Assembly (NCBI GenBank): GCA_001817915.1
Contig: MHJJ01000004.1
Location: 1 to 48,396, forward strand
Length of the DNA: 48,396 nt
DNA from: Candidatus Harrisonbacteria bacterium RIFCSPLOWO2_01_FULL_44_18
Lineage (GTDB): Bacteria; Patescibacteriota; Minisyncoccia; UBA6257; WO2-44-18
Direction of reading: 5' to 3'
Made by a program: the position numbers and the translations under genes. Below the pieces are notes generated by a model that was given only the letters and a program-made list of their open reading frames with translations, made no database searches and was not told where the DNA came from. Below, in pieces: positions 1-48,396 of the stretch. Within the stretch, counting starts at the first letter, position 1. Each line of letters opens with the position of its first letter.

Positions 1-2
1 TC

Positions 3-236
3 GTTTTCTCAAGTTGCGTCCTGTCACTAACTGGATATTTACCAACACATGTTTATACCGGAGATAATTACAGTGTTCGTTGGGAAAGAGTAAAACCGGA
101 ATTTAGAAAATTCAAAAGATATGATGAAATCTCGGCAACAGATATACGAAAATTGCTGAACGAGAAAAATTTTGACGAAGTAAAAAAGCTAGTGCCAGAG
201 CAAATTTTTGAGATGGTCAAAACCAAACGAAAATAG
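3..236 (+). CDS. Nucleotidyltransferase (cytidylyltransferase-like), C-terminal part
   Basis: The gene enters from the left edge; only about 77 codons are visible, ending in TAG at 234-236. The translation has VYTGDNYSVRWERVKP followed by ISATDIRKLL. That arrangement resembles the ISGTEIRR-type C-terminal motif of the NMN/phosphopantetheine adenylyltransferase and cytidylyltransferase superfamily, which binds the nucleotide triphosphate. Such enzymes transfer NMP to a phosphorylated substrate. The N-terminal HxGH site, which would settle the substrate, lies outside the window, so NMN adenylyltransferase is only one possibility. Family assignment is reasonably sure, substrate unknown. Confidence 0.65.
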   Translation, partial: VFSSCVLSLTGYLPTHVYTGDNYSVRWERVKPEFRKFKRYDEISATDIRKLLNEKNFDEVKKLVPEQIFEMVKTKRK

Positions 237-554
237 ACACAACTTCGGCCATCGCTTTCCGGCGAGCGGGCAAGGCGTTTCCTCCCCCTCGCCCCCTCCA
301 CGCCTTGCCCGCGAGCAAAAACAGAGGCCGCACCCGCCATCCTGCTCGTTCAGAGCAGAGCACCACAGAAAATTTTTGTTTTCCTTTTAGAAGAAAATTG
401 GTCGCGCGCAAATCCAAAACCGCAAACAAAACTTTTCTTTGGTGGGGCGAGCGTTAGCGAGCGGCGGCGGGGCGGCTTCCATTGGTCAGGAATTTTTGAT
501 AAAATAGGTTCGAGCGAAGTCGTAAAGATACTCAAATTTTACTAGTAAAATTTG
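237..554. other. Gene-free stretch with a palindrome
   Basis: No convincing gene. A GC-rich inverted repeat pairs GGCAAGGCG near 270 with CGCCTTGCC near 300 around a C-rich loop. The segment 445-475 is a GC-rich block with repeated GCGAGC words. A perfect AAATTTTACTAGTAAAATTT palindrome lies at about 534-553, just before tRNA-Gly, and could serve as a weak terminator for the minus-strand tRNAs. All reading frames here look like chance. Confidence 0.5.
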
Positions 555-625
555 AGCGGGATACCGGAATCGAACCGGCGCCATCACCTTGGCAAGGTGG
601 CGTACTGCCACTATACTAATCCCGC
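555..625 (-). tRNA. tRNA-Gly (GCC)
   Basis: The reverse complement folds as a cloverleaf: acceptor GCGGGAT/ATCCCGC, a D-arm with GTATAGTGGCAGTAC, anticodon stem CCACC/GGTGA-type with loop TTGCCAA (anticodon GCC), and T-arm CCGG-TTCGATT-CCGG. No CCA is encoded, so it needs the CCA-adding enzyme found at 26193. It is probably cotranscribed with the tRNA-Arg 45 nt upstream of it on the same strand. Confidence 0.93.
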
Positions 626-670
626 AAATTATTGGTTTATTATTTTCCTTCGATGCGCGAAGTCGAAGTG

Positions 671-742
671 TGCGCCCGCGGGGAATCGAACCTCGATTTC
701 ATCCTCCGCAGGGATGCGCTCTATCCATTGAGCTACGGGCGC
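671..742 (-). tRNA. tRNA-Arg (GCG)
   Basis: The reverse complement gives acceptor GCGCCCG/CGGGCGC with discriminator A, anticodon stem CATCC/GGATG with loop CTGCGGA, and a T-arm with GGTTCGATTCC. The anticodon reads GCG (decodes CGC and CGU). Bacteria normally use ACG deaminated to ICG for these codons, so a genomically encoded GCG is unusual. No CCA is encoded. Confidence 0.92.
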
Positions 743-757
743 GTTGATAAGACGGAG

Positions 758-1231
758 TTAAAATCGTAAAAATTTCGCGATGTGATCCGTCAAGGATTCA
801 TCGTGTTCTATTTCCGGCATAAAACGGAGAAGAAAATTTTTAACTTTCTCATTGTCTTTGCTGTTAATCCAAACTTTCAGATACGGGCTTATTTTGGCCT
901 TGGTTCGAAAGATCAATTCGGTAAATTCGGGTTTTTCATGATCCGGCGTTTTCGGGGTAAACCCGATTAGATTTTCATAAGCATAAAACTTTAGGCCGCC
1001 GATGTCCAATCCTCTTTCATCCAGGCGAAAATCGATGTCTTTTGGCGATTGTCTGCCCCAGAAAATAATCATCGTTTCGGCGATTATCACAAATATCGCG
1101 AAAAGAAAATTTTTCTGCAAAAACGCTATGGCCAGAATGATAATCGCCGCGATAATCGTAACCCAGTACCAAGAAACATCTTTGTGATAATAAGTAAATT
1201 CGGGAGCCGACCACTTAATTTCTTTCTCCAT
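758..1231 (-). CDS. Small conserved membrane protein (function unknown)
   Basis: 157 codons. The N-terminus (about 20 residues, including WSAPEFTYYHKD) is followed by two closely spaced hydrophobic helices at about residues 22-38 and 42-58, then a soluble C-terminal domain of about 95 residues with mixed charge. The layout (two-helix hairpin plus a small soluble domain) resembles PH-like or DUF5673-type membrane proteins common in Patescibacteria, but I cannot confirm the family by eye. It lies 28 nt downstream of ddl on the same strand and may share its transcript, followed by tRNA-Arg and tRNA-Gly. No enzymatic motif is visible. Confidence 0.75.
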   Translation of the reverse strand: MEKEIKWSAPEFTYYHKDVSWYWVTIIAAIIILAIAFLQKNFLFAIFVIIAETMIIFWGRQSPKDIDFRLDERGLDIGGLKFYAYENLIGFTPKTPDHEKPEFTELIFRTKAKISPYLKVWINSKDNEKVKNFLLRFMPEIEHDESLTDHIAKFLRF

Positions 1232-1247
1232 ACCGTAAATTATACCA

Positions 1248-1274
1248 AGTAACTAGTAACTAGTAACTAGTAAC
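1248..1274. repeat. Tandem heptamer repeat at the 3' end of ddl
   Basis: AGTAAC followed by three exact copies of TAGTAAC. The repeat supplies the last codons and stop codon of ddl on the minus strand. A related heptamer array (CAGTTAC units) lies in frame inside mltG near 41830-41852. Confidence 0.85.
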
Positions 1275-2219
1275 TTTTTTCAGCGCCGATTCAATGATAA
1301 GGTCCAGCATTTGTGGAAAGCTGATTCCAGCCGCTTTTGCCGCTTGCGGCAATAAACTCGTTTTGGTCATCCCCGGAATGGTGTTTATTTCTAAGACATA
1401 TATTTTTAATTTTTCTACGATCATGTCCGTTCTTGACATCCCGGAAGCTCCAATCAGGCGATGAGTTTTTTTGGCTATATCTTGGATTTTTTTGGTTAAA
1501 TTTTTCGGCAGTCGGGCGGGTGTAATTTCTTGAGAGCCGCCGGGCAGGTATTTAGATTTGTAATCAAAAAATTCGCCGCTTTTGGGAATTATCTCCGTTG
1601 GGGGCAAAGCAACTAATTTTCCATTTTTTTCTATGGCGCCGCAAGTAACTTCGCGGCCAAGAATGTATTTTTGAATCATTATCCGGCCGGAATATTGTCC
1701 AGCCGACAACAAAGCCGGTAAAAACCGATTTTTATTTTTTACGATACTGACGCCTACACTTGAGCCGTGATTCGCGGGTTTTATAACCAGCGGCAGGGAC
1801 ACGGCCAACTTATTCAGCCGGCAAAGGCCTATTTCTTCTTTACGCAAAGTTACAAATTTTGGCACAGCTAAGCCGGATTTTTTAAACAACTCCAGCGAAG
1901 CCGGTTTATTCATTCCTAGCCAGCTGGATAGCGAGTTGGAGCCCGTATATGGGATTTGAAGTTTTTCCAGCAATGATTGAATCTGGCCGTCTTCTCCGTA
2001 CGCGCCATGCATCGCGATAAAAGCGACATCATATTCCTTTTTCACTTTTTCCGGAGATATCGGCCAGCGTCCGTTTCTGGAAATTACAATGCCCTTCGCG
2101 AAATATTTGCTTTTATCAAGAGCGCCGAGAATCATCTTGCCGGTCGCTAAAGAAACATTATGCTCCGCTGACGGGCCGCCCATTAAAACCGCAATTTTGA
2201 TTTTACGATCTTTATTCAT
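1260..2219 (-). CDS. ddl: D-alanine--D-alanine ligase
   Basis: 319 codons, the normal size for Ddl. It is an ATP-grasp enzyme that joins two D-alanines for the peptidoglycan stem peptide in the cytoplasm. The N-terminus has the family signature AVLMGGPSAEHNVSLATG. The centre has PLVIKPANHGSSVGVS (ATP-grasp Lys and Gly-rich loop). Later come FDYKSKYLPGG and the C-terminal metal-binding LEINTIPGMT. All key segments are present. The last residues (VTSY) come from a TAGTAAC tandem repeat that has overwritten the extreme 3' end without harming the core. With rodA and mltG elsewhere in the window, it indicates that the cell makes its own murein. Confidence 0.96.
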   Translation of the reverse strand: MNKDRKIKIAVLMGGPSAEHNVSLATGKMILGALDKSKYFAKGIVISRNGRWPISPEKVKKEYDVAFIAMHGAYGEDGQIQSLLEKLQIPYTGSNSLSSWLGMNKPASLELFKKSGLAVPKFVTLRKEEIGLCRLNKLAVSLPLVIKPANHGSSVGVSIVKNKNRFLPALLSAGQYSGRIMIQKYILGREVTCGAIEKNGKLVALPPTEIIPKSGEFFDYKSKYLPGGSQEITPARLPKNLTKKIQDIAKKTHRLIGASGMSRTDMIVEKLKIYVLEINTIPGMTKTSLLPQAAKAAGISFPQMLDLIIESALKKVTSY

Positions 2220-2287
2220 TGTTCGTATATTATCAGTTATTTATTATAAAGACAATTTATGTTACTATATAAGCGAAATTAACAAGC

Positions 2288-2360
2288 GCCCTCGTGGTGA
2301 AATTGGATATCACGACAGGCTTCGAACCTGTTATTCCCCGTTCGAGTCGGGGCGAGGGCA
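2288..2360 (+). tRNA. tRNA-Arg (TCG)
   Basis: Cloverleaf with acceptor GCCCTCG/CGAGGGC and discriminator A, anticodon stem ACAGG/CCTGT with loop CTTCGAA (anticodon TCG, codon CGA), and a T-arm with CCCCGTTCGAGTCGGGG. No CCA is encoded. It starts the transcript that continues through tRNA-Lys into recG. A TATATAA-like -10 element lies about 20-25 nt upstream. Confidence 0.93.
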
Positions 2361-2380
2361 TCCTTCGACAAGTTCAGGAT
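2361..2380. repeat. Dispersed CCTTCGACAAG/CTCAGG element
   Basis: A short palindrome-like unit (CCTTCGACAAGTTCAGG) fills the gap between two tRNAs. Related copies are at 10783-10805 (inside tsaD), near 18010-18027 (3' end of a small gene), near 30034 (partial) and near 38213 (intron 7). Confidence 0.8.
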
Positions 2381-2384
2381 AAAT

Positions 2385-2460
2385 GCATCCCTAGCTCAAT
2401 TGGCAGAGCAGATCCCTCTTAAGGATAAGGTTCTGGGTTCGACCCCCAGGGGATGCACCA
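2385..2460 (+). tRNA. tRNA-Lys (CTT)
   Basis: Acceptor GCATCCC/GGGATGC, D-arm GCTCAATTGGCAGAGC, anticodon loop CTCTTAA (anticodon CTT), T-arm CTGGG-TTCGACC-CCCAG, and an encoded 3' ACCA. The CCA ends at 2460 and the recG start codon is at 2461, with no spacer. Confidence 0.92.
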
Positions 2461-4614
2461 ATGATAAAACTGATTACAAAACTTGCTCAGATCAGGGAAG
2501 TTACGCCGCGGCTTTTATCAAGATTAGAAAAATTGGGAATCATCACCGTCAAGGATTTACTTTGGCATTTTCCTTTTCGATATGAAGATTTTTCCAAGAT
2601 TGTTAAAATCGCCGACCTCCAGCTTAATGAGAGGGTGACTATTCAGGGGGTTGTAAAGCAGATAAGGATGCGGCGCGCTTGGCGTCGCAATATGTTAATT
2701 ATAGAAGCGGTGATTGTTGATGAAACCGGCGGGATCAAGGCGATTTGGTTTAATCAGCCGTATATTATGACAATACTGCGCGCCGGAAGGCAAGCGAATT
2801 TTGCCGGGAAAGTCGTGCTGCGAGACGGGGACTATTATCTTTCTAACCCAACCTATGAATCAACCGGCGGCCGAACTGCCGAAACAAAACATACGGCCGG
2901 CTTGATACCGATTTATCCGGAGACAAAGGGCTTAACATCAAAAGGACTTCGCTATCTCATAAAACCGATTTTAGGCGCGCTGGAAAAATTGGAAGATTTT
3001 ATACCGGAGAAGATTTTAACTGACTACGAGCTTCCGGACATAAACATCGCTCTTAAAAAAATTCATTTTCCTTTAAAAATATCACAGAGCGAGCAAGCGA
3101 GAAAACGTTTCGCGTTTGAGGATCTTTTTTTGCTGCAATTGAACAATTTTAAAATTCGGCTTCGCCTAGCCAAAGAAAAAGCGGCCGCTCTGGCAATTCT
3201 TGCGCCGGAATTAGAAAAAATAATTAAGGGTTTGCCTTTCGCGTTAACGTTTTCGCAAAAAAGGAGTCTGGAGGAAATTCTTGAAGATATTCAAAAAACA
3301 CAGCCGATGAACCGTCTTTTGCAGGGCGACGTTGGTTCCGGCAAGACAGTGGTCGTGGCAATCGCCGCGATAGCGGCCGCCGCGAGCGACAAGCAAACGG
3401 CTTTTATGGCGCCGACGGAAATTTTAGCTCGACAGCATTATAAAACTCTGACCAAGACTTTCGGTTATCTGAATATCGGCATCGGACTTTTAACCAGTGG
3501 CGAGGCGCGGGCTTTTTATGGCGATGCCTTGGAGAATGAAGTGAAGAAAAGCGAACTTTTAAAGCAAGTTGAAAATGGCAGTATAAAAATACTTGTCGGC
3601 ACTCACGCGCTTATTGCCAAGCGCGGAAAGCAAAAAGGAGTGAAGTTTCAAGATTTAGCATTGGTGATTGTTGATGAGCAACATCGCTTCGGCGTTGATC
3701 AGAGGGCGGCTCTAGTCCGACAAGAAAATGAAAACGCCGCCAGCGAAACCAGCGTTCATTTTTTATCAATGAGCGCTACCCCGATTCCGCGCACTTTGTC
3801 GCTTACGCTTTTCGGCGATCTTGATCTTTCTTTGATAACAGAACTTCCCAGCGGCCGAAAGCCAATCATTACTAAAATAGTGTCGCTCGCGAATCGCCAG
3901 AAAGCCTATAATTTTATTAGAGAACAAATTAAAAAAGGAAGGCAGGCGTTTGTAATCTGCCCGCGCATATCAGCTTCTGAAAACGGCAGTGAGTTTATTA
4001 TCGAAAAACGAAAAAATCTTTGGCTGGATGTTAAAAACGTAACAGAGGAATATGAAAGATTATCCAAAAAAGTATTTCTTGATTTAAGAGTCGCCATGCT
4101 TCACGGCAGACTTAAGAGCGCCGAGAAAGAAAAAATTATGGCCGATTTCGCGGCGGACAAGATAGATATTTTAGTTTCCACTTCAGTTATTGAAGTTGGA
4201 ATCGATATTCCTAACGCCAGTATTATGATGATTGAAGGGGCGGATCGTTTTGGTTTATCCCAGCTTTATCAATTCCGCGGCCGCGTGGGGCGAGCCGAGC
4301 ATCAATCTTTTTGTTTGTTGTTCACCGATTCAGAGTTGCCGACAACGCATAAAAGATTAACCTCATTATTGGAGGCGAAGAATGGTTTTGAGTTGGCTGA
4401 AAAAGATTTGGCCATACGGGGCCCCGGACAGTTTATCGGAGAAAAGCAAACCGGCTTGCCGGATCTGGCAATGAAATCTTTAAATGACCTGGAGTTGGTT
4501 AGGGATGCCAGAGCAGCCGCGGCGGAAATAATAAAGAAAGATCCGAATTTAAAAAATTTCGCGCCTTTGAAAGTGAGATTACAGGAATTCCAAAAGCAGA
4601 TTCATCTAGAGTAG
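2461..4614 (+). CDS. recG: ATP-dependent DNA helicase RecG
   Basis: 717 codons, full length for RecG, which remodels stalled forks and Holliday junctions. The N-terminal wedge/OB domain (about residues 60-150, with VTIQGVVKQIR) precedes helicase motifs: Walker A GDVGSGKT at about 290, motif II DEQHRFGV at about 405, motif III MSATPIPRT, motif V STSVIEVGIDIPNA, motif VI QFRGRVGR, and the C-terminal LAIRGPGQFIGEKQTG hook. The start was chosen as the ATG touching the CCA end of tRNA-Lys. Translation gives MIKLITKLAQIREVTPRL, which resembles RecG N-termini. There is therefore no ribosome-binding site of its own; the mRNA probably begins at, or overlaps, the tRNA end. Confidence 0.96.
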   Translation: MIKLITKLAQIREVTPRLLSRLEKLGIITVKDLLWHFPFRYEDFSKIVKIADLQLNERVTIQGVVKQIRMRRAWRRNMLIIEAVIVDETGGIKAIWFNQPYIMTILRAGRQANFAGKVVLRDGDYYLSNPTYESTGGRTAETKHTAGLIPIYPETKGLTSKGLRYLIKPILGALEKLEDFIPEKILTDYELPDINIALKKIHFPLKISQSEQARKRFAFEDLFLLQLNNFKIRLRLAKEKAAALAILAPELEKIIKGLPFALTFSQKRSLEEILEDIQKTQPMNRLLQGDVGSGKTVVVAIAAIAAAASDKQTAFMAPTEILARQHYKTLTKTFGYLNIGIGLLTSGEARAFYGDALENEVKKSELLKQVENGSIKILVGTHALIAKRGKQKGVKFQDLALVIVDEQHRFGVDQRAALVRQENENAASETSVHFLSMSATPIPRTLSLTLFGDLDLSLITELPSGRKPIITKIVSLANRQKAYNFIREQIKKGRQAFVICPRISASENGSEFIIEKRKNLWLDVKNVTEEYERLSKKVFLDLRVAMLHGRLKSAEKEKIMADFAADKIDILVSTSVIEVGIDIPNASIMMIEGADRFGLSQLYQFRGRVGRAEHQSFCLLFTDSELPTTHKRLTSLLEAKNGFELAEKDLAIRGPGQFIGEKQTGLPDLAMKSLNDLELVRDARAAAAEIIKKDPNLKNFAPLKVRLQEFQKQIHLE

Positions 4615-5208
4615 AAATCTACTCCGACCAAGGTCGGAGTGGTACTTCGCCCCGCTATACGCGGGTCTTCGTACCTATCGCCAAATGATGAGATTTAAAC
4701 ATACTCATCATTTGGCGGGATTTATCACACACATAACTTATGTGTGTGATTTATTCTCCTTCGCCGAATACTACGGGCGTCAGCCCGTAGATGCCCTGCC
4801 TTCGCAGCCGAAGCGGCTGCTTCGGCGGAGTAGGCAAGACGAGGAGAATACCCTTCCGAAGCTTTAGCGAAGGAGGGTTACTTTGGTTTGGCTACGCCCG
4901 TCCTCCGCAGTAGCTGTCGCTACAGCTACGGAGGATGGAGAAGAATTCCGTTCAGATCCCCCGAGCTTACGCTCGGGGAGCTTCATATAATTTCCTCCGT
5001 CCCGCAATGCGGGGTTGTCCGTAGTCCCGCATTGCGGGACGGAAATTATAATTATAAACCATATCCGATTTCGTAAGATTTCCCCGCCCCGTCAATTATT
5101 ATCGTTATCGCCAATCTATCGACTTGCGATGTCGATAGATTGGCTGTGATGACTTGCGATGTCGATAGCCCGGTTTTTAATTTTGTCGAGATCGAATTTT
5201 TCAATTGA

Positions 5209-5240
5209 TACTTCTATATTCCGATTGTGAAATAGAAGTA
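5209..5240 (+). repeat. 32-bp palindromic element, copy 1
   Basis: TACTTCTAT and ATAGAAGTA arms enclose the 14-nt spacer ATTCCGATTGTGAA. Copy 2 lies 110 bp downstream and an inverted copy 3 is at 12400, all identical over 32 bp as far as I can read. Confidence 0.9.
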
Positions 5241-5318
5241 CGGAATCAACAGAATACTAAACTATTATGAATATGAAGCCCAAGATGTATCTAGGATTGC
5301 ACAATCATCTCAAGTTGA

Positions 5319-5350
5319 TACTTCTATATTCCGATTGTGAAATAGAAGTA
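5319..5350 (+). repeat. 32-bp palindromic element, copy 2
   Basis: Same arms and spacer as the copy at 5209, in the same orientation. The preceding few bases (TTGA) are also shared. Confidence 0.9.
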
Positions 5351-5424
5351 TGAAAAAATAAAATTAGAATATTGAACATTCGCAAGACTTAAATACTCGG
5401 CCCGTATGCAGACCTGACTTAACA

Positions 5425-5453
5425 ATAAAAAATCGTCCGTCAGCCGACGGACG
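5425..5453 (-). terminator. Rho-independent terminator of the DoxX gene
   Basis: Stem CGTCCGTC/GACGGACG followed on the minus strand by a T-rich tract (A run at 5427-5432 on the plus strand), 16 nt after the DoxX stop codon. The stem is also a member of the dispersed CCGTCAGCNGACGG repeat family (other members near 18040, 30099, 31393, 38450). Confidence 0.85.
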
Positions 5454-5468
5454 GTTTTCTGGCAGAAA

Positions 5469-5882
5469 TTATAGGCGCAAATAGCTGTCCAATGAAACTA
5501 GGCCGCTGCCGCTGGTAGCCAAAACAAGGGCCGAGGCCACTAAAAGCAAATCAAATTCGTAACCGCCGGCCAGTTTTTGTTTTCTTTTCATTTTCCAAGC
5601 GGTAGCCACCAACATTTGGATAGCAATTAAAATCGCGGCTAATTGAGTGAACAACCCGGCTATTAACAGCAAGCCGCCAAAAAATTCCACCATAGCCACT
5701 ATTGTTCCCCAAAATGCTCCCGGCTTAAAACCCATCATTTCAAAGTTGGCGTGGGTTTCTTTAAGATTTTTAATTTTTGGCCAGCCGTGAACTAAAAAGA
5801 TCAGACCCAAGACAATTCTTAAAAGCAGAAGGCCAAAATCGTTGAACACTAATAAAGTTTGAAACATAGATAAAGAACTCAT
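5469..5882 (-). CDS. DoxX family membrane protein
   Basis: 137 codons from the chosen ATG (MSSLSMFQTLL). Four hydrophobic helices and the DoxX hallmarks LLLLRIVLGLIFLVHGWPKI and FFGGLLLIAGLFTQLAA are visible. DoxX proteins are small quinone- or thiol-redox-associated membrane proteins; the exact role here is unknown. The start at 5882 is preferred because GGAGGT lies 9 nt upstream. The reading frame extends 11 codons further (MTSIAAGGILE), but that part, together with the ribosome-binding site, is contributed by the left arm of the inverted repeat at 5874-6146. The repeat therefore supplies the translation start region. Confidence 0.88.
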   Translation of the reverse strand: MSSLSMFQTLLVFNDFGLLLLRIVLGLIFLVHGWPKIKNLKETHANFEMMGFKPGAFWGTIVAMVEFFGGLLLIAGLFTQLAAILIAIQMLVATAWKMKRKQKLAGGYEFDLLLVASALVLATSGSGLVSLDSYLRL

Positions 5883-6146
5883 CTCAAGAATACCTCCAGC
5901 CGCGATGCTAGTCAATTTCGTCTAGCACAAGGAGCGACGACGAAGGTGTATCCTCTGCGATACTCCGAGGAGAAGCGACGCCGCGATAGACGAAATTGAC
6001 TGTATCCTTTCAGGTTGCGGAGATTTTCTCGTCCCGCTACGTTACTCCTCGTCAATGTAGTTAAAACTACAATTTCCTCGTCGTGCCTTGCGGATACGAG
6101 AAAATCTCTCGCAACGCGGCTTGGGAGTATTTTTGAGATGGGTTCT
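5874..6146. repeat. 273-bp branched inverted-repeat element
   Basis: The outer arms (5874-5908 and 6113-6146) are about 34 nt long and match at roughly 30 positions; shared words include AGAAC, CATCTCAA, AATAC and GCCGCG. Nested inside are an exact 15-bp pair (5910-5924 with 5987-6001) and an exact 13-bp pair (6020-6032 with 6096-6108). The whole could fold as a multi-branched cruciform or RNA. The left arm overlaps the 5' end of the DoxX gene. A related half-copy is at 25754-25797 upstream of thyA. Confidence 0.8.
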
Positions 6147-6207
6147 AAATTAGTTCTGTAAATTTCGACCGTTTAACATTTTTTTATATCATATATATCA
6201 TAACAAT

Positions 6208-6651
6208 TTAAAGCAAAACGCTCAAAAAATATCCTAAAGAGAATCCGTAAACCGCGTACGCTATTAAGCTGGCCGCGCCAACAATTAATATTCCCTTTTG
6301 AGTTCTGGAGCCGAAAATTCCTTGGCCGGTTATCGGTAAAAATAAAAGATTAAAAAGCAGCCAAAGTATTATTCCGAAAACAATCGCTGAACCGACTGTT
6401 AACTTGAAAATTATGCCGGCGGCCGCCAAGTAATAAAAAATAATTCCTAAAACAACGCCGTTCAATAGATACCAAAAAATTCCTATGGCGCCAGGAAGCA
6501 ATCCTCGCGATTCTCTGCCGAAAATCATTTGTCCTAACATCAGCGGCGTGGATTTCTCGAGTGTTTTTATGCCGATAGCCCTCGCGACCATTATTAGTCC
6601 CGACATTATCAGAGTTGCCAAAAGACCAGAAAGTAAGATATTTAAAAACAT
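6208..6651 (-). CDS. Four-helix membrane protein, function unknown
   Basis: 147 codons, strongly hydrophobic, with about four membrane helices (near residues 3-25, 55-78, 84-105 and 122-145). An internal conserved-looking stretch, TPLMLGQMIFGRESRGLLPG, lies on the first loop. The pattern is reminiscent of small DUF6789/DUF2938-type membrane proteins, but I do not recognise it firmly. It starts at an ATG whose upstream region overlaps an AT-rich promoter-like segment (6655-6690). No neighbour suggests a pathway. Confidence 0.72.
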   Translation of the reverse strand: MFLNILLSGLLATLIMSGLIMVARAIGIKTLEKSTPLMLGQMIFGRESRGLLPGAIGIFWYLLNGVVLGIIFYYLAAAGIIFKLTVGSAIVFGIILWLLFNLLFLPITGQGIFGSRTQKGILIVGAASLIAYAVYGFSLGYFLSVLL

Positions 6652-6704
6652 TGCGGTTTTATTTATTATATCATATTATTACAATAATTCAGAGTTGAAT
6701 TTTC

Positions 6705-6776
6705 GGCCTCATCGTCTAATGGCTAGGACGGCGCCCTTTCACGGCGTAAATAGGGGTTCGATTCCCCTTGAGGCTA
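6705..6776 (+). tRNA. tRNA-Glu (TTC)
   Basis: Acceptor GGCCTCA/TGAGGCT (first pair G.U), D-arm GTCTAATGGCTAGGAC, anticodon stem GCGCC/GGCGT with loop CTTTCAC (anticodon TTC), T-arm AGGGG-TTCGATT-CCCCT, discriminator A. The genome continues with CA, not a full CCA. Confidence 0.92.
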
Positions 6777-6804
6777 CAAGCAATCGAAATTATATGGGGA
6801 ACAA

Positions 6805-6842
6805 GCGCCGGTAATACGGGTTCGATTCCCGTTGGGGCTACA
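6805..6842 (+). pseudogene. tRNA-Glu-like 3' remnant
   Basis: GCGCC-GGTAATA looks like the anticodon stem of the preceding tRNA-Glu with its loop deleted. It is followed by an intact T-arm (ACGGG-TTCGATT-CCCGT) and TGGGGCTACA, matching the 3' end of tRNA-Glu (TGAGGCTACA). No matching 5' half or D-arm is seen, so this is a decayed tandem copy. Confidence 0.65.
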
Positions 6843-6915
6843 CATTGCTCCTCGCGCCTTGAATATAATCAAAATTGTCTCCGCTAAATTGACTCTGGCT
6901 CGGATCCTGCGTTCC

Positions 6916-6945
6916 AAAATAAACTCCGGCCTTAAAGGGCCGGAG
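6916..6945 (-). terminator. Terminator of the site-2 protease gene
   Basis: Stem CTCCGGCC/GGCCGGAG, followed on the minus strand by TTTATTTT. It lies immediately after the protease stop codon at 6952. Confidence 0.88.
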
Positions 6946-6951
6946 CGCTTT

Positions 6952-7653
6952 TTACTTAGAAATTTTTACGACATCGTTGAAAGTCGCAAAAACTAGGAGA
7001 GAGAGGAGCAGAATTATGCCAACAATCTGCAGGACGCGATTTATTTTTGCCGCTCTTTGATTTCCTAAAAATTTTTCAAGGAAAGCCATCAAGATTCTAC
7101 CGCCGTCCAACGGAGGAAGCGGTAAGACATTGAACATAGCAATGGCCAAGCTTATAAATGCAACGGTCAGGAGATAGGGCATGGAATCCCCGACAAGCAT
7201 TTGTCCGATGCCGATCGGTCCGGAAACCGAATCCTCGGGGCGAACATTTCCTTTCATCAGTATTGCTATAAATATCGGCCATCCGCCAAGCCAGATTGTG
7301 AAAGAAACGAAAACCGCTTTGAAAAAATTTGCCCCCAGTATAACTAACAGTAGAATTGCTAATAGCACATTACTCAACATTCCCGAGACATAAACGAAGA
7401 GTTTTTTGAGAAGCGATTTTTGCGTCAAAGCTTCCTCGTCCAACATTACATAGCCCCCCAGAAAGATCGGGCTGATTATCAATTCATTGAGTATGGGGAC
7501 ATTTTTGATTTTTAGTCCCGGCCCTATCCCGATGCTGAATCTTTTAACTTTGACTCCGCATAAAATCGCGGCAATTGCGTGGCCAAGTTCGTGAATACTT
7601 ATAATCAAGACAAAGCAAAACGCGATTTTCAGAAGTCCAATTAGGACGGCCAT
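6952..7653 (-). CDS. Site-2 protease family (M50) intramembrane metalloprotease
   Basis: 233 codons. The first helix carries the zinc motif HELGH (SIHELGHAIAAILCG), and a C-terminal helix has NVLPLPPLDGGR, the third zinc ligand segment of M50 proteases. These enzymes cut transmembrane substrates such as anti-sigma factors. At 233 residues it is about half the length of RseP. No PDZ domain is apparent between the two catalytic helices, so it is a minimal M50 enzyme. GGAGGTGACG stands just before the ATG. The gene is divergent from the small anchored protein at 7765. Confidence 0.9.
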   Translation of the reverse strand: MAVLIGLLKIAFCFVLIISIHELGHAIAAILCGVKVKRFSIGIGPGLKIKNVPILNELIISPIFLGGYVMLDEEALTQKSLLKKLFVYVSGMLSNVLLAILLLVILGANFFKAVFVSFTIWLGGWPIFIAILMKGNVRPEDSVSGPIGIGQMLVGDSMPYLLTVAFISLAIAMFNVLPLPPLDGGRILMAFLEKFLGNQRAAKINRVLQIVGIILLLSLLVFATFNDVVKISK

Positions 7654-7721
7654 TCGTCACCTCCAGATTCAGATATGGCATTTTCAAAAAGCTGTTTAGA
7701 TTTTATCACGGATGCCCGGAA

Positions 7722-7758
7722 TTATCCACAGGCATCCTCCCGTCTTTTAATATACAAT
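7722..7758 (+). promoter_or_regulatory. Promoter region with TTATCCACA and a -10 element
   Basis: TATACAAT at 7751-7758 resembles a -10 box but is only 6 nt from the chosen ATG at 7765, so it would give a leaderless or very short leader. TTATCCACA (7722-7730) matches the DnaA-box consensus. The same nonamer recurs upstream of TATA-like elements near 12197 and 30502. Confidence 0.4.
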
Positions 7759-7764
7759 AAACTA

Positions 7765-8052
7765 ATGGATCAAGTTGCTCCAAAATCAAAACCCAAACTA
7801 AGTCTTATTGCGGGAGTAATTGTCGTGGCAGTGCTTGGTTTAGCAGTTGCCGGCTATTTACTTTTGAAGAAATCTGCGAAGACGTCCGAAGAAAAAGCCG
7901 TCGAGACTTTAGAGGGGGCGTTAAAATCAGCCACTAGCGGAACTCTGCCCGAAATTACTCCTCTGACAAATCCTTTGGAGAAATTACCCGAAATCAATCC
8001 GGTAGAAAAAGCCAATCCGTTTAAAGGATTGCAGACAAATCCATTTGAATAA
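7765..8052 (+). CDS. Small single-helix anchored protein
   Basis: 95 codons from MDQVAPKSKPK. A single membrane helix (about residues 12-34, LSLIAGVIVVAVLGLAVAGYLLL) is followed by a charged linker and a Pro/Asn-rich tail with repeated NP-F/L-E motifs (TNPLEKLPEINPVEKANPF). The reading frame is open 30 codons further upstream, but that part crosses the divergent promoter, so the inner ATG was chosen. The protein is probably extracellularly exposed, and the secreted Cys-repeat protein follows 61 nt downstream; the two may be cotranscribed. No family recognised. Confidence 0.68.
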   Translation: MDQVAPKSKPKLSLIAGVIVVAVLGLAVAGYLLLKKSAKTSEEKAVETLEGALKSATSGTLPEITPLTNPLEKLPEINPVEKANPFKGLQTNPFE

Positions 8053-8113
8053 ACTTTCCGAATATATGGATCAAGCGCGAATATACGAATTTTAAATAAT
8101 CATCCGCAAAAAT

Positions 8114-9910
8114 ATGAAGATCGCCGAACTAAAATTTAATTTATTTGTTTCAATTCTAGTTTTGATCGCTTCTTTAACTGCCGCTTACGCGTTGGTTGCT
8201 CAAGCCACGTCTGACGAGGATATTGTTTATCCCGTTCCGGAATTGGGCAATTGCAAAAATGAAACTGACTGCCGGGGTTATTGCGACAAACCTCAAAATC
8301 TTGAGCCGTGTTTAGATTTTGCCGAAGAGCACAATCTTATTCCCGAAGATGAATTGGAAATGGCCAGAAATTTTGCGGCTACCGGCGGAAAAGGCCCGGG
8401 CGGCTGTACTTCAAAAGACACCTGTGAAAATTACTGCAATGACATCGTTAATATAGATGCGTGTTTAGAATTTGCCGAAGAAAATGATTTGATGCCGCCG
8501 GATGAACTTGAAGAGGCCAGAAAAGTTCAAGCCGCTTTAGCCGGGGGCGCGAAATTGCCCGGGGATTGCCGGAATAAAGATGAATGCGAGGATTATTGTG
8601 AGAGTGGTGATTCAAGCCGTATGGAAGAATGCATAGCTTTTGCCGAAGCAGCCGGATTTATTCCGGAAGATGAACTTGAAGAAGCGAGGATGGTATTGGA
8701 GGCGATGAAAAAAGGAGCAAAGCCGCCGCCTTGCCGAGGCAGAGAAGAATGTGATGAATATTGCGCTGAACCGGATAATTTTGAAGAGTGCATAGTATTT
8801 GCCGAAGCCGCCGGATTTGTTTCTCCGGAAGAAGCAGAAATGGCGCGGAAAACCGGCGGCAAGGGGCCGGGCGGCTGCCGCGGAAGGGAATGCGAAGATT
8901 TTTGCGAAAAAGAAGAAAATATGCCGGTTTGTATTGAATTTGCCATAGAAAATGGCTTGATGTCGCCGGAAGATGCTGAAATGGCGCGCAAAACCGGCGG
9001 AAAAGGCCCAGGCGACTGCAGGGGGAAAGAAGAGTGTGAAGCTTTTTGCGAAGATCCCGTCAACCAAGAAGTTTGTTTTAACTTTGCCAAAGAACACGGT
9101 TTGGTTTCTGAAGGAGATTTACGCCAAATGGAGGAAGGGAAACAAATGATGCTGGAGGCGTTTGATAACGCGCCGCCTGAAGTTCGGGGTTGTTTGAGTT
9201 CTGCTTTGGGTCCGGATTTTATTGAGCAATTGCGCGCCGGCACGGCAATGCCCAGCCGGGAATTGGGAGATAAGATGCAAGAGTGTTTTGGACAAATGAT
9301 GGGCGAGATGGGCCCTCCGGAAGGATTTGGCTCGGGTGGCCCCGACGGTCCCGGAGGATTTGGTTCTTCTCCAGAACAGATTCAGCAGCTCCGACAGCAA
9401 TTTGAGGGACAGCTTCCTGAAGGTTTTCAACCGCCTGCCGGCGTGATTCCTTCTCCCGAACAGATCCAGCAATATCAACAGCAATTCCAAGAGCAATTCC
9501 AAGAAGGCGCGCCGGGCGAAATGCAGGCGCCGCCATCATCGGAACAGATTCAGCAGTACCAACAACAGTTTCAGCAGAATCCCTACGGAGCTGATTTTGC
9601 GCCTTCGGGTGATGCTCAGCCGCCTTCAATGTCGCCAGAAGAAGCGCAACAATTGCAGCAACAATACCAACAGCAGTATCAGCAACAGATGCAGCAGCAA
9701 ACGGAACAACAATACCAACAGCAGTATCAGCAGCAATTTGAACAGCAATATCAGCAATCCGCGCCGCCAGCAGGATTTACTCCTCCGCCAGACGGATCTT
9801 ACATGCCTCCGCCAGACGGATCATTGCCTCCGCCACCTCCATCCAGCGCCGCGCCTAGCCAATCAGTTTTAGGAAATCTATTGCAATCTTTTTTGAATCT
9901 TTTTCGTTAG
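8114..9910 (+). CDS. Secreted Cys-repeat protein with Gln/Pro-rich tail
   Basis: 598 codons. An N-terminal signal segment (FVSILVLIASLTAAYALVAQA, residues about 11-31) is followed by six tandem repeats of about 47-55 residues. Each has the form C-x(3-6)-C-x3-C-x(8-11)-C-x2-FA, then an acidic helix ending E-x-ARK. GGKGPGG linkers separate repeats. Four cysteines per repeat suggest disulfides or metal, so export is likely. A further segment (ARAGxxx-type, CLSSALGPDF, MQECF) follows. From about residue 400 to 590 the tail is built of Q-I-Q-Q-Y-Q-Q units and proline, ending in an amphipathic SVLGNLLQSFLNLF. I recognise the architecture only as a type seen in Patescibacteria; no function is known to me. 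A terminator follows directly. Confidence 0.82.
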   Translation: MKIAELKFNLFVSILVLIASLTAAYALVAQATSDEDIVYPVPELGNCKNETDCRGYCDKPQNLEPCLDFAEEHNLIPEDELEMARNFAATGGKGPGGCTSKDTCENYCNDIVNIDACLEFAEENDLMPPDELEEARKVQAALAGGAKLPGDCRNKDECEDYCESGDSSRMEECIAFAEAAGFIPEDELEEARMVLEAMKKGAKPPPCRGREECDEYCAEPDNFEECIVFAEAAGFVSPEEAEMARKTGGKGPGGCRGRECEDFCEKEENMPVCIEFAIENGLMSPEDAEMARKTGGKGPGDCRGKEECEAFCEDPVNQEVCFNFAKEHGLVSEGDLRQMEEGKQMMLEAFDNAPPEVRGCLSSALGPDFIEQLRAGTAMPSRELGDKMQECFGQMMGEMGPPEGFGSGGPDGPGGFGSSPEQIQQLRQQFEGQLPEGFQPPAGVIPSPEQIQQYQQQFQEQFQEGAPGEMQAPPSSEQIQQYQQQFQQNPYGADFAPSGDAQPPSMSPEEAQQLQQQYQQQYQQQMQQQTEQQYQQQYQQQFEQQYQQSAPPAGFTPPPDGSYMPPPDGSLPPPPPSSAAPSQSVLGNLLQSFLNLFR

Positions 9911-9931
9911 ATTCTAATTTCGGCAGATTCT

Positions 9932-9968
9932 AAAATCCGCCCTAGCTTCTTTAGCGCGGGATTTTTTT
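9932..9968 (+). terminator. Terminator of the Cys-repeat gene
   Basis: AAATCCGC pairs with GCGGGATTT (one bulge), with CTA/TAG extending the inner stem, and ends in seven T residues. Confidence 0.78.
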
Positions 9969-9978
9969 ATTACGTGGA

Positions 9979-10012
9979 TTCATTCTAATGTTCTTGAGAA
10001 CATTAGAATGAA
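9979..10012. repeat. 34-bp palindrome, intergenic copy
   Basis: TTCATTCTAATGTTCTT and its reverse complement meet without a spacer. A second copy, differing by paired changes that keep the palindrome, sits in frame inside tsaD at 11094-11127. Confidence 0.92.
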
Positions 10013-10107
10013 AATAGATGAGCTTATTATTATGAAGATTGAATTTTAAAAAGTATCTGTTACCATTTACTTAGAACATTGTTAGAACATTGAAGGAGGA
10101 GTGGTTT

Positions 10108-10344
10108 ATGTCATTCAAGCCAAATCCGCTAGAGCCGGCTTTTAAATTTGTTATTCGCATTGAGGAAGTTAAGAAATTAAGCGAATGGAAAGAAACACAT
10201 AGATGCAGGTATCGCGGTAAAACCGGCGGAGCTATCGGAGGAAAAATCACCTATTGTTTTACACCAACTACGATTGGCACGATCATCAGAGTTGAATGCG
10301 CCTGCGGTAAAGATATTGATTTGACTGATTATGATGGGTGGTAG
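10108..10344 (+). CDS. Mini zinc-ribbon-like protein, paralogue A
   Basis: 78 codons. The ATG at 10108 was chosen because AAGGAGGAG stands 7 nt upstream. The centre has a cysteine in HRCRYRG, and the end has VECACGKDIDLTDYDGW, a CxCG knuckle. Length and Cys spacing suggest a tiny metal- or nucleic-acid-binding domain. The next gene, starting 1 nt after the stop, encodes a paralogue with the same layout (aligned CTPxxx, CxCGxxIDL). Function unknown. Confidence 0.72.
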   Translation: MSFKPNPLEPAFKFVIRIEEVKKLSEWKETHRCRYRGKTGGAIGGKITYCFTPTTIGTIIRVECACGKDIDLTDYDGW

Positions 10345-10345
10345 A

Positions 10346-10540
10346 ATGGACATTTTGATTTCGTTTAGCGCGAGCGATGTTAAGAAAATGAAGAAGTTTG
10401 AAAAGCGCCATCAGCAATGTGGAAAACGCGCCGCAAGATTTACGATTTGCGTTACTCCGATAGCCGCCGAGAAAGGAATTTTGAAATATCAATGCCGATG
10501 CGGCGCGGAGATTGATTTGAGCAGTTTCCATAACCCGTGA
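10346..10540 (+). CDS. Mini zinc-ribbon-like protein, paralogue B
   Basis: 64 codons from MDILISFSASDVKKMKKF. It shares with its neighbour the pattern VKK-x-x-x-F/W, H-x-x-C, TPI/TPT, then CRCGAEIDLS. The chosen start is the ATG right after the upstream TAG, giving translational coupling; an alternative ATG at 10331 would overlap by 14 nt. The stop codon lies inside the terminator stem. Tandem duplication of a short gene is the simplest history. Function unknown. Confidence 0.7.
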   Translation: MDILISFSASDVKKMKKFEKRHQQCGKRAARFTICVTPIAAEKGILKYQCRCGAEIDLSSFHNP

Positions 10541-10558
10541 TAAAATCGCGGGTTTTTA
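10532..10558 (+). terminator. Terminator after the paralogue pair
   Basis: AACCCGTGAT pairs with ATCGCGGGTT (one mismatch), followed by TTTT. The stop codon of the second small gene is inside the left arm. Confidence 0.8.
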
Positions 10559-10595
10559 ATTGATAAACAATTAGTTTTAGAATAGTATCAATTCA

Positions 10596-10721
10596 ATGCG
10601 GATACTTGCCATAGAAACCAGTTGTGACCCCGCACTAAAAGAAGCATTTCGCAACGGGCTAATTGCCCTAGCGAAAGAACCACGCTTCTTTAGTGATGGG
10701 GCAGGTGAAATTATAAAATGA
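10596..10721 (+). CDS. 41-codon upstream ORF starting with a TsaD N-terminus
   Basis: The first 11 codons read MRILAIETSCD, nearly identical to the TsaD start (MRILALETSCD) 122 nt downstream. At the DNA level most codons differ synonymously (for example CGG/AGG, ACC/ACA, AGT/TCT). After Asp the frame runs through a hairpin (CCCCGCACTAAAAGAAGC pairing with GCTTCTTTAGTGATGGGG) and ends in a TGA that overlaps the tsaD ATG as ATGA. It may be a remnant of another tsaD whose body was lost, now a coupled leader peptide. Whether it is translated is unknown. Confidence 0.5.
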   Translation: MRILAIETSCDPALKEAFRNGLIALAKEPRFFSDGAGEIIK

Positions 10722-11887
10722 GGATTCTTGCGCTAGAAACATCTTGTGATGAAACCTCAATTGCTTTGGTTGATTGCAAGGGAACCCTTCGACAAGCTCA
10801 GGGTTCAAAACTTCGTTTTGAAGTTTTAAAAAACATTGTTTCGTCGCAAATAAAAATCCACCGGCCGTTCGGCGGGGTGGTGCCGAATTTGGCCAAGCGC
10901 GAACATATTAAAAATCTGCCACTTATTTTGAAAAAACTTAAAACTTATAACTTAAAACTTATAACTGACGCAATTGCCGTGACTGTCGGTCCCGGACTGG
11001 AGCCTGCGCTTTGGGCAGGAATTGAATTCGCTAAAAATTTAGCAAAAAAACTAAAAAAACCGCTTCTTGGCGTGAATCATTTGGAGGGACACCTTCATTC
11101 TAACGTTCTTAAGAACGTTAGAATGAACTTCCCAGCGGTTGCGTTGCTGGTGAGCGGCGGGCATACTATTTTGTTGAAAATGGATTCGCTGACCAAGTGG
11201 AAAAAACTGGGCGAGACTCGAGATGACGCCGCCGGAGAAGCCTTTGATAAGGTGGCGCGTCTATTGAATCTTCCATACCCGGGGGGCCCAGAGATCGAAA
11301 AAATTGCTAAAAAGGGCAATCCTCGGGCGATAAATTTTCCCCGCCCGATGCTTAATCCGCCAGCTGGCGGAAAAAATTATGATTTTAGCTTTTCGGGATT
11401 GAAGACGGCCGTTTTATATTATTTGCGAGATGTGAAAAGTTCTTACGGAAATACGAAAACATACGAAAGTACGAAAAAAATTATGGACAGTCAGAATGAC
11501 TGTAGCAATAACTTTCGTAATTTCGTACAGTTTTGTACTTTCGTAAGCAAAGCTGATATAGCGGCATCATTCCAGCAAGCCGCGATTGACGTCTTAATTG
11601 GTAAAACAATGCGGGCGGCAAGAGAATTTGGCGTTAAGTCAGTTTTGCTTTGCGGCGGCGTCGCGGCAAACAAATCGCTCCGCGCGGCCTTAGAAAAAGA
11701 AACTAAGAAATTATATTCGTATGGGCGCGTTCGTGTTGCTGGAGCCAAAGGCGTAGGCGCGCAGTTCGTATGCCCAGATTTTAAATACAACACCGACAAC
11801 GCGGCCATGATCGCGGCCGCGGCGTATATTTTTAAATTAAGGGGTAAAAAGTTGCGGGTTATTGCTCAATCAAATTTGACTTTGTGA
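10718..11887 (+). CDS. tsaD: tRNA N6-threonylcarbamoyladenosine transferase TsaD with repeat-encoded insertions
   Basis: 389 codons, about 45-50 longer than typical TsaD. It transfers the threonylcarbamoyl group, made by TsaC (28032 here), to A37 of ANN-decoding tRNAs. Signatures: LETSCDETSIALV, GGVVPNLAKREH, the metal site HLEGHLHS, LLVSGGHT, DDAAGEAFDKVARLL, FSFSGLKTAVLYY and CGGVAANKSLR. The extra length comes from repeat elements in frame: a CCCTTCGACAAGCTCAGGG unit (10783-10805, read as LRQAQG), a 34-bp palindrome (11094-11127, read as SNVLKNVRMN), CCGCCAGCTGGCGG (11360-11373, PPAGG), and a TACGAAA/TTTCGTA hairpin (about 11449-11550) encoding about 33 residues. All fall in variable loops, and the catalytic segments are intact. 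Confidence 0.94.
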   Translation: MRILALETSCDETSIALVDCKGTLRQAQGSKLRFEVLKNIVSSQIKIHRPFGGVVPNLAKREHIKNLPLILKKLKTYNLKLITDAIAVTVGPGLEPALWAGIEFAKNLAKKLKKPLLGVNHLEGHLHSNVLKNVRMNFPAVALLVSGGHTILLKMDSLTKWKKLGETRDDAAGEAFDKVARLLNLPYPGGPEIEKIAKKGNPRAINFPRPMLNPPAGGKNYDFSFSGLKTAVLYYLRDVKSSYGNTKTYESTKKIMDSQNDCSNNFRNFVQFCTFVSKADIAASFQQAAIDVLIGKTMRAAREFGVKSVLLCGGVAANKSLRAALEKETKKLYSYGRVRVAGAKGVGAQFVCPDFKYNTDNAAMIAAAAYIFKLRGKKLRVIAQSNLTL

Positions 11888-11930
11888 GTTCATTTGTTAA
11901 TCTGGAACCAGCTTTTTGAAAGGAAAACTG

Positions 11931-12194
11931 ATGCAAATAATGGGAGTGATTGCCGTGATTGTCACGCTCGTGCTGGTTGCTTATGGTTTGACTTCGCAGA
12001 TTTATAGGAATTACAAAAATAAAAATACAAGAGGACTTTCTTTGTCATTTTTCTTTTTAGGATTTATGAGCTGGTGCGTCTGGAGTATTTATGGTTGGAT
12101 GCGCGGCGATTTTTTCATCGGCTTTGCTCAAACCGTTGGCGGCGCAATGAATGCCGTCATCCTTTTACAATTTTGGCTTTATAGAAAGAAGTAA
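11931..12194 (+). CDS. SemiSWEET-like / PQ-loop membrane protein
   Basis: 87 codons from the ATG at 11931 (AAAGGAAA upstream). Three helices are visible: residues about 2-20, 38-55 and 62-82. The first loop reads SQIYRNYKNKNTRGLSLSFF, the PQ-loop-type motif (here SQ in place of PQ), and the second has WCVWSIYGW. SemiSWEETs are half-size sugar transporters that work as dimers; the substrate here cannot be told. Size and three-helix layout fit well. Confidence 0.8.
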   Translation: MQIMGVIAVIVTLVLVAYGLTSQIYRNYKNKNTRGLSLSFFFLGFMSWCVWSIYGWMRGDFFIGFAQTVGGAMNAVILLQFWLYRKK

Positions 12195-12236
12195 TAGTTA
12201 TCCACAGGCGCTCCTTGCGGGAAGCAAGCCGCGATC

Positions 12237-12368
12237 TATAATGAAATTAGCCCACTGAAAACTGAATAGTCTCCAAGACCGCTTTACAAGCGGACATAAT
12301 GCGGACGGAAAGTTCGCAAAACCTCACGGTTCTTTTTATACACGGCAGCCAATGGCTGCCTTTTTTTT
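12237..12368 (+). ncRNA. Candidate short RNA with promoter and terminator
   Basis: TATAAT at 12237-12242 is followed about 100 nt later by a strong terminator (GGCAGCC/GGCTGCC plus eight or more T) with no reading frame between. The interior has CCGCTT/AAGCGG and GCGGAC/GTTCGC pairings. I checked for 4.5S RNA, tmRNA and 6S signatures and saw none. It could be an independent small RNA or only a leader or trailer. Confidence 0.4.
12344..12368 (+). terminator. Strong terminator
   Basis: Perfect GGCAGCC/GGCTGCC stem with AAT loop, followed by a run of nine T. Confidence 0.92.
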
Positions 12369-12399
12369 ACCCTCGAAAGGATTAATAACAACCATCTTG

Positions 12400-12431
12400 T
12401 ACTTCTATTTCACAATCGGAATATAGAAGTA
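12400..12431 (-). repeat. 32-bp palindromic element, copy 3
   Basis: Inverted copy of the elements at 5209 and 5319, with the same 14-nt spacer read on the minus strand. CCAT/ATGG flank it as a further imperfect pair. Confidence 0.9.
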
Positions 12432-12526
12432 TGGACTTGACGGTATGTTAAAAAATATTCTTCGGAAGCCTTATGAAGCCTTATAATGAGGTTTTTTCTT
12501 TTGGTTACAAAAGTTATAATAATAAA

Positions 12527-14806
12527 ATGACGGAAGAACTATCCAAAGCTTACGATCCAAAAGTGACCGAAGAAAAAATTTATAAACTCTGGCAGGAATC
12601 TGGTTATTTTAACCCCGATAATTTTGCTAATCTCAAAAACTTAAAACTTAAAACTAAAAACTATAGTATCCATTTGCCGCCGCCGAATGTCACCGGCTCC
12701 CTACATATGGGTCACGCGCTTAACGCTACCATCGCGGATATTTTGATTCGCTATCATCGGATGAAGGGTTATAAAACCGTTTGGTTTCCGGGGATTGATC
12801 ATGCCGGCATTGCTACGCAAAATGTGGTGGAAAAACAGCTTAAAAAAGAAGGGTTAAGCCGCTGGGATCTGGGAAGGGAAAAATTTATTGAAAAAGTTTG
12901 GGAATGGAAAGAAAAATACGGCGGCATTATCTTGGAACAGCTTAAAAGACTGGGCGCTTCCTGCGATTGGTCGCGCGCCCGTTTTACTATGGACCCGGAT
13001 TACGCGAATTGGGTTAAAAAAGCGTTTATCCATTATTGCGAAAAGGGCCTTATTTACCGAGGTAAGCGAGTGGTCAGTTGGTGTCCGAGATGTCAGACGT
13101 CATTGTCTGATTTAGAGATTGAATATAAGCCGGAAAAAGCGAAACTGTGGTATATTCGTTATCCGCTCAAAACACAGATTAAGACGGACGATGACAGACC
13201 ACGCGGAAAAAGTCCGCGAAGTCCGCTAAGGTCTGCGGAGTCTGCATTTGTGGTGGTGGCGACTACTCGACCGGAATCAATGTTAGGTGACGCGGCAGTG
13301 GCCGTGAATCCCAAAGACAAACGTTACAAAAAATTAATTGGTGAATCGGTTAATTTGCTATTAGTAGGCCGAGAGATTCCTATAATTGCCGATGACGCGA
13401 TTGATATGAATTTTGGCACGGGCGCGGTAAAAGTAACGCCCGCCCATGATCTTTTGGACGCCGAGATTGCCGAGCGGCACGGACTCCCCTTTTATCAAGT
13501 AATTGACGAGCGTGGAAGGATGACCGTGGGGGCCGGGAAAGATTTTGAAGGGCTAAAAGTTTTGGAAGCGCGCGAAAAAGTCGTTGCTAAATTGCAAGAG
13601 CTGGGACTGATAGAAAAAATCGAAGATTATCAGCACAATTTAGCGGTTTGTTATCGCTGCGGCGCGACTTTAGAGCCGATGTTAAGCGATCAATGGTTTT
13701 TGAAAATGAGCGAACTCGCGGAAAAGACTTTAAAACCCGTTAAATCGGGCAAAGTTAAAATAATTCCCCAAAATTTCGAAAAAATCCTTTTTAGTTGGCT
13801 GGAGAATATAAAAGATTGGTGTATTTCTCGACAAATTTGGTGGGGGCACCAGATTCCTGTTTACTTTTGTAAACAGGCGCAGACTGACCCCAGCACCAGC
13901 GCAGAGCACGGTGCGGGGCATAGCGCAGACTATACGCGGACTGACGCAGAAAAATTTATTGTGGCCACGGAAAAACCAGAACAATGCCCATTTTGTAAAG
14001 AATGCGAGATGGAGCAATCGCAGGATGTCTTGGACACTTGGTTTTCTTCGGCGCTCTGGCCGCTTGCGGGACTTTCGGAAAAAGATGTAGAAGATTTTTA
14101 TCCGTCAAATGTTTTAATAACCGCTCGTGATATTATTAATTTGTGGGTTGCGCGAATGATTTTCTCCGGTTTGGAATTTGTGAAAAAAGAGCCGTTTCCG
14201 GAAGTTTTAATTCACGCCACGATTTTAACTAAAGAAGGCAAAAGAATGTCTAAGAGTTTGGGTACGGGCATTGATCCGCTTGAACTGATTGAAAAATATG
14301 GCGCCGATGCCACCCGTTTTGGAATTATTTGGCAAGCAATGGGCACTCAAGACATTCACTGGGATGAAACCGCGGTGATGGCTGGAAAAAAATTCGCGAA
14401 TAAATTGTGGAATATAGCGAGATATGTGCGAAGTGTTCGAGATGATCGAGATGAAAACGTTTCCATCGAGCGTAGCGATCGATCACCGAACATCGAACAT
14501 GTTGACGACAAACCAATCTTAGAGAAATTGAGAATTATTGAAACGGAGGTTAGGGCGAATATCGAAAGCTACGAACTTGGCCCCGCGCTTCATAAAATCT
14601 ATGACTTTATCTGGCATGAGTTTGCCGATAAATATATCGAAGCAAGTAAAAAAAGAGATGATGAAGAAGTTAAAAAAGTTTTGCTGGCGCTGCTTTTAGG
14701 TTCTCTAAAAATATTGCACCCATTTATGCCCTTTATTACCGAAGAAATTTATCAAATTTTACCGACCGAAAATAAAAAATTATTAATGATCGAGAGGTGG
14801 AATTAA
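12527..14806 (+). CDS. valS: Valine--tRNA ligase with repeat-encoded insertions
   Basis: 759 codons from MTEELSKAYDPK; the frame extends 18 codons further up, but homology begins at this ATG. It charges tRNA-Val. Class I signatures: PPPNVTGSLHMGHAL (HIGH region), the editing-domain TTRPESMLGDAAVAVNP, and KRMSKSLGTGIDP. The protein stops after the anticodon-binding domain (FITEEIYQILP), lacking the C-terminal coiled coil of larger ValRS. Three stretches look inserted: 13183-13249 (CCGCGAAGTCCGC-type repeat, read DRPRGKSPRSPLRSAES), 13875-13951 (CGCAGAC-type repeat near the CP-domain zinc knuckle) and 14433-14501 (inverted GTTCGAGATGATCGA arms, charged residues). TTATAAT at about 12512 would give a nearly leaderless mRNA. 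Confidence 0.94.
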   Translation: MTEELSKAYDPKVTEEKIYKLWQESGYFNPDNFANLKNLKLKTKNYSIHLPPPNVTGSLHMGHALNATIADILIRYHRMKGYKTVWFPGIDHAGIATQNVVEKQLKKEGLSRWDLGREKFIEKVWEWKEKYGGIILEQLKRLGASCDWSRARFTMDPDYANWVKKAFIHYCEKGLIYRGKRVVSWCPRCQTSLSDLEIEYKPEKAKLWYIRYPLKTQIKTDDDRPRGKSPRSPLRSAESAFVVVATTRPESMLGDAAVAVNPKDKRYKKLIGESVNLLLVGREIPIIADDAIDMNFGTGAVKVTPAHDLLDAEIAERHGLPFYQVIDERGRMTVGAGKDFEGLKVLEAREKVVAKLQELGLIEKIEDYQHNLAVCYRCGATLEPMLSDQWFLKMSELAEKTLKPVKSGKVKIIPQNFEKILFSWLENIKDWCISRQIWWGHQIPVYFCKQAQTDPSTSAEHGAGHSADYTRTDAEKFIVATEKPEQCPFCKECEMEQSQDVLDTWFSSALWPLAGLSEKDVEDFYPSNVLITARDIINLWVARMIFSGLEFVKKEPFPEVLIHATILTKEGKRMSKSLGTGIDPLELIEKYGADATRFGIIWQAMGTQDIHWDETAVMAGKKFANKLWNIARYVRSVRDDRDENVSIERSDRSPNIEHVDDKPILEKLRIIETEVRANIESYELGPALHKIYDFIWHEFADKYIEASKKRDDEEVKKVLLALLLGSLKILHPFMPFITEEIYQILPTENKKLLMIERWN

Positions 14807-14813
14807 ATTTGAA

Positions 14814-15494
14814 ATGATTTTTTTGATTTCCATAATTCTAGGTTTACTGCCGAGTTTTGCCTGGCTTTTGTTTTTTTTACAAGAAGATCGCCGCCAGCCG
14901 GAGCCCCGGAAGTTGATCATTTACACTTTTATTGCCGGGGCGGCCGTGACTTTTCTGGTACTGCAGATGCAGATATTTTTTAATATCTTCGGCCCTAAAA
15001 TCGGCGTTCAGACATTAAGCCCGATCGCTTTGTTTTCGATGGCGGCGATTGAGGAGGTTTTTAAGTTTGGCGCCGTCTACTTCGTTATTAAAGGACGCAA
15101 GGAATTCGATGAGCCGATTGACGCGATGATTTATTTGATCGTGGCTGCTTTGGGATTCGCGGCAGTTGAAAATATCGCGTCAGTCGTCCAATCTAACGGT
15201 TTTGAGGTAAATATCGGTCCGCTTGAAACTACGGCTTTGCGTTTTGTGGGAGCAACTTTGCTTCATGCTTTAAGTTCCGGATTGGTCGGCTACTATTGGG
15301 CGCGAAGCATAATCGCGCGATCCGGTTATTTCGCCGCGATCGCCGCCGGTCTTTTCTGGGCGACCTTATTGCACTCTATTTTCAATTATCTTATAATTAA
15401 ATTTGAACCCTTGAGCTTAGCGACGGTATTTCTAATTTTTATGGCCGTCATTGTTTTAGTGGATTTTGAAAAGCTTAAAAAATTACAGGCATAA
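14814..15494 (+). CDS. PrsW-family intramembrane protease
   Basis: 226 codons with about seven hydrophobic helices. The family markers are present: AIEEVFKFGAVYF (the EExxK glutamates), EPIDAMIYLIVAALGFAAVEN, and LFWATLLHSIFNYL (conserved His in a late helix). PrsW is a CPBP-like membrane protease that cuts anti-sigma factors in Bacillus. The target here is unknown. It starts 7 nt after valS and is probably cotranscribed with it. Confidence 0.86.
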   Translation: MIFLISIILGLLPSFAWLLFFLQEDRRQPEPRKLIIYTFIAGAAVTFLVLQMQIFFNIFGPKIGVQTLSPIALFSMAAIEEVFKFGAVYFVIKGRKEFDEPIDAMIYLIVAALGFAAVENIASVVQSNGFEVNIGPLETTALRFVGATLLHALSSGLVGYYWARSIIARSGYFAAIAAGLFWATLLHSIFNYLIIKFEPLSLATVFLIFMAVIVLVDFEKLKKLQA

Positions 15495-15566
15495 AACAGA
15501 GATAAGAATTAGTATCAATTTGTATCATTAGTACACATTCGTATATTGGTATCATTTATTGGGAAT

Positions 15567-16067
15567 ATGGATGAAGAAACAAAAAATTTTTTTAACGAAT
15601 TAGCCAATGTCAGCAAGGAGGTGAATAAAGAGGCGGAAGCCGAGTTGGTTAAAGCCGGCCCGGCCGTTCTTGAAGAACAAAAAGTAGAGACAGAAGTTTC
15701 CGATGATAACGAAGCGGCAGAATTTGTTGATGAAGGCGACGGGCAACTGGCGATAGACGTGCATCAAACGCCGAATGAAATTGTGATTGAGTCCGCCATT
15801 GCCGGCGTCAATCCGGAGGATTTGGACATCTCCATAACCAGCGAGTCAGTCACCATAAGAGGGAGAAGAGAGCGCGAGAAAAAAGTAAGAGAAGAAGATT
15901 ATTTTTATCAAGAGTGTTATTGGGGGAAATTTTCAAGATCGGTAATTTTGCCGCAAGAAATCGACCCGGAAAAAACCCAAGCCAGCATTAAAAACGGAGT
16001 GTTGACAATCAGGCTTCCCAAACTTAATCGGCAAAAATCGCGGAAATTGAAAGTAAAATTTGACTAA
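15567..16067 (+). CDS. Hsp20 / alpha-crystallin small heat-shock protein
   Basis: 166 codons from MDEETKNFFNEL; an in-frame GTG/ATG extension seven codons upstream is possible. The acidic N-terminal arm (about 65 residues) is followed by the alpha-crystallin domain with LAIDVHQTPNEIVIESAIAGVNPEDLDISI, the FSRSVILPQEID segment and KNGVLTIRLPK, the conserved A/G-x-L-x-I strand. It is an ATP-independent holdase. AT-rich upstream DNA has repeated GTATCA words but no clear HrcA/CIRCE site. Confidence 0.9.
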   Translation: MDEETKNFFNELANVSKEVNKEAEAELVKAGPAVLEEQKVETEVSDDNEAAEFVDEGDGQLAIDVHQTPNEIVIESAIAGVNPEDLDISITSESVTIRGRREREKKVREEDYFYQECYWGKFSRSVILPQEIDPEKTQASIKNGVLTIRLPKLNRQKSRKLKVKFD

Positions 16068-16134
16068 AGCGCCAGAGAGAATTAAATTATAAGTAGCCGC
16101 AGTTCATTAAAAATCAACTTCCGCGGAGGTCGGG

Positions 16135-17100
16135 ATGAAGTCCACGTTCGATCGAACAGCGGTTATTTTTGATAGCGGAGGATTCAACGGCGTTCTTTCC
16201 ATTGGTCCCGCTAAAGCAATCTGGTCGAGGGGCGTTAAACCGGTCGCTTTGTTTGGGACTTCGGTTGGCGCCATCAACGCGGCTAAAATTGCCGAAACCA
16301 ATGCGCTGGAAAGCGTTAATCAACTGGAAATCATTTGGCTACTTATCGAAAAATTGGGGCCAGAGGCGATTTTTAACAGCAAGTTTATTAGCTATCGTCT
16401 GCTCAAGGGAAAACCCGCGCTTTTTCGCAATGATAAACTTATTAAATTGATTAGCAGTCTTAATGTCAGAAAAGTTGTCGAACAGCCGTGGACTTTAGGC
16501 ATTGTTCTAATCAACGACAAGTCGGAAAATTTTCCGGCCGATGATTTGCTTTGTTCTGATATATCGGAGTTTTTGGCGCGCAGGTTTCAGGTGGTTTCCA
16601 GTCATGACAAAGAAGTTGAAGACAATCCGGAATTGCTTAAAGAATACATTTTGGCTTCGGCTAGTGTTCCGGGAGCATTCGAGGCGGTAAAAATCGGAGA
16701 CCGGAAATTTTCTGATGGTTTTGTATTTTCGTCGGTCTCAAAACAGATTTCGCAATTGAATTGCGATACTGTCATTTTGATCTTGAACAAAAATCCTTTG
16801 AGTAAAGCCAGGATGTCGTGGCATCAAGCAATGTTTGGCGGATTGAGATATTTACAGGACACGTTAAACGCCATCGGCATTATCCATTTTTTGCAAGCCC
16901 ATCAAGATTTTAGCGTTTGGCATTGTTCCAAGGAAATAACGCCCTTGCGCGTCGCCTCCGAGCGTAGATTTATTATCATCGAACCGCCAAATGCCGTACC
17001 CGACCTGGAGCAAGTAAGATTCAAAGACGTTGATTTTAGTTCAATCATTAAAGAAGGATTTAAGAGGACCCAAAGTTTTCTTAGCATTATTGAACCGTAA
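16135..17100 (+). CDS. Patatin-like phospholipase
   Basis: 321 codons. The N-terminus has the oxyanion-hole glycine run (FDSGGFNGVLSIG, a variant of GGGxxG) and the nucleophile elbow GTSVGAINA (GxSxG). The catalytic Asp is likely in FSDGFVF (DG motif) at about residue 198. Patatins are serine/aspartate-dyad lipid acyl hydrolases in the cytoplasm or at membranes. GGAGGT stands 7-12 nt before the ATG. A terminator follows at once, so it is monocistronic at its 3' side. Substrate unknown. Confidence 0.9.
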   Translation: MKSTFDRTAVIFDSGGFNGVLSIGPAKAIWSRGVKPVALFGTSVGAINAAKIAETNALESVNQLEIIWLLIEKLGPEAIFNSKFISYRLLKGKPALFRNDKLIKLISSLNVRKVVEQPWTLGIVLINDKSENFPADDLLCSDISEFLARRFQVVSSHDKEVEDNPELLKEYILASASVPGAFEAVKIGDRKFSDGFVFSSVSKQISQLNCDTVILILNKNPLSKARMSWHQAMFGGLRYLQDTLNAIGIIHFLQAHQDFSVWHCSKEITPLRVASERRFIIIEPPNAVPDLEQVRFKDVDFSSIIKEGFKRTQSFLSIIEP

Positions 17101-17101
17101 A

Positions 17102-17131
17102 CCCCGTTAGTCTGCCTAACGGGGTGTTTTT
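17102..17131 (+). terminator. Terminator of the patatin gene
   Basis: CCCCGTTAG pairs with CTAACGGGG, followed by GTTTTTGTT. Confidence 0.93.
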
Positions 17132-17132
17132 G

Positions 17133-17381
17133 TTATTCTTCCTTAGGGAGGCGCTTTCTGACGGTCTTCCTATTGTTGACGGCGATGAAGAAGGCAACAA
17201 AGAAAATCGCCGCTAATCCGATCGAAGCATATTGATCGCGAGTAGCGATGCCCGCTTCGGAGAAATTCGCGATAATCAGAGGCGCAATCACAATAGCGAT
17301 AATGCCTGCGAGCAAAAAGAAAGAACCAAGGCGCTTCAAAGCGCGTTCGCGCCGAAGATTATGAGGAAGATCGGTGTTCAC
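17133..17381 (-). CDS. Small two-helix membrane protein
   Basis: 82 codons. GTG at 17381 was chosen because AGGAGG stands about 6 nt upstream. The upstream ATG (17414) lies in a CCTGCCTGCCGG repeat and would add MPTGRQAKGGF. Two helices, at about residues 20-40 and 52-70, are separated by a short polar loop, with basic residues at both ends. Function unknown. Confidence 0.68.
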   Translation of the reverse strand: MNTDLPHNLRRERALKRLGSFFLLAGIIAIVIAPLIIANFSEAGIATRDQYASIGLAAIFFVAFFIAVNNRKTVRKRLPKEE

Positions 17382-17394
17382 AAATCCTCCTTTT

Positions 17395-17415
17395 GCCTGC
17401 CTGCCGGTAGGCATG
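17395..17415. repeat. CCTGCCTGCCGG-type dispersed palindrome
   Basis: GCCTGCCTGCCGGTAGGCA just upstream of a small gene on the minus strand. A fuller version with both arms is at about 40023-40048. Confidence 0.75.
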
Positions 17416-17618
17416 GAAAGAACAACTTGTTAAGCCATTCCGACTACGCGCCGGAACTACCAAGCTTAACATTGCCGTAATGTTAGCATACTTATAATAA
17501 TAAGTCAAATTGAAAATTTCGTAAGTTCAACAAGTAAGCGCAACACTTGGTCATTGATTTTCGTACGCGAGTGATTTAGGATTTATTTAGTCCATTGAGA
17601 ATTTGTCCGGAGGACGCA

Positions 17619-18029
17619 GTGGCGAAAAAGCGTAAACATAAGAAGCCAGCGACGACGTGTCATTACTACACTACCCTGCAAGACGAAAAGCTGGATCTTA
17701 AGAAACTTAATAAAAGGCAAAGACAGCTGCTTCGGAAATTTTACGAGTTATATCAAGAAAACTGCGACTACGTGGATTTCGTTACCAGGGCGGGCTCTAA
17801 TGATAGTCAGAAAGCGATAGATGCTTCGGTTTGTGATAATTGCGGCAACGGCGATCATTATTGGATTGACCAGAAAGCGAGTAAAGAAATTATTTATCGA
17901 CTATTAAACGACTTGGCTGACAGACTAGCTATCAAGCAAGGATTTTTAAGGAAAGGAAGAAATAGTAATACTGATTTCAATGAAAACGAGAAAGTCTTGA
18001 AGAAATTTCTTCGACTCGGCTCAGGATAA
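17619..18029 (+). CDS. Hypothetical basic protein with C-x2-C pair
   Basis: 136 codons from GTG at 17619, chosen because CCGGAGGA stands 6-8 nt upstream; a TTG at 17595 would overlap that site. The sequence is Lys/Arg-rich at both ends and has CHYYTTLQDEKL and SVCDNCGNGDHYW (a CxxC next to His), suggestive of metal or nucleic-acid binding. The last residues (LRLGSG) and stop are encoded by a CTTCGACTCGGCTCAGG repeat, so the native C-terminus may have been replaced. No family recognised. Confidence 0.62.
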   Translation: MAKKRKHKKPATTCHYYTTLQDEKLDLKKLNKRQRQLLRKFYELYQENCDYVDFVTRAGSNDSQKAIDASVCDNCGNGDHYWIDQKASKEIIYRLLNDLADRLAIKQGFLRKGRNSNTDFNENEKVLKKFLRLGSG

Positions 18030-18060
18030 ATCCTCCCCCTCCGTCGGCTGACGGATCAGG

Positions 18061-18089
18061 AAAAATCTCCCATATGGGAGATTTTTAAT
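18061..18089. terminator. Bidirectional terminator
   Basis: Perfect palindrome AAAAATCTCCCATATGGGAG and ATTTTT, T-rich on both strands. It separates the plus-strand hypothetical gene from the minus-strand tRNA-Leu. Confidence 0.9.
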
Positions 18090-18091
18090 AT

Positions 18092-18177
18092 TGGTGCCGG
18101 GGGCGGGACTCGAACCCGCACGCCTTTTGGGCACACGATCTTAAGTCGTGATTGTCTACCAATTCCAACACCCCGGC
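18092..18177 (-). tRNA. tRNA-Leu (TAA)
   Basis: Class II tRNA: acceptor GCCGGGG/CCCCGGC, anticodon stem ACGAC-type with loop CTTAAGA (anticodon TAA), a long variable arm (TGCCC-AAAA-GGCGT region), T-arm GCGGG-TTCGAGT-CCCGC, and an encoded 3' ACCA. No group I intron is present, unlike many bacterial tRNA-Leu(UAA). Confidence 0.93.
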
Positions 18178-18221
18178 ATATAAATTTTCTATAAATTTTC
18201 TTGTGAAAATTTCAGTTCAGA

Positions 18222-18278
18222 GGCCTGGGGGAGAGTCGAACTCCCGCATGACTCTTTTGTCCCGATGCGGAAATTTTG
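18222..18278 (-). pseudogene. tRNA-like remnant with T-arm
   Basis: Between tRNA-Cys and tRNA-Leu, the minus strand has GGGAG-TTCGACT-CTCCC, a perfect T-arm with the TTCGACT loop, and then CCAGGCC like an acceptor 3' strand. No proper D-arm or anticodon arm can be drawn, and the possible 5' acceptor strand belongs to tRNA-Cys. Probably a decayed tRNA. Confidence 0.45.
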
Positions 18279-18350
18279 AGGCCGGGATGGGAATCGAACC
18301 CACTCATAGCTGTTTTGCAGACAGCTGCCTTCCCAATTGGCTACCCGGCC
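18279..18350 (-). tRNA. tRNA-Cys (GCA)
   Basis: Acceptor GGCCGGG/CCCGGCC with discriminator U (a Cys identity base), anticodon stem AGCTGT-type with loop CTGCAAA (anticodon GCA), and a T-arm with GGGTTCGATTCCC. No CCA is encoded. Confidence 0.93.
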
Positions 18351-18369
18351 GCACCTCCTTTTCCTATTA

Positions 18370-18699
18370 TTACTCATTCATCAGCGCTTTTTCAATGCTA
18401 GCGGCTTTTGTCGGGCCGTAATCAATTTCAAAAGCAATCTGCGGCATCGGCTTGATATTTATTTTTCTTAAAAGCCGATACTGTAAGTTACCCCGAGCTT
18501 TATTTAAAATTTTCAAGACTCGCTCGGCTTTTTCCGATGGCAAGACGCTAAATTTCACAACCGCCCGATCTAAATCTTTTGAAACAGCCACATCGGTAAT
18601 AGTTGTCAGCGCTTCCGGTATTTCAACATAACGCAAAAGTAATTTATTCAATTCGTCTCTTATTAAACTGCTTACGCGCTGAGCGCGAAAATATTTCAT
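18370..18699 (-). CDS. rbfA: Ribosome-binding factor A
   Basis: 109 codons, the usual RbfA size. It helps 30S maturation at the 16S 5' end. [21 protein letters not shown] is the typical N-terminus. The KH-like core has ITDVAVSKDLDRAVVKFSVL and a C-terminal IAFEIDYG. Its ATG overlaps the infB stop (ATGA), so it is translationally coupled in the conserved infB-rbfA order. Confidence 0.94.
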   Translation of the reverse strand: MKYFRAQRVSSLIRDELNKLLLRYVEIPEALTTITDVAVSKDLDRAVVKFSVLPSEKAERVLKILNKARGNLQYRLLRKINIKPMPQIAFEIDYGPTKAASIEKALMNE

Positions 18700-20324
18700 T
18701 TAAGCAAAAGATGATCGCCGACAGTTACTGTTACTTCTGATTCGAATAAAATGCCGCATTCATTGCCGGCTTCCACTTTTTGCGCGTCTTGTCTTGTTTT
18801 TTGGAGATTTATTATTTTGCCCTGCCCAATCGGCTTATCTTTTCTGATAATTTCAAGGATCGTGTTGTTTCTAATTTCTCCGGAGATGACTTTGCCGCCA
18901 AAAATCTGCCGCCTTGATCCCTTCGACGCAAGCCCTTTTTTGATTGTTCCGGTTTGCGGCTTGCCGAAAATTGCCAGCACTTCTAAATCTCCCAAAATCA
19001 CCGTTTTGCTCAACAAAGAAAGTTCCCGTTCAAGCGCCTTTATCAAATCATAAATAATGTCGGATTGAATTATTTTAACGCTTTGAGACTTGGCTAAATT
19101 TTCCGCCGCTTTGGCAACTCTGACTTTAAAGCCGACGATCGTCGCTTTTGTCGCGGTGGCCGATTTAACATCGCCATCGGAAATATCGCCGACTGATTCT
19201 TCGATAATTTCAATTTCCGCGTTGCTTGGCCGGGGGATATGTTTCATCACCCCCGAAAGCGCCTCCAATGAACCCGAAACATCGGCTTTCAAAATAATCC
19301 GGAAGATTGATAAATCCGTTTTGGCCGCCGTTGTCGCCGGCTTAACCGCCCTTTCTTTTATTATCTCTGGGGTAGTTTTCCCATTAAGCTGGCCGGCAAT
19401 AAATTCTTCTCCTACTTTTGGCAAAGATTCAAATCCTACGATTAGAACAGGCGCCGACGGCGTTGCTTTTTCTATTTTTTTGCCCAAAAAATTCTCCAGA
19501 ATTTTGATTTTACCCGTTGCTTTTCCCGAGGCGATATCATCGCCCAATTCTAAAGCTCCATCTTTTATAATCGCGGCCGCGGTGATGCCTCGACGGCTTT
19601 CAAGTTTTGCTTCCAAAATAAATCCTCTTGCTTGATTTCGCGGGTTGAAAGTTAAATTTTCCACGTCTGCCGTTAAAAGTATCAAATCCAAAAGTTCGTT
19701 GATCCCTTGTCCGGTTTTTGCCGAGATTGCTTGCCAGCTGACATTGCCGCCGTAGCCCTCCAAAAGTATGCCGGCTTGCGTCAGTTCGTTTTTTACTCTA
19801 TCTATATCGGCATTCGGCTTATCAATTTTGTTTATCGCGACAACAAAAGAAATTTTAGCTTCCTGAATTATTTTCAGCGCTTCTTTGGTTTGCGGTTTTA
19901 CGCCGTCATCGGCGGCCACAATCAAAATCGCGATGTCGGCAATTTTCGCGCCGCGAGCGCGCATTTTTGAAAATGCCTCATGGCCTGGAGTATCAATGAA
20001 AGTGATTTTGTGACCAGTCGCAAAATCACTTTCCGCGGAATTGCGCTGACTTGACGTGGAATTACGCTGAATTTTTTCTGCGTCAGTCTGCGCTTGCCCC
20101 CACACCAAATTTTGGTGTGGGGGTGAATCTGCGTTAGTCCGCGATTCACTCGGAGAATGAATGATCTCATAGGCGCCGATGGATTGCGTAATTCCTCCCG
20201 CTTCTTTGGCGGCAATAGCGGTTTTCCTGACATAATCCAATAGCGTCGTCTTGCCGTGATCAACATGACCCATTACCACCACTACCGGCGGACGTTTTAA
20301 ATTTTTAGAATTGTCATTCGCCAT
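18696..20324 (-). CDS. infB: Translation initiation factor IF-2, short form, with an insertion in the G domain
   Basis: 542 codons: the conserved G domain and domains II-IV, without the long N-terminal region of E. coli IF-2. G1 is [13 protein letters not shown] (about residues 16-28), followed by [11 protein letters not shown] (switch I), DTPGHEAF (G3), INKIDKPNA (NKxD) and SAKTGQGI (G5). Between GAYE and ITFIDTPGH, where E. coli has about 8 residues, this protein has about 55. They are encoded by repeat DNA (about 20010-20162) that contains a perfect CCCCCACACC/GGTGTGGGGG hairpin and CGCAGAC-type units. The frame stays open, so a functional protein with a surface loop near switch II is likely. 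Confidence 0.94.
20010..20162. repeat. Palindromic repeat cluster inside infB
   Basis: Holds the perfect palindrome at 20097-20123 (CCCCCACACCAAA and its complement), flanked by TCTGCGTTAGTCCGCG / CTGCGTCAGTCTGCG units of the family found in 23S introns. It encodes about 48 extra residues of IF-2. Confidence 0.82.
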
Positions 20325-20398
20325 AACTTATTAAAAATAGCACACAACCTTTTAAAAACCAAGTCGAAAAATTATTAACAATAAGGTAATATAGAGAT

Positions 20399-21409
20399 AT
20401 GGCTGAAATGGTTAATTCTAAAAGAGTCAAATTTCATAAAGGAAAACAGCGAGCATTTATTAATAAATGTCTAGTAGAATTAAAATTAACAAATTCTCGT
20501 CTGGCAAAGATTCTTAACGTCAATCCAAGAACTTTAACTGATTGGAAAAGAGAAAAATTTACTATGTCATTTGGGGCTATCAAATTTTTATCTAAAAAAT
20601 TAGGTGAGCCAATACCAACCAAAATCAAAATAAAAAAACCCTTTTGGTATGTTTCTAGCGGTTCCAGCGCCGGAGGGATTGCAGTTTATAAAAAATATGG
20701 ATATATTGGCGGCGATCCCGAATATAGAAAGAAAAGGTGGTTTTTGTGGTGGGAGCGAGAAGGAAAATTCAAACCTCACCCAATAATTAATGTAACTAAA
20801 CCCATTAAAAGGCCCCGGAAATCAGAAAAATTAGCGGAATTTGTAGGAATAGTAATGGGCGACGGCGGAATCACTAAAAATCAACTTACTATAACGCTGC
20901 ATCACCGCGACGATGAAAAATATGGTAAATATGTAGTAAAACTTATAAAAAAATTATTCGGTGTTTCGCCTAGTAAATATCATTATCCTAAAGACTCAGT
21001 AAATGACTTCGTAGTATCGCGAACCGAATTAATAAAATTCTGCACCGAAAAGCTGGGATTAAAAATTGGCAATAAAATAAAGCAACAAATCGATATTCCT
21101 ACCTGGATAAAAAAGAATAAAAAATTTCGAATTGCCTGCTTGCGGGGCTTAGTGGATACGGATGGATGTTTGGTAATACATAAATATAAAGTTAAAGAAA
21201 AACAGTATTGTTATAAAAAATTAGATTTTTGTAGCGCATCATTGCCGTTAGTATCTTCGGTAATGCAAATACTTAAAAATTATGGTTTCCAGCCCAGGTT
21301 GAGCCGCAACCGCAGAAACGTTTGGCTTGATAATCAAAAAGAAGTAGCTCGATATTTAGCGATGGTTGGCAGTAATAATCCGAAACACTTGCGTCGCTAT
21401 AGAGAGTAA
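20399..21409 (+). CDS. Free-standing LAGLIDADG endonuclease-like protein with N-terminal HTH
   Basis: 336 codons. The N-terminal 70 residues look like a helix-turn-helix (LTNSRLAKILNVNPRTLTDWK). The C-terminal half has two LAGLIDADG-type helices, AEFVGIVMGDGGI (about 148-160) and CLRGLVDTDGCLV (about 248-260), the mark of a monomeric two-motif homing endonuclease or related regulator; acidic Asp residues are kept in both. It is AT-rich compared with its neighbours and sits between infB and tRNA-Ser, not inside an obvious intron or intein. It might be a mobile endonuclease gene or a WhiA-like repurposed regulator. Catalytic activity is inferred only. Confidence 0.83.
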   Translation: MAEMVNSKRVKFHKGKQRAFINKCLVELKLTNSRLAKILNVNPRTLTDWKREKFTMSFGAIKFLSKKLGEPIPTKIKIKKPFWYVSSGSSAGGIAVYKKYGYIGGDPEYRKKRWFLWWEREGKFKPHPIINVTKPIKRPRKSEKLAEFVGIVMGDGGITKNQLTITLHHRDDEKYGKYVVKLIKKLFGVSPSKYHYPKDSVNDFVVSRTELIKFCTEKLGLKIGNKIKQQIDIPTWIKKNKKFRIACLRGLVDTDGCLVIHKYKVKEKQYCYKKLDFCSASLPLVSSVMQILKNYGFQPRLSRNRRNVWLDNQKEVARYLAMVGSNNPKHLRRYRE

Positions 21410-21426
21410 TTTAAGATATAAACATT

Positions 21427-21518
21427 GGTGGGGTCGCATAGTGGTCTAGTGCCGCGGTTTGCTAAACCGTTAAACGGGTAAAACCGTTTCGAGGGTTCGA
21501 ATCCCTCCCCCACCGCCA
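21427..21518 (+). tRNA. tRNA-Ser (GCT)
   Basis: Class II tRNA: acceptor GGTGGGG/CCCCACC, anticodon stem CGGT/ACCG with loop TTGCTAA (anticodon GCT), long variable arm with AACGGG-TAAA-CCGTT pairing, T-arm GAGGG-TTCGAAT-CCCTC, discriminator G and encoded CCA. Restriction-modification genes follow directly, so this could be an integration point. Confidence 0.94.
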
Positions 21519-21536
21519 ATTTTCAGAATTAGGGTT

Positions 21537-21701
21537 TTGGGCGTAAGATTGTCGCAAGAAGGATTGGCCGCTAAAGCCGGCGTTCATAGAACCTACATTG
21601 GAATGATAGAAAGAGCAGAGAAAAATATAACCTTGGAAAACATAGAAAAAGTGGCGAAAGCACTTGGTTTAAAATTGTCCAATTTTTTCAGTGATTTTTA
21701 A
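21537..21701 (+). pseudogene. XRE-type HTH regulator (R-M controller-like), damaged 5' end
   Basis: The frame reads LSQEGLAAKAGVHRTYIGMIERAEKNITLENIEKVAKALGLKLSNFF, a typical XRE/C-protein domain ending at 21701. Helix 1 is incomplete: the expected FGRKI residues appear in another frame just upstream (about 21533-21551), and a TAG precedes them. Only weak TTG starts (21537, 21549) exist in frame. This suggests a deletion or frameshift at the 5' end, right next to tRNA-Ser. It ends 2 nt before the restriction gene, as controller genes of R-M systems often do. Confidence 0.65.
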
Positions 21702-21703
21702 TT

Positions 21704-22522
21704 ATGTCATCTTTTGATAATTTCCTAACAAAATTTGTTAAAAGTTTTAGCGGGAAAGACCCGATGATTTTTAGCGTTTTGGGCAATATTTTTTCAATGA
21801 GAATAATCGGGAATAAAACGCACGGCGATCTTGCTGAAATAGCTCTTACGGAATACATAAACCAGTTTGTTAATGGTTTTACGGCAAAACATACAGGCAA
21901 AGAAAAATTTAGAGCAAAAGAATTTGAAGAAGACATAAGAATTACTGAAACTGCTACCAAGGAAGAAATTCCGATAAGTATCAAAACCTATGGATTTGGT
22001 CCGCTTCAGCTTTCTACGAATAAAGATGTATCAATGTTCTCTCTTTTGCAGAAGGAAGTTGGCAAACGAGGAACAAATGATGTTAATAAAATTAGAGAAA
22101 TTTTGAATAATAAATGTTTTGAGGATTTTGGCTCTGTAAATGTTTTGCCGTTGATTTATAACGAAAAGGAGATGAAGTTTAAAGTGATAGTTTTTGATTT
22201 ACAAAAAGCGTATTCCTCTGTTAAAAAGATAAAATTTTTACCGCCTCGCAAAATCGGCAGGAAAAAGACATTTCCAATTTATAAGTTTTTTGATAGTAAA
22301 GGCAATTATATTTTTGAAGTTAGATATGGCGATGCAAAAGCTAATGCTTTACAACGCGGAATGTGGACGCACACTGAGAACGCAGAGCCCTTTTTCAAAG
22401 AATTACTCGTTGGTGGCTATAAAATCAACGAACCACTAATTACTTTAATCGCTAAAATCCTTGTTTCTCGCAAGGATACTCACGAAAAAATACTCCAGCA
22501 ATTTTTCAGTTTCTCAAAATAG
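21704..22522 (+). CDS. Putative type II restriction endonuclease
   Basis: 272 codons. No close family is recognised with certainty, but HGDLAEIALTEYI, a later acidic residue and the IPISIKTYGFGPLQLS segment fit a PD-(D/E)xK nuclease core (the strand carrying the catalytic Lys after E-E-I-P). It lies between an HTH controller-like gene and an adenine methyltransferase, the standard arrangement of a type II R-M cluster. AT-rich, suggesting transfer. Cognate site unknown. The frame is intact. Confidence 0.68.
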   Translation: MSSFDNFLTKFVKSFSGKDPMIFSVLGNIFSMRIIGNKTHGDLAEIALTEYINQFVNGFTAKHTGKEKFRAKEFEEDIRITETATKEEIPISIKTYGFGPLQLSTNKDVSMFSLLQKEVGKRGTNDVNKIREILNNKCFEDFGSVNVLPLIYNEKEMKFKVIVFDLQKAYSSVKKIKFLPPRKIGRKKTFPIYKFFDSKGNYIFEVRYGDAKANALQRGMWTHTENAEPFFKELLVGGYKINEPLITLIAKILVSRKDTHEKILQQFFSFSK

Positions 22523-22580
22523 ACCATATTAAATAAAAATGCTAAAATGATACTAGAAGTTAATCTAGCGTTTTTTACTT

Positions 22581-23762
22581 ATGGAAACTCAAGGCATAAA
22601 ATATACTGGCTCTAAAAGGGAAATACTTCCTGCTTTGTTAGAATTGATAAAACCGTTAAATGTTAAAACAATTTTAGACGGTTTTTCTGGTACAACAAGA
22701 GTTTCTCAAGCATTGAAACAAGCTGGCTATACCGTTTTTGCTAACGATATCGCAGATTGGTCAAAAGTTTTCGGCGAATGTTATTTATTGAATAGAAAAC
22801 CAGCAAGTTATTATTTGCCGATTATAGAACATCTTAATAAACTTCCCGGAAAATACGGCTGGTTTTCTGAGAATTATGGCGGCGAGCCGAACGGCGGTTC
22901 CGCTACGCAGAAAGACGGCAGAAAAAGAATTTGGCAATTACACAATACAAAAAAACTAGACGTGATAAGAGAAGAAATTGATAAAATCGCAAAAGATAAA
23001 ATTGAAAAATCTGTATTACTTACTAGTTTGATAATAGCAATGGACAAGGTTGATAGTTCTGTTGGTCATCAAGTTTCGTATTTGAAAAGATGGGCTCCTC
23101 GCGCTTATAACACAATGAAAATGGAAGTGCCTCGTTTGGTTATTGACGACAAACCACACAAAGTTTATCAAAAAGATATTTTTGATTTAGTGAATGATAT
23201 TGAAGTTGATTTGGCGTATTACGATCCGCCTTATGGTTCTTCAAACGAGTTAATGCCGCCCTCTCGTGTTAGATACGCTTCTTATTATCATATCTGGAAA
23301 ACAATTTGTTTGAATGACAAACCAAAATTAGTTGGCGTGGCAAACAGGCGGGAAGATGTTGGCGACACAATTTCCGGTTCCATTTTTGAAGAATTTAGAA
23401 AAAATGACGAGGGGCAATATATAGTTATTGAGGCGATAGAAAGATTGATGAAAAATACACCGGCAAAATATGTGGTTTTGTCTTATAACAATAATGGCAG
23501 AGCTACATTGCAAGCGATAAAGGAAATTTTGAAAAATCTAAAGAAAAAAGTTTCTATTATTGAAATGGACTACAAAAAGAATGTAATGGCCACAATAACC
23601 AGAACAACAAACGAATGGATTAACGACACTAACGGAAAAAACAAAGAATATTTATTTTTAATACATAAAAACGGAAAAACAGAAAATATGCCTGAAATTA
23701 AAATTGAAAAAATCGATATTCGGAATTTAGCGTCTGTAAGTCAACAGAGATTAGTTTTTTAG
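22581..23762 (+). CDS. DNA adenine-N6 methyltransferase (D12-like class)
   Basis: 393 codons. The N-terminus KYTGSKREILPAL and TILDGFSGTTRVSQALKQAGYTVFANDI form the SAM-binding motif I region, and DLAYYDPPYGSSNEL contains the catalytic DPPY (motif IV). That order (FxGxG-like motif first) is the D12/alpha class of N6-adenine MTases. It probably protects the host from the nuclease encoded 58 nt upstream. AT-rich like its neighbours. Confidence 0.88.
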   Translation: METQGIKYTGSKREILPALLELIKPLNVKTILDGFSGTTRVSQALKQAGYTVFANDIADWSKVFGECYLLNRKPASYYLPIIEHLNKLPGKYGWFSENYGGEPNGGSATQKDGRKRIWQLHNTKKLDVIREEIDKIAKDKIEKSVLLTSLIIAMDKVDSSVGHQVSYLKRWAPRAYNTMKMEVPRLVIDDKPHKVYQKDIFDLVNDIEVDLAYYDPPYGSSNELMPPSRVRYASYYHIWKTICLNDKPKLVGVANRREDVGDTISGSIFEEFRKNDEGQYIVIEAIERLMKNTPAKYVVLSYNNNGRATLQAIKEILKNLKKKVSIIEMDYKKNVMATITRTTNEWINDTNGKNKEYLFLIHKNGKTENMPEIKIEKIDIRNLASVSQQRLVF

Positions 23763-23779
23763 ATTTTAAGATATAACTT

Positions 23780-24132
23780 ATGATTTTAGAAATTATCAAT
23801 TTTTTAAACACAAATGCAGCCGGACTAACTTTGGTAATAACTTTGGTTGCCGGTGTTTATAAATTTTGGCAATTCGTAAACATCAAGAAAGAAGAGGGGC
23901 GACAAAGAGATTTTGAAAATTACCATAATTTGATCGAAAGGAATCAGACGGCAGGCCATTTATCGATGTTCAAATTGCCTCGGTATACGAATTAAGAAAT
24001 TTTAAGAGATATTATCCTGCAACAAAAATAATTTTAGAAAGGACGGGAAATCGGCTCAAAGATAAACCGGAACAAAAAGATTTAGTAGAAGAATTATACA
24101 GGACGATTGAATTTATAAAGAAAAAACTTTAG
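23780..24132 (+). pseudogene. Small membrane-anchored protein gene with a frameshift
   Basis: The first frame (23780-23995) encodes one membrane helix (AGLTLVITLVAGVYKFWQFV) and a charged segment up to YHNLIER. Near 23945 the coding sense moves to another frame: DGRPFIDVQIASVYELRNFKRYYPATKIILERTGNRLKDKP, ending at 24132. A single base change in the CAGACGG area would restore a protein of about 117 residues. Either a recent mutation or a sequencing error. Its place after the methyltransferase hints it belonged to the accessory island. Function unknown. Confidence 0.65.
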
Positions 24133-24414
24133 AAATTTGCGGCGCGTCAACTTCGGTGGCATGAAATTCGGCGGCGGCGGAACCCCAGAAGCAGAACGCT
24201 TCGCGTTCGCTACGGGGCAAGAAGCGAGGGCGGGCCCCGAAGTACAAATACTTCGTATCTGACTACGGGGTAAACAAAAATTCTTGCTTTTTGCTTGCCC
24301 CGTAGTAAGCCGAAGGCTTTGCTATGGGGCCCACCCGAGCGATTGGATTTCAAAATTCGCAGTCCGGATTTTCATCAAAAAAAGTTCGGATTTTAACCAA
24401 AAGGCACCGCAATA
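24133..24414. other. Gene-free stretch with inverted repeats
   Basis: No credible gene. CTACGGGGCAAG near 24214 is paired by CTTGCCCCGTAG near 24293-24305, and GAAGTA/TACTTC and CGCTTC/GAAGCG-type short palindromes lie between. Probably repeat-derived DNA joining the island to the folA terminator. Confidence 0.5.
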
Positions 24415-24447
24415 TAAAAAATCCCCACCGAGTCAGGCCCGGCGGGG
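24415..24447 (-). terminator. Terminator of the thyA-folA unit
   Basis: On the minus strand, CCCCGCCG pairs with CGGTGGGG (one G.U), followed by ATTTTTTA. The stop codon of folA is 3 nt upstream. Confidence 0.87.
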
Positions 24448-24449
24448 AA

Positions 24450-24935
24450 TTAATATTTCTTCTCAAAAGTTAGAAAGCAAAATTCGTACGGATTTTTCTC
24501 GTCAGTTTTTCCTTGTTGGCGGTCTATTTCCACCCACTCCCACCAGTTCAACGGCGGGAAATATGAATCTCCTTCAAAATCATGATTGATTATCGTCATA
24601 TAGAGCCGTGTAGCCATGGGCAGGGCTTGTTTATAAATTTCAGCGCCGCCGATGAAAAAAATTTCTTCAGTTTTGGCTTTTTCAAAAACTTCTTCTATCG
24701 CGTGAATTACCAGACAGCCCGGAGCTTGGTAGTCGGGCTGTCTGGTCAGCACAATATTTATTCTTTTCTTAAGCGTCCCGCCGATTGATTCGTACGTTTT
24801 TCTTCCCATGACCACGGTATGCCCGATGGTTATTTTCTTGAACCGCTTAAGATCGGCCGGCAGTTTCCATGGCAGAGTATTTTCTTTTCCGATAACCCCA
24901 TTTTTCGCCATTGCCGCGATGATAGAAGCCCTCAT
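24450..24935 (-). CDS. folA: Dihydrofolate reductase
   Basis: 161 codons. It regenerates tetrahydrofolate with [36 protein letters not shown] holds the active-site start (Ile/Leu pocket, W, D). [14 protein letters not shown] is the cofactor segment, then [15 protein letters not shown] (GGxxxY). It overlaps thyA by 4 nt (ATGA); reductase after thymidylate synthase is the usual pairing because ThyA produces dihydrofolate. Confidence 0.96.
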
Positions 24936-25726
24936 ACCGCCACCTTTGCTTTAATCGGCGGGTGCGGATTATAACCAATCAGTTCAAAATCTTCGTATCG
25001 GAAATCAAAAATTGAATTCACTTGCCGCTTGATAAGCATTGTCGGCAGAGGCCTTGGTTCGCGCTTCAATTGCTCATCTACTTGAGGAAGGTGATTAAGA
25101 TAAATGTGCGCGTCAGCGAAAGTGTGGACAAACTCGCCCGGTTTTAGACCCGTGACATGCGCGACCATCATCAGTAACAGCGAATATGACGCGATATTGA
25201 AAGGCACACCGAGAAACATATCGGCGCTGCGTTGATATAATTGGCAGGAAAGAACGCCGTTAGCGACATAAAATTGGAATAAACAGTGGCAGGGCGGGAG
25301 TTTCATTTTTCCAATATCGGCGACATTCCAGGCGCTGACAATAAGGCGCCGGCTGTCGGGATTGGTTTTGATTTGTTCGATGACTTGAGAAATTTGGTCT
25401 ATTTTTTCCCCGTTGGGAGCGTCCCAGCGCCTCCATTGGCCGCCGTAGACCGGACCCAACTCCCCGCATTCGTCAGCCCATTCGTCCCAAATATGCACTC
25501 CGTTTTCCTGAAGAAATTTAATATTGGTATCGCCGCGCAAGAACCACAGCAATTCGTAGATCACACCCTTCATGAATAATTTTTTTGTTGTTACCGCCGG
25601 AAAGCCGCTAGAAAGATCAAAGCGCAGCTGCCGTCCAAAAACGCTAAGCGTTCCGACCCCCGTGCGGTCGGCCTTGGGAGTTCCATTTTTCCGAATATCG
25701 TCCAGCAAGTTGAGGTATTGTTTCAC
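24932..25726 (-). CDS. thyA: Thymidylate synthase
   Basis: 264 codons from the GTG at 25726, the exact size of E. coli ThyA; GGAGG lies 6-7 nt upstream. The frame runs a further 33 codons upstream ([18 protein letters not shown]...), but that part is a repeat related to 5874-6146. The enzyme converts dUMP to dTMP using methylene-tetrahydrofolate. Signatures: [20 protein letters not shown], the active-site [12 protein letters not shown] (Cys at about 145), [20 protein letters not shown] and [10 protein letters not shown]. Confidence 0.96.
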
Positions 25727-25753
25727 GATTTGCCTCCAAATTTTCAAGGAGCT

Positions 25754-25797
25754 AGAACTTATATAAAAAATACCTCCGCTCGCGATACGAGTCAATT
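25754..25797. repeat. Half-copy of the 273-bp inverted-repeat family
   Basis: Matches the left arm at 5874-5917: shared words AGAACT, AATACCTCC, CGCGAT and AGTCAATT in the same order and spacing. In both places the element stands just upstream of the ribosome-binding site of a minus-strand gene (DoxX, thyA). Confidence 0.72.
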
Positions 25798-25835
25798 GAA
25801 AGCGAACAGTACTGGAATGAATCATGGAAAAGCCT

Positions 25836-25841
25836 TATAAT
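25836..25841 (+). promoter_or_regulatory. -10 element before the 103-codon gene
   Basis: TATAAT within AGCCTTATAATG; a similar AGCCTTATAATG occurs upstream of valS (about 12476). Distance to the ATG is 29 nt. No clear -35 box. Confidence 0.45.
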
Positions 25842-25870
25842 GTTTTTATCGAGATCGGGGATTTTCGCGT

Positions 25871-26182
25871 ATGAACTTCGAAAAAGAACCAAAATCCGAA
25901 GAAAATAGGAATTTACGCTTCAGGCAATTGGTTGAAAACTTAGTCGAAAAAAGCGGCTTATTTGAGCCGCAAATTGGCCCTTCTGGCCCCGATGGAAAAA
26001 TGACAATTTTGGACGCTATTGAAAAAAATCAACTGCCTCGTTATATGGAGAAATATAAAGATGATAAGAAGCGCGTTGACGCGATGTATTCTTTACTGGA
26101 AATCTATGATGGACTTGGGAAAGAAAATCCCGATGAGGATGTCATTAATGAGACAATGCGGATTTTGAAAGAATATTTATGA
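25871..26182 (+). CDS. Hypothetical acidic protein
   Basis: 103 codons, soluble, highly charged, predicted mostly helical. Notable segments are LRFRQLVENLVEKSGLFEPQIG and DAIEKNQLPRYMEKYKDDKKRVDAMY. No motif or family recognised. It lies 10 nt upstream of cca and probably forms a two-gene unit with it. Confidence 0.68.
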   Translation: MNFEKEPKSEENRNLRFRQLVENLVEKSGLFEPQIGPSGPDGKMTILDAIEKNQLPRYMEKYKDDKKRVDAMYSLLEIYDGLGKENPDEDVINETMRILKEYL

Positions 26183-26192
26183 TTTATAAATT

Positions 26193-27782
26193 ATGGAAAA
26201 AATGAGAATGAACACAGAATCAAAAAAAGAATTTTTAGAGGACCTAGAAAGGCGTTTTGTCGAAGAGGCGGAAATTAAAGAAGTGGCTGATCGGCTAACT
26301 AAGGCCGGCCATGAAGCTTTTTTGGTTGGCGGTTGCGTGCGTGATCTTTTGCTTGGCAAAGAACCTAAAGATTGGGATGTCGCCACCAATGCCGCGCCGG
26401 AGGAAATTCAGGGAATTTTTTCCGACAGCGTTTATGAAAATTCTTTTGGAACGGTGGCGGTAAAGACAAGATCCGAAGATCCAAGAAAAAAAATCGTTGA
26501 CGTCACCACATATCGATTAGAGGGAAAATATAGAGATAAACGCCATCCGGATGAAGTAAAATTCGCGAAAACTATTGATGAAGATTTGTCGCGCCGCGAT
26601 TTTACGATTAACGCGATGGCGTTTGAAGTAACGAGCCATAAACGTCGGGCCGAGGGACTAGTGGATCCGTTTGGCGGCGTCGAAGATCTGCGGAATAAAA
26701 TTATTCGAGCTGTCGGCGATTCCGAAGAGCGATTTGGAGAGGACGCGCTTCGTTTGATGAGAGCAATCCGTTTTTCCGCCCAACTTGGTTTTTCCATTGA
26801 AGGCGCGACCGCGGAGGCGATTAAGAACAAAGCCGGGCTTCTCGAATTTATCGCCAAAGAGCGCGTTCGCGATGAATTAGAAAAATTATTGATGACTCAA
26901 GACGCGGCTGAAGGAGTGCGCCGAATGCAAGAGTTGGGCATCCTCCATTATGTTTTGCCGGAGCTGGAGGAAGGCGCGGGGATGGAACAAAATAAACATC
27001 ATATCTATACAGTTTTTGAACATAATTTAAAGTCTCTAGATTACGCGGTGAAAAATGGATTTCCGCTTGAGTTGCGGCTTGCTTCTTTATTGCACGACGT
27101 TGGCAAACCACAAAGTCGAGTTTGGAAAGCTGATCCGCAGGGAGAAAAAACGCGCGAAGGTCGTAAGGGCGACTGGACTTTTTATCAGCACCAATATATT
27201 GGCGAGAAAATAGTTTTGGAGATGCTGGATCGGCTTCATTTTCCAAGAAAGATGATAGAGAAAATCGCGCTTTTGGTGCGCGAACATATGTTTGTCTATG
27301 ATCCGGAGATAATTACTGAAAAAGGAGTTAAGCAAGGAGTTACTGAAAGAGGCGTGCGGCGCCTTGTCCGCCGAGTCGGCTCGGAAAACATTGACGATTT
27401 ATTTTTGGTTCGAGAAGCGGATAGAATCGGTTCGGGCGTGAAAAAACCAGTGCCTTATCGGTTGAGGCATCTTAAGGCGATGATTGAAAAAGCTAAACAC
27501 GATCCGCTTAGCCCAAAGATGCTGAAAGTTAATGGAGAAGATGTGATGAAAAATCTTGGCATTGAACCCGGTCCGAAAGTTGGCTTTGTTTTGTCGGCTT
27601 TACTGGAAGAAGTTTTAGACGATCCGGAATTGAATAAAAAGGAGTTGTTATTGAAAAGAATTAAATTTTTAGGGAATCTTTCTGATAAAGAATTAGCTGA
27701 CATCGTTAAAAAGGCCAAGCAGGCCGTTGCTGAAGCGCAGGAGCGTATTGAAAAAGAGATTGAAAAAGCGTATTTTGTATGA
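26193..27782 (+). CDS. cca: CCA tRNA nucleotidyltransferase with HD domain
   Basis: 529 codons. The nucleotidyltransferase head has FLVGGCVRDLLLGKEPKDWDVATNA (about residues 46-70, catalytic DxD), RRDFTINAMAF and the RxxRF helix region RLMRAIRFSAQLGF. An HD domain follows (LRLASLLHDVGKP, about 290-302). It adds or repairs the 3' CCA of tRNAs. That fits this window: Gly, both Arg, Glu, Cys and Pro tRNAs lack an encoded CCA, while Lys, Leu, Ser and Ala have it. Poly(A) polymerase activity cannot be excluded by sequence alone. Confidence 0.92.
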   Translation: MEKMRMNTESKKEFLEDLERRFVEEAEIKEVADRLTKAGHEAFLVGGCVRDLLLGKEPKDWDVATNAAPEEIQGIFSDSVYENSFGTVAVKTRSEDPRKKIVDVTTYRLEGKYRDKRHPDEVKFAKTIDEDLSRRDFTINAMAFEVTSHKRRAEGLVDPFGGVEDLRNKIIRAVGDSEERFGEDALRLMRAIRFSAQLGFSIEGATAEAIKNKAGLLEFIAKERVRDELEKLLMTQDAAEGVRRMQELGILHYVLPELEEGAGMEQNKHHIYTVFEHNLKSLDYAVKNGFPLELRLASLLHDVGKPQSRVWKADPQGEKTREGRKGDWTFYQHQYIGEKIVLEMLDRLHFPRKMIEKIALLVREHMFVYDPEIITEKGVKQGVTERGVRRLVRRVGSENIDDLFLVREADRIGSGVKKPVPYRLRHLKAMIEKAKHDPLSPKMLKVNGEDVMKNLGIEPGPKVGFVLSALLEEVLDDPELNKKELLLKRIKFLGNLSDKELADIVKKAKQAVAEAQERIEKEIEKAYFV

Positions 27783-27821
27783 TATCTCTCGCCTGCGCGA
27801 CCTACTGGGACGGGCTTGCCC

Positions 27822-27852
27822 GCCATAGCTCGCTTCGGCGAGCGAAGGCGGG
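27822..27852. repeat. Palindrome GCTCGCTTCGGCGAGC with flanking CCCGCC/GGCGGG
   Basis: CCCGCCATAGCTCGCTTCGG and CGAGCGAAGGCGGG form a hairpin whose 3' end runs into the 5' end of the split tRNA-Pro-like sequence. A related copy is at about 40062-40091. Confidence 0.8.
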
Positions 27853-28028
27853 CTGTAGTATAACGGTAGTACGCGGGGCACGCCCCCACACCAAATATCG
27901 GGCCGTAGTGTAATGGTAGCACGAGTCCTTCGGGAGGATTTAGCCCGAGTTCAAATCTCGGCGGCCCGAATGATATTGGTGTGGGGGTGAAGGACTCCGT
28001 AGCCTGGGTTCAACTCCCAGCAACCCGA
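27849..28028 (+). other. Split tRNA-Pro-like sequence hosting another tRNA
   Basis: 5' part (27849-about 27881): acceptor CGGGCTG, D-arm GTATAACGGTAGTAC, then G and CGGGG. 3' part (about 27995-28028): CTCCG, TAGC, T-arm CTGGG-TTCAACT-CCCAG, acceptor CAACCCG and discriminator A. CGGGG/CTCCG can pair as an anticodon stem, and the acceptor has one C-A mismatch; C1-G72 and A73 suit tRNA-Pro. The anticodon loop is replaced by a CCCCCACACCAAATATC/GATATTGGTGTGGGGG hairpin that encloses a complete tRNA-Pro(CGG). No anticodon or U33 can be placed confidently, so the outer tRNA may be dead or need splicing. Confidence 0.6.
27899..27969 (+). tRNA. tRNA-Pro (CGG)
   Basis: Acceptor CGGGCCG/CGGCCCG (C1-G72) and discriminator A, D-arm GTGTAATGGTAGCAC, anticodon stem AGTCC/GGATT with loop TTCGGGA (anticodon CGG), T-arm CCGAG-TTCAAAT-CTCGG. 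No CCA is encoded. It is bounded by the 16-17-bp arms of a CCCCCACACC repeat. Confidence 0.88.
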
Positions 28029-28031
28029 CGA

Positions 28032-28625
28032 ATGAGAGGCCAAGTTTTCAAAGTTAATATCCGCAGGCCGGAAAGAGACATTATTCAAAAAACCGCCCGG
28101 ATTATCAAAAAAGGCGGCTTAGTTATTTTTCCGACCGAGACTGTTTACGGTCTAGGTTGTGACGCCACAAATCCGCTCGCGATTTTAAAGATTTATAAAA
28201 TCAAGGGCCGACCGGCTGGCAAGGCTTTCCCGATTTTGGTTAAAGATTTCAAAATGCTTTCGGAGTACGCGATTTTTAACAAAGAGCAAAAGAATATTAT
28301 GGTCCATGTCAAAACGCCAACAAATTTTGTTTTGAAAGCTAAGAATTTATCGCCACTGGCAATGCAAAACCGCACCGCCGCCTTTAGAATCTCAATGCAT
28401 CCATGGATTAAGCGTTTGTTTCGCTACCTTGATAAACCCTTAATAGCAACTAGCGCCAATTTAAGTGGCCAGAAACCCTTGAGCGATCCGCGCAAATACC
28501 ATGAAGTTTTTGGAGAAAAAGCGGAGTTAATTGAGGCGGTGATTTTTTACGGCATCAATCGCAAAAAGAAGGGTTCGCGTGTTATAGATTTAACTCATGA
28601 AAAGCCGGTTATTTTGAGAAAATAG
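28032..28625 (+). CDS. tsaC: L-threonylcarbamoyladenylate synthase (Sua5/YciO/YrdC)
   Basis: 197 codons from MRGQVFKVNIRRP; the frame extends 17 codons into the tRNA-like region, which is discarded. It makes threonylcarbamoyl-AMP from Thr, bicarbonate and ATP, the substrate for TsaD (10718). Signatures: KKGGLVIFPTETVYGLGCDATN, KIKGRPAGKAFPIL (KxR substrate site), and IATSANLSGQKPL. Size fits the short TsaC class, without the Sua5 C-terminal domain. Confidence 0.93.
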   Translation: MRGQVFKVNIRRPERDIIQKTARIIKKGGLVIFPTETVYGLGCDATNPLAILKIYKIKGRPAGKAFPILVKDFKMLSEYAIFNKEQKNIMVHVKTPTNFVLKAKNLSPLAMQNRTAAFRISMHPWIKRLFRYLDKPLIATSANLSGQKPLSDPRKYHEVFGEKAELIEAVIFYGINRKKKGSRVIDLTHEKPVILRK

Positions 28626-28801
28626 CAGAACCCTATATTTAGTTTAGGCGAAGCTAGTATAAATGAAAAAAGCCGTCGGGCATGGTAAGATTAGGTAAAG
28701 TTTCGTATTTCCGCGCAGTCCGCGCTTGTCCCGCGTCGAACTTGTTTTGGTGCGTGGGTTAAGTCAGCGGAGTCCGCGATTTTGCGAAGCAAAATGTATA
28801 T
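28626..28801. repeat. Gene-free gap with a long dispersed repeat copy
   Basis: From 28700 to 28795 the DNA matches the 3' ends of 23S introns 6 and 7: GTTTCGTATTT, CCGCG-AGTCCGCG, GTTAAGTCAGCGGAGTCCGC, then ATTTTGCGAAGCAAAAT, which is itself a palindrome. The next start codon follows 6 nt after the repeat, so this element may supply leader sequence. Confidence 0.82.
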
Positions 28802-29821
28802 ATGAAGCAAAAACTAGTCTCTTTTGTATTAGCCGAAACGCCTGGCACAAAAAAGGGAGAGATCTCAGAACTTCAACCGCTTCAGAGCGCGCCTCAGTAT
28901 TTTGCCGCATCCGTACCAAGGCAATATATTTTTGAAGAGCGGAAAGATTTTATTAAAGATCGGGAGGTGATTTTTGTTATTAAGGCTTATTTGCCGGATG
29001 TTGTGCTGGTTGAGGCCACTATCGAAGTCAACGATGTTTTCTCGGCGGAAACTTTTGAATTGCGAGAGGCCCTGATTGACGCTTGCCATCATATAATTAA
29101 AAGCCATGGCGGCAAGCAAGAGTTAGCCGAGGAATATTCTGTCGCGTTAGTTTCTGATTATACCGGCGATCCGGAACAATTTTTTGATAAATCCAGTCAG
29201 ATCGCGAGTTTTTTAAAATCCGAGAAGTTGCCGCTTGATGAGAAAGAAATAGAATATACGTTAAGCAGTCAAATTAAATATACGCAGGACGATTTGATAA
29301 TCGTGGATTGGGACGGCGCTTTTATTTTTGATCCCAGGGGTGAATTTGAACCAATCATTGAACTTTTCCAAATCGCCAATTTACAATTGCTCCGCCATCG
29401 CGCTTTGGATTCGGATTTGGATATTCGGATCAAAAAGATCGGAAAATTTATTCGGGGCCAAGCGGGCAAAGTTACTCTTTTAAGGAGTAGAGAATTAATG
29501 CAGGCATTTCGAGAGGTGATAGCGATTCGTTCCCGTTCAATCTCTGAATTCGAGGCGATGGATCGGGATATTAAATTAATCGGTGATTGGTATTCCGCGC
29601 GTTTATATGATTTGGCGGCGAAAAAATTTAAACTTGAGGCGTGGAAGCAGTCAATTAAGGAAAAACTTGATTCTTTGGAAGATGTTTACTCCATTGTGTC
29701 GGAGAATTTCAGCATTTCGCGCCTTCAGCTTTTAGAATTGGTTCAAATCGGTTTGTTTTTTATATTACAAGTCGGATGGTTTGTCCTTATCATTCTTGAA
29801 TTTATTTATTTTACTAGGTAG
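28802..29821 (+). CDS. DUF155 (RMD1/YagE)-like protein with C-terminal membrane anchor
   Basis: 339 codons. The N-terminal half is a mixed alpha/beta soluble domain; the middle has LIIVDWDGAFIFDPRGEFEPIIELFQIANLQLLRHRALDSDLD, then a long charged helical region (about 215-305, coiled-coil-like) and a C-terminal hydrophobic pair (LLELVQIGLFFILQVGWFVLIILEF). The ending and the IANLQLLRxRxLDxxLD segment resemble RMD1/YagE (DUF155) proteins, which are membrane-attached and of unclear biochemical role. Assignment is tentative. The start immediately follows a dispersed repeat. Confidence 0.68.
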   Translation: MKQKLVSFVLAETPGTKKGEISELQPLQSAPQYFAASVPRQYIFEERKDFIKDREVIFVIKAYLPDVVLVEATIEVNDVFSAETFELREALIDACHHIIKSHGGKQELAEEYSVALVSDYTGDPEQFFDKSSQIASFLKSEKLPLDEKEIEYTLSSQIKYTQDDLIIVDWDGAFIFDPRGEFEPIIELFQIANLQLLRHRALDSDLDIRIKKIGKFIRGQAGKVTLLRSRELMQAFREVIAIRSRSISEFEAMDRDIKLIGDWYSARLYDLAAKKFKLEAWKQSIKEKLDSLEDVYSIVSENFSISRLQLLELVQIGLFFILQVGWFVLIILEFIYFTR

Positions 29822-29843
29822 ACTCCATCAATATACAAATAGC

Positions 29844-29917
29844 GGGCCTATGGTCCAGTGGTAAGACACGGCATTCGCATTGCCGGGACGCGAGTTCGAT
29901 TCTCGCTAGGTCCACCA
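29844..29917 (+). tRNA. tRNA-Ala (CGC)
   Basis: Acceptor GGGCCTA/TAGGTCC contains the G3.U70 pair that identifies tRNA-Ala. Anticodon stem CGGCA/TGCCG with loop TTCGCAT (anticodon CGC), T-arm GCGAG-TTCGATT-CTCGC, encoded ACCA. A partial echo of its 3' end (CGCTAGGCCCAC) follows at about 29953. Confidence 0.93.
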
Positions 29918-30293
29918 AATTTGATTTCGCAAAGAAGTTGCCTCGGCGCTTCGCGCTAGGCCCACTATCAACTCAATACGCCACTCGAGTGGCGTATTGA
30001 GTTGGGGGATTTGACCTAGCGGCACTCCGGATTCCTTCGACAGGCTCCCGTCCTTTGGGCGAGCTCACTCCGAAGGAGCGGCAGGATAAACCCCTCCATC
30101 CGTCGGCTGACGGATAACGGTAAACCCCTTAACTTCGCCCAGGGCAAGCAGAAGAGCAAAATAGGGCGCGGTTATACGCGGTATAGCTAAATATTTATAG
30201 ATATGCTATGTTAAATTTGTAACCTAAAGACCTCGTTAAGAGGAATCTGAGGGTAAAGGTCAAAATAATCAGAACCAATCTTAATAAATTCTT
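29918..30293. other. Gene-free stretch of repeats and leader
   Basis: Contains a 36-bp perfect palindrome (29969-30004), a partial CCTTCGACAGGCTC element with a nearby GGAGCGGCAGGATAA (30034-30088), and ATCCGTCGGCTGACGGAT (about 30099-30116). AT-rich DNA with TATGCTATG near 30203 may be the promoter of the 55-codon gene that follows. Confidence 0.6.
29969..30004. repeat. 36-bp perfect palindrome
   Basis: CAACTCAATACGCCACTC and its exact reverse complement, bounded outside by CGCTAGG and CCTAGCG. The outer left arm copies the end of the preceding tRNA-Ala. Confidence 0.9.
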
Positions 30294-30461
30294 ATGGCAG
30301 AATATACGGGATATTGCGTTAAGTGTAAGGCGAAGGACAGAAAAATGGTTAATGCCAAAGAAGTGGAGATGAAAGGTAGGGGCGATAAGATGAGGAGGGC
30401 CGCTACCGGCAGTTGCGAGAAGTGTGGGACAAAGATGTACAGGATTTTGGGAAGTAAATAG
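30294..30461 (+). CDS. DUF5679-like mini zinc-ribbon protein
   Basis: 55 codons: MAEYTGYCVKCKAKDRKMVNAKEVEMKG... then TGSCEKCGTKMYRIL. Two CxxC pairs (CVKC and CEKC) separated by about 30 residues form a zinc ribbon; the YCVKCKAK start and CGTKMxRIL end match the DUF5679 family as I recall it. Role unknown, possibly nucleic-acid binding. A terminator follows 8 nt after the stop. Confidence 0.82.
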   Translation: MAEYTGYCVKCKAKDRKMVNAKEVEMKGRGDKMRRAATGSCEKCGTKMYRILGSK

Positions 30462-30468
30462 CATTACA

Positions 30469-30499
30469 AAACACCTCGACAACTATCGAGGTGTTTTGA
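30469..30499 (+). terminator. Terminator of the zinc-ribbon gene
   Basis: ACACCTCGA pairs with TCGAGGTGT, followed by TTTTGATTT. Confidence 0.9.
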
Positions 30500-30617
30500 T
30501 TTATCCACAGGGGGAGCCGCTTAAGGGCTTATATATGCTATACTGTATAAAGTAATTCGAAAGGTCGAGTTTTATTGTTTAAATAAGGTCGATAATTAAG
30601 TAAGTTAATTTTTATCA

Positions 30618-31307
30618 ATGGTTGTTCAAAATTGGGTTGATGTTTTAGTCAGCTCCCTTCAGGATCTTTGGTTACAAGTGGTCGGATTTGTGCCGGAATT
30701 GCTGGGAGCATTAGTAGTTTTTCTCGTCGGTTTAGTAGTGGCGGCCGTTTTGGAGCGAGTGGTGGAGCGGCTGATTTATTACTTGAAGCTGGACGCCCTC
30801 CTGAGGAGATTGGGCGTTGAAGCGTATTTGCAAAGAGCCAATTTGCAATTAAATGCCGGTCATTTTCTCGGTCAGGTAGTTTATTGGTTTATGCTGATCG
30901 CTTTTCTCTTGGCCGCGTCAGATATTCTGGGATTTTTCGCCTTATCCGACTTTTTACGAGAGGTTCTTCTTTATATTCCCAAAGTTGTAGTCGCGGCTTT
31001 GATCTTGCTGGCTACTTTGGTGCTTGCTAATTTCTTGAGGCATCTTATCCGGGCAACGATTCAAACTGCCAAATTGCACGGCGCGAAAGCTTTAGGGACT
31101 GTAACCTGGTGGGTCGTGTTTGTTTTTGGATTGTTGACTGCTTTAGTTCAACTAGGCATTGCTGTCAGCGTTATCAATACGCTTATTACCGGTTTGATTG
31201 CAATGTTGGCTTTGGCTGGCGGATTGGCTTTTGGATTGGGCGGTCGGGATTATGCCGCGCGTCTTCTTGAAAAGTTGCGGGCAGAAACCGAACATCATAC
31301 ATCGTAA
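30618..31307 (+). CDS. TM-helix-repeat membrane protein (mechanosensitive channel-like)
   Basis: 229 codons with about five helices: residues 25-45, 85-108, 120-145, 165-190 and 192-212. The first helix region LLGALVVFLVGLVVAAVLERVVERL and the Gly-rich last helix IAMLALAGGLAFGLGGRDYAARLLEKL match the conserved TM-helix family (PF05552-like), related to the pore helix of MscS (AxxGxxxGxG). It lacks the beta domain of true MscS. Possibly an osmotic-response channel; function is inferred from the family only. Confidence 0.8.
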   Translation: MVVQNWVDVLVSSLQDLWLQVVGFVPELLGALVVFLVGLVVAAVLERVVERLIYYLKLDALLRRLGVEAYLQRANLQLNAGHFLGQVVYWFMLIAFLLAASDILGFFALSDFLREVLLYIPKVVVAALILLATLVLANFLRHLIRATIQTAKLHGAKALGTVTWWVVFVFGLLTALVQLGIAVSVINTLITGLIAMLALAGGLAFGLGGRDYAARLLEKLRAETEHHTS

Positions 31308-31330
31308 AGAACTTCAGTAAGTTTTAGTAA

Positions 31331-31373
31331 ATTAAAATCCCGCCTCGATTAAACCCGAGACGGGATTTTAATT
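31331..31373. terminator. Bidirectional terminator before the rRNA region
   Basis: ATTAAAATCCCG pairs with CGGGATTTTAAT, with CCTCG/CGAGACG extending the inner part. T-rich on both strands. Confidence 0.88.
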
Positions 31374-31407
31374 TGTTCGTCAGAATTCCGTCAGTTGACG
31401 GACGGGC

Positions 31408-31435
31408 TTGACAGAAATTTTGCGCCCGCTATTAT
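31408..31435 (+). promoter_or_regulatory. Candidate rRNA promoter
   Basis: TTGACA at 31408-31413 and TATTAT at 31430-31435 with a 16-nt spacer, the best sigma-70-type match in the region. It is 308 bp upstream of the 23S start. Confidence 0.6.
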
Positions 31436-31469
31436 TTATTATAAGAATGAATAAGCAGAAAAATATAAC

Positions 31470-31544
31470 GCGGCTAAAAGTCTGAGGCGAATTTTTGTGT
31501 TTGTTTGAAAAGCCGCGGGTTATACACGCGGTTTTTATTTTTTT
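31470..31544 (+). promoter_or_regulatory. Terminator/anti-terminator pair in the 23S leader
   Basis: CCGCG/CGCGG (31513-31531) followed by TTTTTATTTTTTT is a terminator. GCGGCT (31470-31475) can pair instead with AGCCGC (31511-31516), which includes the left arm of the terminator, so the two folds exclude each other. A further palindrome (TTCCGCC/GGCGGAA pairs, 31538-31579) follows. Confidence 0.5.
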
Positions 31545-31898
31545 CCGCCGAAGGCGGATCCGCCTCGGGCGGAAAAAAATCGTTTCTGAACGGCTTGTGA
31601 CGATTGTAGCTTGATAATAAAAATCCATCTCGAAAATATTTCTAATATTTCTGAGATTGGTTTTAATACGGCATTGCGAAGCGTTTGAGAAACGTTTCAA
31701 TAATACAAGTTTACAAATTTGCGATTTCCGTATAAGGGCATATGGTGGATGCCTTGGCATCAAGTGGCGATGAAGGACGTGGCGTAGCTGCGATAAGCCT
31801 CGGGGAGGTGCCTAGCAACCTTTGATCCGGGGATTTCCGAATGGGGAAACCCTCTGTGATAAACTCACAGAACCGTGGCTCACTATTGTTTATCACTC

Positions 31899-31974
31899 AT
31901 ACGAAAATACGAAAACCTACGAATTTACGAAAAACCAAATTTCGTACATTTGTAACATTTCGTACTTTCGTAAG
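31899..31974 (+). repeat. TACGAAA/TTTCGTA hairpin insertion in 23S domain I
   Basis: ATACGAAAATACGAAAACC on one side and TTTCGTACTTTCGTA on the other extend a small domain I helix. The same words form an in-frame insert in tsaD at about 11449-11550. Confidence 0.8.
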
Positions 31975-32054
31975 GGAGTGGCGAGCAGTGGCGAGTCACG
32001 GAGTATACCCGCTGAAGTGAAACATCTCAGTAAGCGGAGGAAAATAAAAAAATG

Positions 32055-32162
32055 TAGAAGCTGATTAACGCGGATTTTAAACTGTAGAGGCGGATTCACG
32101 CGGATTTAATTCCGCGCCGTTCCGCTTCTATAATTAATTGAATCTGCGCATATCTGCTTCTA
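32055..32162 (+). repeat. TAGAAG...CTTCTA hairpin insertion in 23S domain I
   Basis: About 108 nt with TAGAAGCTGATTAACGCGGA at one end and ATCTGCTTCTA at the other, inserted before the GTAGCGGCGAGCG landmark. Contains repeated ACGCGGATT units. Confidence 0.78.
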
Positions 32163-32165
32163 TGC

Positions 32166-32207
<42 letters not shown>

Positions 32208-32228
32208 TTGTCAGTGTTTCGCACTGAC

Positions 32229-32315
32229 CGCAGAAAAACGTGGAAAGAACGCAGAATAACGCAGAAGAACCAAAAATTCTGCGTGTGTCTGCGTAAAGTC
32301 TGCGTAAGTCCGCGG
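32229..32315 (+). repeat. CGCAGAA/TTCTGCG hairpin insertion in 23S domain I
   Basis: Multiple CGCAGAA words pair with ATTCTGCGTGTGTCTGCGT and AGTCTGCGTAAGTCCGCG. Same family as inserts in valS, infB and introns 1, 3, 6 and 7. Confidence 0.78.
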
Positions 32316-32660
32316 CCAACGCGGAGCGTTGGCAGGGGGTAGTAAGATTAACATGCTGTTAGCAATAATAAGGGAAAGTTATCAATCGATTTATTAGCAG
32401 AATCCATTGGAAAGTGGAGCCAAAGAGAGTGATAGCCTCGTATGCGAAAACAAATCGACTTTCTATTGTTAGTCTTGAGTACCTCGAGGCAAAAAAACTT
32501 TGAGGGAATCTTCCGGTACTATCCGGAAAGGCTAAATACACTTGATGACCGATAGTGAACTAGTACCGCGAGGGAAAGGTGAAAAGTACCCCGGAAGGGG
32601 GATGAAATAGAACCTGAAACCATATGCTTACAAGGACGCGAAGCTTGTGCTTTGCACAAG

Positions 32661-32800
32661 GAAATTCCAAACTCCAAATTCTAAATTCCAAACAATATTC
32701 AAGCTCTAATTTCAAAATTCCAAACGGATTTCCCGTTTTGAATTTGTTATTTTGGTCATTGTGATTTGTTTGTGATTTGGCGCTTGTGATTTGTGATTTT
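32661..32800 (+). repeat. AATTCCAAA-rich hairpin insertion in 23S domain II
   Basis: Runs of ATTCCAAACTCCAAATTC pair with GTGATTTG- and GAATTTG-rich sequence. The same family appears again at 34461-34586. Confidence 0.78.
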
Positions 32801-32924
32801 CTCGCGCAGAGCGCGAGTGACGCGGTGCCTATTGAAGAATGAGCCAACGAGTTATTTTGCATTGCGCGTCTAAGTCCCATTAAACGGGATGCAGGCACAG
32901 GGAAACCGAGTTTTAATAGAGCGC

Positions 32925-33080
32925 ATCGTTCGCTCCTCACTGCGTTCGTCGCTCACTTTACCAATTACGAATACTGACACGAATTAAGCTAATGGCTAAT
33001 AATGTTATTCGCCATTCGCCTAATTAGTTTTCATTTGTAATTAGTAGGCGAAGCGACGAGCATAGCGAGGAGTGAACGAA
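32925..33080 (+). repeat. 156-bp hairpin element, 23S copy 1
   Basis: Begins ATCGTTCGCTCCTCACTGCG and ends with the complementary GAGGAGTGAACGA; the centre has ACCAATTACGAATACTGACA and TTTTCATTTGTAATTAG. It caps a domain II helix (E. coli about 650). This copy differs from the other two at several bases. Confidence 0.9.
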
Positions 33081-33537
33081 ACGCAGTGCGAGATAGACCC
33101 GAAGCCAGAGCGAGCTTACCTTGGCCAGGATGAACCCGCCTTAATCGGCGGGGGAGGTCCGAACTGGTGGGTTGTGCAAAACCCTCGGATGAGCTGAGGT
33201 AAGAAGTGAAAAGCTAATCGAGCCTGGTAATAGCTGGTTCTCTCCGAAATAGCTTTCGGGCTAGCGCTCGCTAAAAATTTTCTAGGGGTAGAGCTACTGG
33301 TTGAGGTTGACAGGGCGAAAGCTCGCTTCCTCAGTCAAACTCCGAATACTAGAAAATACGGCGAGTAGTTAGACTGTGGGGGCTAAGCTCCATGGTCGCG
33401 AGGGAAAAAGCCCAGATCGTCGTCTAAGGTCCCTAAATTTTTGCTAAGTGTAAAAGGCAGTCATTAACCACAGACAGGCAGGAGGTTGGCTTAGAGGTAG
33501 CCATCCTTTAAAGAGTGTGTAACAACTCACTGCTCGA

Positions 33538-33693
33538 ATCGTTCGCTCCTCACTGCGTTCGTCACTCACTTTACCAATTACGAATACTGACACGAATTAA
33601 GCCAATGGCTAATAACGTTATTCGCCATTCGCCTAATTAGTTTTCATTTGTAATTAGTAGGTGAAGAGACGAGCATGGCGAGGAGCGAGCGAT
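33538..33693 (+). repeat. 156-bp hairpin element, 23S copy 2
   Basis: Nearly identical to copy 3 over the full length. It replaces the tip of the helix after ACTCACTG (E. coli about 1170). Confidence 0.92.
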
Positions 33694-33745
33694 GGTTAGT
33701 GGCGCCGAAAATGTACCGGGGCTAAGCAAGATACCGAAGACACGA

Positions 33746-33901
33746 ATCGTTCGCTCCTCACTGCGTTCGTCACTCACTTTACCAATTACGAATACTGACA
33801 CGAATTAAGCCAATGGCTAATAACGTTACTCGCCATTCGCCTAATTAGTTTTCATTTGTAATTAGTAGGTGAAGAGACGAGCATGGCGAGGAGCGAGCGG
33901 T
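33746..33901 (+). repeat. 156-bp hairpin element, 23S copy 3
   Basis: Differs from copy 2 by only a few bases (for example ACTCGCC versus ATTCGCC in the middle). It lies in the next helix (E. coli about 1215-1230), 52 nt after copy 2. Confidence 0.92.
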
Positions 33902-34460
33902 GGTAGGAGAGCATCCCAAACTGCGTTGAAGGTTACGACGCGAGTCGGACTGGAGTGTTTGGGAGGGAGAATGTTGGCATGAGTAACCGCAAATTTAGTG
34001 AGAAACTAGATCCCCGAAAATCCAAGGTTTCCGTGGCAATGGCAATCAACCACGGGTTAGGCGATCCTAAGGCAATGGCGAGAGCCGCAGCCGATGGACA
34101 GCCGGTTAATATTCCGGCCCTTCTGAAACATTCGATGGGGTGACGGAGGAAATAAGATTGAGCGCCTTAGTGGTTTGGCGTCGTCGGTCATCAGAAATGA
34201 TGCTCAGGAAAATCCGGGCGTCTGCTTTTAATGGCAAATTTCGCGGACCGCCGTAAGGTTAAGTTTTTACTTAACTAATTCAATCGAAGAGCCTTCCGAG
34301 AAAAACCTCTAAGGTTAGTGTTTTAGAAATCGTACCGTAAACCGACACAGGTGGGTGAGGCGAGAAGCCTCAGGGGAACGAGTGATTCTTCGTTAAGGAA
34401 CTCGGCAAAAAAGCGGCCGTAAGTTCGCGATAAGGCCTGCCCAACCAATGCTTCGCATTG

Positions 34461-34586
34461 GGAATTCCAAATTACAAATCCCAAATCACAAACAAATTTG
34501 AAATTCCAATTTTCAAATTCAAAACGTTTTGAATTTAGAATTTTGGTTATTAGATATTGTTTGTAATTTGGCGCTTGGGATTTGGT
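34461..34586 (+). repeat. AATTCCAAATTACAAATC hairpin insertion in 23S domain IV
   Basis: GGAATTCCAAATTACAAATC and AAATCACAAACAAATTTG pair with TTTGTAATTTGGCGCTTGGG. It extends the helix near E. coli 1730. Second member of the family at 32661. Confidence 0.8.
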
Positions 34587-34807
34587 GCTTCCACTGCGGA
34601 GCAGTGGTTTGGGCTGCAACAAAAGTATCTCTGGCGACTGTTTACCAAAAACACAGCTCCCTGCTAACTCGCAAGAGGATGTATAGGGGGTGACGCCTGA
34701 CCGATGCGAGAAGGTTAACGGTGCCGGTACTCGATATTGTAAAATGTTGAGCGCTGAGTGCCCGAAGCCCTCGTCAATGTCGGCAGTAACTATAACTGTC
34801 CAAAGGT

Positions 34808-35080
34808 AGAAATAGCGCGCTGCCTTTGTAAAATCTGACTGTATCGGTGAACATCCCGCTATGGCGGGACAATACCGAGGCAACCCCGACGGAATGTTGG
34901 GGGAGTCCGTAGAGACTATACGTCAGACCGTAGTACATAAAGCCTGATGTGCTCGGAAGATATAGTCCGACCTCCGTGGCAACACGGAGAGATAGACAGA
35001 AATGTTCTATCCACGTAACAAATTTCGCGAAGTCCGCAAAAGTCAGCGGAGTCCGCGTTTGTTACGAAGTAACATATTTG
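34808..35080 (+). ncRNA. Group I intron 1 (23S site U1931)
   Basis: 273 nt. The 5' exon CAAAGGT pairs with the internal guide GCCTTTG, leaving the U.G pair at the splice site. Core elements: AATACCGAGG (Q-like), CGTAGAGACTATACG (R) and AAGATATAGTCCG (S, P7 with GACT). The last base is G (35080), and the 3' exon AGCGCAATTCC matches E. coli AGCGAAAUUCC. No ORF. A GTCCGC/GCGGAC-type repeat hairpin (35015-35073) fills the last peripheral arm. Confidence 0.9.
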
Positions 35081-35100
35081 AGCGCAATTCCTTTTCAGGT

Positions 35101-35814
35101 AAGAGAACTTGCCTGAATTCGCCGTGAGGTGAATTAAAAAGTCGGCTTATAACGGTGAAGTCCATTTTGTGATATAATTTACCAATGGATAATACCGTGG
35201 GAAGTTTCCGCCAGTTGGCGAATAACCCCGTAACGACTGAGTCCCGCAAAGCGGGACGAAATGGCCCTGATTTATCAGGCCATTACACGCCGACCTCTTT
35301 ATTGAGGGAAACCAGAAACATTCCAGAATATATTACTGGGTATGTTGATGGTGAAGGATGTTTTACGGTTACCTTTAATCAAAAATTAAAGGCAAATTTA
35401 GGATGGGAAATGAAACCAAGTTTTTCGGTAAGCCAGAATGAGGACAAGCGTCAAGTTCTGGATATTATTAGAGAATATTTTGGTTGTGGATATATCCGTC
35501 GTGACTATGCAGATAAAACAGTAAAGTTTGAAGTGCGAGATCACAATGATCTTATGACGAAAATTATTCCCCATTTTGAAAAGTTTCCTTTGCTTTCTAA
35601 AAAGCAAAAAGATTTTGAGCTATTCAAAAAAATCTGCAAAATTGTAGATCAAAAAATTCATCTTACCAAAGAAGGATTTATTGAAATTCTTAATCTTGCA
35701 TACTCAATGAATGGTTCAGGAAAGCGGAGGAGGGCAAAAGAAACAATCATAAAACTACTTCAATAAAGATGAAGATATAGTCTGATACTTATCGTAAGAT
35801 AAGCAAACATTTAG
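35101..35814 (+). ncRNA. Group I intron 2 (23S site U1951) encoding a LAGLIDADG endonuclease
   Basis: 714 nt. The 5' exon TCAGGT pairs with guide GCCTGA (U.G at the junction). AATACCGTGGGAAG, CCCCGTAACGACTGAG and AAGATATAGTCTG give the core; final G at 35814, 3' exon AAGTTCTGAAG. The endonuclease ORF lies between R and S, in the P8 region. Only 20 nt of exon separate it from intron 1. Confidence 0.92.
35185..35766 (+). CDS. LAGLIDADG homing endonuclease of intron 2
   Basis: Up to 193 codons; a TTG at 35302 (LRETRNIPEYITGYVDGEGC...) is a more likely start because the upstream part is intron core. One LAGLIDADG motif, ITGYVDGEGCFTV, with catalytic Asp/Glu retained, then KPSFSVSQNEDKRQVLDII, GCGYIRRD and HFEKFPLLSKKQKDFELF, typical of single-motif enzymes that act as homodimers. 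The frame is intact, so the intron may still be mobile. It would cut intron-less 23S alleles near E. coli 1951. Confidence 0.9.
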   Translation: MDNTVGSFRQLANNPVTTESRKAGRNGPDLSGHYTPTSLLRETRNIPEYITGYVDGEGCFTVTFNQKLKANLGWEMKPSFSVSQNEDKRQVLDIIREYFGCGYIRRDYADKTVKFEVRDHNDLMTKIIPHFEKFPLLSKKQKDFELFKKICKIVDQKIHLTKEGFIEILNLAYSMNGSGKRRRAKETIIKLLQ

Positions 35815-36311
35815 AAGTTCTGAAGCGCACGAATGGCGTAACGATCGGAGAACTGTCTCAACGAAGAGCTCGGTGAAAATGCGATTCCCGTGAAGACGCG
35901 GGATACCTGCAGCAAGACGAAAAGACCCCGGGAGCTTTACTGCAACTTGATATTGGCTTTAAAACTTGGATGCGTAGCGTAGTGGGTAGGGGATGAAGTT
36001 CCGCTTTTGGGCGGGATGGACCCGACAATGAAACACCCATCTTCCGAGTTTTAAAATCTAACCTATCCGGCAAAAACGGATCGGGACAGTGTCTGGCGGG
36101 CAGTTTAAATGGGGCGTTTTCCTCCAAAAAAGTAACGGAGGAGTTTATTAAGGTTGGCTTAGTCCCGATGGAAACGGGACTGGACGCGTAAAGGCACAAG
36201 CCAGCTTAACTGCAAGACTGACAAGTCGCGCAGATGCGAAAGCAGAACTTAGTGACCCGACCATTCTTTATAGAAAGGTGGGAGACAACGGCTAAAAGTT
36301 ACCCCGGGGAT

Positions 36312-36744
36312 GGATCCTGAAAAAAGGATCAGTTGTCCCGTTCCGCAGTAATGCGGAACAAGATTACGGCTTATAACGGTGAACCCAAAATTGGTCTTTC
36401 CTCGTTTTGCGAGGTTCTCGATTTTGGCAATACCGTGGGAAGCGAGCACATAAAACATTATGCGCTTCGCCTCGTAACGACTGAATTCTATTTAGATTAT
36501 TTTAAATAGATGAAGATAGCAGCTTTTTTGTTGCTATAATACGCCGTCCCCTGTTAAATAATTTCGCCAAAGGCGAAATTGCCGCAAAGCGGCATTTAAC
36601 AGGGTGAAGATATAGTCTAATTGTGTTACTTCGTAACACCGCGGAACCACGCGGAAGATTACGCGGAATGTCGCAGAAAATAATTCTGCGTTAGTCTGCG
36701 TGAAGTCTGCGTAAGTCCGCGCTGTGAGCGAAGCGAACAGATTG
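36312..36744 (+). ncRNA. Group I intron 3 (23S site U2449)
   Basis: 433 nt. The 5' exon GGGGAT pairs with guide GTCCC after a GGATCCT/AGGATC loop. Core: TAACGGTGAACCC, AATACCGTGGGAAG, CTCGTAACGACTGA and AAGATATAGTC. Final G at 36744 and 3' exon AACAGGCTGG. It carries a TTAACAGGGT/CCCTGTTAA hairpin and a CGCAGAA-type repeat, but no ORF. Confidence 0.9.
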
Positions 36745-36795
36745 AACAGGCTGGTGAGGCCCGAGAGTCCCTATCGACGGCCTCGCTCGGCACCT

Positions 36796-37088
36796 TAAAT
36801 GACATTGGGGTGCCTCCACAAGTAATTGTGGGTAAAAACATGACTTATAACGGTGGACTCCACATAGTAAAATTATTACGTGGACAATACCGTGGGAAGC
36901 GAGCACATAAAGCATTATGTGCTTCGCCCCGTAGAGACTTCTCTTTGATGTCAGAGAGAGATGGCGGATAATTATTCCGCCATAATACGTCATCTCCATT
37001 TTCGGATGTCAGATATCTGATATCAGACTTCTGAAATCTGATTTTGGATGAAGATATAGTCCAAGCTGTTAGTAATAACAGATTTTTG
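36796..37088 (+). ncRNA. Group I intron 4 (23S site U2500)
   Basis: 293 nt. The 5' exon GGCACCT pairs with guide GGGTGCC (U.G). Core: TAACGGTGGACTCC, AATACCGTGGGAAG, CCCGTAGAGACTTC and AAGATATAGTCC. Final G at 37088, 3' exon CGATGTCGG. A peripheral arm holds ATCTGATATC-type short palindromes. No ORF. Confidence 0.9.
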
Positions 37089-37172
37089 CGATGTCGGCTC
37101 GCCCTAGCGCCCCGCTGGAGAAGGTGGGAAGCGTATGGCTGTTCGCCATTTAAAAGGGCACGTGAGCTGGGT

Positions 37173-37524
37173 GGGTTGGAAAAACCTCGAGCCCAGCAAA
37201 AGCTTTACTGGAGGTAAAAGTAGTAAAGCGAAATAAACTGACTCATAACGGTGGAGTCCCAATGCAAAAAATGATAAAATTATGCAATGGACAACATCGT
37301 GGGAAGATTACAATCTTTTTTTTCGCTACATCAAACAGTTTTACTTTAAGCACGCACTGTGAGCTATAAGATTGTAAATCCCCGTAACGACTTGTCTGGC
37401 GGAAGCCGGGCAGAGTTAGAAAGCGCGACGTTATCGCTTTCTAGCTAACACGTCAGCTTCGACAAAAGAAAAGTTGTCGGAGAAGGTATAGTCTAATGCC
37501 GCTCGTAAGAGCGGGAATACATTG
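37173..37524 (+). ncRNA. Group I intron 5 (23S site U2584)
   Basis: 352 nt. The 5' exon GCTGGGT pairs with guide GCCCAGC (U.G). Core: TAACGGTGGAGTCC, ACATCGTGGGAAG, CCCGTAACGACTTG and AGGTATAGTC. Final G at 37524. The exon after it is only TCAAACCGT. Confidence 0.88.
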
Positions 37525-37533
37525 TCAAACCGT

Positions 37534-38112
37534 CAATTTGGCGGCTATGCGGAGTAATCCGCATTAGCAAAACTGACTCATATCGGTGAAGTCCTAGCAT
37601 TGAAATTAACCTGTCACATGTTAGGATAATACCGAGGGAAGTTAGAAAATAATTATTTATTGCGAAATGAAGGAAAATTTAGATAGTTTATCAGAACGAG
37701 AAAAACAAGAGAGAGAATTAAACGAGATAACTACTGAACTGAAATATGCAGCCTTGGAATAGTTGATGCCGAGATTGAAGACGATTTGCTTAAAATAGAA
37801 GAGTTGGCTAGCAAGCGACGAAAACTTAAGGAATATTTTCCAGATTTTTTTGGCGAGCAATAATTTCTAACCCCGTAGAGACTTGTCCCGATGGGGACGG
37901 ATGGATAAAAATGTCCATAAAACGTCAGTATACCGGATATCAGATGTCAGACATCGGCTATCAGATATAAATTCTGAAATCCGAAATCTGAATTCTGAAA
38001 TCTGGTATGTGGTATAGTCCATGCCCGTAGTAATGCGGGAGAGAGTTTCGTAAAATTTCCGCGAAGTCCGCGTTAAGTCAGCGGAGTCTGCGGTTTTGCG
38101 AAGCAAAACATG
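37534..38112 (+). ncRNA. Group I intron 6 (23S site U2593)
   Basis: 579 nt. It starts after the 9-nt exon; the P1 pairing (CCGT with GCGG) is short. Core: TATCGGTGAAGTCC, AATACCGAGGGAAG, CCCGTAGAGACTTG and GGTATAGTCC. Final G at 38112, 3' exon CGTGAGACAGG. It holds a small frameshifted ORF (37667-37863) and ends with the GTCAGCGGAGTCTGCGG repeat. Confidence 0.85.
37667..37863 (+). pseudogene. Frameshifted coiled-coil ORF inside intron 6
   Basis: The first frame gives MKENLDSLSEREKQERELNE and on to a TAG at 37760. A neighbouring frame continues GIVDAEIEDDLLKIEELASK and ends at TAA (37861-37863). Joined, they would give about 65 residues, Glu/Lys-rich and coiled-coil-like, with no LAGLIDADG motif. 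It may be a captured small gene decaying inside the intron. Confidence 0.5.
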
Positions 38113-38174
38113 CGTGAGACAGGTTGGTCTCTATCTGTTGCAGGCGACGACACTTGAGGGGAGTCGACCCTAGT

Positions 38175-38572
38175 AAGAAATTGCTACTTCCCGCAGTAAT
38201 GCGGGATGACAACCTTCGACAGGCTCAGGTTAGCCTGAGCAAAGCCGAAGGCCAATTCGGCTAATAACGGTGGAATCTTTAATTTACAAAAGTGATTCGG
38301 TCCGGAAGCTTTTGATAAAATGAATTAAAGCTAATATCGTGGGAAGCCCCGCGATGCGGGGCCCCGTAACGACTGACCGGAACACATAAGAATTTATGTG
38401 TTCGGGAGATAAGAACTTTAAAGTTCTTATAATATGCCGACCTCCTAATCCGTCAGCCGACGGATGGAGGAAGATATAGTCTATACCATTAGTGATAATG
38501 GATACAGTTTCGTATTTCTGCGTAAGTCCGCGTTAAGTCAGCGGAGTCCGCGATTTTGCGAAGCAAAATATG
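38175..38572 (+). ncRNA. Group I intron 7 (23S site U2656, sarcin-ricin loop)
   Basis: 398 nt. 5' exon CCTAGT, guide GCTA (four pairs including U.G). Core: TAACGGTGGAATC, AATATCGTGGGAAG, CCCGTAACGACTGA and AAGATATAGTC. Final G at 38572, 3' exon ACGAGAGGACC. Peripheral arms hold CCTTCGACAGGCTCAGG, CCGTCAGCCGACGG and, at the 3' end, the GTCAGCGGAGTCCGCG repeat also found at 28700. Confidence 0.85.
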
Positions 38573-38721
38573 ACGAGAGGACCGGGTTGAACGTACCGCT
38601 GGTGTGCCAGCTTTCCTACCAAGGGAACTGCTGGGTAGCTATGTACGGAAGGGATAAGCGCTGAAAGCATCTAAGCACGAAGCCTACCCCAAGATTAGGT
38701 GTCACGGTGCTTCGCACCGAG

Positions 38722-38813
38722 ATCAAAAATTAAAAATAAAAAACCAAAAATAAATGAGTCCGCCCTTGGCGAGCAATCCTATTTTTTTATTTTTGATATT
38801 TTGTTTTTGGTTT
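38722..38813 (+). repeat. AAAATTAAAAATAAAAAACC hairpin insertion in 23S domain VI
   Basis: A-rich ATCAAAAATTAAAAATAAAA pairs with TATTTTTGATATTTTG; it extends a domain VI helix after GGTGCTTCGCACC. Confidence 0.75.
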
Positions 38814-38966
38814 CGATGCGGAGCATCGGGCGGTTCGTGGCAGACTACCACGTTGATAGGCTCTAGGTGTAAGTACAGTAATGTATTTAGCCAAGGAGTA
38901 CTAATGACCGCTACTAACGGAGATCGCAAATTTGTGAACTTGTAAAAAAGCACCAAATTTCTTGTT

Positions 38967-39083
38967 TGCCAGTGTTTCATTTAAGCGTGAACCACCTCTT
39001 TCCATTCCGAACAGAGAAGTGAAACCGCTTAAACCCGATGATACCCGCTGTTTCGATGGCTGGGAAAGTAGGGTACGCTGGCA
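38967..39083 (+). rRNA. 5S ribosomal RNA
   Basis: TGCCAGTG/CGCTGGCA close helix I. CCACCTCTTTCCATTCCGAA is the conserved loop B-C region and GATGGCTGGGAAAGTAGG the loop E/helix IV part. An outer stem (CACCAAATTTC with GAGATTTGGTG, about 38951-39099) followed by TTTTT surrounds it and can act both in processing and as the operon terminator. Confidence 0.95.
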
Positions 39084-39155
39084 TACACGAGATTTGGTGT
39101 TTTTGTGTTACTATCAAAAAAAGAGACGAGAACTTAGAAATGAGAGGACATATAT

Positions 39156-39911
39156 ATGAACCGACTTTTAAAGCAACTTTTTTACGGCTTATTTTATCTG
39201 GTTTTACTTTTTGCGATTGGTTTGGGGGTTTATTTTTTAGCGTTGAAACCCGCCCCCACTTGTTTTGATAATAAATTGAATCAGGGAGAGGAAGAAGTTG
39301 ATTGCGGCGGCCCGTGCCCATCTTGCGAATTAAAGCGTCTTGAGCCGCTGAAAATTTCCCCGGTTATAATTTTAGAAAGCGGCGAAGATTTAATTACCGC
39401 GATTTTTGAAATTAGAAATCCCAATCGCAATTATGGCAGTGATAAATTCACCTACGTTTTAAATATCTATGATTCGGCTGGGAATAATTTAGCGTCGTTT
39501 AGCGAAGAATCGTTTATTTACGCGAGCCAGATTAAGACCGTTGTTGAGCCGGGATTAAAAATTAAATTTGCCAAAATCGCGCGAAGCGAAGTTTTGGTCG
39601 CTGATTTATCTTGGCGGCCCAGAACGGAATTTTCATTGCCCAAAATTCAAACTCGAGAAATAAAAGTCAATCGGGAAAAAACAGGCGTTACGGTTATGGG
39701 CGTGTTGGTTAATGAAAACGCGTTCCGGCTTCCGCAAGTCGGAATATCCGCGGTTGTTTATGACGGTATTGGTTTGGAAAATGGCGGCTCTAAGACTTTC
39801 GCGCGGGACGTTGAAGCATTTGAGGAAAGATTTTTCAAAATTTTCATACCAATCAGCATTGGAGCCATTGATTCAAAGTTAACGAGAGTATTTATGGAGG
39901 CCCGGCAATAA
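39156..39911 (+). CDS. Membrane-anchored extracytoplasmic protein with CxGPCP-type motif
   Basis: 251 codons. A single N-terminal helix (LFYGLFYLVLLFAIGLGVYFLAL) is followed by CFDNKLNQGEEEVDCGGPCPSC, a Cys-rich motif often seen in surface proteins of Patescibacteria, then about 190 residues that look beta-rich (two Ig/FN3-like repeats with FEIRNPNRNYG and MGVLVNENAFRLPQVG). Probably an exported structural protein; function unknown. It begins 56 nt after the 5S terminator. Confidence 0.78.
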   Translation: MNRLLKQLFYGLFYLVLLFAIGLGVYFLALKPAPTCFDNKLNQGEEEVDCGGPCPSCELKRLEPLKISPVIILESGEDLITAIFEIRNPNRNYGSDKFTYVLNIYDSAGNNLASFSEESFIYASQIKTVVEPGLKIKFAKIARSEVLVADLSWRPRTEFSLPKIQTREIKVNREKTGVTVMGVLVNENAFRLPQVGISAVVYDGIGLENGGSKTFARDVEAFEERFFKIFIPISIGAIDSKLTRVFMEARQ

Positions 39912-39975
39912 CTTTATTTTGAATACAACATTTTCCAATCATCTTATGAGCCCGAAATTCTCTTTTCCTTCAACC

Positions 39976-40091
39976 CCACACTAAACTCGTTTAGTGTGGG
40001 GTCAACCCGTTTTCAGCTCTGCCTGTCTGCCTGCCGGCAGGCAGGCCTAGTCCCTTGCTTGCTCGCCGAAGCTTGAAGAGCGAAGGCGGGG
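39976..40091. repeat. Three dispersed palindromes in a row
   Basis: CCCCACACTAAA/TTTAGTGTGGGG (39976-40003, relative of the infB and tRNA-Pro repeats), GCCTGCCTGCCGG-type (40023-40048) and CTCGCCGAAGC...GCGAAGGCGGGG (40062-40091). Gap 39912-40214 otherwise holds only a terminator and a promoter-like AT stretch. Confidence 0.8.
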
Positions 40092-40103
40092 ACTCCTGGA
40101 TTT

Positions 40104-40141
40104 CAGCCCGACAAGCGTCAACTTGTCGGGCTGTTTTAATT
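40104..40141 (+). terminator. Terminator upstream of rodA
   Basis: CAGCCCGACAAG pairs with CTTGTCGGGCTG, followed by TTTTAATTT. Confidence 0.92.
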
Positions 40142-40214
40142 TCCAAAAACGGAGAAAAGATGTAGTATTATTTCGACGAAACAGTCCGCGGCCATATACA
40201 AATTAAAAGGTCCT

Positions 40215-41288
40215 ATGTTTTCTATAATAAAACGTCAAGATTGGTTTTTGAATTCGGCGATTTTATTTTTAGCGATTGCCGGTTTAACAATTATTTACAG
40301 CGGTTCGCCAAACCTATTCTGGTACCAGCTTTTGTGGTTTGGGCTGGGATTTTTGGGGCTTTTTTTGCTTCCATTGATTGATTGGCGTCCCATTATTAAT
40401 TATCCGCGGATTATTTTCGGAGCCTACTTTTTAGTTATCGCGCTTTTAATAGTAACGCTTTTTTTGGCGCCAACCATTCGCGAGTCTAAAAGCTGGCTGG
40501 TTTTCGGCCCGATTCAATTTCAAACTTCGGAATTGGCTAAAGCCGCTCTCATCATAGCATTCGCTTATTTTTTTGCCCGGCGGCATGTGGGCATCGCTCA
40601 TTTTGGCATTTTGGCGACTTCATTGGCGCTGTTTTTAACGCCCGCGGTCTTAATTCTTGCGCAACCGGATTTGGGGGCGGCGCTGATATTGTTCGGCATT
40701 TGGCTGGGGTTTTTACTTGTAAGCGGCGTTCAATGGCGCCATTTGGCGATCGGCCTTTTTTTATTTTTGGTAATTGCCGCACTGGCTTGGGGCTATTTTT
40801 TAAAGGATTATCAAAAAGAAAGAATCATCGGCCTTTTTAATCCGGAGTATGATCCCCTGGGAGTGAATTACAGCGTGATTCAATCAAAAATCGCGATTGG
40901 CTCGGCGGGATTTTTAGGCAAAGGTTTCGGCCAGGGCACGCAAGTTCAGTTGGGGTTTTTGCCTGAAGCCGAAACCGATTTTGTTCTGGCGGCCTTTATT
41001 GAGGAATGGGGCTTATTGGGCGGCTTTTTAATTATCGCCGCGTTTTCTTTTTTGATGCTGAGAATAATCAGAATCGGATTAATTTCTGAAAATAATTTTT
41101 CCAGATTCGTTTGCTTGGGAGCGGTAATTATGTTTTTGCTGCAATTCATTTTAAATGTCGGTTCCAGCATCGGCTTGTCTCCGGTGGTGGGCGTAACTTT
41201 CCCGTTCTTGAGTTACGGCGGGTCCAGCATTTTGACGAATTTTATCCTAATCGGTATAATTCAAAGCATTGTTGTTCGATTTAGGTAG
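40215..41288 (+). CDS. rodA: SEDS peptidoglycan glycosyltransferase (RodA/FtsW family)
   Basis: 357 codons, about ten helices. SEDS proteins polymerise lipid II into glycan strands with a partner class B PBP. Signatures: SKSWLVFGPIQFQTSELAKAA (catalytic-loop region before the key Asp), AQPDLGAALIL, ETDFVLAAFIEEWGLLGG and VGVTFPFLSYGGSSILTNF. The short N-terminus and LIDWR loop fit RodA better than FtsW. Its stop is 3 nt from the mltG start, so the two are cotranscribed. Confidence 0.92.
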   Translation: MFSIIKRQDWFLNSAILFLAIAGLTIIYSGSPNLFWYQLLWFGLGFLGLFLLPLIDWRPIINYPRIIFGAYFLVIALLIVTLFLAPTIRESKSWLVFGPIQFQTSELAKAALIIAFAYFFARRHVGIAHFGILATSLALFLTPAVLILAQPDLGAALILFGIWLGFLLVSGVQWRHLAIGLFLFLVIAALAWGYFLKDYQKERIIGLFNPEYDPLGVNYSVIQSKIAIGSAGFLGKGFGQGTQVQLGFLPEAETDFVLAAFIEEWGLLGGFLIIAAFSFLMLRIIRIGLISENNFSRFVCLGAVIMFLLQFILNVGSSIGLSPVVGVTFPFLSYGGSSILTNFILIGIIQSIVVRFR

Positions 41289-41291
41289 CCG

Positions 41292-42245
41292 ATGCTAAAA
41301 ATTAGGATTTTAAAAATCGTTTGTTTGGGATTTAGCGCGCTGATAATTTCATTTTTTCTTTATTTTCTGCAGTCTCCTTCAGGCGTTGAACAGTCTAAGG
41401 AGTTTCGCGTTGTCAAAGGCGAAGGATTGGCGGAAATAGCCGCCGGTCTGGAAGCCGATTATTTGATTAGATCGCCGGCCGCTTTTAAAATTTACGCGTT
41501 TGTTTCCGGATCCGCGCGTCACTTGAAGCCGGGAGATTATTTTTTAAGCCCTTCGTGGAGCGTTCCGAAGATTGTTAAAAAGTTAGTAGCCGGCATCCCG
41601 GAAGATGTTATAATTACCGTTATTGAAGGTGAAACGGTTGCCGATATTAACGTCAAGCTCGGGATTTTGGGAATTTTGCGCGAGGAGGAAGAACTAGCCC
41701 AAAAACTGGAAGGGTATTTGTTTCCGGACACGTATCGATTTTTTCTGGATTCATCGCTAGAGGAAATAGAAAAGAAGTTTTCAGAAAATTTCAATAAAAA
41801 AGCCCTATCCACCCTTGAAACTAAGACCAGTTACCAGTTACCAGTTACCGATTACCAGATATTGATAATGGCTTCCTTAATTGAAAAAGAAATTCCTTTC
41901 AGCGATGACAGATTTCTGGTCTCCGGTATTTTATGGAAAAGACTGAAGAGCGGCATGGCTCTCCAGGTTGACGCTTCCATTTGTTATGCTAAACTAAGGA
42001 CTTCCAGCGGTTGCCGTTTGAGCAAGTCAGATTTTGATATTGACTCCGTTTACAATACTTATAAATACGCCGGTCTGCCGCCGACCCCGATTGGCAATCC
42101 TGGCCTTGACGCTATTTACGCGGCGCTTCATCCGCGACCTTCCGAATACTGGTATTATTTATCAGATCCAAAAACTAAAAAAACGATATTTAGTGAAACC
42201 CTGGATGAACACAATGATAATCGGGCAAAATATCTGGGCATTTGA
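41292..42245 (+). CDS. mltG: Endolytic murein transglycosylase MltG
   Basis: 317 codons. One N-terminal helix (KIVCLGFSALIISFFLYFLQ), a LysM-like segment (EFRVVKGEGLAEIAAGLEA), then the YceG catalytic domain: MASLIEKEIPFSDDR (catalytic Glu), VDASICYA, NTYKYAGLPPTPIGNPGLDAI and a C-terminal FSETLDEHNDN. It cleaves nascent glycan strands at the membrane. A tandem heptamer (ACCAGTTACCAGTTACCAGT near 41827-41855, read SYQLPVTDYQI) has been taken in frame just before the catalytic motif. Confidence 0.93.
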   Translation: MLKIRILKIVCLGFSALIISFFLYFLQSPSGVEQSKEFRVVKGEGLAEIAAGLEADYLIRSPAAFKIYAFVSGSARHLKPGDYFLSPSWSVPKIVKKLVAGIPEDVIITVIEGETVADINVKLGILGILREEEELAQKLEGYLFPDTYRFFLDSSLEEIEKKFSENFNKKALSTLETKTSYQLPVTDYQILIMASLIEKEIPFSDDRFLVSGILWKRLKSGMALQVDASICYAKLRTSSGCRLSKSDFDIDSVYNTYKYAGLPPTPIGNPGLDAIYAALHPRPSEYWYYLSDPKTKKTIFSETLDEHNDNRAKYLGI

Positions 42246-42280
42246 CAAAGATTAGGCCGATGATATATAATTAGCAATTG

Positions 42281-42332
42281 TAAGTTTAATAAACAAACCA
42301 AGCGAGAAAGCGCGCGGCGGCTTTGTTTATTT
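42281..42332 (+). promoter_or_regulatory. Hairpin in the rpoB leader
   Basis: AATAAACAAA pairs with TTTGTTTATT around a GC-rich loop containing CGCGCGGCGG, followed by a T-rich stretch just before the rpoB ATG. It could act as an attenuator for rpoBC. Confidence 0.4.
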
Positions 42333-42342
42333 CTCATTTTTT

Positions 42343-45300
42343 ATGGCACGCCCACTGCCTACTAAAATTTTTTCGTCACATCCCGGACAGTTGGTTTCTC
42401 AGCCGAATTTGGTTGAGATTCAAACCAGTTCTTATCAGTGGTTTTTAAAAACCGCCCTGGAAGAATTGTTTGAAGAAATTTCTCCTATCAAAGATTATAC
42501 CGGCAAAGATTTGGAATTGCATTTCGGAAAATATTATTTTGATGAACCGAAATATACCGAGGAGCACGCTAAATTTAAAGATTTAACTTATGAGGCGTCG
42601 CTTCGGGTGAAAGTAAAATTAATAAATAACAAATTTAAAGAAACCAAAGAACAAGAGGTTTATTTTGGAGATTTCCCCGTAATGACCAAAAGGGGCACCT
42701 TTATTATCAATGGCATTGAACGGGTGGTGGTTTCTCAACTTATTAGATCGTCCGGAGTTTATTTTACCGCCAATCTTTGGCGGGGCCGGCGGCTTTTCGG
42801 CGCCAAAATTATTCCTAATCGAGGCGCTTGGCTGGAATTTGAAACCGACCCCGACGGTTTTATAGGCGTTAAGATTGATCGCCGCCGCAAAGTGGCCGTT
42901 ACTAGTTTATTGAGAATTTTCGGCGCGACCGACGATCAAGAAATCGCGGAAACTTTCGCCGATAGCGACACCGGCTCCATTAAATATATCGCCGCGACTC
43001 TTAAAAAGGATTCGGCTAAAAATGCCGATGACGGCTATATTGAAATCTACAAAAGAATCCGCCCCGGAGATCTTGCCACGGTTGATAACGCGCGCAGTTT
43101 AATTGACGCGATGTTTCAGCGATTGGATCGGTACGATCTTTCCGGCGTCGGACGTTTTAAGCTGAATCAGCGTTTGGGCGTCAAAAATAAAGATTCGCGG
43201 CTTTTGGAACTCGACGATTTGATAAATGTCGTCAAAGAAATCATCAGATTAAATAACGAACAATCCGCCGAACCGGACGATATTGATCATTTGGGGAATA
43301 GGAGAGTTCGGCCGGTTGGCGAGCTTTTGCAAAATAAATTGCGAATCGGGCTGACGAGAATGCGGCGCATAGTTCAAGATCGAATGTCAACCTTGGATAT
43401 TAAAACCATAACCCCGGTTCAGTTGGTTAACGCCAGGCCGCTGACATCGATTGTTAAAGAATTTTTTGCGTCTTCGCAGCTTTCGCAATTTATGGATCAA
43501 GTGAATCCTTTGGCTGAATTAGAGCATAAACGGAGAATCTCCGCGATGGGGCCGGGAGGATTAACAAGAGAACGCGCGGGCTTCGAGGTACGCGACGTGC
43601 ATCGTTCCCACTATGGCCGTATTTGCCCGATTGAAACGCCGGAAGGCGCGAATATCGGTTTGGTCAATCATTTGTCCAGCTACGCGCGAGTCAATAATCT
43701 GGGATTTTTAGAAACGCCTTACGCGGTTGTAAAGAACGGCAAGATAACTAAAGAAATTGTTTGGCTAAACGCTCTCGAAGAAGAACGTCATAAGATTGCT
43801 CACGCGGGTGTGAAATTTGACGCCAGCGGGCGTATATTCGATGAAGTAGTGGAGGCGCGCATCAAGGGCGAGCCCGGAACATGTTTAAAAAAAGAAATTG
43901 ATTTGATGGATGTCGCCCCCAATCAATCAATCAGCGTGGCGACTTCATTGATTCCTTTTTTGGAACACGATGACGCTAACCGCGCTCTGATGGGATCGAA
44001 CATGCAGCGCCAAGCGGTGGTTTCCATAAATTCGGAGGCGCCTTATGTCGGCACCGGCATGGAAGAAAGGGCCGCGCGCGATTCCGGACAATTGATAATC
44101 GCCGAGGAAGAGGGCATTGTCGGCGCGGTTGACGCCCGCGAAATTGTCATTAAGGCCAAAGCCGGATCGAAGAAATACACGCTAAATAAATTCAAGCGAT
44201 CCAATCAGTTTACCTGCATTTCTCATCGGCCGTTGGTTAAAAAAGGCGATCGAGTCAAACGGGGGCAGATTTTGGCGGATGGGCCGTCAATTGACAACGG
44301 CGTATTGGCGTTGGGCCAGAATCTTTTGGTGGCTTTTATATCTTGGGGCGGGGCTAATTTTGAAGACGCCATCGTTGTTTCAGAAAAAGTGGTTAGAGAC
44401 GACCGTTTCACGTCTATTCATATTGAAGATTTTTATTGCGATGTGCGAGACACCAAATTGGGGCCGGAAATTACTACGCCGGATATCCCGAATGTTTCCG
44501 AAGAAAAACTGAAAAATCTTGATGAAGAAGGGATTATCAGAATCGGAGCGGAGGTAAAATCCGGAGACATTTTGGTTGGCAAAATTTCTCCCAAGGGAGA
44601 AAGCGAATTGAGCTCCGAAGAGCGATTATTAAAAGCAATTTTCGGCGAAAAAGCCCGCGATGTTAAAGACACTTCTCTAACTTTGCCTCACGGCAAACAT
44701 GGCCGCGTGGTGGGGATCAAAATTTTTGCCCGCGAGCGGGGCGATAAGCTGGAGCCGGGAATTATTAAAAGAATTCAGGTGGAAGTAGCTCAGTTGCGAA
44801 AAGTTATGGCCGGCGACAAATTAGCCGGTCGCCATGGCAATAAAGGGGTAATTTCGCAGGTGCGGCCGGTTGAGGACATGCCCTATCTTGAAGATGGGAC
44901 GCCGGTGGACATTGTTTTAAATCCGTTAGGCGTGGCTTCCAGAATGAATCTTGGACAAATTTTAGAAACTCATTTAGGTTGGGCGGCGGAGAAATTGGGC
45001 TATCGGGCGATTACTCCGGCATTGGCCGGCGCCACGGAAGAGCAAATAAAATCAGAATTAAAGAAAGGCAATCTTCCGGAAAGCGGGAAAGTTATTGTTT
45101 ATGACGGTCGGACGGGCAGGCCTTTTTCCCGGCCGATAACCGTTGGCCTTATTTATATGATGAAGCTTAATCACTTGGTGGGGGATAAGATTCATATGCG
45201 CTCCATCGGTCCTTATTCTTTGATTACTCAACAGCCCCTGGGCGGCAAAGCGCAATTTGGCGGTCAACGTTTTGGCGAAATGGAGGTTTGGGCCTTGGAG

Positions 45301-45522
45301 GGGTATGGCGCCGCCACCATTCTTCAAGAAATGTTGACTATAAAATCTGATGATGTTTTAGGACGATCCGCCGCTTACGAATCAATTATTCGCGGAGAAG
45401 AAATAAAGAGTCCCAATATTCCCGCTTCCTTTAATGTTTTGGTCAGTGAATTAAAAGCGCTGGGATTAAATGTCGAACTAATTAAAAAAGCCGATACCAA
45501 AGACGCGAATAAACGCGAATGA
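42343..45522 (+). CDS. rpoB: DNA-directed RNA polymerase beta subunit
   Basis: 1,059 codons, short compared with about 1,340 in E. coli, as in other reduced genomes. PVMTKRGTFIINGIERVVVSQLIRSSG, the rifampicin-pocket FMDQVNPLAELEHKRRISAMGPGGL (about residues 384-408), SYARVNNLGF, GDKLAGRHGNKG and the C-terminal GGKAQFGGQRFGEMEVWALE are all intact. The rifampicin-site Ser531-equivalent appears changed (RRISAMGPGGL rather than RRLSALGPGGL), and Asp516 is kept (DQ), with Asn518 as VN. No repeat insertion is seen, unlike infB, tsaD and valS. Confidence 0.97.
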   Translation: MARPLPTKIFSSHPGQLVSQPNLVEIQTSSYQWFLKTALEELFEEISPIKDYTGKDLELHFGKYYFDEPKYTEEHAKFKDLTYEASLRVKVKLINNKFKETKEQEVYFGDFPVMTKRGTFIINGIERVVVSQLIRSSGVYFTANLWRGRRLFGAKIIPNRGAWLEFETDPDGFIGVKIDRRRKVAVTSLLRIFGATDDQEIAETFADSDTGSIKYIAATLKKDSAKNADDGYIEIYKRIRPGDLATVDNARSLIDAMFQRLDRYDLSGVGRFKLNQRLGVKNKDSRLLELDDLINVVKEIIRLNNEQSAEPDDIDHLGNRRVRPVGELLQNKLRIGLTRMRRIVQDRMSTLDIKTITPVQLVNARPLTSIVKEFFASSQLSQFMDQVNPLAELEHKRRISAMGPGGLTRERAGFEVRDVHRSHYGRICPIETPEGANIGLVNHLSSYARVNNLGFLETPYAVVKNGKITKEIVWLNALEEERHKIAHAGVKFDASGRIFDEVVEARIKGEPGTCLKKEIDLMDVAPNQSISVATSLIPFLEHDDANRALMGSNMQRQAVVSINSEAPYVGTGMEERAARDSGQLIIAEEEGIVGAVDAREIVIKAKAGSKKYTLNKFKRSNQFTCISHRPLVKKGDRVKRGQILADGPSIDNGVLALGQNLLVAFISWGGANFEDAIVVSEKVVRDDRFTSIHIEDFYCDVRDTKLGPEITTPDIPNVSEEKLKNLDEEGIIRIGAEVKSGDILVGKISPKGESELSSEERLLKAIFGEKARDVKDTSLTLPHGKHGRVVGIKIFARERGDKLEPGIIKRIQVEVAQLRKVMAGDKLAGRHGNKGVISQVRPVEDMPYLEDGTPVDIVLNPLGVASRMNLGQILETHLGWAAEKLGYRAITPALAGATEEQIKSELKKGNLPESGKVIVYDGRTGRPFSRPITVGLIYMMKLNHLVGDKIHMRSIGPYSLITQQPLGGKAQFGGQRFGEMEVWALEGYGAATILQEMLTIKSDDVLGRSAAYESIIRGEEIKSPNIPASFNVLVSELKALGLNVELIKKADTKDANKRE

Positions 45523-45570
45523 CGCGAAAAATATTATTCGCATGCGCCTTTCGCTAAGGCTTTCGCATAC

Positions 45571-48396
45571 ATGGATTTTGACGCCATAAAATTAAAAATT
45601 GCTTCTCCGGAAGAAATCACCAGATGGTCTCATGGAGAGGTTATAAAGCCGGAAACTATAAACTATCGGACTCAACGTCCCGAGAAAGATGGTTTATTTT
45701 CTGAAAGAATTTTCGGTCCCAGCAAAGACTGGGAATGTTACTGCGGCAAATATCGCAGGATCCGTTATAAAGGAATTATCTGCGATAAATGCGGCGTTGA
45801 AGTTACCCGTTCGGTTGTTCGCCGGGAAAGAATGGGGCATATCAAGCTGGCCGTCCCCGTCGCTCACATTTGGTTTTTGAGAAGCGCGCCTTCAAAAATA
45901 AGTTTGTTTTTAGACGTGCCGTTGCCGAAATTGGAAAAAGTAATTTATTACGCCGCCTATATTGTGACGTCGGTTAACGAAAATAACAAAAAACGCGCCC
46001 TCGATGAATTAGAAAAAGAATTTCAAGCCAGAAAAAAAACCGCTCGCAAAGAAGGAGTAAAAATGGAGGAGCTCAAGGCGGCGGCGACTCAAACCCGGCA
46101 AGATTTAGAATCAGTGAGGCCCGGGCGGATTTTGAGCGAGTCAGAATTTTATAATTTAGCCAGGCGCTTCGGCGATGTTTTTGAAGCGGGGACCGGCGCC
46201 GGAGCGGTCAGGAGAATTTTGGAAGGCATTGATTTAAAAGATTTCATCTCCGAGATCAAAAAGAAACTTAAAGACTTTAAAGATCCGATTAGCGAACAGC
46301 GTCTTTTGCGCCGCCTAAAATTGGCCAGCTTGATGTTAAAGGATGGGATGCGGCCGGAATGGATAATTTTGACGGTTCTGCCGGTGCTGCCTCCGGACTT
46401 AAGGCCGATGGTGGCGCTTGATGGCGGCCGTTACGCCACATCCGATTTGAACGATCTTTATCGGCGGGTAATTAATCGCAATAACCGGCTCAAAAAATTA
46501 ATGGAGATACGGGCTCCGGAAGTTATTTTAGTTAACGAAAAGCGGATGCTTCAGGAAGCCGTTGACGCTTTGGTTGATAATTCCGCCCGTTTTGGCGTTC
46601 AGCAAATGTCCGCGCAGAGACGGCCGTTAAGGTCGCTGGCGGACATGCTGAAGGGCAAGCAGGGGCGTTTCAGACAAAATCTTTTGGGTAAGCGGGTTGA
46701 TTATTCCGGCCGTTCTGTTATCGTCATCGGTCCAGAATTGAGAATTTCCGAATGCGGATTGCCGAAGAAAATGGCCCTGGAACTTTTTAAGCCATTCGTG
46801 ATCAACAAAGTTATTGAAAGAGGGCTAGCGCATAATATCCGGAATTCCAACCGTTTAATCGAGCAGGCGCCGCCGGAAATTTGGGCTATTCTGGAAGAAG
46901 TGATCGCGGACAGAAAAGTCCTTCTCAATCGCGCCCCCACTCTTCATCGTCTCGGCGTTCAAGCTTTCAAGCCTCTGCTTATCGAAGATTTAGCTATTCG
47001 CGTACCGGCCTTAATTTGCACGGCCTTTAACGCCGACTTCGACGGCGACCAGATGGCGGTTCACTTGCCGCTTACCAAAGATGGCCAAAAAGAGGCGAGT
47101 CAAATTATGTTGTCCAGCTTGAATTTACTCAAGCCGTCCACCGGCGATCCAATCGCGGTTCCGACGCAGGACATCGTATTGGGCTGTTATTATTTGACGA
47201 AAATCCACGATGGAGCGTTAGGAACCGGCCGAGCTTTCGGCTCTAATGAAGAGGCGAAGGTTGCTTATGAGCTTGGGATAATTGAGATCAACGCGCTTAT
47301 AAAAATTGGAAAGTTAGAAACCAGCGTCGGGCGACTGCTGTTTAACGAAGTTCTTCCGGCAGATTTTGAATATGTCAATGAGGGTTTTGATAAAAAGCGG
47401 ATTTCTAAGATGGTCGGCGTGCTTATAAATAAGTACGGCCAGGAAAAATCAAGCGAATATCTGAACGCCATTAAAAATCTCGGTTTTGAATACGCGACCC
47501 GTTCCGGCATTACTTGGAGTATGGATGATTTAGTAACGCCTAAAGAAAAAACCGCGATAGTTAAAAAAGCCGAAGAGGAGGTGGCTTTGATAAAAGATCA
47601 ATTCGAGCAAGGCCTGCTTACCGAGTCGGAACGACGCGCCAGAGTAATCGAGTCCTGGCGAAAGGCCAATGACCACCTTAACAAAAAGATAGTGCCGGTC
47701 GCGCTTGATCCGCACAGTCCGGTTTATTCCATTATTGATTCCGGCGCCCGAGGTTCATGGTCCCAGCCCGGCCAAATGATGGGCATGAAGGGCTTGGTGC
47801 AGAATCCTAAAGGCGAAACGATTGAATTGCCGGTGAAATCTTCATTAAAAGAAGGATTCAGCGTATTGGAATACTTTATTTCAACTCATGGCGCTCGTAA
47901 AGGTTCCACTGACACCGCCTTGAAGACCGCGTCCGCCGGTTATTTAACTCGGCGTTTGGTTGACGTTTCTCAAGACTTGGTTATTAAAGAACAAGACTGT
48001 CGGACTGCCGAAGGCATTGACGTGCCGAGGGGAGAGGGGTTGGAATTCGGACATACTTTTGCCAGCCGGCTGTTTTCTCGAACGTGTTTGGAGGATGTTA
48101 AGGTCGGCAATAAAATTCTCGCGAGGGCCGGAGAGACAATCGATCGCGCCGTCTCGGAGCTTATCGAATCCTCGAAAGTGGATTTGGTCAAAATTAGATC
48201 GCCCTTGACCTGTAAAACACTGTACGGCCTTTGTTCTAAGTGTTACGGATTTGATTTGGGGAAAAATTATTTAATAAAAATTGGCGAAGCGGTAGGCGTT
48301 GTGGCCGCTCAGTCCATCGGCGAACCGGGCACTCAGCTGACTATGAGAACTTTTCATACCGGAGGCGTGGCGGGCGCGGATATTACCCATGGTTTG
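45571..48396 (+). CDS. rpoC: DNA-directed RNA polymerase beta' subunit, 5' part
   Basis: 942 codons visible, running off the window in frame. N-terminal zinc finger [20 protein letters not shown] (about residues 56-75), [21 protein letters not shown], the catalytic [12 protein letters not shown] (residues 487-498, three Asp for Mg), the bridge-helix region [20 protein letters not shown], and [24 protein letters not shown] (trigger loop side) near the end. The start at 45571 follows rpoB by 48 nt and no closer ATG fits the family's [16 protein letters not shown] start. Confidence 0.97.

Follow-up and report, generated by a model that had tools for sequence, protein, structure and literature searches.

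A whole tRNA-Pro(CGG) gene nested within the anticodon loop of its resident counterpart: a probable mobile replacement cassette in Patescibacteria

Why does a complete tRNA gene lie within the anticodon loop of another, and which of the two serves the cell? The question is raised by a locus at positions 27849–28028 of the window (the whole stretch of DNA analysed, 48,396 nt), which belongs to a genome of 752 kb in 14 contigs that is 96.8% complete. The inner gene, a complete tRNA-Pro(CGG) on the forward strand (27899–27969) and the presumed functional replacement, sits in the anticodon loop of a second tRNA-Pro, with inverted-repeat arms on either side. Rfam (62.4 bits), ARAGORN and the predicted fold all bear out an earlier note on this DNA, which had placed a complete tRNA-Pro(CGG) between repeat arms in an outer loop.

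The outer gene, also on the forward strand, is split in two. Its 5′ half (27849–27878), identified by pairing, comprises the acceptor strand CGGGCTG (27849–27855), the D-arm (27858–27872) and the 5′ anticodon strand CGGGG (27874–27878). The 3′ half (27992–28028) holds nt 36–38 (GGA), the strand CTCCG (27995–27999), the T-arm CTGGG-TTCAACT-CCCAG (28004–28020), the acceptor strand CAACCCG (28021–28027) and the discriminator A. Six of seven acceptor pairs form, with a C5/A68 mismatch. Between the halves lie, in order and on the same strand, the tetranucleotide CACG (27879–27882), which takes the place of anticodon-loop nt 32–35 and forms the left end of the insert; the left arm CCCCCACACCAAATAT (27883–27898), whose family recurs in infB and in other nested loci; the inner tRNA; the right arm ATATTGGTGTGGGGG (27973–27987); and TGAA (27988–27991), a conserved right end that comes after the arm in infB and many nested loci as well. 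No ORF is present between the outer halves, and no target-site duplication was identified at the insertion. The predicted RNA fold of the whole 180 nt matches this description (−84.3 kcal/mol, z −4.7, none of 200 shuffles as stable; z −3.5 when folded as DNA): the anticodon stem runs on into the arms through an asymmetric internal loop, CACG/TGAAGGA. Pairing and fold thus agree on the outer acceptor, D- and T-arms that the earlier note had recognised. Another palindrome, CCCGCC..GGCGGG (window 27810–27853), abuts the outer tRNA and overlaps its first five acceptor bases; the tRNA-Pro of one relative (G002) is preceded by a similar repeat.

The identity of the outer gene emerges from its neighbourhood. 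Immediately upstream lies cca, encoding tRNA nucleotidyltransferase (26193–27782, forward strand; Pfam PF01743/PF12627), a syntenic neighbour that tRNA-Pro(CGG) often follows in genomes of the order. Among 30 cca loci from relatives, nine have tRNA-Pro(CGG) directly downstream. In five of these nine the gene is intact (G001, G002, G004 and G005, of the same family as the window genome, plus G053); in the other four it is nested (the window genome, G000, with G013, G052 and G075). The arms are different in each of the four, so that the insertions are separate events. At the same place, the intact gene of G004 reads CGGGG TTCGGGA CTCCG, exactly the anticodon stem of the outer halves, and the earlier suggestion that CGGGG/CTCCG is an anticodon stem is in this way confirmed independently. 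Compared with the intact relatives, the window has CACG for TTCG at nt 32–35, then the arms with the inner tRNA, then TGAA, and resumes the resident sequence from nt 36 (GGA CTCCG...). The assignment of CACG to the insert was made against G004, G001, G002 and G005, which have TTCG there, and against four nested loci (L079, L100, L112 and L116). The outer halves are 70–79% identical to the same-family Pro(CGG) orthologs and 88% identical to that of G029. Synteny and sequence both identify the outer gene as the tRNA-Pro(CGG) that resides behind cca and has been inherited vertically. The idea that it might be the missing Pro(GGG) was discarded, relatives carrying CGG at the same place. As for other tRNA-Pro genes in the genome, which the earlier note had proposed to look for, Pro(TGG) is intact at C9:1608 and no Pro(GGG) was found; the outer gene is a former CGG. 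Elsewhere in the window, the tRNA-Arg at 670–742 has the anticodon GCG, not ACG.

The inner gene has another affiliation. With the cca-linked Pro(CGG) of G115, whose genome belongs to another family, it shares 99% identity, but with Pro(CGG) genes from its own family only 69–70%, and it is therefore probably foreign. At a further locus, L097 (identical with the site in G258), the left arm is related to that of the window cassette (15 of 19 positions) and the inner tRNA matches the window's at 67 of 71 positions, inside a different outer tRNA; this is as expected if arm and tRNA travel together. The arms also occur without cargo, as the earlier note had observed in infB and near 39976. The arm 10-mer forms perfect inverted pairs both around the tRNA and in infB (20097–20123), and with up to one mismatch it has five matches against 0.8 expected; the second solo copy, real but diverged, is intergenic (39974–40001, CCCCACACTAAAC...). 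The infB palindrome (window 20080–20140) is in frame within the GTPase domain and resembles a protein-coding palindromic element.

Collectively, these observations make it probable that 27879–27991 is a mobile cassette that destroyed the resident tRNA-Pro(CGG) but brought a substitute with the same anticodon. In the cassette, a complete tRNA-Pro(CGG) gene would be framed by the two inverted-repeat arms, and the resident copy behind cca would have been entered at its anticodon loop. The cell would survive because the cassette brings in an intact tRNA with the same anticodon, and the inner copy would now do the work; we infer that it alone is expressed and charged.

Could the arrangement have arisen in place, with no mobile cassette, by replication slippage or template switching at a palindrome already present in the tRNA gene, which placed a copy of the resident tRNA, or of a paralogue, at the tip of the hairpin? 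Some nests do look local. Over their first 25 nt, the inner and the outer tRNA match at 92% or more in about a third of nests (16 of 53), with L082 as an example of near-identity, and inner/outer likeness is 0.855 for same-locus pairs against 0.799 for permuted pairs. In addition, the arms vary by locus and palindromes also enter other outer loops. These nests resemble local copies rather than foreign imports, and local copying may also occur. Against it as the explanation for the window stand the foreign type of the inner tRNA, the common arm and inner tRNA with different outer tRNAs in L097/G258 and the window genome, and the expectation that a lone palindrome, in a tRNA gene present only once, would already have killed the cell by the time a copy could arrive. 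An origin in place is thus rather unlikely. A general rule by which the inner tRNA would be immune through a different anticodon stem was also considered and rejected, the stems being identical in L082 and others.

If a cassette was inserted, the outer gene may be dead or may be rescued at the RNA level. In the latter case the insert would act like an intron: the inner tRNA would be cut out and the outer halves joined, one transcript giving two functional tRNAs. The state of the outer halves lends this some appeal. An outer 3′ half is kept in 34 of 53 Pro/Gly loci, and in these the acceptors form on average 6.62 of 7 pairs against 5.09 with permuted partners (maximum 5.71 in 5,000), meaning that the two halves belong together; 25 of the 34 acceptors are perfect. 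Outer stems have kept more of their pairing than is expected of a gene that died long ago; this counts against the cassette reading, under which the insertions would have to be recent. Joining would also restore a perfect loop, ATGG + GGT, in five Pro(GGG) nests (L075, L088, L099, L103 and L117), and in the predicted fold of the precursor the arms extend the anticodon stem. Other observations speak against splicing. Outer and inner tRNAs have the same anticodon, and the outer loop of the window, if joined, would read CACGGGA, without U33. No recognisable outer 3′ half is left in 19 of the 53 loci, and further palindromes fill the outer T-loop in L090, L106, L117, L118 and L125 and the outer variable loop in L099, L103 and L104. 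At 27849–28028, the Rfam model Intron_gpI gives no match at gathering thresholds, although the same model matches the 23S rRNA and tRNA-Phe introns, and a bulge-helix-bulge (3-nt bulge, 4-bp helix, 3-nt bulge) is absent at the exon junctions of the predicted fold. Finally, the interrupted tRNA-Phe, tRNA-Thr(GGT) and tRNA-Asn of the same genome (L136, L142 and L207) carry group I introns, recognised for Phe by Rfam and for Thr and Asn by the ARAGORN intron structure and manual reading. Missing tRNAs of the genome were considered as proof that palindromic inserts are spliced, a reading rejected because Asn, Phe and Thr-GGT have these introns. An ordinary solution to the interruption of essential tRNAs therefore exists and is unused by the nests. 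Splicing is thus very unlikely, and the outer tRNA is probably dead, given the lack of U33, the anticodon that duplicates that of the inner gene and the loss of T-loops or 3′ halves at other loci. The earlier note had left three options, a repeat with a tRNA cassette, a dead outer tRNA and one that depends on excision of the insert; the first two are supported, as two sides of one event, the former backed by the intact resident gene in relatives, the foreign inner tRNA and recurrence with different arms, and the third is not supported. Within the window, a group I intron (34726–34989) and a LAGLIDADG endonuclease ORF (35185–35766) lie within the 23S rRNA gene, whose length is 4.7 kb (31722–36446).

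The arrangement is not confined to one genome. A strict pattern (a tRNA 5′ half followed by a second tRNA start within 22–48 nt), scanned over 84,980 bacterial and archaeal species, returned 55 loci, of which 54 are tRNA-in-tRNA, essentially all in Patescibacteria: five are Gly(CCC)-in-Gly and the remainder Pro-in-Pro, and the 55th is a chance match in Lachnospiraceae. At the level of the order, 15 of 244 genomes match, a lower bound given the strictness of the pattern, and the reversed-pattern control gives none. In the window genome itself, nests or relics are also found around Val-CAC (twice nested), Arg-CCT, Thr-CGT and Ala-TGC, and 5′ halves upstream of Pro-TGG, Gln-TTG, Ser-TGA and Gly-CCC. 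The Val locus (L132, G000:C13:16100-17400, minus strand) contains Val-CAC in a Val-like tRNA, itself in a third, Val(CAC)-like, tRNA, and each has palindromic arms of its own. Arms differ among nested loci. Inner and outer anticodons agree wherever the outer one is readable, as GGG/GGG (L073, L075, L088, L092, L099, L103, L109, L117 and L121), TGG/TGG (L084, L101 and L118), CGG/CGG (L125) and, in Gly nests, CCC/CCC. Since every genome is a metagenome assembly, an assembly or binning artefact had to be considered; dozens of loci are independent and differ in sequence, their arms pair and synteny is conserved, all of which makes it extremely improbable. A search of openly accessible papers, including work on Patescibacteria, on GIY-YIG genes in Parcubacteria and on introns in CPR bacteria, turned up no account of one tRNA gene lying within another, and the arrangement does not appear to have been described, a novelty that is provisional.

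Nests are diverse in form. A second class of Pro nests (L071, L074, L077, L084, L101, L106, L108 and L114) has GGTTGA../..TCAAC arms, after which come two more conserved hairpins and then the remaining outer sequence; this may be a structured RNA. A conserved ribozyme was considered for the inserts with extra hairpins (L074 and L084); no Rfam family was found in the small loci scanned. In L090, L092 and L109, the nest is inserted after nt 25/26, past the D-arm and ahead of the anticodon arm, and leaves the outer anticodon loop ATGGGGT; the outer anticodon arm of L109 is fully paired.

What moves such cassettes? Several loci point to small genes for GIY-YIG endonucleases. At Gly-CCC of the window genome, a GIY-YIG gene comes after two Gly 5′ halves in a row, and its end overlaps the intact Gly-CCC. 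The same order is found in G009, from another family, with a GIY-YIG protein 64% identical, and in G098 a Thr 5′ half, a GIY-YIG gene and an intact Thr-CGT follow one another. Tight flanking by inverted repeats is seen for 13 of 20 GIY-YIG genes against 4 of 65 control windows. Of 12 GIY-YIG arms, 10 have an 8-mer in common with arms around nested tRNAs, against 1.2 expected, in families of which solo palindromes also exist. One GIY-YIG gene of the window genome has arms ATCCCGCACATA.../...TATGTGCGGGAT, like those around its Gln-TTG. Compact GIY-YIG elements with 14–21 bp inverted repeats (L210, L217, L219, L222, L226, L231, L232 and L233) have a right arm that overlaps or abuts the ORF end, and several lie directly behind an upstream gene. 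The shared arm sequences are suggestive of a link between nested-tRNA cassettes and GIY-YIG elements, and may instead reflect a shared repeat pool. The simplest reading of these sequences is one pool of inverted-repeat elements whose cargo may be an endonuclease gene, a tRNA or nothing.

A different mobiliser would be a Y1 (RAYT) transposase, the arms being REP-type hairpins that captured a tRNA and the GIY-YIG proteins being uninvolved. Three Y1-transposase genes are present in the window genome and the family occurs in 31 of 121 relatives; one gene (L151, G000:C10:16730) is embedded in an array of GATTTCGGAAACC-type palindromes. However, the palindromes at the three genes (L149–L151) belong to other families (GATTTCGG.., GAGGTTCAACCTC), the reason for which the Y1 transposase was set aside as mobiliser, most relatives lack the gene, and the arm families match the flanks of GIY-YIG genes instead. 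The Y1 reading is accordingly improbable.

It is tempting to propose, at about even confidence, that the cassettes are short ORF-less derivatives of GIY-YIG-encoding inverted-repeat elements, copied in by repair of an endonuclease cut in a homing-like process; the window cassette has no ORF and palindromes of these families also occur without a tRNA, both of which count against it. Where a tRNA gene is cut in its anticodon loop, repair would copy in a cassette with a complete tRNA of the same anticodon. Selection would retain only events that restore the lost tRNA, which would account for the anticodon shared by inner and outer genes, and repeated rounds would build matryoshka loci. Host function would be kept through the carried replacement gene, not by splicing. 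More broadly, and with somewhat less than even confidence, homing-type selfish elements of Patescibacteria may cut anticodon loops and install full tRNAs of the same anticodon for many isotypes, giving rise to nested loci and horizontal tRNA exchange.

If true, mobile DNA in an essential RNA gene would have a second solution besides self-splicing introns, namely a whole substitute gene. This would explain horizontal tRNA-gene replacement in a huge uncultured bacterial group. It would also account for the many palindromes and small GIY-YIG genes that these reduced genomes contain, and for puzzling annotations in which tRNAs seem to be absent, duplicated or in fragments. What the GIY-YIG enzymes should target is, moreover, clearly predicted and open to tests in vitro.

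Several known systems share traits with the nested cassette. Rickettsia palindromic elements and REP/RAYT elements place palindromes in frame in protein genes, as in the infB copy; they are not known to carry a tRNA. Integrative elements that use tRNA genes as attachment sites restore the interrupted tRNA with a carried fragment. They are recombinase-mediated, measure kilobases and restore one half, whereas the cassette places a complete gene between both halves of a 180 bp locus. Mitochondrial repetitive or double hairpin elements are likewise short mobile palindromes that enter RNA genes and intergenic DNA (PMC2800124); unlike the nested cassette, they are not known to carry a tRNA. Group I introns in bacterial tRNAs use the same insertion point, the anticodon loop, often with homing endonucleases involved (PMC3984707); in contrast, the nested insert has no ribozyme core, and a substitute gene rather than splicing would keep the function.

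By analogy, the nested cassette works most like the endonuclease-linked gene replacement of fungal mitochondria, where mobile endonuclease ORFs, of the LAGLIDADG or GIY-YIG type, replace part of the gene that they enter (atp6 in Allomyces macrogynus; atp6, atp9, cox2 and nad3 in Glomus) (PMC3630166). In both, an essential gene is entered, a foreign replacement is carried in and the native relic still groups with close relatives; at the window locus, too, a foreign replacement and a displaced native segment are found together at a conserved locus. The fungal elements swap only the 3′ part of a protein gene (PMC3630166), whereas the cassette carries a whole tRNA gene, in a bacterium and between inverted-repeat arms. 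It also differs in having a short form without an endonuclease ORF, the ORF being present at Gly-CCC (G000 and G009) and at Thr-CGT (G098).
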